NCBI GenBank assembly: GCA_914767715.1
Contig: OU612067.1
Coordinates: 32,090,162 to 32,154,161 of the forward strand
DNA: 64,000 bases
Origin: Membranipora membranacea
Lineage: Eukaryota; Bryozoa; Gymnolaemata; Cheilostomatida; Membraniporidae
Direction: 5' to 3'
Made by a program: the position numbers and the translations under genes. Below, one piece after another: positions 1 to 64,000 of the stretch. Below the pieces are notes generated by a model. The model ran no database searches, was not told the DNA's origin, and worked only from the letters and a program-made list of their open reading frames with translations. How positions within the stretch are numbered: position 1 is the first letter of the stretch; each line of letters opens with the position of its first letter.

Positions 1-500
1 GAGAAAGAGAGAAGGGATAACGATATCGCAGATAATACAGAGGAGATTCAAGAAAAAAACAGATAAAGTGTTGAAAGAGACAACTCTGTAAGTTTATCAT
101 ATTATCATGCCTACCAACATAATAAAATGTTTGTGTCATACAACAATAAATTGTATTTGTTTGTCCTTGATGCAAAAGTGTTAGCACCTAAAAAAGTTGA
201 CCTGATTGATCTCGATGCAAAAGTTTTAGCATCTTGACCTGATTGAAAAGTTGTCTGTTTGAATCTAAGTGGTGGTTTAAAGTTGTTAGGTGGTTGTAAA
301 AGATTTTACAGAGAGTTTTTGTTGTAACATCGGTTGCCGACATCAAAAAGGTAAAGCATGTGAGACTATACGAGATCTAATCAGACTATTGGTAAAGTGA
401 TGCTTGTACCAACCTACGAAAAGGTTACATCAGTTATTACCCTGGAGTCCGGGAGTGTTCGCTCTCTTTTCACAACTAACCTTAAGGTAAGAAGAAGTGA
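1..500. other. No gene seen
   Basis: AT-rich sequence with no coding or splice pattern I can support. A short imperfect direct repeat about a 'gatgcaaaag' motif is visible near 170-235. Confidence 0.5.
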
Positions 501-617
501 TTTCTCAGCCTGAACCTTTATCTGCAATTTTCACAAACTGTCCTGAAAGACCAAAGCGAAACAAGGCAAAACTTAGAGATTATGTAAAAATACTTCTGAG
601 ACAGAAAATATCATGGG

Positions 618-893
618 TTGCACACAAAAGAGACGTTTCATGATTGGTCCATTTATAAAAAAACTTGTCTGCTAGAACTGCGATCTTTACCAAAAGCCAT
701 TTATCCAGGAAACTCAACCGTGAGTGAGCACAGATTCTTCAATGATGCTGAACTCAAGCAATTTGATTACTTCCTGGACACAGACTATGTTAGTCTCACC
801 TCCCAGTTATTTCAAGAGTTTGGAATTGATAGTGATGATGGAATGAGTGATGATAATAGTATGAATACCCCTGAAAAAATATTAATATTTTGA
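618..893 (+). pseudogene. Repeat-encoded ORF fragment, acidic, unknown family
   Basis: A 91-codon frame inside the left arm. The second half (DAELKQFD, then TSQLFQEFGIDSDD and MSDDNSMNTPEK) is preserved at the amino-acid level in the opposed copy on the minus strand at 14456-14600, where it carries an internal stop. Conservation of the reading frame between diverged copies suggests it was once coding, probably part of a transposable-element protein. I do not recognise the family. It is rich in Asp and Ser and shows no membrane segment. Confidence 0.4.
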
Positions 894-929
894 CAAATAA
901 CCTAAATAAAGAGCAAATGACTGTGGCAG

Positions 930-2110
930 AGTTAAGCCCAGACTTTTGTGTCTATTGCCCCAGCTTTGCTGCTCTCTTCGACCCATTGCAACTTGATCCT
1001 GACTCTTACGAGAATAATTATATTAGTAACTCCCCCCCCCCTAGAACATCATACACCTTACCTTAACAAACAATAACCTAGTCCTATCAACTGCAAGACT
1101 AAGACTGATACAACTATGTGTACAGTAACATGTGTAGGTAACAGAACAGGCCCTGACTATAATGTTAATAGCCCTGTGACTGATAAAAAAGTTACTCCAA
1201 CTGATCTGAGATGTGGAGATAATTATTATTATAATTATATGTTTTTATTGAGGTTTATATAAGTATGTTACAAACAAATGAAAACAAAAACTTTTTGACC
1301 TCATAAAAAAATAAAAATAAAAAATATATATAGATACGTATGACAACAAATATAAGCTGTGTTGATATGATGATTTAATTTTGTTGGGATTTAATTTAAT
1401 TTATTTAAGTTTAATTTTATTTATTTTAGTTGGGATGATTTAATTGTATAGTACACAAAAGAAATTAGATATGATAACACGACACACAGGAAGATGGGTA
1501 CACACCAAATGACACCAGTATCAAGAAAGTCTCACAACAAAAGGAATGAAAAAACTTTTATCGGAGAGATTTTCGAACATGTAGAAACAACATGAACTGA
1601 CAGTGACATAGATACCAGGAGAGTAAAGCACAGGACTGATCGCTCTAGGTCACCCGCCAATTGACAACATACAAAAGAGTTACATGCTTCTAGAGGACCA
1701 AACAATATAGATAGAGACAACCGCTGGCAAGAGGCTATGGAGAAAAAAATAACAAGCCATTGCAGAAAAACCTATCTCTCCATATAAAGGGTAAATGATG
1801 AACACAAAACAGGACAGGATAGGTTTACCCTTACAAATGTAGAATATCTAGATGAAGGATTGAAAATATACATCAGAAGGATGAGTCAGCTGAAAGAATG
1901 TACTCAAAAGTAAACACACATTGGAAGTCACTATGCAAGTTTAACGCCGTAAGGAGGGACACGGTCAAACAACGCCTTAAGGGCAACCTTGAGAAGTGGA
2001 TTAAAAACACTTAGATGAATTTAAAAACTTGTATGGTTTTCAGACCGCAAGGTTTCCCACTCTAACTGAAACTGAGAACCACTGGGAAGAAAGTGAAGTT
2101 GATGATTGTT
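930..2110 (+). pseudogene. Decayed repeat coding remnant, unknown family
   Basis: Broken frames that match the minus-strand copy at 11760-12720. Recognisable shared peptides are 'LLLSCPLQLDPDS'-like residues near 990, 'DNRW.EAM' near 1715 and a tail like 'RDTVKQRLKGNLEK' near 1955. Several stops and frameshifts separate them. The copies agree better at codon level than in flanking DNA, so a transposon ORF is likely; its enzyme class is not identifiable. Confidence 0.35.
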
Positions 2111-2669
2111 GACCTTGAGGCTATAAAACATTATTATATTATTATCTTTGAGACTATATCATTGCATCCGGATGTACGTCAGACCATGGCCATGGCAATC
2201 TACTGAATCAGCTCATTCACACTCATCAATATCTGCAGCATCTGGTGAGTTAACCTACATAATAATCTTCAATGATATTAGATGATAAAGATATGAATGA
2301 TGTGGATAAGCCAAACTTACCTGTTTACAACATTGTTTTTATGTTGTAATGAACAAATGAATAATACTTTACTCGTAAAGATGAAGTAATGTTTCCTGTA
2401 TTTTTGACCGTAATAATATTTGCCCAGTCTGTTTTTATAGCCTATAGGTTTTGTGGTAAATTACTTTGTGTCTTGCATGAGGCAGACGTCCATATTGTAC
2501 AGAATTATACAAAATTGGATATGATTGTACAGTAGACGTTATAGTATAAAAGGCTGTGAGTTCCCATCATGTTACTCCTCCTGATGCTACCAGATTTCAG
2601 TCGAATATAGAGGCTATACACAGATTGTCTGTTGAATGGAAAATGCCCTTTAATGACACCAAATGACGG

Positions 2670-2750
2670 GTCGTACGATACCCCCTACCCCTACCCTACC
2701 CTCGAAAACCCCTACACCTACCCTACGCATCGAAACCCCCTACACTTACA
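2670..2750 (+). repeat. Pyrimidine-rich CCCTAC repeat
   Basis: Imperfect repeats of a 'cccctaccc' motif, about 80 bp. Simple-sequence DNA. Confidence 0.55.
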
Positions 2751-3116
2751 CCATGGAGGTGCAACTCCTTGCTTACACCAAAGTGAAATATCTAGAGATT
2801 TCTCCTTTTTCATTCATTGCACGTGAGTGAAGGATTGAAGAAGCAAAGAAAAAAGTTTATTTCTAACCAAAGAAATAAACTTATTTCTTTGCTTAGAGAG
2901 GGCATCTGATGAAACAACAGTGAGAGGATGAGACAGACACTGGCACCAATTAGTAAGTAAGATAGCATCTATTATGTAGTAGTAAATAGTCACAACAGTG
3001 TGTCCGTTTGTGGTACTTACTTACTACTTAACATAACAACAACAATTCAATGCTACTCCTAACCTAACAACAAATTATGCTACTGCTGCTTTATGTTTAT
3101 TTATGTCGCACAACAT

Positions 3117-3152
3117 ATCGCACGAAAGTAGAATCAATTCTACTATCGTGCG
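3117..3152. repeat. Short palindrome
   Basis: 'tcgcacgaaagtagaat' is followed almost directly by its near-complement 'attctactatcgtgcga'. It could be a subterminal hairpin of the MULE-type element; this is a guess. Confidence 0.5.
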
Positions 3153-3402
3153 AAGGTATTTGTAAACGCACGATCATTGTGTATTTTGTACCCACCAATC
3201 ACAGCAATGCACAAGTGGTCGTGCATGATCGCAGATGAGTTCCTGGGACAGTTATGCAGGTGATGGGTACCAGGCTTTACGACAGATCATGAGAGGAATT
3301 CTAATGATAGGCATAGATAGGCCAAATACTGATGACTGCGTAGTTTACGTAGTTACTGTGAAGAACTTGAATGTTTTAGCCGAAAATGTATTTTGTGGTT
3401 GA

Positions 3403-5019
3403 TTGCTTCTTTTTTTTGCCGTTTGTATATCAGCTGTCCTTTTTCTTCATACAGGGGCTGATGCTAAACCCATGTCAGTCGATCCAACATTTAATCCTGG
3501 CAAGCTCTACATCACACCTATAACATACAGGAATTTACTGCTTAAAAATGCTGAGAAGGGAATCACAGCCGCGTTTTGCGGTCCCATCTTGCTTCACTAC
3601 AAAAAGACAAAATCAACCTATGTCAAACTCTTTGAGTTTCTTAAGAAGACTGTTCCAGATTTCAACCAAGTCAACACTTATGGAACTGATGGGGAGAAAC
3701 CTCTGTATGAAGCTATAAGTGATGTATTTCCCATGGCAAGGCATATGTGATGCTGTCGGCATTTTGAGGACAACGCTGCTAGAAACCAAGGGGTACAATC
3801 TGAGGCAGGCAAAAAGACCGTGATAGCTGAGATAAGTGACCTATTGACTAGCCCGCTTACCCAGGTTGAAAGGCTTATTGAGGATATATGCGAGCGCTAT
3901 CCCGAGCTTGGACAGTTTCTGAGCAAACATATAGACACAATCAGGAACAGTCTACATGTGGAGATAAATGAGGGCGAGTTGTACTACACTAATGGATCAG
4001 AATCTGTCAACGCAAAACTGAAGCGTTTTGTCCAACATAAACCATCATCATTATACCATATGCTTGACAATATAAAGTCGTTCTTTAATGCTGAACTTGG
4101 CTCCGCAGTAGATGGGTATACACATCAACATACAGTATATGAACCATCAGAAATTTCACTAAACAGACTTGGTTTTCTTGACTGGGGTAAAACCACTCAA
4201 ACTGAAAGAAAGGCCATCATGATCAAGCTAAATTCATTGTCACCCCAAGCGCTCATCAATGCTGAAGGTACTACTTATAAATTAGTCACAAACTTTGACG
4301 TCCACCCCGATGGAGCACATCTGAATATGAGTGTGGATCTTGTGCATATGATATTCAAAAAGGCTGATCAGATCATCCAGAACAGAATGATAATGCCCGC
4401 ACCCAGTAGCCAGAGTGACGTCCAAAAATTTTCATGTATAAGCGATACCACGACTGTTAATCATGAGGTCAAAATAGTGGGAGATGAACAAGTTTTATGT
4501 CTGTGTGCTGGATACAAATCCCAGCATTTCTGTGGGCATGCTGTTGCAGCAGCTCATCAGAATGGTACCCTGTACCCTGTACGAAGCAAGTTCAGAAAGC
4601 GGAGCTCCACCAGCATAAGTACTTTCACTCAGGAGGTGCACAATGCAACAAGGATAGGCACCAAGCCTGGTCAAAAGAGGCGCTCGAGAAATACGGTTAA
4701 AGAAGCAAGTACTCCAATTGCAGTAAAACAGAATGTAACCTGCAGCGTAGACCACCGAGGAGTCTATAGGCTTTGTTACTTGGCGAACCATCCAAATATA
4801 AAGACATGTTTCAAATGTGGACGGTCAATACAGCTTAAAAATAAGCTTGGGATAGCGATTGGGAAGTTTGATTTCAGATCATACTATAACAAGGCTTTGG
4901 AGAAGACTGTGGTCACATTCATTAGGCAATTTATGTATGCTCATATCCGGTGCCGAGAGAGTGACATGTTGAGCCCAACTTATGAACGCCTGCCACTCCA
5001 GAAGTGCTGTCCGAACTAG
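3403..5019 (+). pseudogene. MULE-family transposase with SWIM zinc finger; one nonsense codon
   Basis: Cut-and-paste transposase of the Mutator-like (MULE) superfamily, acting on DNA in the nucleus. In order: 'SVDPTFNPG' (first catalytic Asp, near 3478), 'YGTDGEKPL' (second, near 3680), 'CCRHFEDN' (near 3752), a long middle, then a SWIM finger 'CLCAGYKSQHFCGH' (C-x-C-x8-C-x-H, near 4500), and a C-terminal Cys pair 'CFKCG' near 4810. The frame is open from 3403 to 5019 except for a TGA at 3748-3750, where the family normally has Arg; CGA to TGA by CpG decay fits. The sequence before 3455 ends in a polypyrimidine tract plus AG, so 3455 is probably an exon start, and the N-terminal exon (DNA-binding part) was not found upstream. 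Otherwise little decayed. Confidence 0.8.
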
Positions 5020-5270
5020 AGAAATACAACATACCATTTAAAAACACTATGCGTTGACCTAGCAGTCTGTCTTGGTTACAATCTCAGCTGGCCCTGCAGG
5101 GCAACAAAATCTTTCCACAAATGTTTAAGAATTTGTGATATATTCAGCAACCACATTAACATGGAATCACATTGTTTTTGATAGTATATATTCACCTTTT
5201 CATGCTGAAATTAGTAGATGTAACCTGACCAAACATATGTTACAGTATTACTTACTTAGTAACATGTTTG
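5020..5270. other. 3' flank of the MULE gene
   Basis: AT-rich, no further exon recognised. Confidence 0.4.
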
Positions 5271-5630
5271 TAACCGGGATTTCCACTTTTAGCACTAGAT
5301 ATTATTATAGCATCTCCGGAAACATAGGATCATAAGTTACATAAATCGTATTTTGTGTTTCCATTCCATAATACTCTTCTTACCAAAATTTGTAGATTTT
5401 ACCAAAAATATTTTAACGCATTCCTCACTCAGGAGTCAGTATCTGTTTTGTGTAACCTGGAGATTCGCTTTTAGGAGTAGACATTATTATAGCAATCCAG
5501 GAAACAGGGTCATATCATGTTAAAAAGATAATTTTTTGTCTTTCCATTCCATATACTCTTCTTACTGAAATTTGTAGATTTTATCAAAAATATTTCACTG
5601 TATTCCTTACTCGTATCTGTTTTGTGTAAT
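5270..5630 (+). repeat. Tandem duplication, two units of about 180 bp
   Basis: Unit 1 starts near 5270 and unit 2 near 5453; both run from 'gtaac(c)' to 'tatctgttttgt'. Shared anchors are 'attattatagca', 'tttccattccata' and 'aatttgtagatttta'. A third start appears at 5628 and then stops. Non-coding. Confidence 0.75.
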
Positions 5631-5639
5631 CTAAAATAC

Positions 5640-6340
5640 AGTTTAAAATCGGTAGCAATTTCATAGCAAGTTCAGAAATGTGTGTTAAATCCTTGATTAA
5701 AATGTTAAACTTGATGTTTGCCCACGGAGTGTTGTGCTAACCAGATTTGTAACACAAACATTCATGTATAGTTGAAGCAAGGAGTTTACTCCATGGTTGA
5801 AGAAACTCACACCAATGATGTACGTCTTTTTGGCTTGTCTACATTCAATTATAATATTCTTAAAATGCGACTAATAGCATTGAACGGTATTGAAAGATCA
5901 CAACACTACCATTTCTATGATTTTAGTGTGTTATTAGTGTTGTTCCCTCCTTGTATCTCAATTTTCTGTTGCTTCACACAGGAAAATTGGAATGAACATG
6001 CCGATTTCCCTGCTTCACATGACTATTTTAATTAGATGGCAGAAAGGCCAAGGGATAGGCAAAGCTGAAGAAATAGAGTTAATTTCTTTTTGTTAGCGAA
6101 TTTCTCAACTTGTTTCCTTGAGAGCAGAGATTGTGGACCAAAAGGGCTGATTCACACAACCTAATAGAAATAGATAGAGTTAACTTGTTTATGTAAGCAA
6201 AATTCAGCAGATATTGTGGGGCGAAACTGTCTGCCGAAACATTTTGGGGACGAAACCACCATGGACAAAACAGCCTGGTTCATCTAATAGGACGTTCGGC
6301 CAGTCGGTCGTTCAGCTTGTTCGGCTGGTCGGCAAACTGT
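5640..6340. other. No gene seen
   Basis: No supported exon. A GT/CG-rich patch near 6290-6340 contains short direct repeats of 'gtcggtcg/ttcggc'. Confidence 0.4.
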
Positions 6341-8420
6341 AGCTACCATTGTAATTTACCTGGAGCATCAAGTGATTAGCTGCATTGGTACTGAGCATTG
6401 TACCTGAAGATTGCATCCATTTTGTTTAATATATTCTTCTTGCTCTGGTGGTAAATTAGCCCTTGGACCATAGCTACCAAAAAGTTTACAAGACAAATCC
6501 AGAACATGTATGCAGCATCACAAATTTGCCACAGTAATTTAATCAAAGGTCCGTTAGAGACACCACCAGGGAAACAGACAAGGAAACAGACAAAACAAGA
6601 CCCAGTATCGAGCTTGAACCAGAGGGTAGTAGTGCAGCCCACTCTGCAGACACTGAATGAGGACTACATGAACCTTAACTAACTAACAGTAACATAGGAC
6701 TGCCGCAGTTCCTGATTTTGGGCTTGGTGTGGGTGGGGGGTGGGGGGTGGGAAGGATGGAAGCTCTATTTGCTTTGCAATTCTGAGTTTTTAAGTAAACA
6801 TGATTTTTAACTATTCAAGTTTTTCACAATTCCCATACTACAAACTATAACCGGTAGGGGAGAAGAGAAGACAACTATATCGCCTATTCCGCACACATTT
6901 GAGTTATCTTCTCTTATCCCCTACTGGTAATAGTTTGTAGTATGGGAATTGTGAAAAACTTGAATAGTTAAAAATCATGTTTACTTAAAAACTCAGAATT
7001 GCAAAGCAAATAGAGCTTCCATCCTTCCCACCCCCCACCCCCCACTCGCACCAAGCCCAAAATCAGGAACTGCGGCAGTCCTATGAACAGTAACACCTGT
7101 GACCTACCAAGAAATATATGTACAGCAGATCCTCCTGACCTGTAACCCCTATCTGTGGCCAAACCCTTGTATATTTTAAAGTTTTTCAGTGTTCAATGTC
7201 TTCAAAGTTATGAGAGTTTTGTTGTTGTAAGTTTAAGTTTGTGGATACAGGTGATAATAATACTATTGATTGATGGATTTGTAGGACAGAGGATAAAATT
7301 ATGATGATAGTTAGAAGTGAAGCTGGGAGTAAATGAGTGATATTACATGCAAAGTTGAAGGACAATAATAATAGCTGATATTTGTACTTATACATAACCT
7401 TTGTTACTTGTTTGTGAAAACAACAACTTCTTCTTGAAGTGGTGATAATAAAATGACTCTCTCTTCAGTTTGTCTGTTTTGTGTGAACTGGTAACAGTGC
7501 ATTTTATTTTTGGTAATAAGTAGCTTGTTGAATGGTAACAACAAAAAGGTTTGTCTCATATAAGAGGAGACAACTCCTCTAGTTCTAAGAAAGACGGAAG
7601 AGTAAGGTCCACAAAACTAAATCACTAAAAAATGGGTGATCAATCAGGGGTATTTAAGGGCTCTCAACCACTCAGATTTAGCCAAAGTTACTCAAATTTC
7701 TGGGTTGGGCTCAGGCAACTCCAGGGGCTTCAGCTCATCAGGTAAAACTCAGATTCCCCTCATTTTCCTCCAAGTTGGGAATTCCAGAATATACAGTTGA
7801 TTTTGCTTGAGAATCTAGCTGCTGCTAATTGTAAACTGAAAATGTCACCCATAAAACCAATGGAATTTATCTGTAGGTACGCCCCTAAATTGCACACTAG
7901 GTTTGTGGATTCGGACCTTGTTGGGAAGGCCTACATTACAGACCCCAAAACCCTAAGCTGTTCACATGCATGGCATTTCGCGCCTTTAATGTGCCACCAG
8001 GCAACAGGTTATTGGCGAAACTCAGGATTTAGATCCTAAAAGGTTGAGAACCCTGAGGGATATTCTCATGCTGGTAGATATATATATCAGGCAAAGAAAG
8101 TGTAATAAAATAAGGATCTTTGCCTCAGCTCAAACTGGTTTTCCTCATACACAGAGCACATCACAGAAATGAATAGAACATAACTGAATGAAGATAAGCA
8201 TAGCATAAAAACTATTTAATATCTGAATGTTCGTCAAACTACAAATCATCAACAGAAGGTTGAACCAACAATTTGCAGGCTTTGTACAGGGAGGACTCAT
8301 ATTTATCTGATTAGATGCTATGTTTGAACAATCTGTGATTTCCACTGACCCAGTCAAGTACCTATTATCCTTAGCTATGGTAAACAGTCGAGGTTTTAAA
8401 ATATAACACGCTAGAACCCA
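6340..8420 (+). repeat. Left inner arm of the inverted duplication
   Basis: Pairs in reverse complement with 8990-10950. Matching landmarks: 6350-6400 with 10900-10950, 6470-6660 with 10490-10740, 7570-7760 with 9780-9965, 7920-8110 with 9370-9620, and 8210-8400 with 9050-9290. Together with the outer arms this makes one inverted structure from about 0.5 to 14.7 kb. Shared peptide-like pieces (for example 'KTLSCSHA' and 'YWRNSGFRS') occur but frames are broken, so I call no gene. Confidence 0.8.
6693..7085. mobile_element. 393-bp foldback element with 8-bp target duplication
   Basis: Arms 6693-6874 and 6904-7085 are nearly perfect inverted repeats of about 182 bp, separated by about 30 bp. 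Outer ends read 'CATAGGACTGCCGCAG' and its complement. Both sides are flanked by AACAGTAA (6685-6692 and 7086-7093). The other arm of the large inverted duplication, near 10430-10500, lacks the element, so it inserted after that duplication. Eight-base target duplications are typical of hAT and P superfamilies; a CA-starting terminus is compatible with P. No coding capacity. Confidence 0.9.
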
Positions 8421-8990
8421 GTTAAAGAAGATGGCTATGTGAGTGAAATGTGAGTCAGGACATGGAACAGAAGCAAGGTTAAAAAGAATTTATCTTAAAC
8501 TCAGCAGCCCTTAAACCAAAATTAACATTAACATTAACAAAATTAACAGTAGTAAAGAATCAACTGATCTCATAACTCAAACTTTAGGTATTACCTGATG
8601 GCTCCTGAATGAATAAGTTTTTTTTAAAATTTATTTCTGAATGATCACGTTTGCAGCTTCCAATGACCTAATAAAAATAAGCGACCAATGATTATCGATA
8701 ATAAACAATATAGAAGTCATTCCAGCAGCAGTTGGGCCACTTAAACTCAACCTCTATCCATTGATCGGTGCCATGGTATAGAAAGCAAAGAGAGTTGTGC
8801 CCTCACAGCTATAAAGCAGATAACTACCATTACTTGCATTTCCATCTGTTGATACGATTTATCCATTTCCATTAATAATTTGCAACAGATGTGAAGACAG
8901 GAACTCATTTTACTAGGTTATTCGAATTCAATCTTGTTCTCTATAGTAAACAACAGTATAAGTTATATTGGACAGCCTGATATTCATGAT
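8420..8990. other. Central spacer of the inverted duplication
   Basis: Non-repeated 0.57-kb spacer between the arms; AT-rich, no gene seen. Confidence 0.5.
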
Positions 8991-9017
8991 TTGTGCGGGC
9001 CCAACTCTATTTTTGCT

Positions 9018-9278
9018 CTAATAGCATTGAAATTTAGTATGTTTAATTGTGTAATCTTCGCTGTTCAATTGTCTTATAGCTAAGGATAATTGGCACTCCA
9101 CCGGGTCAGTGAAAATCCCAAATTGTTCAAACATGGCATCTAACCATGTAAATATGTGTCCTCCCTGTATTAGGCTGCTAATGATGACAGAGATGTGTGC
9201 GAGAGGATCAAGATTGAATGGGTGATAATCTCTGACCCCTTGGTCCAACCTTCTGTTGATGTTTTGTACAGACATCAA
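9018..9278 (-). CDS. Repeat ORF with some cross-arm conservation, unknown
   Basis: An 86-codon frame containing 'LDAMFEQFGIFTDPVE' and 'QLSLAIRQLN'. The partner arm (8230-8390, plus) keeps 'LDAMFEQSVISTDPVK' and 'LLSLA' but has stops. Preservation of amino acids suggests a former transposon or host exon. I do not recognise the family. It could equally be chance openness in a repeat. Confidence 0.25.
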   Translation of the reverse strand: MMSVQNINRRLDQGVRDYHPFNLDPLAHISVIISSLIQGGHIFTWLDAMFEQFGIFTDPVECQLSLAIRQLNSEDYTIKHTKFQCY

Positions 9279-10874
9279 GAAATTAAATATTTTTTTGTTA
9301 TGCTAAACTTGATTATGTAAGTTCTGTTTTCTTTAATACAATATGGACAAAAAAAAAGTTTGAGTTGAGGCAAAAATCGTTATTACACTTTCTTTGCCTG
9401 ATATATTTAGATATATATGCCACCAAAAAATATCTCCTAGGGCTCTCAACCTGGGAGGATCTAAATCCTGAGTTTCGCCAATACTGTGTTGTGTAGTGGC
9501 ACAATGAAGGCGAAAAACGACCAGCGTGTGAACAGCTTAGGGTTTTGTAGCCTGTCCTGACAAGCATTGTTCGAGCGAAGCTTGTCAAGACCAGCGGTGT
9601 TGGGGCTCTGTAGGCCTTCCTTCTTAACAAGGTCTGGACGCAAATACCTAGAGCACAAATTAGGGGTCTACAGATGATTTACATTGGTTCTTGGGCGACT
9701 TTTAGAAGCAGCTAGATCAACAATACAAATCAACTATATATTCTGGAATTTATCAATATTAATGAAAATGAGGGGAAATCAGAGTTATTGGCTGAAGCCC
9801 CCTGAGTTGACTGAGCTAACCCAGAAAGTAACTTGGACTAAATCTGAGTGGTTGAGAGCCTTGATATCCCCCTTATTGATCATCATTTAGTGATATTTCT
9901 TCTCCCACCCTCCCTGTTCACTCATTCTTCTTAGTTAGAACTAAGAGAGTTGTTTCCTCTTTTCAAAAACCTTTCTGTTGTTACCATTCAACAAGCAGCT
10001 TATTAACAAAAATAACTGCACTGTTATCAGTTCACACAAAGCAGACAAACTGAAAGGGAACAAAGAGTTGAGTCATTTTATTTTCACCACTCCAAGAAGT
10101 TCTTGTTTCACAAACAAAGAAGAAAAAAAGGAGAAGTATTGGTACAAATATCACCTAAAATTAACATGGTTCCTTAAACTCTGCATGTAAGTATCACCAT
10201 TTCCTCCTAACTAAACTTTTCTTCTAACTATCATTTTTCCTCTGGCTATCAACTGGTTACAAATACAACATTATTATTATACACTAAAAATAACAATAAA
10301 TTTACTTTTAACTGTGAATACCTTTGAGGATATTGAACACTCAAAACTTTAAAAGGAACAAGGGTGCCTCAATCAGTGTGTGATAGGGTGTTCATCCGCA
10401 GACAGGGGTTACTTACAGGGATGATCTGCTGTCTATATTTTAATGGTAGACTTGACTAGGCTAGCTAGAGCTAGGGCGTTCCTGCTGTAGTTCTCATTCA
10501 CAGTGACAGTGGAGTGGGTTGCACTACCTATTTTGTTTTGCCTGCTTCCTTGTCTGTTCCCCTGGTGGTGCCTCTAGCGGACCTTGGTAGAAAACTAATG
10601 TCTGTGGTACTAAATTTGTGATATATTGCATGCACAGAGGACACAGGTTAGCTTACCTCTTTATTCTGGATTTGCAAACAGTCCCGTCTGATCTGTCTTT
10701 TGTAGCTATGGTCCCAGTGCTACATCAACAACAGAGCAAGAAGTGAATATTCAAACTAAATACTAGTAGGTAGATCCAATTATTAGGTCCAACATTCAGT
10801 ACCAATGCAGCCAAAAAATGACACAGGTCAATTACAATACCATGCAATTACCACACCCATGTTTATACATGAAC

Positions 10875-10950
10875 CAATAAATGCAATCTCAGATACAATA
10901 CGTATGTACCTATGCAACTAATCGCTTGATGTTACAGGTCAATTATGATA
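10875..10950 (+). repeat. Dispersed repeat, shared with 21907-21980
   Basis: 'gatgcaatctcag' then 'atgtacc' and 'tgatgtta' occur in the same order and spacing at both places, and in reverse complement near 6345-6400. Confidence 0.6.
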
Positions 10951-11340
10951 CCATGCGTTGACCACACCAAAACTATCACTAATGCTCCTGCAATTGGCTA
11001 AGTGTCTATTCAGTAGGTGTATTTCAACTATGAATGATATCAATATAGCCATTGCATTAGAGCCTTGGTCTATAAATCAACTCCTATGCTCAAAAAGAAG
11101 GTAACATGGGCACTTGGCCAGGCTACCACTGGTTGCTCAGCAAATGATGCAATAGTCACTGAGGTCCGGGATCACTCCTGAGCCAAATCTAAGATTGTTA
11201 TAGGCACTTGGGGCCTGGTAATCTAAAGATTAGAAGGTTTTATATGATGTAATATAGACATAATTGTAGTAAGGCTGCACAATTATTCAACCAGGAGACA
11301 CTTAAGTATTATATGACACAATTTAATTTAATTTAACACA
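10950..11340. other. No gene seen
   Basis: Unpaired segment of the right arm, 380 bp, AT-rich. Confidence 0.4.
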
Positions 11341-11919
11341 AAAGTGAATGATCATAATGGGAACTCACAGCCTTTCATACTAATCATCAACTGTACTGTC
11401 TGCAACACACAGTAGTTTAGCACTAAAACTATAGGTTATAAAAATACTGGGAAAATATCATTACAGGCAAACATACAGGAAACAATACTTCATTTTCAAA
11501 ATGTAGTATATTCACCTGTTCTGTACAAAATAAAAGCAACAAAGAAAACAAATAACGTTAGAATATCCCTAGCATTCTCCCCATCAACAAGCACAACTGA
11601 AGCATCATTGTTTCTAGTTGTTCGATCCTCACGGTTTTCCTCTGCAGACTCTTCTTCACTTCTACTTTTACTGAGTATATTTCGTTATCATCTAATATCA
11701 TCAATATTATCTTTTTACCCGTGGTTCTTAATTTAAGTTAGGCTGGAAATCTTAGCTGTCTGAATACCGTTCAAGTGTTCTTTATCCCCTTCGAAGTTCT
11801 CTGTCTCGTTGTCCCCAGCTGTTTCTCAAGGTTACCCTTCAGGTGGCGTATGATAGTGTCCTTTCTCACATCAGCAGAACATTGCCAAATAGTGACCTCC
11901 AATGTGTAAAGCCAGCCTT

Positions 11920-12180
11920 TCATTCATAGATATACTCTATATTTGTAAGGGTATACCTGTTCTGTTTTGTATTTATCATTTTCCCTTTAACTGTAGAGAT
12001 ATGTTTTTCTGCAATGGCTTGTTTGTTTCCCATAGCCTCTACCCAGCGGTTGTCTCTATCTATAGTGTTTGGTCTCCTGGAAGCGTAACTTTTTTCTGGG
12101 TTGTCGTTGGATTGGCAACCTAGTCTGTCTGCCTTGTCTTGTGCTTTACTCTCCAGGTATCTACGCCTCGGTCTGTTCAT
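11920..12180 (-). pseudogene. Repeat-encoded ORF fragment, basic, unknown
   Basis: 86 codons, rich in Arg and Lys, with 'DRDNRWVEAMGNKQAIAE' and 'KMINTKQNRYTLTNIEYI'. The same peptide, interrupted, is in the left arm near 1705-1850. Probably a piece of a transposon protein with a basic DNA-binding character; family not recognised. Confidence 0.35.
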
Positions 12181-12450
12181 GTTGTGTCTACACGCACGCG
12201 CGCACGCACATCTCTCTGATAATAGTGATTTTTATGCCTTCTGTTGTGAGACTTACTTGTTATAGACTTTTGGTTACTGGCAGCTTTTGGTATGTATCCA
12301 TCTTCTTGTTTCGTGTTATCATATCTAGCTCTCTCTCTGACTGGTGTTGATTCACAGTTAGTTGTAGGTCAAAATCTTCGCAACTGGCATAAATCTCCAT
12401 AATTTCCTGCGTCAGTACAATAAATTCTTCTTCATCTCTCAGATCAGTTT

Positions 12451-12705
12451 TTAGTTCCTCTTATTATCAGTTGCAGGGCTATTGACATTACAGTCAGGGC
12501 CTGTACCGTTACTTACACTTGTTACTGTACACATAATTGTATCAGTTTTAGTCTGGAGGTGGATAGGACTAGGTTCTGGGTTGTTACCAAGGTTGAGTGT
12601 AGCAGGTTCTTGAGGGGAAATGTTGTTACTGAATGAGTTATTGACTTTAGAGTCAGGATCTAGTTGCAATGGGCAAGAGAGCAGCAGAGTTGGGCGAATA
12701 GACAC
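12451..12705 (-). pseudogene. Repeat-encoded ORF fragment, unknown
   Basis: 84 codons, Asn/Pro/Thr-rich low-complexity sequence ('NNPEPSPIHLQTKTDT'). Matches the left arm at 960-1200, where the frame is broken. No motif. Confidence 0.3.
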
Positions 12706-12719
12706 AGTTTAGGATGAAC

Positions 12720-13480
12720 TCTGCTGTATTTATGAAGTTATCAGGCTTATATTTTCCTGTGTACTACATAATGATATGGATTATCTGCTCTTACACAAAG
12801 AGGAGATAACTGCACATCAGCTTGTGTTTTCCCCTCACTCAAGGAAATAATATGGTTTTCTTGAAGCTTGTCTACGGATAATCGAGACAGACAGACGTCT
12901 GAGTCGATGTGATCTGAATTGATGTCATTACATTTCTTGACGCAAATTTGTTGACAAGAATAAATCCAGCCAGTGCTAGAAACTATAAAACCAAATTGTA
13001 AATGTTAAAGTGATTGCAGATACAGTGGTGTGATTGGTGTGATACAGTGGTTGAAAGCTGAACATTGTATATAGTTACAGCAAACAAACACAATTAAAAA
13101 AATTGATTCTAACCAAAACATTGCTTAATGCTTAGGCCGGAAAAGCTAGCTTATTTCGGGAATTGTACGGCAATGTCTATCCATTGGACAACTAAAAAAA
13201 ATATTTAATCTTGTCCATATATGCATATATGCATCAATGGGAAAGGTCTGAGTTAGTGCGCCATTGACCACTGGACCAATCATTGCCCCAAAAACTGCCA
13301 TTGAACAATTCGGATATCATAGCGAAAGTGTTTGGGTTGCTGTTCTCATCTCCATAAGATCTGAAGGGAACGCCTGGTCTATTATGTACCTTGTCCTCAA
13401 TATGATCAGTGAATATAGTTGGTAAATAACGCATGAAGTATCAGTCCGGAAAATAGCAATAATGATTCTTAGATTATGGT
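12720..13480. other. No gene seen
   Basis: AT-rich sequence absent from the left arm, hence inserted between the two right-arm segments. Confidence 0.4.
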
Positions 13481-14130
13481 GCATATGGAAGTAACCAAGT
13501 GATACTCCAGTGCAAATAATATTCCTGGGCATGTGAACTTATCCAAGACAAAGACCAAAACCAGGAGAATTATCATGTTGTAAGGTGCCCTTTGCAAGTG
13601 GCAGTGTGAAACAGAGCTTTGCCACACTCGATAAGAATCCGACATTGCATTGGATTTCAAGCCAGGAAGACTAGAAAAGACTTTTGATGTGACAATCAAT
13701 CGTGGGGATTTCTGTTATAATTGTAAAAAAGTTTAAGGTGTAACCGGAGCAACACTCTTTACAAGTAATCGAGAAACACTTTAAAGTCTGAATAACGCAT
13801 GAAGGCGAAACACCAGGGTAATTTTGGTGTTTATTGACCTATCAATAATGGTACCAGTGTATCATAATTTCTGGGCATGTGAACACCAGCCAGAAAATAA
13901 AACACCTGAAGGATATCATTCTGTATAGTGCGCTTTGCAAGTGGTAGTGTGTAGCATTGCTCGGCAACACTCGATAGGAACCATAAATCGCATTGGATTT
14001 CAAGCCAGGAAGCAAGGATGACAAATCTATAAACTATATACATTTCTATGGTCATTAATAATAAGAAGTTTAAGGCTGTACCTGAGGCTGATATGATATT
14101 TACAAGTGGTTTCCTTCCCCAGCTGTTATA
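13480..14130 (+). repeat. Tandem duplication, two units of about 355 bp
   Basis: Unit 1 about 13490-13760 and unit 2 about 13845-14110. Shared anchors: 'tgggcatgtgaac', 'gcactttgcaagtgg'-like, 'acactcgataggaa' and 'attggatttcaagccaggaag'. About 75-80% identical. Non-coding; origin unknown. Confidence 0.7.
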
Positions 14131-14289
14131 CAATCTGCCCAACCGTAACATTTTAACGACCAGGGGATTTCCTCCACTGCAGAAAATTACTTCAGAGGTT
14201 TTGTTTCGTACCGAGTGATGCCCGCTTCAGTTTCTGAAGATTTTGAGCATGTGCCAGTTCGCCTCCATTAATTATTCCAGGTCGGCTAG

Positions 14290-14400
14290 GTTGACTGGCC
14301 CGCGACAGCCATATCAGGTAGTACTAGAGAAACAGTGGACCCGGCAGGGCCCGAACCCAGGACCTTTGGATCCCAGGTGCTTAACTTCCTAATCTCAAGT
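14290..14400 (-). mobile_element. tRNA-derived SINE-like fragment
   Basis: On the minus strand a B-box-like 'GGTTCGGGCCC' lies at about 14347-14357, preceded at about the right distance by an A-box-like 'TAGTTGACTTGAG' region (near 14390-14400). The context 'tcctgggttcgggccctgc' is typical of tRNA-related SINE heads. It does not fold as a full tRNA by eye. No tail identified. Confidence 0.5.
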
Positions 14401-14439
14401 CAACTAGACACTGTGAATATTTATTTCATCGGTTCTTTA

Positions 14440-14700
14440 TTTAGTGAATTTGCAAATCATTCTTTTTTTGGGGTATTCATACTGTTATCATCACTCATTA
14501 CATCATCACTATCAATTCCCAACTACAGGAATAACTGGGAGGTGGGACTAGCACAGTCTTTTTCGAGCCAGACATCAAACTGCTTGAGTTCAGCATCACT
14601 GGAGATTTGTGCTCACTCATGGTGGAATATCCTATATAAATGACCCTTTGTATTTTCGGTTGTAGCAGACAAGTTTTTTAATGGACCAATCATGTAACTT
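14440..14700 (-). repeat. Outermost right-arm segment of the inverted duplication
   Basis: Reverse-complement partner of about 630-880; carries the broken copy of the acidic ORF and the 'ggtccattaaaaaacttgtctgcta' equivalent. Separated from the rest of the arm by 12720-14440. Confidence 0.8.
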
Positions 14701-14879
14701 CTTTCTTGTATGTATGTATATTTTTTTATTCTCTCATGCTTGAGAAAACTAAGATTGTGAAAACTGGTCACAGTCACAGTTAGAATATAACGCGCAATGT
14801 CATTGTGTAAACAATGTGGTGAATCTTTTAATTTCATCAATGAAAATATTAAAACACACAAAATAACATGCGCTTCATT

Positions 14880-15360
14880 CAATTTATCAGTGGCAGCAGA
14901 TGTAAAGCAATTTTTTTCTCAGTTTGGTGGGCCGCTTTAGTGAGCAGAACCTGCCAGATGGAAGCTGGTCAAAGTCGATCAACAGTTCATGGTTGCTGTA
15001 TATGAGCCTAACTCGCTTTTTAAGAGTCTGGGTATACATGTCATCGAAGCTCCTGACTGGCTGACTTCATGACATTGTTAAGAATTTTCAGTTCATTAGC
15101 AGAGAGGACTCTATATATTGTGGCAAGATGGAAAGTCAGCACACTTTCAATGAATGATGTGTAACCTGTTGTCCTTGCAACTCTTTAACACCCAGATATG
15201 AGAAATTTCTCATTGTATAGAGTCTGTTGCGCGCCTTCCCGACCACAAGGGTGGTGTACAGGGAGAAGGACAGCTTGCTGGTGAGTGTGGCGCCCAGACA
15301 TTCATACTGCTGAACACGCTCAAGGTGTTGTCTGTTGATGGTTAGTTTTTGCTTTGGATT
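14880..15360 (-). pseudogene. Non-LTR retrotransposon RT C-terminus (L2/CR1-like)
   Basis: Minus-strand frames give 'KLTINRQHLERVQQYECLG' then 'ATLTSKLSF', the region after the RT palm in which LINE proteins read Y-x-Y-L-G, and later 'FDQLPSGRF', the C-terminal motif that ends these ORFs. Two frameshifts separate the parts. It is a 5'-truncated, dead LINE copy. The downstream end near 14880 gives stop codons and no clear tail. Confidence 0.65.
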
Positions 15361-15524
15361 TCCTTGATTAATACACCCTCTTGTGATTATTTGGTAGCTT
15401 AGGCATGTGGGCTAATAATCCACCAAAACAAATTAAATTTTTGGCTAGAATCATCCTACCAGCCAACACTCTAACAATAAAAATAGGCACATAGGGCCTG
15501 GTTTGTTAATAGTGATGACAAGAT

Positions 15525-16330
15525 ATATCAGGGCTTAATAAAAGACACGAGGTCTGGCTCAGCTCCCAATATTACTTAAGACAATTTTATTATGTAAACA
15601 ACTTATATTGCTGTAACAGTGTATTATCAGGGCTTAATTAAAGACACTAGCTAGGTCTGGCTCAGCTCCCAATATTAAGCAGAGGCCACATGATCGTGCA
15701 AATTTCCACTAATTCTTGCAAATTACGAATATTAGCCTGCCACACATGATTGTCATTTCCCAAATTCGTACTAATGATTTATGGGTGTAATCCTACTGTA
15801 ATCCTCTGCAGCCAATCTAAACCATGGGCTACAGTGATAAATAAAAAATTAAACCAAGGAGAAGCTGTTTCTTCTTGTTTATTATACCAACCAGTCCAGT
15901 GATTCAGCTTCTGGATATGCTTAGGCTCAACTATCTCCTCTTATTTATTCAATTTGATACCCAATTAGCCATTGTATCTCTTCTCCCTCTTGCTCCAGGT
16001 CCAAATCAATGAGAAGCCCCACATATTGATCAACCATTCCATCTTTTTAACCAAAGTTGTTTACATAGATATGGCCTTGACTTATCAATCAAAACGAAAC
16101 AGGAAATCAATCAAATCTGACAGCCAATCAGATAACATTTCCTGAAAATTTACATGATTCGGATTCATGCATCGTGAACATCAAACGATTCACGAATTCG
16201 TGGAAATCCCTATTGGTACGAAATTATTCGTGAATAATTTATACGAATCGTGAGAAAACAGCCTTGTGTGGCCTTAGCTTTACTTGGGACAACTTTGTTA
16301 TATAAACAACTTATATTGCTGTAACAGTTC
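15525..16330 (+). repeat. 97-bp tandem repeat, second copy split by a MITE
   Basis: Unit: 'tatcagggcttaat' ... 'ggtctggctcagctcccaatatta' ... 'gtaaacaacttatattgctgtaacag'. Copy 1 is about 15527-15622. Copy 2 starts at 15625, is interrupted at 15678 and resumes at 16283 with 'cttgggacaac'. Confidence 0.8.
15678..16279. mobile_element. 602-bp Harbinger-like MITE, TTA target duplication
   Basis: Ends are 13-bp inverted repeats, AGCAGAGGCCACA and TGTGGCCTTAGCT (two mismatches), flanked by TTA at 15675-15677 and 16280-16282. The uninterrupted neighbouring repeat copy has a single TTA at this place, so it serves as the empty site. Three-base TWA duplications are the signature of the PIF/Harbinger superfamily. 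No transposase; subterminal AT-rich 'cgaattcgt'-type motifs occur. Confidence 0.85.
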
Positions 16331-16960
16331 ATTTCTAAACCATTTACCACAAATTCTGATAACTGCATCATGATACATAATGCAACAGACACTACTTTTA
16401 GAGGGCGAATTGTGGACACTTAAGTGCTCAATGTACTCAACGGTAAACAAAACATATTAGAACATGGGCTTACCATAGATATAAATACAGTATAGATATG
16501 ACATCGCGCAACAGTAACTTTGCATTATGTCCCCACCGCGTCGTCTTTGTTTAACCCTCAGTGTCACGTCATACATAGCATATCTAACAGTTGGTTTATT
16601 TTCACACTTGGATGGCTGAATCAGGTTAGTGCGGATGTCTTTTGATCACGGATTAGCAAGTTCAATTCATTACTCAGTCGCTCTTTTACAAGTTAGTATT
16701 AGTTTTAGGATTTGTTACAGCAGGAATGCAAGTAGTTCGGTGGTATGATTGAATCAGTCACCTTCATCCTCGCTTTAACTCGAAGCTGATCTTCAGCGCA
16801 CCTTGTTGGATGAAGCTCTTTGTTGACAGATGTACTTGTATCATACTAAATACTTGTATTATGTAGCCAGTTGGAGTATCAAAAATAGGATAGAGGAATG
16901 TTTCACTTGTCATAACAAGGAGTAACATACAATATATGACAACGCCCTTCATTATTTGAC
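16330..16960. other. No gene seen
   Basis: AT-rich, no exon pattern. Confidence 0.4.
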
Positions 16961-16976
16961 AATTGATAAGGGAATC

Positions 16977-17335
16977 AGGTGTTGATTTCATATCAACAGT
17001 AACAATCAAGCAGTCTTGTAAAAATGAAAAAAATACCGAATGTGCCAGTTGAGAAAAGGAATCAGCATTGAAAAAATATATATTTACTTCATATTGACAG
17101 TAATAGAATTACTGCTGGTCTTAGACTTATAATAATAATGAAAAAGTGCACACAGTGCTAGTTGAGAGTAGTGAACACCACAGAGAAATATTATCTTGAC
17201 TTCATATTAACAGTAGCGAGGGCCTAGAGTTAATACTAAATGTAAAATTATTGTCATGGTGGAAAAATACGAATGAAAGTTGAGACTAGTGAGTAGCACT
17301 GAGAAATCTTAGCTCGATTTTGAGTAGTAGAACAG
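16977..17335 (+). repeat. Degenerate tandem repeat, about 115-bp unit, three to four copies
   Basis: Anchors 'gttgaga..ag.gaa/gaac' followed by 'gaaaaatat' and 'cttcatatt.acagta' recur at about 17049, 17160 and 17279, with a partial copy at 16980. Confidence 0.6.
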
Positions 17336-17498
17336 TTACCGTAACATTAAAAAATATAGATTGTACTGAATTGATACATTTTATGTGGAGAATGATGTGG
17401 TGACCATGGAATTACCAGAACAAAAATTATGCTGCTGACCACAGTACGGATTAAGGTGGCAGTATTACTGGGCTATTGGTTTTGGAATTGGATGTATT

Positions 17499-17932
17499 TT
17501 ATGTATTTATGGTGTATCGGGTTTGCCATTGATTTTTTTGATATGTGGTCATCAGTATAAACGATGGTGCTGGTACATTTAGGCTGATCCCAAACTCTGA
17601 CAACATTTTGTGTGCTTTCTCAGCAGCCATACATATCACATAGCATGACTTGCTTGGCTTGATTAAGCCACCATCATCTTTCATGTGGATTAGATTGAAA
17701 ATACCATAATCGATGCTGTCTGAGTCGCTCTCTGCAAGGCATTGAACATACTGCTTGCAAGTTCTTGAGAGTCTCCTCAACCATTTGATGACAAATCCAG
17801 CCACATAGGCCACACTGTTTTCAGTTAAATGAGAGAAATTTTCTTCATCTATCCTATACCATCTGTGGTCCTCCACGAACAAAGCCTCCTCTACTGCCTG
17901 TTCCTTTTTTATATCTATGGGGCTTACACACT
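17499..17932 (-). pseudogene. P-like (THAP9-type) transposase C-terminal exon, copy 1
   Basis: Exon with a clear acceptor: 'ttttttcttattctacag' (minus) precedes 17932. Encodes 'ENSVAYVAGFVIKWLRR' and 'DDGGLIKPSKSCYVIC', the Y-x-A-G-F-V-x-x-x-L and G-G-L-x-x-P-S signature of the C-terminal region of P-element/THAP9-type transposases. The frame ends with a stop at 17499. The catalytic RNase-H-like part is not found nearby, so this is a fragment. A second copy lies at 20259-20600 in the same orientation. Confidence 0.7.
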
Positions 17933-18277
17933 GTAGAATAAGAAAAAAGATAGTTCTAGTGTATCAAGTTTTATCATTAGTAATACGAAACATAGCAATG
18001 ATTATTCTTCATAAAAGAGGGATCATAACCAACAAGGTAATAATATATAACATCTCAAAACAGTATAAATAATATTGAATAATACTACCAACAACTTCTA
18101 TATATCCTGTAGGGTGGCTGGAAGCCATTTTATTTTAGAATCCTTATTTTGCGACATCACAACTTAAACAGTCTACACTGGCCGAGGTTGTTGCTTCACT
18201 TATTACTAATTCCTCTTCCTCGTTGTTATAATAATTGCCTTCTGATTTATGAAGTTTCGGAAACCGCCGGTTTTCAC

Positions 18278-18800
18278 CTAGACCAAAATCTTTTTGGGAG
18301 ATGTCAAAATGTAGTTGTTCAACCTGATAGATGGTAGTGTCATCACATATTGTTGTCTTTGGTGCCCTCCAATGTGGCCAGGTCTTATTGGTCGATTTAA
18401 TATGGAATATGGTACCACTCCATAAGGTTTTTTATACGTCATAGGTAGGACATCTGAGGACATTTTCCCAAGTTTTTTCCCACTCGCTTCTTGAACTATT
18501 TTAGAGACTAGAGTTTCTTGTGTTTTTGGGACTAGATCCTCTTGTGTTTTTGGGACTAATTCTTCTGCTGATTTTGATCTCTTTGGGTGATCTTTTTCTT
18601 TTGCCTTCTTGTACATGGTCTTCCTTTTGGTATCTGTTATTCGAAAGTACTCAGTACTATGATTATCAGCTAATTGGCTTTTTGAAAATCACTGGCTCAA
18701 GATAAGAGACATTGGAGTCAGGCCTTGGCTCAGTACTATGATTATCAGCTATTTTGTTTTGGAAACTCACTTGCTCAAGATTGGTGTTTCAGTATGCAAT
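18278..18800 (-). pseudogene. Upstream exon of P-like copy 1, Lys/Glu repeats
   Basis: Minus-strand frame with internal repeats 'ELVPKTQEDLVPKTQETL' and 'QEASGKKL'. Copy 2 carries the same peptide at 20860-20960. It is separated by a putative intron from the 17499-17932 exon. An 80-bp tandem duplication ('cagtactatgattatcagc') lies at about 18650-18770. Function unknown; probably a linker of the transposase. Confidence 0.45.
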
Positions 18801-19140
18801 TATGTTTGTATCCTTGACTACGCAGCAAAGAATAACACTGTGTTTATATATACTGATCTGTATAACTTTGGGCTGTAAACTCCAGACTGGTTGTCCTGTA
18901 GAACAACAACATAGTAGTAATTGTATGCATGGAATATATATATATTCCATGTTTATTCTGGAGAAGAATAAGTCCTTAGGACTTGTACCCAGAAAACAGA
19001 AAAATTGATAAAAATATGGTGTAGAATTAAAAAGACATGTAACTAAAAATCAAGAACAATGACAGGTAAAATTACAACGTAAACGCAGGCATTAATTAGC
19101 AGTAAAACATTACACAAGTTAATACACAATAGCTAGGAAA
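18800..19140. other. No gene seen
   Basis: A short perfect palindrome 'tggaatatatatatattcca' is at about 18929-18949. Otherwise nothing. Confidence 0.4.
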
Positions 19141-19149
19141 AGAACAATG

Positions 19150-19625
19150 TAGCAGTAGGCTAAAATGAAATGAAATGAAATGATAAGAACTGACTCATTA
19201 ATTGAGAAGTTCGAGGACGTGGCTCCGAGTGGCATTTTTGAATGTAGCAAGGGATTGACTCAGCTTAACATGATTGGGTAATTGGTTAAACTTATGAGCA
19301 CCGAAATTAGCTAAAGCAAATCTAAAATTTTCCATGGATAGTCTAAACCCAGAACTTTTAGCAAGCCGAGTTTCACTAGTTAATTTCTCGGGGAGCAGAT
19401 TGGTATCAATTATTGGGACTAAACTATTAACAATTTTATAAAACGTCAGCAGATACAAATATTTGCAACGCAAAGATAAAACAGGGATGTTGTAGGTCTT
19501 TCGAGTATTATCTTTAGAACTGTTATAGACTATAGTTTTCAAACATCTATTCTCAATTTTTAAAAATTCTTTTTTGACATAGTCGTTTGTGGTAAATAAA
19601 ACAGGAGAGCTGAATTCCAGATTAG
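19150..19625 (-). pseudogene. Non-LTR retrotransposon C-terminus with ATTTC tail
   Basis: The frame at 19198-19542 contains 'SLRCKYLYLLTFYKIVNSLV' and 'FGAHKFNQLPNHVKLSQSL', the post-RT C-terminal domain of CR1/L2-type LINEs, and continues upstream in sequence to about 19625. Immediately after the stop (19140-19190, minus) comes an (ATTTC)n microsatellite, the usual 3' tail of such elements. 5'-truncated. Confidence 0.65.
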
Positions 19626-19639
19626 ATTAAACATAAACC

Positions 19640-20240
19640 CTTAATACACAAATATCAGGCAAAACTTGGGAGTATAACATTACATAAATGTAGTCAATGC
19701 AGTCAGAAAATAATGTAATATCTTAGATGATGGAAACAATATACTGTTATGGTATTGAAATGAGGTCCGAAATGCGAAAATCAAGGTGAGACAACTCCCA
19801 TACATAGTTTTTCAAAACATGACAGAGAAAAGTACAGTTAAATATTATAATAAATGCTCATACATAATGGGGATGAAAATCGCATCCGAGTAAAATATAG
19901 GGCTGTTAACTAGTCTACAGCACCGCTGACAAACATTATGTCTTGAGTCACAGGTACGAGTCTTAGCGCAATTCAAAAATAATGAAAACATAGTGATTAA
20001 TCACACAAAAACATACATGAATAATAATGATACAGTCTTAGAACATACACATTTCCTTGTTCGAATTCTACTGCATGTATATTAGAATTATTTGTGTTCA
20101 TCATTTGTGTCTGCTTTTATCATGCCACAAGAATTCTTGCTGATGCTGATTGTATACAAGAATGAGAATAACATGTGAGAATTATGCCAGCTTACCTACT
20201 AATATTACTGTGCATGTTTCTGTGGGGGTGTATAGGATTA
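19640..20240. other. No gene seen
   Basis: AT-rich DNA between the LINE end and P-like copy 2. Confidence 0.4.
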
Positions 20241-20258
20241 CTGGTGATAGATTTCAGC

Positions 20259-20600
20259 CTACACCGTGGTGCTGCCCCAAAACTCTCTGACAAACATTTT
20301 GTGTGCTTTCTCAGCAGCCCTACGTATCATATAGCATGACTTGCTCGGTTTGATCAAGCCACCATCGTATTTCATGTGGATTAGACTGAAAATACCCTCA
20401 CCTAATCTGTCTGAATTGCTCTCTGCAAGGCATTGAACACCCTGCTTGCAAGATTTTGAGAGTATCTTTAACGATTTGATGACAAATCCAGCCAGATAGG
20501 ACACACTGTTTTCAGTGAAATAGAGAGATATTTTCATCATCTATCTTATAACATTGGTAGTCCTCCTCGAACAAAGCCTCTTCTACGGCCTGTTCCTTTA
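20259..20600 (-). pseudogene. P-like transposase C-terminal exon, copy 2
   Basis: About 80% identical in DNA to 17560-17930, including the intron upstream. Keeps 'ENSVSYLAGFVIKSL' and 'YDGGLIKPSKSCYMI' but the frame shifts at its N-terminal end near 20540. Tandem duplicate of copy 1, about 2.7 kb away. Confidence 0.65.
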
Positions 20601-20691
20601 TTATATATAGAATAAGAAAACAGGTTTTTCTAGTGTATCAAGCTTTTTCGTTAGTAATACAAAACAAGGATTATTCTTCATTAGAGAAGAA

Positions 20692-21015
20692 TCATAACAC
20701 AAAAGATAATAACTTATAACTTTTTCCCGTCTCGATACAATATAAATCCTGCAGGGCGCCTTGAAGCTTTTTGATTTTGAAGGAAAGCGTGTCAGAGTAC
20801 ATATATTTGGTATGAGTAGTTGTTGCGGCTCCTGTTTTTTTAGTCTTCAGAGGTTTAAAGGGCATTTTGCATTTTTTTCTTGAGTTTTTTCCCACTTGCT
20901 TCTTGATCTGTTTTTGGGACTAGATCTTCCTGTGATTTTGGGACTAGATTGGACACATTGGAGTCAGGATTTTCAGCTACTATGTTTTGGAAATTCACTT
21001 TTTTTTCCGTTGCTC
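20692..21015 (-). pseudogene. Upstream exon of P-like copy 2
   Basis: Frame encoding 'NLVPKSQEDLVPKTDQEASG', then Lys-rich sequence and 'FKIKKLQGALQDLYC', a heptad-like stretch that could be a coiled coil. Parallel to 18060-18800. It abuts a Ty3/gypsy remnant at about 21020. Confidence 0.45.
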
Positions 21016-21019
21016 TTCG

Positions 21020-21900
21020 GTGGGTCGGGCCTTTTTGATCTCAGTTCCAGGGGTCTGTCTTCTTGGTTGACACTGACAATAATATGTCTCTTTAGATTTG
21101 GCTTGTTTTAGCTTTTGGCTACCAGACATCTTTCATTACCTTCGACAATTCCAATTTGTGGTTACTCTATACACATCAAAGTTGTTTCAGATGATGCTGG
21201 TAAGACATTGGTTCTGAGAACTTGTATCTTGCTGGCTAGTGGTTTGCCACACCTGTCAGTACATGTCAATTCATTCCATACTAAAATATTTGTTGAAGGA
21301 AAGCAAATGCTTATGCTCAATAAGAAAGGGGATTCCAGTATGGCATCTTAACTGATATCCAATACAAAAATGTGATACCAACAGTGACATCTTTTAGATG
21401 GCAGCTTAGGCGTATTCAACCTAAGAACTGAAGCAATGTCCCGTCAGCCATTTTCCCATTTGTGTCATTGGCTGGAGTTGACTCCGTAATCCGTAGGAAT
21501 GTGTCCTTGGGAAGTAAATTTGTAGTACAGCCTTTATCAATAAGAAACCGTATTTGTAGGATTTGTGTTTTATGACTGTTGCGATCACACTCGGGATTTA
21601 CTACTAAATTTTGTGTTTGTATTTGTTTTTTTTACCCTGAAAAGTGACCATCCTTTCCACAGGTCCAGCATTGAATATTTATCGAGCTGTCCCCATCATT
21701 CTATTTGGGGGTTTGACCGGAAAGACTTTAGATGTTCCAATCTCGCCATTTTTCTGTCTAGATTTCCCAATTTAGCTGAGACCTGTCTGCCTTGAGTGAG
21801 GGGGTCGCTCATATCATCTTTCGCCGTGAGAGAACGCAGATCTGGTACCTGTTGGAGGTATCGGTAGGTAATCGTATCTGGCTTCCACTGCGACATCTTT
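21020..21900 (-). pseudogene. Ty3/gypsy-type gag-protease remnant
   Basis: Minus-strand pieces in order: a gag-like start (21696-21896), a CCHC knuckle missing its last Cys ('CWTCGKDGHFSG' then stop), a retropepsin-like segment with 'LIDKGCTTNLLPK' (active site Asp-Thr-Gly replaced by Asp-Lys-Gly), then 'GIPFLIEHKHLLSF' and 'TCTDRCGKPLAS'. At least three frameshifts or stops. No RT or LTR is found here. This is an old, dead copy in the genome. Confidence 0.7.
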
Positions 21901-22076
21901 TGTCTATAGATGCAATCTCAGTTACAAAACCTATGTACCAATGCAATTAATCACACTTGATGTTAGAAGCCAATTACATGAGGGGGGATCATAACTAGCA
22001 GGGAGAAGGAGAAACTTATGAAGTTGAAGAGGAAGAGGGAGAGGTTTGGAAGTACATCTAATATTTTTATTCTATA

Positions 22077-22321
22077 GATTGACCATTATTATTAATAAGA
22101 TTAATTGTAATGATTACTCAGTATGGTATAGGTCTGAACTGACTTGCCGTCTGACTAGCCTCAATATCCGAGGAGATGACTGTCTCTTATTAGAACCAAT
22201 ACAGCTGGTTGTTGACACTGAGTTTTTATCAATCACACTGGATGTCATGGATGCTGGCGGGGTGCCTTACTCTACAGGATGGAAACCATATACATGTCAT
22301 TTGTATGAATTTGAGTTTTAG
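22077..22321 (+). CDS. Possible terminal exon, unknown protein
   Basis: Preceded by an acceptor-like 'atttttattctatag' at 22064-22076, then an open frame ending at 22321 with '...GWKPYTCHLYEFEF'. No known motif. Upstream there is a Glu-rich open stretch (near 22005-22050) that could be another exon. No other support, so it may be chance. Confidence 0.25.
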
Positions 22322-22329
22322 AATGAACT

Positions 22330-23330
22330 GTACCAATGATGAGTGTTGTGGTGATCATGTGATATTTTAAAAACTTCTCCCCCTCGAAAAGGGATCCAAC
22401 TGCCTTGTAATGGCTCCCCAAATAAAACAGGGCCACACATAAAACATAAGTGGAATATCAAATATCTATATTGCTGTCCGGCCATAAATCAGACCAAAAC
22501 ACTTTAAGATTTTTCACCAAGGCCAAACAGGCTGACAAGACCAAAGTTTGATTTGATTCCCTAAATCATGTTCAGTTTCTTGAGAAGATATGCTAGTGAA
22601 TGTATCAGTATAGGAGACATCGTCATCGTCACACAAAGATCAGGATTTAGAGTCACTCTGTGAAAAGAGGAGAAACCTGTTATTTTATTTTCCATTTTCA
22701 TTCTGGTGAAGATTAAGTCAGGGACTTTTATCAAACAAATAAACATACATATAAGAATTCACCGATTTAAAACTATTAGGCAAAAATTAATTAAAAAGCT
22801 AGCATAAGAATTATGAACAGTAAAATTTACTAGGAAGTCTAAAAAAAATTCAATATAAATACACAAATGTTAGCAAGTCATCAAAGGAAAACAGTGAGCA
22901 GAAACGTGTCAGATAAAAACCAATAAAAATAAAATATAGGAAAGAAATTTAGCGTTCTAACAATAAAGAAGGTGGCTCTTTATGGCAGATTTGAATGTTA
23001 TAACTTTTGAGCATAGCTTAGTTATGTGAAACTTAAACAACTCTCATAATCACAAAACCGACTGACGGAGCATACTCATCCTTCTAACATCAAAGATGTT
23101 TGTTTGTTAAATTTTAAAACCCTCTCTCCAGAGCTGTTTACGTAAAATGAATTTTTTTTACTGGGTGCATAAAATTGCTAAAAATAAATCCCCCTTGAAT
23201 AAGATAAAAGCAAAAATAAAATTGATAAATATATATATATATATATATATATTAATAAATACTGACTGACTATATGTAACTTGTGTTACACAGTATTGTC
23301 TTGCCTTGTTAAGTTGCTCTTGACTTCGGT
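22330..23330. other. No gene seen; (AT)n microsatellite at about 23228-23252
   Basis: AT-rich. The dinucleotide run 'atatatatatat' is about 24 bp long. Confidence 0.5.
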
Positions 23331-23339
23331 ATGTAAAAA

Positions 23340-23975
23340 TCATTTAGGCAGTAACACTATTCTTTCAATCAACCTGTTCCTCTGTAAGTGTTTTATGTTT
23401 GTTTTTACTTTATTGGTGTACTTATGACACTGTTGATTCAGCGTCTCTGACAGTGTGTTGATATCGGCAGCTGCTAGGCGATCAAAGTAGTGCTCCTCAT
23501 CATCATAAATGATTCGGAGCGCATGTTGTTGTGTTTTCTCCAGCTCCCCCTTCTGGTTGTCGGTAATAAAGGGATACAAGGCTGGTGAAACGTGACTGAT
23601 TGTTGGTATTATCTGGCTCTGGTAGAAATGGGTGAGTGATATTTGATCCTCTCCCGAAGTTTCAGGACGAGTAGGCCATGGATCTTTTTGTTGGCAGAGT
23701 TTCTGATGGCTGTTATATGTTCTGAGAAAGACAAGTGAGAATCTAGTGTCCAACCAAGAAGTCTTGCGTTTGCAACTGATTCCACTTAGTGTTGATGGTT
23801 CATAGACAGTGGATTGTTCATTTGTGATGTTTTCTTCAGAGCGACGTTGAGGCATTCGGTTTTCTCAGCATTAAGGCGCATCTTGTTCTGGATGGCCCAG
23901 TCTTGGCATTCATCAATCAATAGTTGTCGTATTTCTGGCAGGGCTCAAATTTGACTTCTGTTTTGTAATTAGAGT
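23340..23975 (-). pseudogene. Non-LTR retrotransposon RT/thumb and C-terminus
   Basis: Minus-strand frame 1 (23975 to about 23690) reads 'NKMRLNAEKTECLNV' (the N-x-x-K-T block of LINE RTs) and 'LGWTLDSHLSFSEHI'. After a frameshift the frame ending at 23340 reads 'FYQSQIIPTISHVSPALYPF' and 'QQHALRIIYDDEEHYFDRL'. These are successive parts of one CR1/L2/Rex-type ORF. 5'-truncated and frameshifted. Confidence 0.75.
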
Positions 23976-23979
23976 GGTT

Positions 23980-26450
23980 GTTGTAGCAGACTTTGAGAGC
24001 AGATAGTATGCGGTGACTCTTAACATGATGGGGTATTGGCCATTCCTCCACAGGTTTAGACTCCAAATAGCCTCTCTACATGTATTTGAAAGTCAGGTGC
24101 GATTAAAATTACATCATCCCAATATGAATACAAAGTTTTCAAATGCAGTCCACATAGCACTCTTACGATGAGTCATTGAACATTTGCCGACCAAAATTTC
24201 AGACCATAAGTAAGCACTTACCATTTTCACAATCCACTGGTGTTATATGCAGCTTTAACTTGTGAGTCTTGTTTTTTTCTCAGCTGCAGCGTTTTCCTTC
24301 TCATAGTAGCAACGTTTTTTTTCTATGTAGCAATTATGTCATATTTGAGTTGTGAATCATGATGTTTTGAGGGTAATCTCCACTTGAACTTTGAACACGA
24401 TATAGTCCAGATGACAGGGTTTCATGGTAATACATAATACTAGAGGTATTGTTTGAGGAATATTGCTCTCAATAGATGTCATTTTCCTCTAAAGTGGTGA
24501 TTGTAATGTTTGACCTTGATTGGTTTTTTTTGCAAACAAATATCTTCCCTGCGTTGGACAGTTTGAACACACTTCAATTTTTTCTGCAGCCACCATCTGA
24601 GGCCAGAAGGTACTGCTGATATTTATAGCACAACAAAGCCTGATTATATGCAGAAATATTTCTATGTTGCCATACAGTTCCAAAGCCTAAATCACTCCTT
24701 TGTGAGTTTTATGTGTTGGTCTGATCAATCATAGTCTTGTTTTATAGCCTGTTCTTTTCTCATCTGTAGAATTAAGTTAAAAAATCAGACTTGAATTGTA
24801 GATATGAGCAGTTGACAATATCTTTGAACTTACTATAACAATAGACTAGTTATATTTAGCTACAAGGTGCTAACAACCCTGTATACAGATTGAAGTTTGT
24901 TTCTTTCTTTGTGTATCCAGCCCTTTGTTCGGTATCCCCAGGTCAGACATTCTAAGAAACAAATATCTGCAGTCTACCAACCGGTCAATCTCAACTAGTG
25001 GTGTTTAATTGTGGACTTGCTCAAAGTTACAAGCAACCACAAGAGTTTGTTTTGATATTTGAATTCGATGCATATTGATTTAATCCTAAATTAGTAAATT
25101 ATATATAGGTATTGAATTTCAATTATTGGATTGCTTTTATTGCAAACTCCACCATGTTTTTTCGGTAATTGAGTTTCCCAAGATGATTCGGCATGGGATT
25201 TAACACTCCAAAAAGTTGTATTCGCTTCTATGAACACTGCAGTTACTCTTTAATTTGTTTCAATAATTATACATAAACAATCAGAAAAAAAACATTGACA
25301 AAACAATAAAAATGATTACACAAAAAGATAACTGATTTTTAATGAGATAATAAGCAAATTATAGCAGCCCAACTTAATTCAGTGTATTACCAGCCATTGT
25401 TGGATTAGTGGCTGCAGAGCGAGAGCTTTTCGAAATAGTGGAAAATTATTTTCCGCCATGAAGCAGATTTTCGGCCTTTCCGCGTTTTCCAGAACCCTCT
25501 ACTTCAATAAGCTGGTCATGTTCATATACATCTAATTCTACAGTAACAGTGTTCTAATAGTTTTGTGTTAAATAAACTATCATGTCCTCATGTGATTCAA
25601 TGTAATATTTAAATGTAAATGATGTTGATCCAGCGTTTTTAACAGCAAATAAGGATAACAAAAGGCTATTTAATAACCTTAACAGGATGTATATCCTCTC
25701 ATCCCAGAACGGTCAGATTTTCTACCTCTGAGTGCAGGATTGTGTTTGAATCCTAAAGAAGTAGATAGCTCCATTTTCTCCTTTATGTCTACCATATTGG
25801 TCTGAGTGTATGAGCAAAAGAGAAATTAGGTGATCTATCATGGATATTCTCATTAATAATTCCAGTTAAATTTATTTTATGAAAAAATATACCAGTTTAA
25901 ATGAAGTTGATTTTTCAAATCTTATCCAGTGTTTCAGCCTTTGCTCAAGCACGGAAGGCTTATCGGGCAGAGATGTTTTTTTATACAAGCTTGGTTTCAG
26001 GTAGCAGGGCAGTGTAGTCTAATTGAAGTGAAATATACCCTAGAGGAGTAAATGTTAGCTAAAGTTCAGTTTAGCAATATCTGAGGTGGGAGTTCATAAA
26101 GAGTATGGACGATGAATTAAAAACTTTTCTTTTCGATCATTTTTTCATTTACTGAGGATTCCCCTTCAGAAAAAACCCCAGCAAGTATGAGACTTGCTTG
26201 GTTGTAACCGCCTATTTCATATTACCCAAGTTTATTAATAACTAGAAAAATTTGGATTAAACTGATTCTGTTTCACTATGCTGATATAATTAGGTGTCGC
26301 ACTTAACGATAAACATTATATAACTCTATAAACTCATCCAAATTCTGATCCGTAGCAGCAAGATTTTTTGGTCTATAGAACAATGGGTATGATAAAAATA
26401 TATTATACTAATGAAAATAAGTCGCAGTTATCGCTGCAGAAATTTGTAGG
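23980..26450. other. No gene seen over 2.5 kb
   Basis: AT-rich sequence, no splice-consistent open frames, no obvious repeats. It may be intron or intergenic. Confidence 0.4.
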
Positions 26451-27629
26451 CTTTTATTTTTGAAAACCAACGAATCGGTTTATCATCTCTCTTTTAATGT
26501 CAGCAGATATGAGTCCTCTGACAGAAGTGACCTCTTGACCGGGCTGTCAGGGGTCGGTGGGAGTCCCTCCAACTCACCCAACCATCCCCGACAGTCAGCC
26601 CAGGCCTTTATTATAATATATATAAAAACTTTACTAATGACAATGAATAAAATGAGTTGTCTTGCCTTTTGATGGCAGGAATAACAGCAATTAAGAGGAG
26701 GAGAGGACCGCTCTTGATTGTGAAAGAGTATTATAATTATTCAAACAAGAAAAGTGATAATAAAGTAATAAGCAAAAAAAGGAAAAAGTTATGCTGCAAG
26801 AAGACAACTTTGGGAGACAGCATATTGTTCAATTTTTTTGTTCTGTAGGATATTACTGTAGTAAAATTGTCAGTTGGTATTTTAAGGGAATCACATTGAC
26901 AGCAGATCGATTGTATTTATGGTGAAGCACAGTATTGATGGATAACTAATGTTACCCAAGCAATAGTACTTTCAATCAGAATGTGAATTGTGATTTCGAA
27001 AACATAAGACAAGAGAAAAGAAAAATGAAAACAATAAGTACAGGGCAGCAAATCTGCAGTCAGATAGTACATTCAATGACAATGCTAGCCCAACATGGGA
27101 TTAAATTTTGCTGATAAAAATGGAAGATCACTTTTTACCTAGATCTGTTTTAAAACTATTAGTTAGGTGGTGAACCAGATCACTGTTATAAGATCTTATC
27201 AATAAATTATAAACACACAAATATCATGCAGTGCAAAATGTTAAAAAATATATTATGATGAGACTGGGAAAATATGCATGCCATAATAACATCAGTTACG
27301 TTATCCCTTTCATTAAAAAACAGAAGAAAGACTGAGATACAAATAACTCCCCTTGGTAATAATAACGACAGGGAAAAGGTAAACTAGGTTAAATCAAAAA
27401 AAGAAAAATTCAAAAATAACTGAATCACATTGAGCTTGTGCAGCAGCTGAGAGATTTATTGCGCTGTTGGTGGTTTTCTATCAGCCGCAAGTTCGGGTTA
27501 GTCCGTCCTAACACCTGCTTCAGTACTAGGCTTGAAAAGAGGGCCCCTGTGAATACGAGAGAGATTGTATACCATCCGGCTATGAGCTAGAGGTGCCAGG
27601 ATGACCATGCTCCCTCCGTTTGCCCAGAT

Positions 27630-27810
27630 GCGTTCAGTACGAAAACGCTGCCTTGACTCGCATTCGGCGGTACAAGTAGTGCAGCATTTGACTGACTTGT
27701 GGCTCTTTACGGTCATGAGTTCGGCAAACAAGCTCTTCTCGTAACCCATGAGAAATGTGACTAAGGATTTTCGGCTGATCTATAATAACACAAACTTGGA
27801 TATTAATATT
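27630..27810 (-). pseudogene. Terminal-exon paralogue, Tyr replaced by Phe
   Basis: After an acceptor-like 'gttattatag' (minus, at about 27785) the exon reads 'KSLFAELMTVKSHKSVKCC' and 'TAECESRQRF', matching the last exon at 50040-50177. The motif position that carries Tyr in the array is Phe here. The splice phase does not agree with the donor at 27998, so the locus is probably a pseudogene. Confidence 0.55.
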
Positions 27811-27997
27811 CTTATAATATGTAGCAGGAACTAACAATAACAATCAATAATTTTCTTCTTTCCTATTCCTTTCAAATATATTCAGTGATAGTGATGACAT
27901 TGTAAACCAGGACTACTAATAATGATGATTGAAAGCAAACTAAAAAGGCTAAAAAACTGACAACGACACTGTCAAAAATTAATGTGTGTTCACTAAC

Positions 27998-28194
27998 CTG
28001 TCCTTCTGACTTAACCTTCCTAGCTGACAGATCTCAGCATATTTGGAGCGGGTGAGTGCGTTGCCCGTTACTGATTTGATCAGGAAAATACGATCAGTGC
28101 AGCATTTGACGGACTTCTGGCTTCTGGAGCTTCCCAGTTGGCATATCTCAGCGTATTTGGAGTGGGTGAGTACGGTGCTTGTCAGTGGGGTGAT
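27998..28194 (-). pseudogene. Fused double tyrosine-motif exon
   Basis: 197 bp: acceptor 'attttt cag' before 28194, donor CAG|GTTAGT at 27998. Encodes two motif units in one exon, each with 'SKYAEICQLG'. Between them is 'RIFLIKS', which corresponds in DNA to the end of an intron and its acceptor, so an intron has been largely deleted and the two units joined. Each motif fits S-x-Y-x-x-I. Confidence 0.6.
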
Positions 28195-28329
28195 CTGAAA
28201 AATTGAAATCAATGTAATTTAATTGTTGGTTTGCACAGCTGCATGCATAACATGAACAAATAATTACACAACCAGATAACTTTCTTTCCTAATGGGGGGC
28301 TATGCAAGCTTATCTCAAGTGCTTTTTAT

Positions 28330-28780
28330 TTTATTTTTTGCTAATAAGAACAAAGTTATTGAAATGATAATTAATAAAAAAAGGACTGTCTAACCGACCG
28401 ACTAACCAGTTTGTATGTTTGAAAACCCGTTTCACGTTTCCTCCAAACCTTTGCAATAAATATTCTTGCTGATAAGCTATCGGCACATTGTAATCAATAG
28501 CTGTGTACAAGTGCTTACATGGCTTTTTATCTCGTTAGCTTTTATTTCAGTTACATTTAATTTTTTACTCGAAATGATGTATAGAGGAGTGAGATGTGAA
28601 TCATGGCATAGCACTAAGGGTACACTAACTGCACTTCCGGTTTCAGTTTACAACTTAACAGTCAAGGAAATATTTTTTTTTCATATGCTAAGAAATAAAA
28701 CATCATAGACACTACTATAGATCTACACCTTTCAGAGGCTGAAGAATGTGAGTTTGAAGGTGTACACTCAATCAACAATC
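28330..28780. other. No gene seen
   Basis: AT-rich. No exon that continues the paralogue. Confidence 0.4.
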
Positions 28781-28789
28781 ACCATTTTA

Positions 28790-29080
28790 TAATGGAAAAT
28801 CATAACAAAATGTCTGAGCCTTGTACTGTTGTCCCCGGAGCTCAGACACATGGTGATTTCCTAACCGAGACCCAGCCTCCTGGGGATGAGGACCAAAGCC
28901 AGGGAGATTCTGCAGAGGATATTCATGACCACAATGGCTACACCTGTGGCCAAAATAGTCCACAACCACCTGGCCAGGGATTTCTCCTCTAAAATTGGGG
29001 CCAGCAGATTGCTTGAGGACAGCCCGCAATCAGGCCTGGTCATGAGCAAGCTAAAAACATTCCTGTACCCACTAATTTGA
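28790..29080 (+). pseudogene. Possible retroelement leader ORF remnant
   Basis: Two overlapping plus frames: one acidic, Gln/Asp-rich (28792-28992), the other with 'RDFSSKIGASRLLEDS' (28886-29080). The local base composition is more GC-rich than the flanks. A gag-like piece of the DIRS element seen at 30.2 kb is possible but I cannot show it. Confidence 0.2.
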
Positions 29081-29138
29081 CTGAGCTCAGGTCCCGTAGG
29101 GTGAATGATGGTGTATTCAATGCCATGGCAGCATTTGC

Positions 29139-29600
29139 TCAGCTCCCCTCTCTCCCTTGTAACGAAGTAGCTCCAACTTGCCTCTTTCCTTTGCTGGTGA
29201 CCACTTTTCCCAGGTTTTGAACTGTGGTGACACCAGTTTTGTCTAGGTTATAAATTCTCTGGGGTGTAAACTTATTCCCGTCCATTGCAGAAGCCAACTT
29301 TTCAAAATATCTGTCGAATGTAGGTCCGTTGAAGCCCACTTGACGAGATAGAGAGGCTGCTTCTGGTGACCTGATTGATAGCGAAAATTCTGTTTCATGA
29401 ATGCGCTTAACCAATCGATACCTGCTTTCTAATCCCGCATCCAGCTATATGGAATTTTCAGTTTGTTCTTATAGGCATAGTCAAAAGCTAACTTCTGTGA
29501 CTTTTCCTTGCTCAGGCCATAAATCTTTGAGTCCATCAAGTTGTTCCTCTTGCACTGCAGTCACTATTTGCTTTACTGATGCAAACTTGGCATATCCAAT
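29139..29600 (-). pseudogene. pogo/Tigger-type transposase fragment
   Basis: Minus strand. From about 29560: 'AFDYAYKNKLKIPYSW', a stop, 'GIDWLSAFM' (CENP-B-type helix-turn-helix), a frameshift, then 'FSLSIRSPEAASL' and 'RIYNLDKTGVTTVQ' (start of the DDE domain; the family reads N-x-D-E-T-G, here Glu is Lys), ending with 'SKGKRQVGAT' at about 29170. Only the N-terminal half is present. Dead copy of a Tc1/mariner-pogo element. Confidence 0.75.
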
Positions 29601-29639
29601 TTGGTCACCTTCCTTAACTTTAGATTTCATGTAATGAAC

Positions 29640-30220
29640 TAACGTCATTCTTTCGATGCCTTTGGCTATGGCTGCTCACAAAACAACCGTCTCTGTCTTT
29701 CTTTTGTAGTTGCATACCATATTCAACCTAAAGTTTTACCAAATTCAATCTGAAATACTGTGTTAATTTTTTTTTAAACTAGATGAACAAATGTTTGACT
29801 GAGTGGGGTAGGTTGTGCATTTGCTCAACCTGCCCAAATAGCGGATGAACTATATGACAGAAATTAGCTTTTAGACAATAGCAAATTGCAGAAAATATAC
29901 TCAAAAATGGTGGTTCTGTATCATTTGAGACTTTTTAGCATAACTTTACCATCAATTTGTAGAAATGTTAATATATGGTTGGACCAATATTACATTATAT
30001 TATATTTTGCACTGAAAGCAAAGTAAAATCCAAATTTATTCAAATTTTATCACTGACCATGTGTCTGTTTCTTCAATTCCAAATGGCCCGCAAATGACCA
30101 TATACATTAAACAAGAGAAGAAAACTACATAAAATTGCACACATACATGAGAATTAGCAGTGAACTACCTGCCCCATTGAACTACCTACCCCACCTTCCC
30201 CTACCTATCATTCACTCATT
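29640..30220. other. No gene seen
   Basis: AT-rich spacer; a 'ctgccccattgaactaccta' patch near 30170 looks repetitive but is short. Confidence 0.35.
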
Positions 30221-30224
30221 TTAA

Positions 30225-31110
30225 GATGGAACATCCAGATTTCCACACTGAGTTAGTCAAGAAAGATGATCGGTTTGCTAGCATTGATTTAACCAATGCA
30301 TATTTTGCTGTCTCAATCCATAAATCAATTGGAAGTTCCTCAAATTACTTTGGAGAGGAAAACTTTATCATTACAAATGTCTGGTCGCCATGACGAGGAT
30401 CGGGCTTAACAGTGCTGTTAATATTGCTTTGAATCTCCTTTCAAATCTAGACTTTACTGTAAACATGGAAAAGTGGTTCTGGAACCCACAAAAAAGTATT
30501 AAACACTTGGGGGTAACTTTACAAACTTGGGTTGGATGCATCAGGTGGTAATCATAGTGTTGGCGGAAGCTGGCAGCCCGATAAGGCTATTATGAGCAAT
30601 AACTGGCTCAAGCTGTATGCTTTGAAAGCTGTCTCTGCTTTAGTGTGTAATAGCAAGATTTCAGCAAAGCTCGACAACCCTTGTGCTATTTATTACATCA
30701 ATAATCGGGGTGGTGTTATTCAAACCTAAATGACTTTTCCAGGGAATTTTGGGCTTAGTGCAAGCAAATGAATGTAATAATTCATGCATCTCATGTGCTA
30801 GGCGTGGCTGGTTTTCGCTCAAGAAATTTCAAGGACAATACTGAATTGTCCTTGTCTGACAGCGTGTATGACTATATTGTAAATCAATGGGGGTCCCCTG
30901 AAGTGGACTTATTTGCCTCTAGGCTAAATCATTAAGACCAACAATACTACTCATGGCAGCCTGACCCAGCTTGTTCTTGCCTAGATGCTTTCTCTATGGA
31001 CTGGGCTCAGTTTGGACTGGCTTATGCATTCCCACCATTTGGTCTGATGCGTAGGGTTGTGCATAAATCTCTGTCGGTCCCTCCTGCTCTAGGCCGTATC
31101 CGGTTGCAGC
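30225..31110 (+). pseudogene. DIRS-type retrotransposon RT-RNase H remnant
   Basis: Plus-strand pieces in the family order, in shifting frames: 'DRFASIDLTNAYFAVSIH' (RT), 'NMEKWFWNPQKSIKHLG' (RT end), a frame at 30532-30729 with 'DASGGNHSVGGSWQ' and 'AIYYINNRGG' (RNase H), then 'HASHVLGVAGFRS', 'EVDLFASRLNH' and 'LDAFSMDWAQFGLAYAFPPF'. These are diagnostic of DIRS/tyrosine-recombinase elements. The YADD region is deleted and no recombinase domain was found. Its end overlaps, antisense, the YqaJ-type exon. Confidence 0.75.
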
Positions 31111-31359
31111 ATTGCCTTTTATAAGGTGCATATAAAAGAGATTCAATAGTGTTTTTTGGAGAGCTTTTACTTTTCATAGTATATATTGTACCAAAGTTGC
31201 TTGCGGTCAGTCTATGCCGCCTTTCCTCTAGCCAAGCCTCGCTTCTCTGAATGCTGTTTTGCAGATCTTTCAATTGAGTAACATATTGATCCATCTTAGC
31301 TTTCAGGTCCTCTATTCCCAAGTCACAATCCTTAGCTGCCTCCTTGCGGTATGTATTGT
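31070..31359 (-). CDS. YqaJ-like nuclease exon
   Basis: Acceptor 'catttttcag' (minus) before 31359. Encodes a coiled start ('MDQYVTQLKDLQNSIQ'), then 'EERRHRLTASNFGTI' and, after a +1 shift near 31130, 'AATGYGLEQEGPTEIYA'. R-L-T-A-S-x-F and Y-G-x-E-x-E are the hallmarks of YqaJ/lambda-exonuclease-type domains. It is the last exon found; the C-terminal catalytic E-x-K part is missing, cut where the DIRS fragment begins. Confidence 0.65.
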
Positions 31360-32190
31360 CTGAAAAATGAAAAAGGTCGCATTGTTTTCAATTCTGAACA
31401 CTGAGTCAATAGATGAACTTGGTGCCATAAAGATCTGAATTTCCTTAACATAAGTGTGCTTTATTCCATTATTCTTGATATTACAGGTGAATCTTTACTG
31501 AGGAAGCTATTATTCTTAAAATATTTAAGTTACACCATTGACTTTCTATCTTATTCTTGACAATTAAATGTTAGCTTGAGCGGAATAAATGTAGACTCAC
31601 TAGCTATCTTTCCCAAATAAATTAAATGGATGCTTCATAAATAACTTGTTGCGGGTTTTGCGTTTACATACCATCTGGAGACTTGACATTTTCTTTTGTT
31701 CTCTGTCTTTTTCTCTCATTTGTAGAGTAGAATGTTGCATTGTTCTTTCTGTTGTTATCACAGGCATCCAAAAAATGTTGTCCCTATGTTGTCGATTTTC
31801 CTTTCGACCCGTCTCTGACCGATGTTGAACAGCGAGTCACAATTCACATGACTATAGTAGAGCTGATGCGTAAATGTTCAACAAAGTTGAGAACTGACAT
31901 TTATTTTTCCAAATGACTCACCATAGCACCTGGTGCTCCACGATTGGGACTTCCCTCTATATCTGTCGCCTTGTTTGCATTTAGAACTCACCTTACGTTC
32001 ATGAAACTTTCAGCCAAATTAGTTGTCAGCCCCATTCTTATGTACTGTACATAAGTAATTCTTGTAAGAAGTCCCTAAAAAATATTATGACATACAGTCT
32101 CATATGTCCTTCGGCATGTCAGATTCATTTCATTTCTCAAACTTGATGTTTTTGGGGTATGATTCTGGAAAAACATCTTCTGACATTGTG
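31360..32190. other. Intron of the THAP-transposase gene
   Basis: No exon recognised; AT-rich. An open plus-strand frame at 31646-31828 has no motif and is left out. Confidence 0.4.
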
Positions 32191-32239
32191 ACCAGGTGTC
32201 CATGTTTAATATAAAGATTGGCCTATCCTGAACATTCTC

Positions 32240-32586
32240 TTCATGCTGCATACAGCCAGTTGACCTTAATGAGATAATTACCTGTATTTTTTTGATGGTA
32301 TCTCTCTCCCATGGGAAGTTCCCCCTCCTCCTTAGGGTAGGTGCAGCCAAGGTCCTCTGAGCACAATTTGTGGTTACATGGCACAGACTATAATTCATGC
32401 CTGCCTTCTTCATCAAATTATCAGGTAAATCTTTACTAAGAATCATTCTGATGCTATATACCATCTTCCTAACTTGTCTTTGGGACAACCTGTTTGTATT
32501 ATCTTTTTTTTTTTCAAGTGTTCTCTGAGGTTTTTGGTAGCGTGGTTGGCACACCCAATCTTCCTTATTTGTGTTCCATAGGACAC
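32240..32586 (-). CDS. Mutator-core exon with 'CANH' motif and poly-A frameshift
   Basis: Acceptor 'ggtttctag' before 32586, phase 0, in register with the previous exon. Encodes 'QIRKIGCANHATKNLREHL', where the family has K-I-x-C-x-N-H, then an 11-base A run (32504-32514). After it the frame that looks coding ('LSQRQVRKMVYSIRMIL') is shifted by one. A likely donor KIQ|GTAATT lies near 32280. Confidence 0.6.
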
Positions 32587-32831
32587 CTAGAAACCAAGTG
32601 AGAGTTGACATTTATCTAGAGTCAGCATCTATTGAGTTGGAATCTGACTAATGTCCGGTGTTTGCCCTCAATAGTGAATTTTAAGCTGTCCTGATAAAAG
32701 CAGATTTAACAAAAAGGGTTCATCTAATGACTCCTATGGTCTATATGGCCTTCTACCGATAATCATGCATTGCTCTCCCATCGACTCAATTCTTATATCA
32801 AGATTGTGTGACATAATCCAAATTCTCTCAC

Positions 32832-33052
32832 ATTGCAAATTATTGCGTCGGCTGTAGTTGAGTCCCCGTTTGCTTCATATTCTAGATAGTAGCAAGCAAA
32901 CTTGTCAGGTCCGTCATTGAATGCCTCAACAAGGGCACTCGTCTCCATACTACCAGCACTGGAAACTCTGTGGTTCTTAGCACAACTGTGAGCTTTGTTA
33001 GGGCTCGTTTTGCAGCTGTGGCAAGCTGAATTACTTGGTTTTACAGCCAGCA
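32832..33052 (-). CDS. Mutator-core exon with second catalytic Asp
   Basis: 221 bp, phase 1 in, phase 0 out; donor AAT|GTGAGA at 32831. Encodes a Cys pair 'ACHSCKTSP', then 'SAGSMETSALVEAFND' and 'EYEANGDSTTADAI'. G-D-S after about 45 residues of the S-M-E block is the second Asp block of this transposase core. Confidence 0.65.
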
Positions 33053-33246
33053 CTCTCTGTGTCTCTACTCAAATCAAGACTCCCACGCCTTTTAACAAAA
33101 ATATCCATCAAAGTTTTGGCTACAAATTCGCCAATGTCTCAGGTCATATATGGTCATAATATCTGCCAAATTTCTAATTTATTTATGACGTGCAGACAGA
33201 TAGAAAAATGTTTTCTTACTCCACTCTCCACAGCATTGTGACTTAC

Positions 33247-33459
33247 CTGATGTTGAATTGTATGAGTGACCTCGTGACTCTTTCAACCACCCTCCATTGA
33301 CTACAACTCTTATCCATGGTTTTCCATCGAAGAACTGTCCTTTTTCCTCGGCAATCTGTATCTCAACATTATGAGCAGCTTGAACCTCCTTCTCCCAAGC
33401 ACCTTTGATCTTCTCACCCACTTTCCTCTCCATATTACTGAAGGTGTTTGCTCTGATAA
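33247..33459 (-). CDS. Mutator-core exon with 'VNGGW' first catalytic block
   Basis: 213 bp; acceptor 'ataatattcag' before 33459 and donor CAG|GTAAGT at 33246. Encodes 'WIRVVVNGGWLKESRGHSYN', equivalent to the family's V-x-x-D-G-x-W-x-K-R. The Asp is Asn here, which would be expected to inactivate the enzyme. Confidence 0.65.
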
Positions 33460-33706
33460 CTGAATATTATAGAGTAGTCCTTATGTTATGTTATGTTCTC
33501 AGTAAGTTTCATGTCTGGTTTGGGAGGCAGTATTTTAATATCACAATGGTGACATATGAATTTAATATGCCCAATTTTACACCTTTTGGAGATAAATTCT
33601 ATTGCATAAGATTGTCAACTCACAAAAAAATTGCCCAGGTGAGGGCAATAATAACGATAATCATAATAATGCAGACAAACAACTTGACTTACGCTTTTGT
33701 AAATAC

Positions 33707-33797
33707 CTGGCAAGTTGATAGCGGACATCACTTCATTTAGAGGTCGCGCTCCAAGTCCTGCAGATATACGGCCAACAACTAAATTGGGGGCTAGGTT
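33707..33797 (-). CDS. Mutator-core exon, 'VGRISAGLGARPLNEVM'
   Basis: 91 bp; acceptor 'gattgcag' before 33797, donor CCAG|GTATTT. Reads 'LAPNLVVGRISAGLGARPLN', the helical block that precedes the catalytic core in this family (small residues G-x-G plus a proline-ended helix). Phase joins exactly with the 33247-33459 exon. Confidence 0.6.
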
Positions 33798-33809
33798 CTG
33801 CAATCAATA

Positions 33810-34610
33810 GAAAGGATATATTATTATATGCAACTTTATTCTATCACGCTGATAAATTTGCTCAAAAATTACTGGTCATTATTTATTATATTTCATATAT
33901 CAGGTTCCTGCAGTAGGGAGTCATTGTCATAGCTTAACTGTCCATAGTCCATGCTGCAAACCCTATAGGAGAAAATGTCAGCATGCTGGATAGCAATCAC
34001 TCCTCTCCCCCAGAGTTAATAAATACAGCAAATTAAATATAATGTGCAGTGTGTTGCAGTCAACATGATTGTATGTCAGCTGATAATTTGTCAATTTTAG
34101 TTTGCAAAAAGATGAATGTCAATACAACATGGCACTTATTGTTCCACTTCCACTCCACGCTGGAAGCAAGGAAATTGGCTCCCCATGTATAAAGAGAAGA
34201 TAACTCAGATTTTCTGTTGCATAAAGATGAATGTCAACACAGCATGAGACTAAGTCTTATCAGGGAGGGTGGGACCTTAGACGGTTGACAATTCCAATCT
34301 GTGTAAACCATTTGCGATGGAGGAACACTAACTAAATTGAGTTTTTAGTCTATACTCATAGCCTCAAGCATTGTATATGTGCAGTATCTGGCACAGTGAC
34401 CAGGGCTGTCATACCTCCCATCACCAGCAAGCCTTATGTGCTCTGTAAAGAAAGTCCCACGCTTGAATAAAATAAAACACATTTTACGACAAAGGTCAAA
34501 GTCTGTCTGATTAGAGGTGTAATATATTTTCTTGGATTTATGTTTGGTTATTCTTTGAACTAGCTAAACTCATTTTTAATCCAAACAGCAAATGATTAGA
34601 AAAATGTACA
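33810..34610. other. Intron of the THAP-transposase gene
   Basis: Contains a duplicated 'aaagatgaatgtcaa.acagcat' motif (about 34108 and 34225). The phase change between the flanking exons suggests an exon is missing here. Confidence 0.4.
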
Positions 34611-34615
34611 CTGAC

Positions 34616-34779
34616 CTTGATCGTGTAAATCCTGCTTGATACTTCTAAGACTTTCGTTGAATGTACAATCGGCTTCGGGCAATATCAATTTCCTCTGATA
34701 GTCTGAGTATGTGGCTGAACTTATGAATTGGATGTCACACTCATCCATGAATTTTGATATCCCTGTGTAAGACTGACCT
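34616..34779 (-). CDS. N-terminal transposase exon
   Basis: 164 bp; acceptor 'gcttttag' before 34779, donor CAAG|GTCAGT. Encodes 'GQSYTGISKFMDECDIQFIS' and 'YQRKLILPEAD', the block in which THAP-type elements have G-x-S-x-x-K and a Y/F-x-x-x-Q-x-x-x-L-x-P pattern. Confidence 0.55.
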
Positions 34780-34862
34780 CTAAAAGCATAGGATATAAAA
34801 CAAAAAAACTAACACAGTTTTGTCAAATGCTTGGATTGTTTATATACTCTTTGTCATTAGTT

Positions 34863-34995
34863 ATTTTCTTTCCTGTATTTTGGCAATGACTTGTTCTGAC
34901 TTCTTCATTTTCGTTCTGAACAACACTTTATGGTAATTGCCTTTGTGTTCACTGTTGCTGACTGTACACTTTCCCCCACATTCATTACATCGGAT
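34863..34995 (-). CDS. Cys-ribbon exon
   Basis: Acceptor 'ctta tctcacag' before 34995. Frame with 'IRCNECGGKCTVSNSE' (C-x2-C-x3-C) then a basic tail and a stop at 34861. The family has a Cys ribbon after the 'F-x-S-C-L' block. The alternative frame, spliced from the exon at 35774, gives a Cys-poor peptide. Confidence 0.4.
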
Positions 34996-35234
34996 CTGTG
35001 AGATAAGTAATGGTATTTTGATGTATTTTTTTATCACAGACATGCAAGAGAACAAACCCTTGATAATGGTGCAAGGGCATGTTGTCTCCTTTGAGAATTG
35101 CTCCCCTATTCATGGTGAATAATAGATTAGATTATTTTATAAAATTATGTATGGAATCAACATTGCTTTATCGTTGCAGTTGTAAAGTATTCATTCCTTT
35201 TCAGTGAGTTTAAGCAGGGGCCTATATTCTAAAA

Positions 35235-35350
35235 AATTTCATTAACTGACTTTTTAGAGATGAGCATAATGGTCGGGCGCAGCCCGATCCACATGCCGTA
35301 GGCATGGCGGGGAGGGTGTGGGAGGGGCGCTTAAGTGCCCTGCCACCACG
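35235..35350. other. GC-rich island with small inverted repeats
   Basis: 'gggcgcagcccg' and 'catgccgtaggcatg' are short palindromes in a block far richer in GC than the surroundings. It resembles the end of a transposon but no partner end was found. Confidence 0.35.
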
Positions 35351-35773
35351 AAAATTTTTGCATATCGGTAGCAAAATAGTGCAAGCAGAGAGGCATTTCA
35401 ATAGCTCACTGAGCTGTTGGGTACTTTCAGAAAACAACTCAATAGCAGTAGAAGATAAAAAGGTAAAACAAACAAGACAAGACGATTATATAAATAGCCC
35501 AAACCCTGCTTAGTGTTCGTATGTATTGCCAGTACAGTAACTTGCTGTCATCTGACTGGGTCACTGATTGAGAGAGTCATAACATAACTCCTACATCCCT
35601 CACCTAGGTGAGCAGCTGATGGTGGCTTTCATTGTGGGAACTGAAGCACAACTTCTCTGAGTCAAGCTTGCACAGTGACAGTAGACAGTAGTAGTAGGTT
35701 AGCAAGTTCAAGTTGGATGAATTAGAGGGAATGAATAATAATCATAATGATATAGCTGAATAATTCACTCACC

Positions 35774-35832
35774 TCTTAGTAGCTTTCATTGCATCAAACA
35801 TATCTATAACAGTTCTCTTAGTCATGGTTGGG
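35774..35832 (-). CDS. Possible first exon, MTKRTVIDMFDAMKATK
   Basis: ATG at 35832, 17 codons plus two bases, then AG|GTGAGT. Strong donor, start in good context ('accATGa'). It may be an alternative start of the gene below or of a separate transcript. Confidence 0.35.
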
Positions 35833-36087
35833 GCAACTAGAGCAGTGTCAACTGACCCCAATTACCTAGCTTCAACTCAACTCAGTCCAGTCAGCTCATG
35901 CAGCGTGTCCCTGATTCATGTTCCTTTCACTGCAAGTTGTTTTGATTAGCTACTAGGCAACAGTGTCACAAGTTCAATACACTGGGCTTTTGATTGGCTT
36001 GTCCAGCTCAAGTTCAAAAGTCAAACTCTGCATGTAGTAAGCCACACCTAGTCCCAATGACTTGCACACAGTAATAATATTAACCAA

Positions 36088-36140
36088 TGAGCAATCACGG
36101 ATTTTCGTTCACGGATATCCGTGGTCCGTGATTGCTAATA
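36088..36140. repeat. Short palindrome in intron
   Basis: 'gcaatcacgga' ... 'tccgtgattgc' with an inner 'cacggatatccgtg'. Possibly a small foldback insert. Confidence 0.55.
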
Positions 36141-36159
36141 TACGCCACTGAGTTCAAGT

Positions 36160-36286
36160 AGGCAAGTTTGATAAACAATGTGTTTCCTGGTGGATTCTCT
36201 ATCAGGTTCATGGATAGTTGACTCCACCGCATCTGGGTCCGCCTCCTCCTTGGTCAGCACATAGCTACAGTCTTCAGGATCAATAT
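36160..36286 (-). CDS. Linker exon with 'KHIVYQTCLLELS'
   Basis: Acceptor 'gtgttttcag' before 36286; phase 1, matching the donor of 36530-36635. Acidic first part ('DIDPEDCSYVLTKEEADPD'), then 'KHIVYQTCLLELS' equivalent to the family's K-x-I-V-F-x-S-C-L. Its donor is unclear and a stop follows at about 36150. Confidence 0.5.
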
Positions 36287-36529
36287 CTGAAAACACAGCT
36301 AAATAATAAATCATAGTGTCAGGAAGTTGTGGCTCTTGTCTATAAAGGACACAACTCCTATGTTAGTTAGCCAAAGTTGCAATATCATGTGGTAGCAGGC
36401 TGTTACGGACAGTCTCAAGCTGACTGATGATAGCAGTGATGGGAGCGTGAACCTCAGATTATCTATATAGCATAAGGCCTCCATATCTCAGTATAAGATA
36501 AATAGTACAGGTTTTTGGTGTAACTGTAC

Positions 36530-36635
36530 CTTCTGTCACGAAGACCTCATCCTCACTGTCAGGATCAGCATACTGGTGGGGCGTGTTAGATAGTGATGAT
36601 TCCCTCGACATCACCAACGGTACTGACTCAAAATC
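36530..36635 (-). CDS. Acidic linker exon
   Basis: 106 bp; 'acatgttag' acceptor, donor GAAG|GTACAG. Encodes 'SRESSLSNTPHQYADPDSED'. Low complexity and Asp/Ser-rich, typical of the segment after THAP. Confidence 0.5.
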
Positions 36636-36873
36636 CTAACATGTGATCAAAAGTAAAATGATAATCAGTTCCTTGTGCAGTCAAATTATTCCTTTTTGTA
36701 CCAAATCATCGCTTGCTCAAGGAAGGGGATACTCGACCAAGATTATTACGTAAGGGCAGGTTATGTTTTGTCAGCGGCGTTCACTCAACAGACCCTGAAA
36801 TGTGCCATAGCTCCTTGGAATAACATACAATTTTATATCATTTCATGATACCCATGTTACTTTTTCCATTCAC

Positions 36874-36957
36874 CTCAACGGTGTCCACGAGATATTTCAG
36901 CCTCTTGCTGCTTGGCTCTATCAGTGTTGATGTTGGCAGGTCAATACTCTCTGCAAG
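36874..36957 (-). CDS. Linker exon
   Basis: 84 bp, phase 0 at both ends; acceptor 'actcatttcag', donor GAG|GTGAAT. Encodes 'LAESIDLPTSTLIEPSSKRL' and 'KYLVDTVE'. Confidence 0.5.
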
Positions 36958-37190
36958 CTGAAATGAGTGGAAAACCTTTCTAAGCATTTTTAAAAGCCTA
37001 CGATACCTTACCCTAATAATTTTAAAGTGCTCCTCTATTTGAGACATACGCTCAAATGATTCATAAACTGCTGTCTTCCAGTATTATTTGTTGGCGAAGC
37101 ACTATGAAAGCGACCATGAACAGGACCTAAATAGTTTGGCGTCAATATAAGACAGAGAAGTATCCAATTTCTGTTTTTTTTTAACTTTAT

Positions 37191-37346
37191 TGGCATAATA
37201 TTCGTTCGATGAGAATGTTTTACAAAATCAGCTTTCCAAGAAAACAAAAATAGGGGAAAAAAAAAACCAAAATTTTTTTGGTTTTTTTCATCCCTTTTTT
37301 TGTTATCTTGGAAGGCTGATTTTGTAAAACATTCTCATCGAATGAA
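37191..37346. mobile_element. Foldback element, about 156 bp, near TTAA sites
   Basis: Arms of about 53 bp ('ttggcataat.ttcg' ... 'tcatcgaatgaaaattatgccaa') with an A/T-rich loop. TTAA occurs next to both ends (about 37181 and 37359), the target of Kolobok and piggyBac elements. It lies just downstream of the THAP exon, in the intron. Confidence 0.7.
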
Positions 37347-37419
37347 AATTATGCCAAAAAAGTTTAAAAAAAAAAAACTTTCTATCAAGAAGAAAAAAAA
37401 TTTCAATCACTGTTCTGTT

Positions 37420-37690
37420 GTACCAAGGAGTTACTCCGATTCTTAGTGTTTTAAACATACTGTCACCAGGTCTTGTAATGTAGTGAAAGTCAGTAGGATT
37501 GAAATGCTTAGAGCACACCATGAATTTTTTATAACCTGAGGTGATGAACTTATGAAGCTCAAATTCTAAAAAACAACCATTCTGGTGTAGGTAAATATGG
37601 GCTAGGGCCTCTGGGATTTGATGAAAGGAGACATCATTTGGAGATTGTCCATTTGGTGTTTGAACTGATGGACAGTTTTAAAAAAAAACA
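37420..37690 (-). CDS. THAP zinc-finger exon
   Basis: Minus frame: 'NGQSPNDVSFHQIPEAL', then 'GYKKFMVCSKHFNPTDFHY', 'RIGVTPWYN'. The C-x-x-H-F block, the S-F-H-x-I-P block and the terminal P are THAP landmarks (C2CH DNA-binding finger). Upstream 'MPTKKC' and 'NCPSV' could supply the first Cys pair but are separated by a poly-T run (minus) that shifts the frame near 37680. Confidence 0.55.
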
Positions 37691-37699
37691 TTTCTTAGT

Positions 37700-38400
37700 T
37701 GGCATATTTCAAGTGTGTGTTTGTAAATCATCATCATAGTGATGTTACATAACTACCGTAGTAGGTCAGTAATGCCTTTACTTAGTGCAACTGGCCTCTT
37801 CATGCCTGCGTGAGCTAAATGCCTGTTGTTATAAGTCTCAGGCTGAAATACTAGCACTTGGTGACAGGAGGAAAGGAAATAACATATGGTCTTAGGAAGG
37901 AGTTATCTGATCTAGGTTATATTTTCTTGATTATATAGGTCAAAAAATGTAGGTTTTTACAACTCCACTATTCTGAATATAAATGTCAATTTTGAGGCTA
38001 GGACATATTCCCAAACCTATTCAGGGCAGTTTGAAGGCATTTGAGCATGACAGTCTTTGAAACTTTGGAATCCCTTTAAGACAAATTCACACTTACTAGA
38101 ATGTTCCAAATTATAATGTTTTGTATTGTGAACAAAGTCTTGGAAGTCATGATTCTTAAAATAAAACTAATACATGTATGTGATAGTACATTTTATTATG
38201 TTACACGGCTGGAACAAGGAATATTTGGGACGGAATATTTTAAGCAACAGCCACTTAACATACACAACGAAACAATTTGTGTTATCAGCAAGAGTGAAAG
38301 GGGTGGGAGGTAGGGCATTGACCACTCTCTCCTTTGCGGTGGAATAATGGAGGCGTTGTATTTCTACATTTTGCATTCTTCAAACATTCTCTGAAACATT
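37700..38400. other. No gene seen
   Basis: AT-rich. Confidence 0.4.
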
Positions 38401-38890
38401 CTCTCACGCCCTTTCTTCCTCCCTATCTCCATCCTTCCCTATCTCCTTCCCTATCTACCTCCCTATCTTCCTCCCTATCTACCTCCCTATATCCATCCTT
38501 TCCTATCTACCTCCCTATCTCCTTCCCTATCTACCTCCCTATCTTCCTCCCTATCTACCTCCCTATATCCATCCTTTCCTATCTACCTCCCTATCTCCTT
38601 CCCTATCTACCTCCCTATCTCCATCCTTTCCTATCTACCTCCCTATCTCCTTCCCTATCTACCTCCCTATCTCCATCCTTTCCTATCTACCTCCCTATCT
38701 CCTTCCCTATCTACCACCCTTTCTCCATCCTTTCCTATCTACCTCCCTATCTATCTCCCTATCTCATCTCCTTCCCTATCTACCTCCCTATCTCCATCCT
38801 TTCCTATCTACCTCCCTATCTCCTTCCCTATCTACCTCCCTATCTCCTCCCCTATCTACCTCCCTATCTCCTTCCCTATCTCCATCCCTG
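38401..38890 (+). repeat. CCTATCTACCTC minisatellite
   Basis: About 490 bp of pyrimidine-only repeats made of 'ccctatctacctccctatct' and 'ccatcctttcctatctac' variants, higher-order period about 64 bp. The long open frame it produces (repeats of YLPPYL) is a by-product. Confidence 0.9.
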
Positions 38891-39009
38891 TAGTTTAGGA
38901 GATAATGATATGTATAAATAGCAAAGTTTTGTGCCACTTTTCAACCACTCATATTTTTTATTAGTGATTAAATTTTGCTAAGTTATGAGTACAATGGAAT
39001 ATATATGCG

Positions 39010-39148
39010 TCAGTTCAATTTAGGAATAATCTGCTCAATGCAGATCCTGGCATTTGACTCTGCCATGTTCATTATAGAGTTTTGCTGTTCTATCAGGTCC
39101 ACGCGCTGCTGCATGAGTAGTATGATCGCCTGATCATCACTGACCACA
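39010..39148 (-). CDS. Terminal exon, helical C-terminus
   Basis: Acceptor 'attttattttttag' before 39148, open to TGA at 39010. Encodes 'DDQAIILLMQQRVDLIEQQN' and 'NARICIEQIIPKLN', a predicted amphipathic helix such as ends Myb/SANT-like or regulatory proteins. An exon with donor ACC|GTAAGC at 39341 may precede it. Family unknown. Confidence 0.45.
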
Positions 39149-39659
39149 CTAAAAAATAAAATTATAAAGGTCTCGCAATCATTGAGGTGTCGCATCCTCC
39201 TCATTACTCGCTGAGGACAGTGTGAACTCATAATCCTTACATTTCTAAAAAGAAATTTTATTGCGCTTTTAATCTATTGTTAAAGTCATGAATTATAAGA
39301 GCAGCGCTGAGCAATAGATTCCCACATTTTAAATGCTTACGGTTTTTGGGCTCGCCTAATCCGCGGGCTCCAACTCCACTGCCTTCCTTTTTCGTCTGAT
39401 GCGAAAGAGATGTGTATATGTATGTTTTGTGTCATAAAATTTTATTAATACACTGGATATGTTACATCGAGGATAAATGGCTGTTATTTTTGTAGATTTG
39501 AAGCAGTGAGAAATAAATTACATCCCCTCAGTTAGGATGATTGTTCTTAAACAAGCAAGGGATTTTGAAAATGCAAATGTCCTAAATGTTTTCATCATGA
39601 GAATATTTGACTTTAACCTGTCTATTTGAGGTTTCTAAAAGGGAGTAAAAGAAATAATT

Positions 39660-39687
39660 TGGATGGATGGATGGATGGATGGATGGC
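39660..39687 (+). repeat. (GGAT)n microsatellite
   Basis: About seven units of 'ggat'. Confidence 0.9.
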
Positions 39688-39819
39688 AAATGAGACCGTG
39701 TGAAGTTAGAGTTAGTTAGTTAGTTGAAAGTTAGAGGATAAGCATTTTGAAATATGGCCACACTTTGAATCGGTGTACAAGAAAATCCCGGTGATTTTAT
39801 AATGTACACTAAAGGTTGG

Positions 39820-40020
39820 TCCACATTGTCCCAGATGAAATTTGGATGCCCTCCCAGATGCTGATCCCAGATGGTCACAGTCTTATGTTCACATTGCAAA
39901 ACTCATCCCATTGTAGCAATTAGGGTTTTTATCTGGGATTGTGATAGGATAATCATGACATGTGTTCAGATTGTCTAGGATCATCCCAGATCGTCCCAGA
40001 TATTCCCAGATCATCCCAAT
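39820..40020. repeat. 'TCCCAGAT' motif cluster
   Basis: Seven or so imperfect 'tcccagat' copies plus one inverted 'atctggga' in 200 bp. Possibly the body of a small non-autonomous transposon; no ends seen. Confidence 0.45.
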
Positions 40021-40440
40021 GTTTTATTCAAATAGTACGCAGATGTAAAATGAGTCTGGGTCAGTATATTGAAACACACTGCACTATAAGAAGTTGATGC
40101 CTCCTGTATAAATAAGTCTATCAGCTTCACTTATTGATAATATTAATAATAATAACTAGAAATTCTGCGATCATAAACGCCACAAAACTTCAGGGGTGTG
40201 GATGACATACACACAGGATGTCGATTGAGTTTATGATGGATGGCCAATTGGCAATGTCATTATTGTTGCAAATTAAAATTAAAATGTCCTTTCCATACCT
40301 CCCATGAGGTAGACAGCCTGAGTATCATTGTCCTATTATGTACCAGAACTCCCCAACAAATATTTTCAGTGAATACAGCCTAGAATACAGCTCAAGAAAA
40401 ATGTTATAATTGTGGTATATAAATATAATTTGTGGTATAA

Positions 40441-40940
40441 TAATAGATTATTGAATGGAGAGACATGTAGTGGGAGCTATCTCCCCCGAAATTAATTTTA
40501 TGTCGGAGTTCCAGCAGAATCAATAATGGACACATAGAAAGTCATTGGACTTTAACCAAATTCCCTTTTAAACAATTCAGTAGCCAATTTAAAACTTCCA
40601 GCCACTGCTTTTTTGTTGACGCTACGCCACTTCTCATGCAGTCTAATTATAGATTATTGACTGGAGAGACATGTAGTTGGAGCTATCTCCCCCGAATTTA
40701 ATTTTAGGTCGGAGTTCTTGTAGAATCAATATTGGACACATAGAAAGTCATTGGACTTTAACCAAATTCCCTTTTAAACGATGCTAGCCCATTTAAAACT
40801 TCCCGCCACTGCTGTTCTTTTGACGCTACTCCACTTCTCATGCAGTCTAATAATAGATTATTTAATGGAAAAACATGTAGGGGGAGTTGTTTCCCTCAAA
40901 TGTAATTTGAGGTCGGAGTTCCAGCAGAATAATTATTGGA
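40441..40940 (+). repeat. Tandem repeat, about 204-bp unit, 2.5 copies
   Basis: Starts at about 40441, 40646 and 40850, each 'ta.tagattatt.a.tgga' followed by 'acatgtag..ggag'. Copies 1 and 2 are about 90% identical. Confidence 0.85.
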
Positions 40941-41233
40941 ATGTCTGTACTCAGCCTGATGATGTGTTGTTAACTCTTTGTCACCTGTCCAATTAATCAC
41001 TTATTGATTAATTAATCAATTACGCGGCAAATGGAAAAACACACCTGGCGAAGGTAAGTATGACGTTACCTTTAATCTTTCCTTCACAACCTTACTGTGA
41101 TATTTGTGCAATTCTGTGATATTTACATTCCTCCTATTTATTCTCCTTATACACCCTTATTTATTCCCTATTTATTTGCCATTTATTTGCCATTAATTCG
41201 CCTACACTGCTGCTCTGTTACTGCTTATACATC

Positions 41234-43186
41234 ATGGGTAGACGTCAAGGAAGAACCGGTGAGTTTTACTGTTATACTTTGTATATTCACTGTGTGCTAA
41301 TCTTAATGTCATAAAAATGCGGTGCTTCTGCATGCAACCAAGGTGCACTTGTGTGATTCCTTCAGTACTATGTTGAATGCAAATCTGTGAATTTGATGAG
41401 TGCATGTGGAGCTTTTAAGTTGCTGGTGTTAATGATGTTCGATGCATGTGTGTTTTAGGAGCTGTTTCATCGTCATCAGGAGCCTGGGGAAGACAGACTC
41501 GGTCCCAAGAAACTACACAAGAACAAGCCGTTCCATCCAGATCTAGTACGCCCACAGACGAGCTCTTGGTGCGTCTCCAGAGGATTCAAAGCACCGGTAA
41601 GTAAGCTCTTGATTGACATATTTCTGTTGCATCGTTTACTAGGATTGATTATTCTACCCGGTACTTGCTGTTATAATTTGTCAATATCCCTCATTTTGTT
41701 GTTCCTAGATGACTCTGACGATACTGATAGAGACCCACACTTTGACCTTGAGCAGGCTCTACTTGGGGCTGATGAGGATGACGGGGACCTGGCCCAAATC
41801 AGCGAAATTCCAGATCCAGCCATGGAAACTCTTGGAGGTGAGTGTTCACCAATGACTTCTCTAGCAATGCATTATTGGTTGGCCTTCGTCTCGACTGATC
41901 TTCTACTATGTTACACTAATAGCTGAAGCACTGCTTACTGTGATTGAAAATTGTGAACCATGTTTGCTGTAGACACTGATGGAGGCCACGGTTCCCGCCT
42001 CAACTTGAGGAACGTTCGGGATAGGCAGAGGACGAGGAGGAGTGTGAGGCACTAGACGGCAGCTGGTGTCCTCATTGGTGACAGGTGCCAACACACCGCA
42101 GACAGTGGAGTTTTCCAATGCCAACTGCTCTCTCAGGAGCAAGGAGAGTCAATCTTCAAGACTGTCAGGAATGACATCGGCTCTGAGCAGGGCAGGTTGA
42201 ACTGGTATGCTAGCCATATCAAGGAAGTAAGTTGTTGTTATTGATCTAGATTGACTCTCATGCTGTGCTGCATTGCTTGCTTTCTACTATTGCCTTAAAA
42301 ATGACAAATTGTGTTTACCGTGCCCATAAAGGTATTTGTTTTAACTTTCACCTTTCACATTCAATTTCAGGATGAAGTGAAACGATCTAGGAAGAGGCCT
42401 GGTGTCCCAGAGGAAAAGAGGCGCACTGGCACAAAGAGTGCGCGCTACTACCTCCCTCTGGATGGGAGCCAGGATGTGCGGGTTGAGATGTGGTGCGGCA
42501 CCCTTGCCCTCAACTACAAGGCAGTGAGTTTGATTTAATAATAACTCTCTTCAAACCGAGATTTGTGCCATTTAGTTTTTGATAGAAGGGTAATTGGTTC
42601 ATGACTTCCTGTCTGTTCACTATCACTGCATTCAATTCAATCTTTTTTATCCAAACAGGGACTTAATAGCAAAAGAAGAAGTGTGAATGGGGTGAGAGAG
42701 AAGCGGGTATACAGGGGCACTCCCAGCAACAAGTTAACCGAGACAGACACAGAGGACAAGGCCCGGCTGGTGACAGAGGCGCGCCAGATGATGCGGAGCC
42801 ACTACTGCCGCACTTCCAGCAGAAGGCAATATCTCCATGCTGGAGTTCACCTGGCGGACCTCTATAGAGAGTTTTTGAAGAGTGTGTCTGAAGAGGAGAG
42901 AAAGCCCAGCCACACCTGGTTCTATACTTTTTGTGGCACCAATTACAATCTTGGTACCCACAAACCAAAAAGTGATAAGTGAGTTGAACATCTTCCATTG
43001 CTTAGCAACCCTCCGTGATTATTTTGCGTTCCATGTTTTGTGTTCGTTATCAAATTGAGTGTTCATGGTTCATTCCTTCCAGAGAACTGAACTTTGTTAT
43101 TGTAACTTCCCGCTGTGACCAGTGTGTTATGTTATGAGGCTTACCTCAGCAGGCAGCTGGATGTCGAAGATCAGACAAAGACAGTG
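41234..43186 (+). pseudogene. Seven-exon transposon-derived gene with in-frame TAG
   Basis: Exons 41234-41258, 41459-41596, 41709-41837, 41973-42226, 42371-42523, 42659-42978 and 43083-43186, all GT-AG, phases consistent (1,1,1,0,0,2). Start ATG at 41234 (MGRRQGRT). Exons 2-3 are Ser/Gln then acidic ('DDSDDTDRDPHFDLEQALLG'). Exon 4 has a TAG at 42053-42055 where the frame otherwise continues. Exon 6 carries 'QMMRSHYCRTSSRRQYL' and 'FCGTNYNLGTHKPKSD', the S-H-Y-x-R and F-N-x-x-x-x-x-P-x-x-D blocks of a widespread animal transposon-encoded protein with a following C-x-x-C; exon 7 has 'CDQC' then a frameshift. The catalytic part would follow but is absent; the region ends at a young LINE. Confidence 0.6.
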
Positions 43187-43189
43187 GTA

Positions 43190-43604
43190 AGCTTCGACCT
43201 ACAGCAAATATTACCATTTCCTAAGCTGAGGTCCAGTAAGCAGACAGTTTATAAATCGCGAATGGTCCTTTGCAATCTCTGGGTTCTATAACCTCTGCAT
43301 AATGTCTGCATGCATTTTCACACACGATGATGCTATGGCGCAGCCTCCCCCCCACCCCCAGTCCCAATTTTTCATCATCCGACAATTTAGTTGATTTTTA
43401 TTGGTCTAAAGGTTTTACCCAGGCTATTGTTATTCCTATACAGGTATGTCAATGCTGGTATGAAACTGTGAAATGTTCTGTAGACAAACCTACTGCTGAT
43501 CCAAGTAGAACAGCAGGCGGGAATGGAGCTGGTAAACCTACTTCTAAAAGAGTAAGTACCCTAGGAGATCTACAACTGAAGACATGAGAATTAGGTTAGT
43601 ATTG
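43190..43604. other. No gene seen
   Basis: Spacer between the last exon and the LINE target site; short C-run near 43345. Confidence 0.4.
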
Positions 43605-43613
43605 TATAGAAGT

Positions 43614-46600
43614 AACTCTACCTGGAGAAGATCCCCGGATTCACCCAGACGGTCCCAAGTCCGTGTAAAAGAGGAGGGTTGTGTCTGGGTCAACTACCCA
43701 TTCACATAAAAAAAAACCCAGTTACAGAAACAGAATCGAATAATCTTACCCAAAATAGTTACGGAGGACGCAGAAAAAGAAAATTCCAGCCTCGAGAAGG
43801 CTACATGACCGGCAGAGACCAAACCCCTCGGGAAGTTTCTGTTGTGAATTTGGATAGGAGTACATTTCTGCTGGCCCCGCGACAACTACTACGTGTTGGT
43901 GCCTGGAATGTCAGGACCATGTATGCGGACGGGCGCACCGAGCAGGTGGTGGGAGAGTTCCGACGAATGAAGCTGGAGCTTCTGGGTATAAGTGAGAGCA
44001 GATGGACGAGAGAAGGAGAGGAGAGATTGGAGACTGGAGAAATAGTGTTGTACTCGGGAAGGCAAGATAATCAGCACCATCAGGGTACGGCTTTGATGTT
44101 GACCTTGAAGGCGAGAAAGAGCTTGATTGATTGGAAGCCAATCAATCCGCGACTGATGACAGCTAGATTCGAGGGAAAATGCACCAACCTAAGTGTCATT
44201 GTTTGTTATGCCCCGACCAACGAGGCAGAGGATGAGAAAAAGGATGAGTTCTATATGTCCCTACAGAAGGCTAAAGATGAGGTCCCCAGACATGATATGC
44301 TTCTGGTTCTGGGAGATCTCAACGCACAAGTTGGAACGGTCAACATAGGGATGGAGGATACTTTAGGGCAGCATGGAGTTGGGGCGGCGAACGATAATGG
44401 AGAGAGGCTTATACAGTTTGGAAGAATAAATGGCATGGTGATTGGGGGTTCTATTTTCCCTCACAAAGATATACACAAGTTAACGTGGCGTTCCCCTCGC
44501 GGACAGCTAACTCAGATAGACCATTTGCTGATAAACAGGAAGTGGAGGAGATCCCTGCATGATGTGAGAGTGATGCGATCTGCAGATGTGTACAGCGATC
44601 ATTATCTGATCCTTGGAAAAGTGCGACTCAAACTAGCCGGAAAGTGTAAAGCGCCGAGTCTAAAGGCTAAATGGAATCGCAATCTACTTAAACTGACGAA
44701 GATAAAAGAAAGGTTCACAGCAGCAATGGAGAATAAGTTCAGTCAACTTCAGGAATTACCGGAAGATACCCCTGTTAATGAAAGATGGACGAAGATCAAG
44801 GAAGCATACCATGATGTTGGAGAAGAGATAGTAGGAAGAGAAAAGCGCAGGGAACCTGCACACTGGATGTCAGAAAGATCATGGGAGTTGATAGAACGAA
44901 GACAGGAAGCAAGGCGTAAAGTCTTGGGCACTCATTCAAGACGCGTAGCAGCACGCCTAGAGGAAGAGTACAAAGAGTTTGCGAAGTTAGTCAAAAAGAG
45001 CGTGCGGAAGGACAAGAGGGACAACATCGAAGATATGGCAGGAGCTGCACAAGAAGCTGCTGACATGGGTCAGATGAAGGCAGTGTACGATATCACGAGA
45101 GAGCTGAGCGGAACGAGGCGGAAATCAACTGCTAGACTCAAGGACAAGAATGGTCAAATAGTTGTTGACCCCAAAGAACAAGCAAAGATCTGGACAGCGC
45201 ACTTTCAAGAAGTTCTTAATCAGGCAGAGCCTGAGGACCCCTTGGATATACCCAGCACAGGTACGGATTTGGAGATAGATGATGATCCACCTAGTCTTTC
45301 GGAGATTGAAGAGATTATCAAAGCCTCGCGCAATGGTAAAGCGCCAGGAATTGATGAGCTACCTGCAGAGTTTTTACGCTGTAACAGTAGCTCATGCGCA
45401 GCAGAACTCGAGACATTGTTCTCGGGTATATGGAGAGAAGAAGACATCCCACAAGACTGGAGGCGCGGTGTGATCATCAAACTGCCCAAGAAAGGAGACC
45501 TGAGTAAGACAACAAATTGGAGGGGTATTACTCTACTACCGTATATCAGTAAAATATTTCTGAAGATTTTACATCACCGAATTGCCGGAGCCCTAGAGGA
45601 GAACAGAAGTCTAGATGAAGAGCAAGCAGGTTTTCGCAGCGGAAGAAGTTGTACAGACCACATATTTACACTGAGGAACATCATAGAACAATGTGAAGAA
45701 TGGAGGATGCCCCTGTACGTCAATTTCATTGATTTCAGGAAAGCTTTTGACAGCATTCATCGGGAGAGCATGTGGAAAGTGATGAAGTTTTATGGTATCC
45801 CTGATAAACTCATCACTCTGACACGGGCGTTCTACACCGGGTATGCGTGTAAAATGCAAGGCGGAGCAGAGGACGATTACTTCGAAGTAAAATCAGGAGT
45901 TAGACAGGGCTGCGTAATCTCACCTCTGTTATTTATCATGGCTACAGACTTAATAATGAAGCAAGTACAAGCGACACATCGAACTGGACTCCGATGGAAT
46001 CTTACAACCAAGCTGAATTATCTAGCTTATGCAGACGATGTCGCGCTATTTTCTACAACACATGGAGGGATGCAAACAGTTACAGATAAGCTCATAACAA
46101 CAGCGAGTAAAGCGGGATTGCACATCAATGAACAAAAGACGAAAGTTTTGAGGATTCATCGAGATGGAATGGGCCCTGCATCTAACAACAATTTCACAGT
46201 CAGCAACAAGTCACTCGAGTTTGTAGATAACTTTTTGTATCTTGGTGCGAAAATTGATGCGTCTGGTGGTGCAGCAGCAGATGTCAAGAACCGCATCAAC
46301 TCTGCAACTACAGCTTTTTACAGACTGAACAAGGTGTGGAGATCAAGAAGTATGAGCAACCATCTCAAGTTCAAACTCTACAACTCGAACGTGGTGTCTG
46401 TGCTCCTCTATGGATGTGAAACATGGCGAATGACGAAAGTGGATATGGACAAACTGGAGGTATTTCACATGAACTGCTGCCGTCGGATATTGAAAATATA
46501 TTGGTGGTCCAAAACTTCCAACTTGGAAGTATGTGAACGCAGCAAGCAGAAACCAGTCTCTCAGCACATTGAAGTTAGAAGATGGAGATACCTAGGACAC

Positions 46601-46847
46601 AGCCTAAGGAGGAAGGAATCTCTCCCTCACACCAGTCTCGGATGGGCCCCTGAAGGCACCCGAAGGAGAGGGCGACCCAATCAGACTTGGCGAAGAACGG
46701 CGCTCAAACAGATGAAGGTACACAACATCAAGTCGTGGGCGGAGGCTAGCGAGATGGCTAGAGATCGAGAAAGATGGAAGGGAAAGGAGAAGGCGATTCT
46801 GGCGCAATATTCCACTAGGAGTTCTGCAACATAAGTCAAGTAAGTCA
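43614..46847 (+). mobile_element. Full-length non-LTR retrotransposon (RTE-like), 3234 bp
   Basis: Flanked by perfect 10-bp duplications GTATAGAAGT at 43604-43613 and 46848-46857. It starts 'aactctacctggagaag' and ends 'aagtcaagtaagtca', a short repetitive tail of the RTE type rather than poly-A. It carries one ORF. Full length, intact frame and perfect target duplication indicate recent insertion. Confidence 0.85.
43805..46834 (+). CDS. Endonuclease-reverse transcriptase of the LINE
   Basis: Frame open from 43616 to 46834; first ATG at 43805, giving about 1009 aa (1051 if read from the earlier non-ATG point). Apurinic-type endonuclease first: 'GAWNVRTMYA' (43897), 'GDLNAQVG' (44310), 'SDHYLILG' (44596). 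Then reverse transcriptase: 'NGKAPGIDELPAEF' (45333), 'KLPKKGD', 'FRSGRSCTDH', 'IDFRKAFDS' (motif A, 45728), 'GVRQGCVISP' (45898), 'LAYADDVAL' (catalytic motif C, 46024), and a C-terminal 'RRRGRPNQTWRR'. All catalytic residues seen are intact. It nicks target DNA and copies its RNA in place. RTE is my best clade; other endonuclease-type clades are possible. Confidence 0.9.
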   Translation: MTGRDQTPREVSVVNLDRSTFLLAPRQLLRVGAWNVRTMYADGRTEQVVGEFRRMKLELLGISESRWTREGEERLETGEIVLYSGRQDNQHHQGTALMLTLKARKSLIDWKPINPRLMTARFEGKCTNLSVIVCYAPTNEAEDEKKDEFYMSLQKAKDEVPRHDMLLVLGDLNAQVGTVNIGMEDTLGQHGVGAANDNGERLIQFGRINGMVIGGSIFPHKDIHKLTWRSPRGQLTQIDHLLINRKWRRSLHDVRVMRSADVYSDHYLILGKVRLKLAGKCKAPSLKAKWNRNLLKLTKIKERFTAAMENKFSQLQELPEDTPVNERWTKIKEAYHDVGEEIVGREKRREPAHWMSERSWELIERRQEARRKVLGTHSRRVAARLEEEYKEFAKLVKKSVRKDKRDNIEDMAGAAQEAADMGQMKAVYDITRELSGTRRKSTARLKDKNGQIVVDPKEQAKIWTAHFQEVLNQAEPEDPLDIPSTGTDLEIDDDPPSLSEIEEIIKASRNGKAPGIDELPAEFLRCNSSSCAAELETLFSGIWREEDIPQDWRRGVIIKLPKKGDLSKTTNWRGITLLPYISKIFLKILHHRIAGALEENRSLDEEQAGFRSGRSCTDHIFTLRNIIEQCEEWRMPLYVNFIDFRKAFDSIHRESMWKVMKFYGIPDKLITLTRAFYTGYACKMQGGAEDDYFEVKSGVRQGCVISPLLFIMATDLIMKQVQATHRTGLRWNLTTKLNYLAYADDVALFSTTHGGMQTVTDKLITTASKAGLHINEQKTKVLRIHRDGMGPASNNNFTVSNKSLEFVDNFLYLGAKIDASGGAAADVKNRINSATTAFYRLNKVWRSRSMSNHLKFKLYNSNVVSVLLYGCETWRMTKVDMDKLEVFHMNCCRRILKIYWWSKTSNLEVCERSKQKPVSQHIEVRRWRYLGHSLRRKESLPHTSLGWAPEGTRRRGRPNQTWRRTALKQMKVHNIKSWAEASEMARDRERWKGKEKAILAQYSTRSSAT

Positions 46848-46857
46848 GTATAGAAGT

Positions 46858-49400
46858 GATTGATCTGTGTGATCTGAATGCTGATAAGAGGTGATTCATT
46901 GACACCAAAAATCAACCATCCTGTTATATGAAAAATAGCAATATTTAAAAAAATGTGTTAATTTGATCAGCTAGTACCCACAAGTTTTGTTTATGTATAG
47001 GTTAATACCTCATCAGGAGATTTAAATTTGATTAAACAGCAAAAAACAACTCATTGATAAAAAATGGTTTCTAAATCTGAGTTGTAATAATATAAATACT
47101 GGCAACCCTGTAACATTAAATGGAAAATTAATATTCTGTAGAATCAGGAACAGGTGGATAGCATGCCAATCATGGCTCTGGCTGTGGGTCTCACATGGAC
47201 AGAATGATCTACTGGATAAATGAATTCAGTGCTGATAGATTCGTAAACGGCAACCAGCATCACCTCAACTAAAACTATCTGTATTAGATGTTCAGAATTG
47301 AGACAGCCGCTAACTGGTCAAAAGTTAAAAGTGTAACTAATATTGTTCTATAATAAATTCCGACAATTATTTGATTTTTTTTTAATTCTTACTGTTACCG
47401 GAAGTTGATTGGTTGAGTCATGAGTGGCTAGCCAGCTTGAAAACTTTGGATCTACTAGGACAAGCATATAAGTCCTTGTTGTTTGCGTGAAGTGGATCCT
47501 AGTAGTAAAGCTAAGCTGACTTGTCGGCGGACTGTACAGCTGCCATGTTCATATACGCTGCCGAGTCTTTCTCACGATGATCCAAGCTGGTATTAATATG
47601 AGCTTGGCCGTCGTGATCTGAATAACATCTAATTCACCTCAATATTGGTCAGAAGCAGGTTCAGTGTGAGAGACACAAGATACATGAAATATTAGTTGGT
47701 ATGGTCAAACCTGTGCACCCAACAATCTGCTTCTTCCCAGTTAGTAACTTCATCTGATGTTTCATGTTAAGAACTAAATTTTCCTAGGGTATCCTAATAT
47801 CACAATTACCTAACATTATTCACTGTTTGATTTTATGACGATTGAGAAACTGGAGTTCAAATACCTAGGTCTATCATCTGTGAGCCATACAATATGGGAG
47901 GCAACTAGAATAGTTGCAACAAATAATGTTGTGTTTGCTAATCTATCAAAACAACAAAGAATCTGGGGGGGAATAACTTCTACTGGGATGTTATTTGGTT
48001 ACGTATTACTCAATATTACACATCATCAAGGAAGTAGAAGTGTTTTACTTCATTTGTGTGCAGTGATGTAACGTCATGCTCTTAAATATGTAAATTTAGA
48101 CAGCAATCAACTAGATTCAAGTATAGCAACTGAGTTGTCATACCTGTACCCAAGCCTTATTACTACTGCTATATTCAATCAAAATTTTATTGTAGCTCCG
48201 TGAGGGTTAATGAGTACACAACTAGAGAGAAGATCAACTCAAAATAGAGGCTCAAATTAGGGCTCAGAAAACTGTCTATCCTCCTTGCAATTGTACTACA
48301 AGTAACAGTATAATAATCACACTGACATGCTATGCATTGGCTGGAACAATATCTATCAAAGTTTTGCTGGAAAGCATCAGCGCATTTGTACAGATTTGCA
48401 GTTCCATTCGAGTGGGATCTTACAGGGATGACCTGCGAGATGTTATCTTATCATGAGAAGAGGGATGACTGCTCATGCAAGAAAAATGAGAAATAAAGTA
48501 CTCTTACTCTCTTACATAATTTAATTCACTCGGTTTGAGTGTGTGCTGCTGTGCATGTTGAGGAGGTTAGAGACTTTTTTGATAGTAATCTTTCGAAATC
48601 ATCCCACTTTAATCTGTGACAAGAATAAAAAAATTGGTTTAAATTGAACGAGTAGGAACCGAGGAGTCCACCATGCTGATTGCTCCCCAATCGTTTGCAT
48701 TTGTACCTGGCACTTTTTTCCTGTTTAAAAAGACTGTGTTTCAAACATTTAATTGACATGGGTGTAATGATGTAGCCATGTAAAAAATGATTGTATCCAA
48801 AAACTGTTGAGGCAGGCTTTGCCTATTCCTTTCTCTCATCAACATCACATGATATGTTGTATTTGTGATATCACACACCTAGTAAATTCAAATAGTAATC
48901 CATTATTCATTTACACACATACTCCATCAGGTGTTTCTGAAAACTATATTTAGATCTAGGTCATTATCTTCTCTTTTTGCGAGGAAGAGTAACTCCTAAG
49001 CTTATCAGTACCTCAGATCTGGCCCTATTCCTTCCTGAATCAATACACCTATGTTAATTTAGAAAAGGTCACATTAAACCCTCCAAAGCTGGAAGACCTG
49101 CCTCCCCATACCAGTTAACGTTCCTACTAGCATCTTTTTGAGCTGTCTATCATGCAGTTTCAAATGATAGTAACCAGACAACACCGAAAGAGATTCACGC
49201 ATCAATGCATACAAAACAACAACTTGGAGTGAGCAATAACCTATAATGGTTGAAGGATAACTCATGTGGTATATGAGACCTGAGACTGTAGAGGATTAAC
49301 ACAGCTCATACATACAGGGCAGATAGAAGATAGAATATCATTAGCCTGGGCAGGCTATTGAGGGTGGGTGGGTGCCCCTCCCCATCTCTTACAGTCTGCT
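46858..49400. other. No gene seen over 2.5 kb
   Basis: AT-rich. Short open frames at 47835-48071 and 48526-48759 have no motif, no convincing splice sites and no paralogue. Confidence 0.4.
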
Positions 49401-50310
49401 TAGGCTAGAATATCAGTGGGTTTTTATTACAATAATAATGAATGCAATGAGTTGTCTTGCCTTGTGATGGCAGGAATGACAACGATTATGATGAGGAGAG
49501 AGCCCCTCTTGTTTGTAACATAGTAAAAATCTTCAATAGTGCTTATACTGTGAGGAGACAACTTTTGAATACTGGGAATAGTTCAGATTTTTGGTGCTGT
49601 AGGATATACAGTTAATCAAATAGTCAGTTGGTATTTTAAGGGCATCACACCCTCAGCAGATAGAGTGTATTTATGGTGAGAATGCGTTTTGTGGTTTCGA
49701 AAAGATAAGAAAATTGATAAACGAAAAAAAAAGTACAGAGCAGCATATGTGCAGAAAATTGGTGAAAAATGCGCTCTTTAAAAGGTCACCAAGATGAACT
49801 AAGTTAAATCAATAGCGAAACAAAACATCAAACATAACATTTGCACAAAATTGAACTACATTGCTGTGCTCGTGCAGCAGCTGAAAAAAATTGGCTGCTG
49901 CCTTCCTGTGTGGTTGTTGGTGGCCATATCCACCTTCCTCATTTGGTGGTTTTATGTCAGCTACGAAGTTTGGTGAGCCTGTCCTCACAACACCTGTTTC
50001 AACACTGGGCTCGAAGAGAGAAGCCCAGATGCCTTCAGTCTACAAACGCTGCCCTGACTCGCATTCGGCCATATGAGCAGTGCAGTGTTTGACGGACTTC
50101 TGGCTTCTGGAGCTTCCCAGTTGGCATAGCTCTGCGTGTTTGGGGCGGTCGAGAACGGTGCTTGCCAGCGGGTTGATCTGAAAAATATAATGTTGTAATT
50201 AAAATGTTGGTTTGTGCAGCTGCCAGCATAACATGAAACAACAATGACACATCCAGATAACTTTCTTGCCTAATGCGGGGCTATCCTAGCCTAATCTCAA
50301 AGGCCCCTTG
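49400..50310 (-). repeat. 3' end of the tyrosine-exon gene, shared with 26600-28330
   Basis: Contains the terminal exon and a long 3' flank on the minus strand. A possible polyadenylation signal (AATAAA, seen as 'tttatt') is at about 49425. Confidence 0.7.
50040..50177 (-). CDS. Last exon; motif Tyr replaced by His
   Basis: Acceptor 'atatttttcag' before 50177; 45 codons ending TAG. Reads 'DRPKHAELCQLGSSRSQKS', so the Tyr of the motif is His. Ends 'MAECESGQRL'. Confidence 0.7.
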   Translation of the reverse strand: MNPLASTVLDRPKHAELCQLGSSRSQKSVKHCTAHMAECESGQRL

Positions 50311-53300
50311 CTGTTTTCTCACTTTAAAAACAAAAAGGAGCCTTTTAGATAAGGCTAGGCTATTCCCATGCTGGGCCAGTAAATATTCGACACTGGACAT
50401 GCTCTGTAGTCAGCTGATAAAAAATTCATACTGAGGCTGGGCTGCCGTGGGGGTTATTCATTGCTAGTTGAGCTTTTACCATGAGAGCTTTGAAAAAGGG
50501 GAACAAATTTGACATCTTGTTGCCTTAATTGCCTTAACCATGCATCTAACCTTCAAGGGGGGTGTCTTTAATCACATTGCTCAAAATTATCTCTCATTTT
50601 AAGCTAGACAAAATATTTGTTCCCAAATCGCTTACTGAGAATGTATATGGTTCCATCAATGAGTGACCGATTTGGGAGCGAGGCCCTAGAAGGTATCACT
50701 CACTCATTGAGCGATTAAATTGCAATATTGGCTGTTTGTAATTGAAAACCCTTCCCCAGATTAATTATTACTCACCTCTACATCCGTTGGATTACTAGAT
50801 TCTACAGAAGAAAATGAAGGAGTGTGCACCATCACTTCTTTCTTCTCTAAGTTTTGCAGTTGACATATCTCCGCGTATGTGCTTACCATTGGATTGGTCT
50901 GTTAAAAAAATAATAGGGTTTGAATGCTAGACCACCAGGATAAAAAGAATGCAGAATAAACCAAAGACTGAAAAAGCCTAGAAGACCAGCTAGCCTCCTG
51001 CTTAGCTATCCCAATACTGTCAGAGTAATCAAAAAAACAACAGAGCACTCCCGGTGGCTTTATGTTTGGTCCACCTCATAGAAAACCCTGCTGGGTCATG
51101 ATGCTAAATAATTCATGCTTACCTTTATATCCATTAGATTTGGGGACCGGACTATCAGACATGAGGGTGTATTCACCAACCCTCCCTTCTTCTCGAGGCG
51201 ATCTAGTTGACATATCTCAGCGTATATAGAGTAAGTAGGTGCGGTGCTCGTCACTGGATTTATCTGGAAATTGAGATGTCATGTTGCTTGAGTTTTGTTT
51301 GGTCAAGCCTCTAGCAGTATAATGTAATAAGACATTGCAGAAGCAACGCAGGTTTGTCAAAATCTGGACGACTGGTCCATCTCCTAATGGGCAATTAAAT
51401 TATGGATTGGGCCCACAAAAAGGTCTGTGATGTAAATAATACAAGACTGCCAGGACTGGAACTATCAATCAAGAAAGCTCCTGATGCATCAATGTTGCCT
51501 TAACCAACCAGATTTTTTAATGCTCACCTTTACATCCATTTGAATAAGGGAGTCGACAGTTGAACATGAAGGTGTTCGTACCAAGCGATGTTTGCTTACC
51601 TGAATATCCATTGGTACTGGGGATTTAACTGTTGAACATGAATGTGTTTGTACCAATCCTTCCATCTTGCCTATGCTTTCTGCCTGGCAAATTTCTGCGT
51701 ACACAGATTTGGTGGGTACTGTGCTGGTCACTGCCATGGTCTAGAAAAATAATAAACATAATGTCATTGCAATGTTTGCTGGTGGTCGACAATGAAACGA
51801 CACAGAAGAAATGTAAAATTGAGAAAACCTAGATACTGGCCTGTCTCATGCTGGGCTATCCCACAGCCAGCCCTTAAAAGCGTTCGGGATGGCGATGTTT
51901 GCTTACCTGAATATCCATTGGTACTGGGGATTTAACTGTTGAACATGAAGGTGTTTGTACCAATCCTTCCATCTTGCCTATGCTTTGTGCCTGGCAAATT
52001 TCTGCGTACACAGATTTGGTGGGTACTGTGCTGGTCACTGCTATGGTCTGGGAAAAATAAACATAATGTTATTGCAACGTTGGCTGGTGGTTAATCATCA
52101 TGAGACAATAAAGCAACACAGAAGAAAAGTACAATCGAGACAACTTAGATACAGGCCTGTCTCATGCTGGGCGATTCCATAGCCAGCCCTTATAAGCGTT
52201 CAGGATGGCAATGTTTGCTTACCTGAATAAGTATTGGTTCTGGGGATTTAACTGTCAAACATGAAAGTGTTCGTACCGGTCCTTCCTTTTGCTCTATGCT
52301 GTGTGCCTGGGAAATGTCTGCGTACACAGATTTGGTGGGTACTGTGCTGGTCACTGCTATGGTCTGGGAAATATAATAAACATAATGTTATTGCAATTTT
52401 CGCTGGTGGTCGATAATTTGTGACGAAAAAACAACCGAAATACTTAAACATTGACACAAGCTATATACTGGACAAAACAACACAATTGCAATAAGGGCAC
52501 TGTTTGGTCTTTTTGAGAAGCATCTAACCCTCCAGATTGTCGCTCACCTTTACATCCATTAGTTCTACAGATTCCATAGTTGAACATGAAGGATTACATG
52601 CCGATCCTCCCTTCTGCTCTATGCTTTGTGCCTGGCATATTACTGCGTATAGAGACTTGGTGGGTACTTTGCTGGTCACCGCTATGGTCTGGGATATAAA
52701 CATAATGTTATTGCAATGATTGCTGGTGGTCTATCATTATGAGACGAAAAAACAGCGCAGAGGCCATGGAGCATTGAGAGAACCTAGATAGTGGCCTGTC
52801 TCATGACCTCATGATAAAGAGAAAACAGAATCAAACTTTCATCTTCACTAATGTAAGCTTACCTGTATGTCAATTAGCTTTGCAGATTCCACAGCTGTAC
52901 ATGAGGGTTTACGCGCCAGCTGTTCTTCTTTCTGATCTGAGCTTCCTGCTTGACATATTTCTGCGTATAGAGCTTTAGTGGGTGCAGTTCTCTTCACCGA
53001 GTTGACCTGGAAAATGAGATTCCGCACAATTTGAATAGAAGTTCGCGCATTTGTCATATACTCATTATTAACGCAATGTCTAGTCCGTAGGAAACTAAGA
53101 GAACCGAGTTTAAGGCTTGCCTCATGCTTAGCTATCCCCATAATGCAACAAAACTGGAGACAGGCACTGACTGGTTTAATGCCAGGTTCCCCCAATACCG
53201 TCCTTTTTAAAGTCACTGATTGGGTCATGATGTAGCCAATGCATGTTATTGTCACACTTAAAACTTGAACAAACTACGCCAAATCCTGTTGATTGACCTA

Positions 53301-54306
53301 AATCTGGTTGCCTAAACTTCTGCGAGTCACATTGACAACCACTAGAAAATTATCTTTGAGAAACGAGCAGAAGAGCAGGGAGGACCTGACTCTATTACCT
53401 CTGTAGGCCAGTTGTATGAACAACCATTCAACAAGTTTTAAATAGGTTGACGTTTTAATCCTACCTCGACAGTCTCCGTTGTGCAATTTGCTGTCTTAGT
53501 TGTTGCGTCTTCTTCATCTATTAAGGGATCACACCCTTCAAGGAATACACTCTGTACTGTTGTACAACCCCCCAACTGCGTCGACTAAAACAAACGCACA
53601 ATACCGAATTTGGGAAATTTGGACTGGGATCATTACAAATCTATTTTCATTCCAAAATCTTAACAGCGAATAACATTATTTGTGAAGAAAACAAGTAGGA
53701 GGTAAGTATTGTATACCTCAGTCTCCTTTACTGGAGAGTCAAAAGTGATAATGGCGACAGAAGAATCTGCCTTCACCAGCTCGCCCTGTGGTGTATGATG
53801 GACCTGAAGCAAAAGAGGGACATTAATTACTCAGTAGAACTACTAAATCACCATGTGGCATAATTGAAAATACATGAAGTTGATGGGAATGCAGACGAGT
53901 GGCAGATACTACTCGAAAATATGTTGATAGGACTGAATTGGCATTTGGACAAAATTGAAACTTATATTTTGTTACTATTCTACATCATCAATTTCAAAAA
54001 TCTAGTAAACTGATGCTACCATCTCACCTTTGGAAGACACTGTGTAGGATTTGGCTCCAGATCATCTTTCTGACAGGGTTTGTTAGAGAAAACGAAGATA
54101 TGGCTACTGAAATGAGTTCTAGAGAGGTAGGTTAAAAAAATTAAAAAAATTTACACACCTTTATGTTCTATATTCATTTCTAACCACAAATTATCTAAAT
54201 TCAATGACAGGTAGAAAAGTGCTGTGAGTTAGCTGATATAGATACAAACCTCAAGGGCCTGACTCTGCTTCTCTATAACTGTGCACTCAGGTGACTGAGG
54301 TCCAAC
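50040..54306 (-). CDS. Tandem tyrosine-motif exon gene (signalling tail), 5' part outside
   Basis: Minus-strand gene of at least twelve exons, all phase 0 at both ends: 54262-54306 (tentative), 54028-54069, 53717-53803, 53465-53584, then eight homologous exons, 52863-53006, 52548-52688, 52223-52363, 51907-52047, 51600-51740 (or to 51528), 51123-51263, 50776-50898 and the last, 50040-50177. Each homologous exon encodes 'TST-P-T-K-S-x-Y-A-E-I-C-Q', a charged linker and a 'PSCSTV-S-P' tail. S-x-Y-x-x-I fits the ITIM consensus, and Y-A-E-I resembles the Src-SH2 ligand Y-E-E-I. No transmembrane segment or enzyme domain is in the window, so I infer the cytoplasmic tail of a receptor or an adaptor. 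Transposons occupy everything upstream. No known family recognised. Confidence 0.7.
50776..50898 (-). CDS. Tyrosine-motif exon, short form
   Basis: 123 bp, 41 codons. Acceptor 'ttttttaacag', donor GAG|GTGAGT. Motif 'VSTYAEICQLQN'; lacks about six residues before the motif compared with the other units. Confidence 0.75.
51123..51263 (-). CDS. Tyrosine-motif exon
   Basis: 141 bp, 47 codons, donor AAG|GTAAGC. Motif 'TYSIYAEICQLDR'. More diverged from the next four exons. Confidence 0.8.
51528..51740 (-). CDS. Tyrosine-motif exon with two in-frame donors
   Basis: Acceptor 'atttttctag' before 51740. Motif 'TKSVYAEICQAES'. First donor CAG|GTAAGC at 51599. The frame runs on for exactly 72 bp, encoding a second 'LVRTPSCSTVDSLIQ' tail, to a second donor AAG|GTGAGC at 51527. 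Looks like a unit whose intron and first half were deleted. Confidence 0.75.
51907..52047 (-). CDS. Tyrosine-motif exon
   Basis: 141 bp. Motif 'TKSVYAEICQAQS'; acceptor 'tttttcccag', donor CAG|GTAAGC. Differs from the 51600-51740 exon at very few bases, and flanking intron is also near-identical, so the duplication is recent. Confidence 0.85.
52223..52363 (-). CDS. Tyrosine-motif exon
   Basis: 141 bp. Motif 'TKSVYADISQAHS' (Glu to Asp, Cys to Ser). Donor CAG|GTAAGC. Confidence 0.85.
52548..52688 (-). CDS. Tyrosine-motif exon
   Basis: 141 bp. Motif 'TKSLYAVICQAQS' (Glu to Val). Donor AAG|GTGAGC. Confidence 0.85.
52863..53006 (-). CDS. Tyrosine-motif exon, first of the array
   Basis: 144 bp, 48 codons. 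Motif 'TKALYAEICQAGS'. Acceptor 'tcattttccag', donor CAG|GTAAGC. Ala at -2 is outside the strict ITIM set. Confidence 0.8.
53465..54069 (-). CDS. Three upstream phase-0 exons of the same gene
   Basis: 53465-53584 (120 bp, 'GGCTTVQSVFLEGCDPLIDE'), 53717-53803 (87 bp, 'VKADSSVAIITFDSPVKE') and 54028-54069 (42 bp, 'KDDLEPNPTQCLPK'). All have GT-AG borders and phase 0, so any can be skipped without a frameshift. No tyrosine. A further small exon ('SPECTVIEKQSQALE', 54262-54306) is tentative. Confidence 0.55.
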
Positions 54307-54528
54307 AGAATTCTTAACACTACCTCACAGACCCTCTATGATTATGTGACTGGAGAGCTAAGAAGACCCAACATTCCATTAGCAAACTGCAGGGTTAGGC
54401 AATAATTTTTTACGGTGAAAAGACTGACTGACCGCTATATCAAATTAAATTTGTGACCTATTGTTGAGCTTGTGAGCTCTTCGCCTCTGATTGCCAGATA
54501 TACTGATTATGAATGATTATGATTTCAG

Positions 54529-55348
54529 GTCAATGTTATGATGGTGCCTCGGCTATGCAAGGTAAGAAGAATGGCCTTAAGACACGCATTCTAGAGGATA
54601 ACGACAAAGCTATTTTTGTGCATTGCTATGGCCATGCTTTAAATCTAGCCGTGCAGGATACAGTGAAGTCGCTCGCTCCTGTCAGAGATCTCCTGGATAC
54701 AACATACAAAGTCACCAAACTTGAGAGACAATGTTAGAGGACATCAAAGCCCGTCTGAAGAGCTCTAAGGGTGTTGTGAGGACACTCTGTCCTACAAGGT
54801 GAGAAAAAAATTAAATTAAAACATCATGACCTCAACACGATGCGTCACATTTCGTACTTGTTGCTATTTGTAACATGTAATAAAAACATAATGTAACTTG
54901 GTGTGTCTACTTGAGTTAACCAAGGACATTTATTCTCATAATGAACTACCTTGATACAACTGTCCTCAGTATTCTGATTCTTCTGCAGTGGCGGACAGTT
55001 AAAGCAGATTGCCTGGAATATATTATGACGATCTATAAGGAGCTGCTTCTTCTATGGGAGCAGAGCTTAGAAGCAGGTATATCTGACAGTGACATGAAGG
55101 CACGGATAATCGGTGTAAAAAGTATGATGGAGCAGTTTAAATACTTGATAAGTAAGTATGAGTTAAGGCCCAAACATTGAAAGCCATCATGGAGTTTATA
55201 ACAATCCTTCACATTGCTATATGTCTGAGCACCGTCTTAACACTCTGATGGTCCTCCACATCTATAAGGAGGTAACCAGCAATATGAATATCCAGGCTGT
55301 AATCAAACAGTTTGTGAGCGCTAAGCCTGGTCGCTCTGACAGGATTGC
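54529..55348 (+). pseudogene. hAT/DUF4371-type transposase, 5' portion of split copy
   Basis: Acceptor 'tatgatttcag' before 54529. Exon 54529-54798 has 'QCYDGASAMQGKKNG' and 'FVHCYGHALNLAVQD' (DUF4371 core with C-x-x-H), then a frameshift at about 54733. Exon 54989-55151 after 'ttctgcag' has 'KADCLEYIMTIYKELLLL' and 'KARIIGVKSMMEQF'. From about 55220 'EHRLNTLMVLHIYKEVTSN' is the hAT C-terminal dimerisation helix. The ORF is cut at 55348 by a 6-kb insertion and resumes at 61385. N-terminal exons (BED finger) are missing. Similar to ZMYM1-like proteins. Dead by frameshift. Confidence 0.75.
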
Positions 55349-55460
55349 TATGGCGGCCCATAGCACCTTTATTAATGCGCATTAGCTAACATGCTAACTC
55401 GCTAAGTCGCTAATGCGCATTAGTTAACATGCTAACTCGCTAACTCGCTAATGCGCATTA
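55349..55460 (+). repeat. Left terminal inverted repeat of the 6-kb element
   Basis: 'tatggcggcccatagcacc' then three AATGCGCATT palindromes separated by CTAACATGCTAACTCGCTAA-type units. Confidence 0.85.
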
Positions 55461-55534
55461 AGAGATTAAAGATTTCCAGAAATATTTTTGGGTCTGTCTT
55501 TAAGCATGTGCGGGCTATCACTGTCTTGATATGG

Positions 55535-55579
55535 CCTCTGTGATTGGTCTTACTTTCAAAATAAGACCAATCACAGAGG
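55535..55579. repeat. Perfect 18-bp hairpin
   Basis: 'cctctgtgattggtctta', 9-base loop, then its complement. Confidence 0.8.
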
Positions 55580-55599
55580 TCATACTAATCTCTGCTCTA

Positions 55600-57230
55600 C
55601 TACTCCTCCACCAAAAAATGATTTAAACCAATCAATGTAATTTGTTGTGTTGTTGCTGATGGGGTTTTATTGTAAATGACACCTGTATCCTCATACCATT
55701 CATCACTGAGTATGGTAAGGCTATAACTCTCTGGTTTGGTACAACATTAGAGCGTGATGGACAAAGTTTGCAGACTATTCCATCAGTTATATGTACTCAA
55801 ATGATAACCTTTCAAACTCAGTATGAGTAGTAAGTATATGATCAAGGAGTCCTTGATATAATATTGATTAGCAACTTGCATAGTATAGTAGTAGGCCTAC
55901 CTCAGATTGATTTTGCACAGTTACTACTACATATTGTGGTGTCAACTGTGTGTTAATGAAGTATCTACTAAGCTGTTCATAGGCCTATGTCACTAGTGTT
56001 ATCAGGGAACCAGACACACACAAGGCTGCAACTCATCAAATCAACTGTCAGTGACCTGCTGTCTGTGAATGGACATGTTTTAAGTTGGAAAACATGGTTT
56101 TTGTCAATGGTTTGCTCATGTCGCTCTAATCAAGGTATTAAGGAAGATATATATGTTGGGTTAGTTGTAGGCCAAGACGCAAGGGTCATTGTTGTGGTTC
56201 TATTGGTATGGTTTCGTCTAATGCAACATATATTGGATGTATATATAATTGGAGGACAAGTAAATCCCGGCATGTTAAAAAAGCTAATGCCAACTTAGGG
56301 ATTGAGTTCCAGTTCTAGAACTTCAGAGAGTGCCTACAATCCCAATCATATTCTTAAAGGCTTAAAAAGAGGTTTCAACAAATGAAGTGCAATGCTCATG
56401 CAATGATGCCCAGGTCACACCACCTGGTCGCACACAAATATTCAGCCAAATTATCCTTTATAGCAAGATATTTGTTACATACCCCTGGTTTTATGTTTTT
56501 TTGGTCTTTTTCTCAAGGTAAGTGGAAATTGCATCACTTTTTCTCTTCAGGCGCCCATGTATTCAGAATGATTGTCAATGTGATTCACAAACATGAGCCT
56601 AGTGGATAATTTTATGGGAGTAGCCTACCCTCCCTGGGATTGTCAGGATGGGACCATTACCGTAACCATACTATGCCATTTATAAGCTTTACCTTCTTCA
56701 CATCCAAAATCCCAGTCTTCACACCTTGTATTCAGATATTTAGCCTTGATTTGAGCTTTGTGTCAAAGCCTTTACTCTTAGTAGTTCAAAGTTAAGTAAA
56801 CAATCTGGTCAAAGTATTGTCATTGTAGAGGCCAGCCCAGTTCGGATACAATTTGTCCTCTGCCCCCAGAGAGCATTGGATTTGACCAATAAGATTTAAT
56901 TATTTTTATTGAACCCCTGACTGAAGACCAGGCTTTTGTCAACTTTAATTAAAACAGGGCCCTAATAATGAATTGCCAATATTATCCGGCTGGCGGGAAT
57001 AGACGCAGTAAATTAGTAAAAAAAACAGTTTCTTCACACCTTGATTCACCCTATTTTCCGCTTTATACTGTAATATATATATTAAAATGTATCCTAAAAT
57101 GAACACCATCATAGATTTGTTGCACTCAAACCCCATGTCAATACAATTGGCAATACAGTAAAAATGACCAGCGGTTTGTTAGGGTCCTCAAAATAACAAT
57201 TTTGTGCCCAGTGAAATCCTTGGACTGAAA
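55600..57230. other. No gene seen inside the element
   Basis: Open frames at 55987-56298 and 56382-56609 show no motif. Confidence 0.35.
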
Positions 57231-57257
57231 AAATAATTCAATTGTAATATTTTAAAG

Positions 57258-58606
57258 ATGATGGTGATGGAGAAGAGAGCGATGGTACAAATGATAACAA
57301 TGGAAGGCATGATGACAATGGTACACCTTTATCACTACCAACATTAGATCCAAAGACTGCTTTTGGTGAGTCACAATTTAAGATTTATTCATGAGATAAA
57401 ATACATTACCAACCTAGAGACCGAGCAAAGCATAATCATAGTAGCGGGCCAACCAGATGAATCTGACTCAGAATAGATATAATATTATAATGAAATTCAA
57501 GTCAGCCTCTTCCCAAAACATCTGATAAAATGATTTGCCCTCACTGATTTTGACAATACAATAAAGTAGCCCAGTTTGGTAGCTGGCGTCACAGGAAGAA
57601 GTCATCATTATCAGCCAGGTCCACTTTATTGACATCGTCTTGGAGTTGCAATGTCATGGAAAAGGGGATGACAACTCCAACCATCTATGAGCAGCTATAC
57701 GTTATATTTATAGGTATCTGCAATATCAACTAACATCTGTTGACAGTTATTGGCCACCAAGGTTTCAATTTTGAGATGGTTCCTGCCCAAGATGAATATC
57801 ATGGATCCTATCCGTTGTTAACCCATAGTTACATTATAAGCTGCCACTTGTGTTGTTAATTTTAGAAAGAGTGAAAATGCGACTTCAGAATTAGTACCCG
57901 ACATTTCACCAATTGATAACACAAAATTATTTTGCTTTTAGAAGAAGGACTCACTTTGACCCCAAAAAAAGAAAAAAAAAGCCAATAAGTTCTACTCAGG
58001 AAGCACCGACTGGTACATGTAAGTAAACATTTTCTTTGCTTAGTCTCAGTACAGAAATCAAGCTCGTTGCAGCAAAGATACAGTATCCAGTTGATCTTGA
58101 GACTTGAGCAGTATTGTTTGACTGAAAGGATAAGATTGGGATTGGCCATAAAGACCTATTTGTGTTGTATCCTCATACTAATTTTTATTGCAGATATATT
58201 CACAATTGTGTGTGGAGTTCGGATAAACCTCAAATCAGAGGATTGAGAGTGAGTTGTTTGTATGTTGATAAATATATTAATACTACCTGGTTGGCGGCGA
58301 CCATTTCAATCTACATTGCTCAGTTTTTTTTATCTGTTTGTCAAGGAGAAGAGTTTGAGAGAACTTGGTTTAGATAAATAGAAATTACCTAAACTTAGCT
58401 GAGCTAGGCTAAGGCCAATCTCTTGCATTATTAGGCTATGCTATGTTTTACCCCAATTTTGTTTGCCTGCATGCACTGCCTTTGCTGCCTGCTAGTAATG
58501 GATATGTCTATCTTTCGAAGGTGCTGAGAGGGCACTGGGTTACAATGATACTGTAGTGATCGAGAAGATGGGGGATCTCTATAGGGCTGCACCTAATCAG
58601 AATCGA
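57258..58606 (+). CDS. Exon-like frames in the 6-kb element, unknown protein
   Basis: Four splice-flanked open pieces: 57258-57364 (Asp/Asn/Gly-rich, 'DDGDGEESDGTNDNNGRHDD', donor GGT|GAG), 57952-58017 (after 'tttgctttag'; 'THFDPKKRKKKPISS', nuclear-signal-like basic run, donor GTAAGT), 58195-58248 (after 'ttttattgcag'; 'HNCVWSSDKPQIRGL'), and 58515-58606 (after 'tttcgaag'; 'ERALGYNDTVVIEKMGDLY' and a stop). Phases match for the second and third pieces but not cleanly for the last. Could be the element's own protein or captured host exons. Family unknown. Confidence 0.3.
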
Positions 58607-60272
58607 CGTTAACTTCAGTGTCTTAAAAAAAGATGTAAGTAAACCAGCTAATGGCCTGTCATGACAACCTTGATGTTGGTTATGTTGGTTGAGGAGGGGG
58701 CACCAACAAAGTTTGTCAAGATATGCTATCTGGATCAGTACAAAGACATGACATGACACACAGATTTTAAGATTGGCATTTTCAGGTAGTCAAGTTTGCT
58801 TGAAACACTAAAGACTGTGTAGGGTCTTTCAAGTAAGTCCTAGCTTAGTTTCTCTGCAAAAATAACAAACAAATAATAAAGGTCATTGCTAGGCAAATTC
58901 TAAGTGCGTGATCACTTTTTACTATATGAGCCCTACTTTGAGTGTACCATCTGGCTCTGTTACCATTCAATCTAACGAATCGTTCAACTATTGAGTTGAG
59001 ACCTCTGAACAAGAGAGGACAACTCCTTAGAATACAAAGGAGTCTTGAAAGAAGCACTGTATCCCTGCTGTATCAGTGTAAATGGACCAAATGCATTGTA
59101 GGAAACCAACTGTGTTGTTATTCTCCTTTTTAGAAAGTCATAGAGCTTACTCTGAATGGTGAGAGCGATGACTCCTGCAGCAAAGCTATCAAACCAATTA
59201 AATTTTTCTCCTCCGTTTTTATATTTAACAAACAAAATTTTTCATCATATGTATATATTTATCATTAACAGGTATTTTGCAATAAATAAACAACCTGAAA
59301 AATCACCACACTCTTTCCTAATAAAACGACAATGAGTTTAATTTGAAATTTGAAAGTATCATTATTTAGCTTTGGAGCAGGGAGAATTCTCCCCGTTGTG
59401 AGAAGAAACTGTACAAGTGTTGTGCGGATTTGTGCAGTCTTGGATACTTTCTCTTCATACTTCGACCCAAGTATATAGACATGTCTTATGTTCTGGACTA
59501 ACCCAACCCAACCCAACTAACCCAACCAAAAGATTAATGTAATGGAGACATAGTATGGAATATCTACATACATGACAAGTAGGTAGACCCAGAAATCAGG
59601 AGGTCTCCGCAGACAAACTCCCAACCCCGGAATACCGCTCTGCGTCTTGCAGTGCGGGCGCAATTCAGCCCTCGTTTGTCATATTTCTAAGCCAAAACTT
59701 GAGCTTTCATATTATGAATTGCGTCATTTTACCTGGTTTTACATACAATCAGTAATGGTAATAAGTAATTACGTAGGTATATGCACTGTTGAGGTAGGAA
59801 AACATGGTTTCCTTTGCAAAAAGAAGCTTGAAAAACTGTTCCGGGTAAAAGAAGCTGATAAAAGGGAGGAAAAAGGGAGATAGGGAGGGGGTGGAAAAAG
59901 ACCCTAAAACTGGGAGGCTCCCTACCAAAAAGGGAGACTTGTTAGGTATGAATATCTATAAAAGATTATTAAAACCGTAAGCGGAAACAATTTAGGTCCC
60001 GGAACATTGGAACAATATATCAAACCAAGACAAACGTAATATGAGGTTTGGAGCTGGACTAAATTAGCCATCATGATTTTATTACCAAGAAATAATATCA
60101 CATCATATGTCACACAAAATCTAAAGGTATGGCAACTAAAGGAGAGTTGTCTACTCTTTGGAAGAATAGGGTGATCCACTTGAGATGACAGTAACATGAA
60201 TAAGGTGAGAAACCAAAATACATATTAAAGTAATCACTGAATGAAAAGTACACAAAACATTGCACATTATTA

Positions 60273-60462
60273 TGAATGCGCATTGCTAGAACTGCGCATT
60301 GTTAGAAATGCGCATTGTTATAACTGCGCATTTCTAGAACTGCGCATTCTTAGAACTGCGCATTCTTAAAACTGCGCATTCTTAGAACTGCGCATTCTTA
60401 AAACTGCGCATTCTTAAAACTGCGCATTCTTAAAACTGCGCATTCTTAGAACTGCGCATAAC
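60273..60462 (+). repeat. 17-bp minisatellite, 12 copies, core TGCGCAT
   Basis: Unit 'aactgcgcattcttaga'. It shares the GCGCATT core with the terminal repeats of the same element. Confidence 0.9.
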
Positions 60463-60555
60463 AGAATGATTGATGGAAATTTGTCATACAACATTGACTG
60501 TAATGAAGTACCAGACCTGCCAAAACTCCAGTCACTAATTTTGAGTCGCCCTTTT

Positions 60556-60655
60556 TTCACACCTCAAATAACACAGGTTGGATCACAGGTCTACTCCAAA
60601 AACCTGGGATTTTGGAGAAGACCTGTGATCCAACCTGTGTTATTTGAGGTGTGAA
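60556..60655. repeat. Perfect hairpin, about 45-bp arms
   Basis: 'cacctcaaataacacagg' ... 'cctgtgttatttgaggtg' around 'acctgggattt'. A third partial copy of the inner part follows at 60665-60710 ('ggtctactcc' class, direct and inverted). Confidence 0.85.
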
Positions 60656-61236
60656 AATAGGGATTTTGGAGTGAAATCCCAGGTTTTGGAGTAGACCTGT
60701 GGGTTGGATAGAAAGATTGCAGAGCAGTCTAGGCTAGGCCAGGGCCATCCATCAAGACCCATTCCCATGGGCTGTTGCATGTAAATCCATGGCTATCCAT
60801 GCATGCAACTTTGGCCAAAATGAGTGAGTGATACCTTGATGTAAAGTAATGTTACCTGGTAAGTGTTCTTCTTGTGGTTCTTTATAGCTGGCCAGCCCTA
60901 ACTCATTTAACTATCTATGTATAAGTTTCTTCATTAATTTGTCTGCTTCAGGGTCCTCATGGTGGTCCACTAACTAACTCCAAAACCAAAGAGCCACAAT
61001 CCATTTGTGTCCTCCACATAAGAGTGCGATCACATGACCAACATGTGATGTAAATAATAATACAACAGACCTAATAAGACATTGACTCAATGATTGATCA
61101 AGAAGAATTGGCATCTCACAATCTCCCATGTAAGTAGTTTGAAATAGTTCCAGGGTCATGGCAGGTATGGTAGTGGTGTAAGTGCCTATCACAAAGCCCA
61201 TCTTTGATAATACAGTCATTACCCAAAACAGGTTTA

Positions 61237-61376
61237 ACCGCGAGTTAGTGAGTTAGCATGTTAATTAATGCGCATTAGCGAGTTAGCGAGTTAGCATGTT
61301 AACTAATGCGCATTAGCGACTTAGCGAGTTAGCATGTTAATTAATGCGCATTAATAAAGGTGCTACGGGCCGCCAT
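61237..61376 (-). repeat. Right terminal inverted repeat of the 6-kb element
   Basis: Reverse complement of 55349-55460 with one more TGCTAACTC-type unit on its inner side. Confidence 0.85.
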
Positions 61377-61615
61377 AGGATTGCCACCAAGTAGGCTGTG
61401 ACTAAGTATCTTGAACATTATTTTAGCATTATCTGAAAATATTTTTCATACTTTTGCTTTATACTTTATATGCAAATATAGCTACAAGTTTGCTTCTAAA
61501 GGCCGAGGGTCCGCCCCGGACCCCGTTGGGGGCTTACAGCGCCCCCTAAAACCCCCTGGCTTTTTCTAAAAGTTATACCCCTGATACCGTTAGTATCAGG
61601 GAGGTTCTGCTTACC
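61377..61615 (+). pseudogene. hAT 3' end: last codons, UTR and terminus
   Basis: Resumes the hAT ORF ('RIATK' then TAG at about 61389). Further on a GC-rich block 'ggaccccgttgggggctt' leads to 'ctaaaagttatacccctg' at about 61593, typical of a hAT right end (inverted: CAGGGGTATAAC). A small hairpin 'ccctgatac' / 'gtatcaggg' spans 61593-61615. No matching left end was found. Confidence 0.55.
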
Positions 61616-61957
61616 CAGCACTAGTACAGTAGCAAGAGAGAGAAGGCTTGGCATGGATCAGACAGGATGCACCATGAAGCGATGCAGGAAATGCAGTCAC
61701 TCATCCAAAGAAGGAGACTCTCAAGAGCAAAGAGTGGTCTTCTCTGCTCTAATGAAGTAAAGATCAAGGAGGGGATTGTCTATGAACCACACACAGGGGA
61801 ACTGATTGGTGAGTAGTGATAAGAATAACTTGGGCCTTGGGAATGATGAGCTTTACTGAAACACGCCTATCTTAAACAGGAGCTTGTTTAAAAAAAGTGT
61901 TACATATCAGTAAATATCTGTTCAATAGCCAGGAATAGCCACTGTTTGGCATCATAA

Positions 61958-62186
61958 AAGTGGCCATTTCCGAAAAGCAGCTCCTCATAGTTTTGAAGAA
62001 GAAGAAGAAGAAGATGCTATTTGAGCTTGTTTGTTATGAGACTACTATGCTTTGTGTATATAATACAGAGTAGCCTAACTTAGCATCATTTACAAAGCAT
62101 AGTAGTCTCATAACAAACAAGCTCAAATAGCATCTTCTTCTTCTTCTTCAAAACTATGAGGAGCTGCTTTTCGGAAATGGCCACTT
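61958..62186. mobile_element. 229-bp foldback element in an intron
   Basis: Arms 61958-62055 and about 62092-62186, almost perfect, including a (GAA)5/(TTC)5 stretch, around a 37-base loop. No clear target duplication. Confidence 0.8.
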
Positions 62187-63544
62187 AGGTCTACATACAT
62201 GCATGCATACAGAGACGGAATTTAGATGTTACGAGCCTCTACTTTCAATGACAGCCTGACCATAGCTGGTCCACTGTACTATTTCCTATATGTGTCATAT
62301 CTATACGCTCAGATCACAGCCACATAATATCCCCTGTACAGAAGCGGGCCCCAAGCCCAATAATTGTACTCAAGTCATGTAATCACGACTCGCTATGACT
62401 AATGATAATCATTTTCTATTGTTGTAGGGCAGCATACAATGACTACTGAGGTCGATGGATGGATGGATGAGGATCTTAAAGTTTTATATGAGAGTTTTGG
62501 ACAGTTCCGTACCTGTATGTATGCATCTACTTCATTATGAAAATGTATGTTAGAGCACTTCCCAAAAATGGCTCAGATTTACTCACATTCACTGCAAGTA
62601 GGCCTACATGTATCAGGAAAGGTTGATAGATACGTGAGCAGTGCTCCACAGTACACCAAGAGGCAATCAGATGCTCAAAATGTACGAAGTGTACAAAGTG
62701 TGTACCGAAGGAGTACAAGTGCCCTGAGCCTGAGTGTACTAAAGTGTACAAAGCTGAAGGATGGTTGAAAAGACATCTTCAATCCGTTCATGTTAGGCAT
62801 AGTGCATACCTGTCTTCATGGTCCTAAACATCCTTTCAATAATATATTAAGATAAATATAAAGGTGTGTATTTTTAACTCTATTAGTTTACATAGCTAGC
62901 TAGGCCTATTATATTACATGCAAGTAGACATACATACCCGCCAAAGCGAGCATAATCTTTGTTTTTCAGAATTATACCTCTGTGAGAACTGTCTCTTTAG
63001 TGAATTTCATGCAGCGGTTAAATTGGTTTCCCTTTGATATAATTGCAGGTCAAACAGAACGCTCGACTTCTTACTATACACCTATTACAGACAATCAGCA
63101 TGCTATTCAGATTTACAATGACACTATTACTCTAATGAAATCAGATTCTCTATTCTCACTATCGCCAGATTCACAGCAGATGATTACACAGATTCAACAT
63201 CTACCACAACCAAACTATATAACTATTATCAAATTCGTTTCCTCTAAGAAGAATGTACATTCAATCACCAATCCGTCATCACTACCCAATCATATCTATT
63301 TTCTTTTCGAACGATTCGTCACTACATCACTAGGTAAACTTCATCAACATAATACTGATTCTTCTTTACAACTTGATTCTGTTTTACAATCCAATGATAT
63401 TCTAGAGGGAATATATTATGTAGGGGGTTTTATATTAAGAAAGCTGAAGAAGATGACAGGTTGGACTAACGAGGAGCTCGAGAAGCTGACACTCTGGTCT
63501 ATCCCTAGTGAGACCGGAGTACCGAGTACATGGAACGATTAGTC

Positions 63545-63564
63545 GGGGGGGGGGGGGGGGGGGG
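63545..63564 (+). repeat. Poly-G run, 20 bases
   Basis: Sits inside the C-terminal transposase frame and separates two open frames of different phase. Prone to slippage in vivo and to sequencing error. Confidence 0.9.
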
Positions 63565-63844
63565 TTTGTTAGACATTAGATCAGATTTATTTCAACTGTT
63601 AAAACTCATGGACAAAATCGCTACCGCTTGCTTAAATAATATCAATAGGAACTGTAATTTAACTCAGATCATCATGAGATGTATTCTTCAACAACCGGAA
63701 ATCATATCTATGAACTGTAGAACTAGTACAGACCTCATTTATGCGATAGCTGAGTTTTTCACCAAAGCATTTGTCAAAGGAAAAGTCAATTACCTCTCAA
63801 CTAGTCTAAGACAAAATCTAATGGGATTACATGGTGCATCATAA

Positions 63845-64000
63845 TTTTTTAATATCTGTTTAAATGTTTACTTTTAACATGTCCTACGGTTAAGGTTGGC
63901 AGTGATGTAAATAAAGCTATAGATTCTCTGAACACCGTCTGATTATAAAGTAAGTGTTTTTGGTGGTTTCCTGGCGCTCTTTGGCATTGGCTGCTCGCTT
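63845..64000. other. 3' flank of the P-like gene
   Basis: Contains the AATAAA at 63910-63915; nothing else seen before the window edge. Confidence 0.4.

Follow-up and report, generated by a model that had tools for sequence, protein, structure and literature searches.

Tandem phase-0 exons with a constrained YAEICQ tyrosine motif at the probable 3' coding end of an animal gene

The exon array and its surroundings

The window, that is, the whole 64,000-nucleotide stretch of DNA that was analysed, carries eight homologous exons (e1 to e8, Table 1) between 53006 and 50040. Their coordinates, lengths and phases agree with the initial annotation, which did not give the strand; the array lies on the minus strand. 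We took the splice boundaries from the sequence. AG precedes the start of each exon and all eight are in phase 0. Exons e1 to e7 end with the codon [ACG]AG followed by a donor (GTAAGC for e1, e3, e4, e5 and e6, GTGAGC for e2 and GTGAGT for e7), and e8 closes with TAG. The regular period described for the upstream part was confirmed, start-to-start distances being 307-325 bp across e1-e5 and larger beyond e5. The motif Y-A-[EVD]-I is retained in seven of the eight exons, e8 having H-A-E-L in its place. The repeat unit comprises about 47 residues with two frequent cysteines (residues 18 and 35 of e4), and motif tyrosines, spaced 41-48 residues apart, account for seven of the eight tyrosines of the 369-residue tail. 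The proposal of an open array of phase-0 exons with a single motif tyrosine in each is supported.

Table 1. Positions of the repeat units and of candidate features associated with them
Feature	Position	Strand	Length	Motif position	Remarks
Candidate exon, weak	54250..54294	-	15 aa		Phase 0; AG acceptor, weak GTTTGT donor; no homology support
Candidate exon, weak	54028..54069	-	14 aa		Phase 0; AG / GTGAGA; no homology support
Candidate exon	53717..53803	-	29 aa		Phase 0; AG / GTATAC; no Tyr; no homology support
Candidate exon	53465..53584	-	40 aa		Phase 0; AG / GTAGGA; no Tyr; no homology support
e1	52863..53006	-	144 bp	ALYAEICQ	
e2	52548..52688	-	141 bp	SLYAVICQ	
e3	52223..52363	-	141 bp	SVYADISQ	
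e4	51907..52047	-	141 bp	SVYAEICQ	
e5	51600..51740	-	141 bp	SVYAEICQ	98% identical to e4
Half-exon	51528..51584	-			3' half of unit, lacking the motif; GTGAGC donor of its own but no acceptor; frame continuous with e5
e6	51123..51263	-	141 bp	SIYAEICQ	
e7	50776..50898	-	123 bp	STYAEICQ	Short form
e8	50040..50177	-	138 bp	PKHAELCQ	Terminal exon; length includes TAG stop
Candidate poly(A) signal	49423..49428	-			AATAAA; putative signal of the array gene
p1	28081..28194	-		SKYAEICQ	Sister of e8 in tree; preceded by an AG acceptor that aligns with the e8 acceptor
p2	27982..28080	-		SKYAEICQ	Shares one open frame with p1; stop at end

The array is open over 369 codons, as against 3711 stops among the 63998 minus-strand codons of the window. 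Neutral evolution of e1-e7 was simulated along a star with e2 as ancestor and branch lengths of 0.2, 0.3, 0.4 and 0.5, and under this crude, simple base-frequency model none of the 20000 runs at any of the four divergences retained the seven frames, the splice dinucleotides and YAxI together. Retention in the array exceeds chance expectation. We take the array to be, in all likelihood, where the coding part of a eukaryotic and probably animal gene ends at its 3' side.

Four candidate exons upstream of e1 were called from splice signals and an open frame only, and none contains a tyrosine. If they are real, phase 0 would be general in the gene rather than peculiar to the array. The 40-residue candidate was rejected as a diverged repeat unit (best E 5.9 with a profile of the eight units). 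Between 54.3 and 64 kb the minus strand has 15 open stretches of 60 residues or more, and neither a transmembrane segment nor a Pfam domain above cut-off was found in the 10 longest of these; the N-terminal part of the gene would thus lie beyond the window or be unrecognised.

No Pfam family scored above cut-off in the conceptual tail, and two matches below cut-off (E 0.034 and 0.064) were taken as chance. Viral contigs gave 14 pattern matches with a 189-residue query and 64 with a four-unit alignment (A2), and genome contigs gave five with the same alignment; none was confirmed. A tblastn search of phages with e4 and e5 returned no match. Since these contig and phage collections are prokaryotic or viral, a miss there says little. 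The single match of e1-e3 among solved structures (E 0.58) was judged chance, and Rfam and tRNA scans were empty.

Several other features were observed in the window. A retrotransposon frame of 1072 open codons (43616-46834, plus strand; RVT_1, E 7.3e-35) lies between the array and a second locus near 28 kb described below; its search against genome contigs gave 25 pattern matches, none confirmed. An element of about 6 kb upstream of the array is suggested by two 114-bp inverted repeats (97% identity) at 55348-55461 and 61265-61378; 38-bp tandem repeats occur at each end of this stretch. A number of further open stretches presumably resemble transposase fragments; Pfam gave no confirmation for those tested. 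The segments 621-2571 and 11353-14712 form a long inverted match, broken into pieces of 67-93% identity, and foldback-like palindromes of 200-393 bp, with 89-93% self-complementarity, lie at 6693-7085, 37174-37373 and 61958-62186. A degenerate CCCTATCTCCCT-type tandem array with three open plus-strand frames occupies 38409-38889.

Selection on the tyrosine motif

The effect of selection on the motif was determined by Nei-Gojobori counts over all 45 pairs of ten units (e1-e8 and the two units of the second locus, p1 and p2). The eight-codon core SVYAEICQ gave pS 0.68 and pN 0.17 (ratio 0.25), and the non-core codons pS 0.51 and pN 0.41 (ratio 0.80); when e8 was left out the ratios were 0.21 and 0.78, respectively. 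Since pS is higher in the core than outside it, the depletion of nonsynonymous differences is not due to a low mutation rate. In an eight-codon sliding window the core was the minimum among 41 windows. Differences at codon positions 1, 2 and 3 numbered 25, 26 and 86 in the core and 252, 277 and 329 outside (21 pairs of seven units). The initial annotation had regarded a lack of constraint between units as evidence against its reading; the array reading survives this comparison, the tyrosine motif being the most strongly constrained stretch of the unit.

Because the pairs have common ancestry, two controls were applied, Fisher tests on disjoint pairs and random column sets. One-sided Fisher tests gave a median p of 0.003 (worst 0.052) over 105 matchings of eight units, 0.006 (worst 0.054) over 15 matchings of six divergent units, and 0.004 over 105 matchings of eight units including e8, where the worst value, 0.065, was also the worst of all 225. 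Random eight-column sets had a ratio as low as the core in 45 of 50000 draws with ten units and in 60 of 50000 with seven divergent units. The core signal was weaker in e1-e7 alone (521 of 50000).

In the seven divergent units pN was 0.00 at Y, A, I, C and Q, 0.11 at E, 0.39 at position -2 and 0.64 at position -1. Over three unit sets pN at -2 was 0.35-0.39, compared to 0.00-0.21 over positions 0 to +5. The value at -2 is inflated, since serine is encoded by two codon families (TCN and AGC); serine, by which the motif formally qualifies as an ITIM, stands there in eight of ten units, with no measurable constraint. Ala +1 and Gln +5 do not vary among the ten units, and the tyrosine and Cys +4 are each present in nine. 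The constrained word is YAEICQ, from position 0 to +5. A serine close to the unit end had a pN of 0.00 in each of the three unit sets and an aspartate close to the unit end had pN 0.00 in the seven divergent units, indicating that the core is not the sole constrained place. The recent pairs showed no constraint, with synonymous and nonsynonymous differences of 3 and 15 (e3-e4), 3 and 17 (e3-e5), 0 and 3 (e4-e5) and 4 and 17 (e8-p1).

A second locus and turnover of the units

A profile built from the eight units was run over every open stretch of 15 residues or more in the six reading frames of the window. Beyond the array's own exons it found one strong stretch, 28218-27982 on the minus strand (E 1.8e-27; the next match had E 0.59), which contains p1 and p2. 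The cores of p1 and p2 differ by synonymous changes only, in four codons; the whole units differ by 10.3 synonymous and 26.7 nonsynonymous changes, with no apparent constraint. DNA alignment showed that 28318-26631 is collinear with 50300-49427 over the intron end, the terminal exon and the 3' flank (68.9-83.2% by piece), and we read 26631..28318 on the minus strand as a paralogous 3' gene end. A second gene may end here; alternatively, the segment may be a truncated copy or may serve the array gene as a distant alternative last exon.

In the tree p1 and e8 were joined with support 100/100, and p2 belonged neither to this pair nor to the e1-e5 clade (94/97), its position beside e6 and e7 not being resolved. 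The placement of p1 and p2 suggests that diversified units were already present before the two loci separated. In e8 the motif has decayed: compared to p1, His replaces Tyr, Leu replaces Ile and Pro replaces Ser. The branch length of e8 is 0.22 against 0 for p1.

The initial annotation had also taken near-identical introns as a sign that the array is still turning over. Signs of unit turnover were indeed found, but "near-identical" overstated the likeness of the introns: among the six pairs of i1-i4, identity is 87% for i3 and i4 (164 aligned bases) and 69-75% for the remaining five pairs. The youngest group in the tree is e3, e4 and e5. The e4 and e5 exons have 0 synonymous and 3 nonsynonymous differences, whereas the introns preceding them, 87% identical as a whole, drop to 57% identity in one 30-base block, a pattern that fits local gene conversion or a recent exon-centred exchange. 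The frame is open from e5 through the half-exon behind it, so that use of the half-exon's donor would give a phase-0 exon of 213 bp and 71 codons; we take the half-exon to be a trace of past unequal exchange.

Interpretation and comparison with known motif systems

On the evidence of the sequence we lean, by a little over an even chance, towards the array encoding the C-terminal tail of a receptor or scaffold of animal type, in which SH2-ligand sites stand in tandem and their valency is given by exon number. This tail would be flexible and rich in Ser and Thr, with Y-A-E-I-C-Q once per exon unit, the exons being spliced in vivo and the tail lying in the cytosol. The motif tyrosines would be phosphorylated by a Src-type kinase; V-Y-A-E-I resembles, by the preferences that we assume, a Src-family kinase substrate and a SHP-2 ligand. 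SH2 domains read forward from the tyrosine, and SH2 proteins, at best guess SHP-type tandem-SH2 phosphatases, would read the tail from pY to +5. Duplication of exons, unequal exchange, decay of the motif (as in e8) and possibly exon skipping could alter the number of sites with the frame kept. An AlphaFold2 model of one unit (mean pLDDT 59.2, pTM 0.15; one helix, residues 13-24) fits a flexible tail, although with an alignment of only eight rows its low confidence is no proof of flexibility.

The array and the second locus could instead be the debris of a once functional gene that has lost expression. The lost motif of e8, the truncated half-exon, the two fused units at 28 kb, the absence of constraint between the most recent pairs and the repeat-rich surroundings all point that way. 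However, e1-e7 retain all their reading frames and splice dinucleotides, a state not kept together with the motifs in any neutral run, and the core is under constraint; we consider a decaying gene unlikely, although in a variant of this explanation the constraint may belong to the past and silencing be recent. Y-A-x-I also conforms to the pattern Yxx[LMIFV], matched by nine of ten units, so YAEI might be a YxxPhi endocytic sorting signal, a ligand of AP-2 mu2, and the array a device for multivalent internalisation and not for phosphotyrosine signalling. The YxxPhi consensus leaves +1 and +5 free, whereas both residues, Ala and Gln, are fixed in the units here, and a sorting signal needs no long series of evenly spaced copies, which makes this explanation rather improbable.

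The cysteines, and not the tyrosine, might also be the point of an extracellular or structural repeat of disulphide-linked units or palmitoylated cysteines. Each unit has two frequent cysteines, and the second has a low pN (0.11) within e1-e7; over all ten units, however, it is unconstrained (pN 0.43), and Cys +4, present in nine units, is kept less strictly than Ala +1 and Gln +5 and no more strictly than the tyrosine. The disulphide form was rejected, as cysteines are lost singly (the first is absent in e3 and the second in e7), and we give the cysteine explanation as a whole little credence.

Beyond the SH2-ligand tail that we favour, it is conceivable, but doubtful, that the units represent a lineage-specific animal signalling family in which phosphotyrosine valency evolves by copying of a 141-bp phase-0 exon, YAEICQ is read unlike an ITIM, at least two loci exist and the number of sites varies among individuals or transcripts. 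If the array is expressed, it would be a natural case of docking-site number shifting exon by exon with the frame intact, and would allow a direct test of signalling output against motif number. The selection pattern predicts that the positions enforced by the binding protein are 0 to +5.

Among known motif classes, the ITAM consists of two Yxx[LI] about 6-12 residues apart and was rejected, the motif tyrosines of the array being 41-48 residues apart. The ITSM (TxYxx[VI]) was also rejected, since none of the ten units matches it and threonine never occurs at -2; the array nevertheless shares with the ITSM of SLAM-family receptors a hydroxyl at -2 (eight of ten units), Ala at +1 and a branched aliphatic residue at +3. 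In the YxxP region of p130Cas and the ITAMs of TCR zeta, spaced copies of one motif confer valency as well, but the motif is another one (YxxP and paired YxxL/I, respectively); p130Cas is not known to have an exon-per-motif design. The ITIM consensus [ILVS]xYxx[ILV] is matched by eight of ten units (e2-e7, p1 and p2), the exceptions being e1, with Ala at -2, and e8, which has no tyrosine. ITIM tails, as in KIR, LAIR, SIRP, PECAM-1 and the Siglecs, carry few motifs and not seven in homologous exons, and no ectodomain was seen here. The small residue at +1 and the aliphatic residue at +3 are common to these tails and the array, whereas constraint in the array spans 0 to +5, including Cys +4 and Gln +5, and does not measurably extend to -2.
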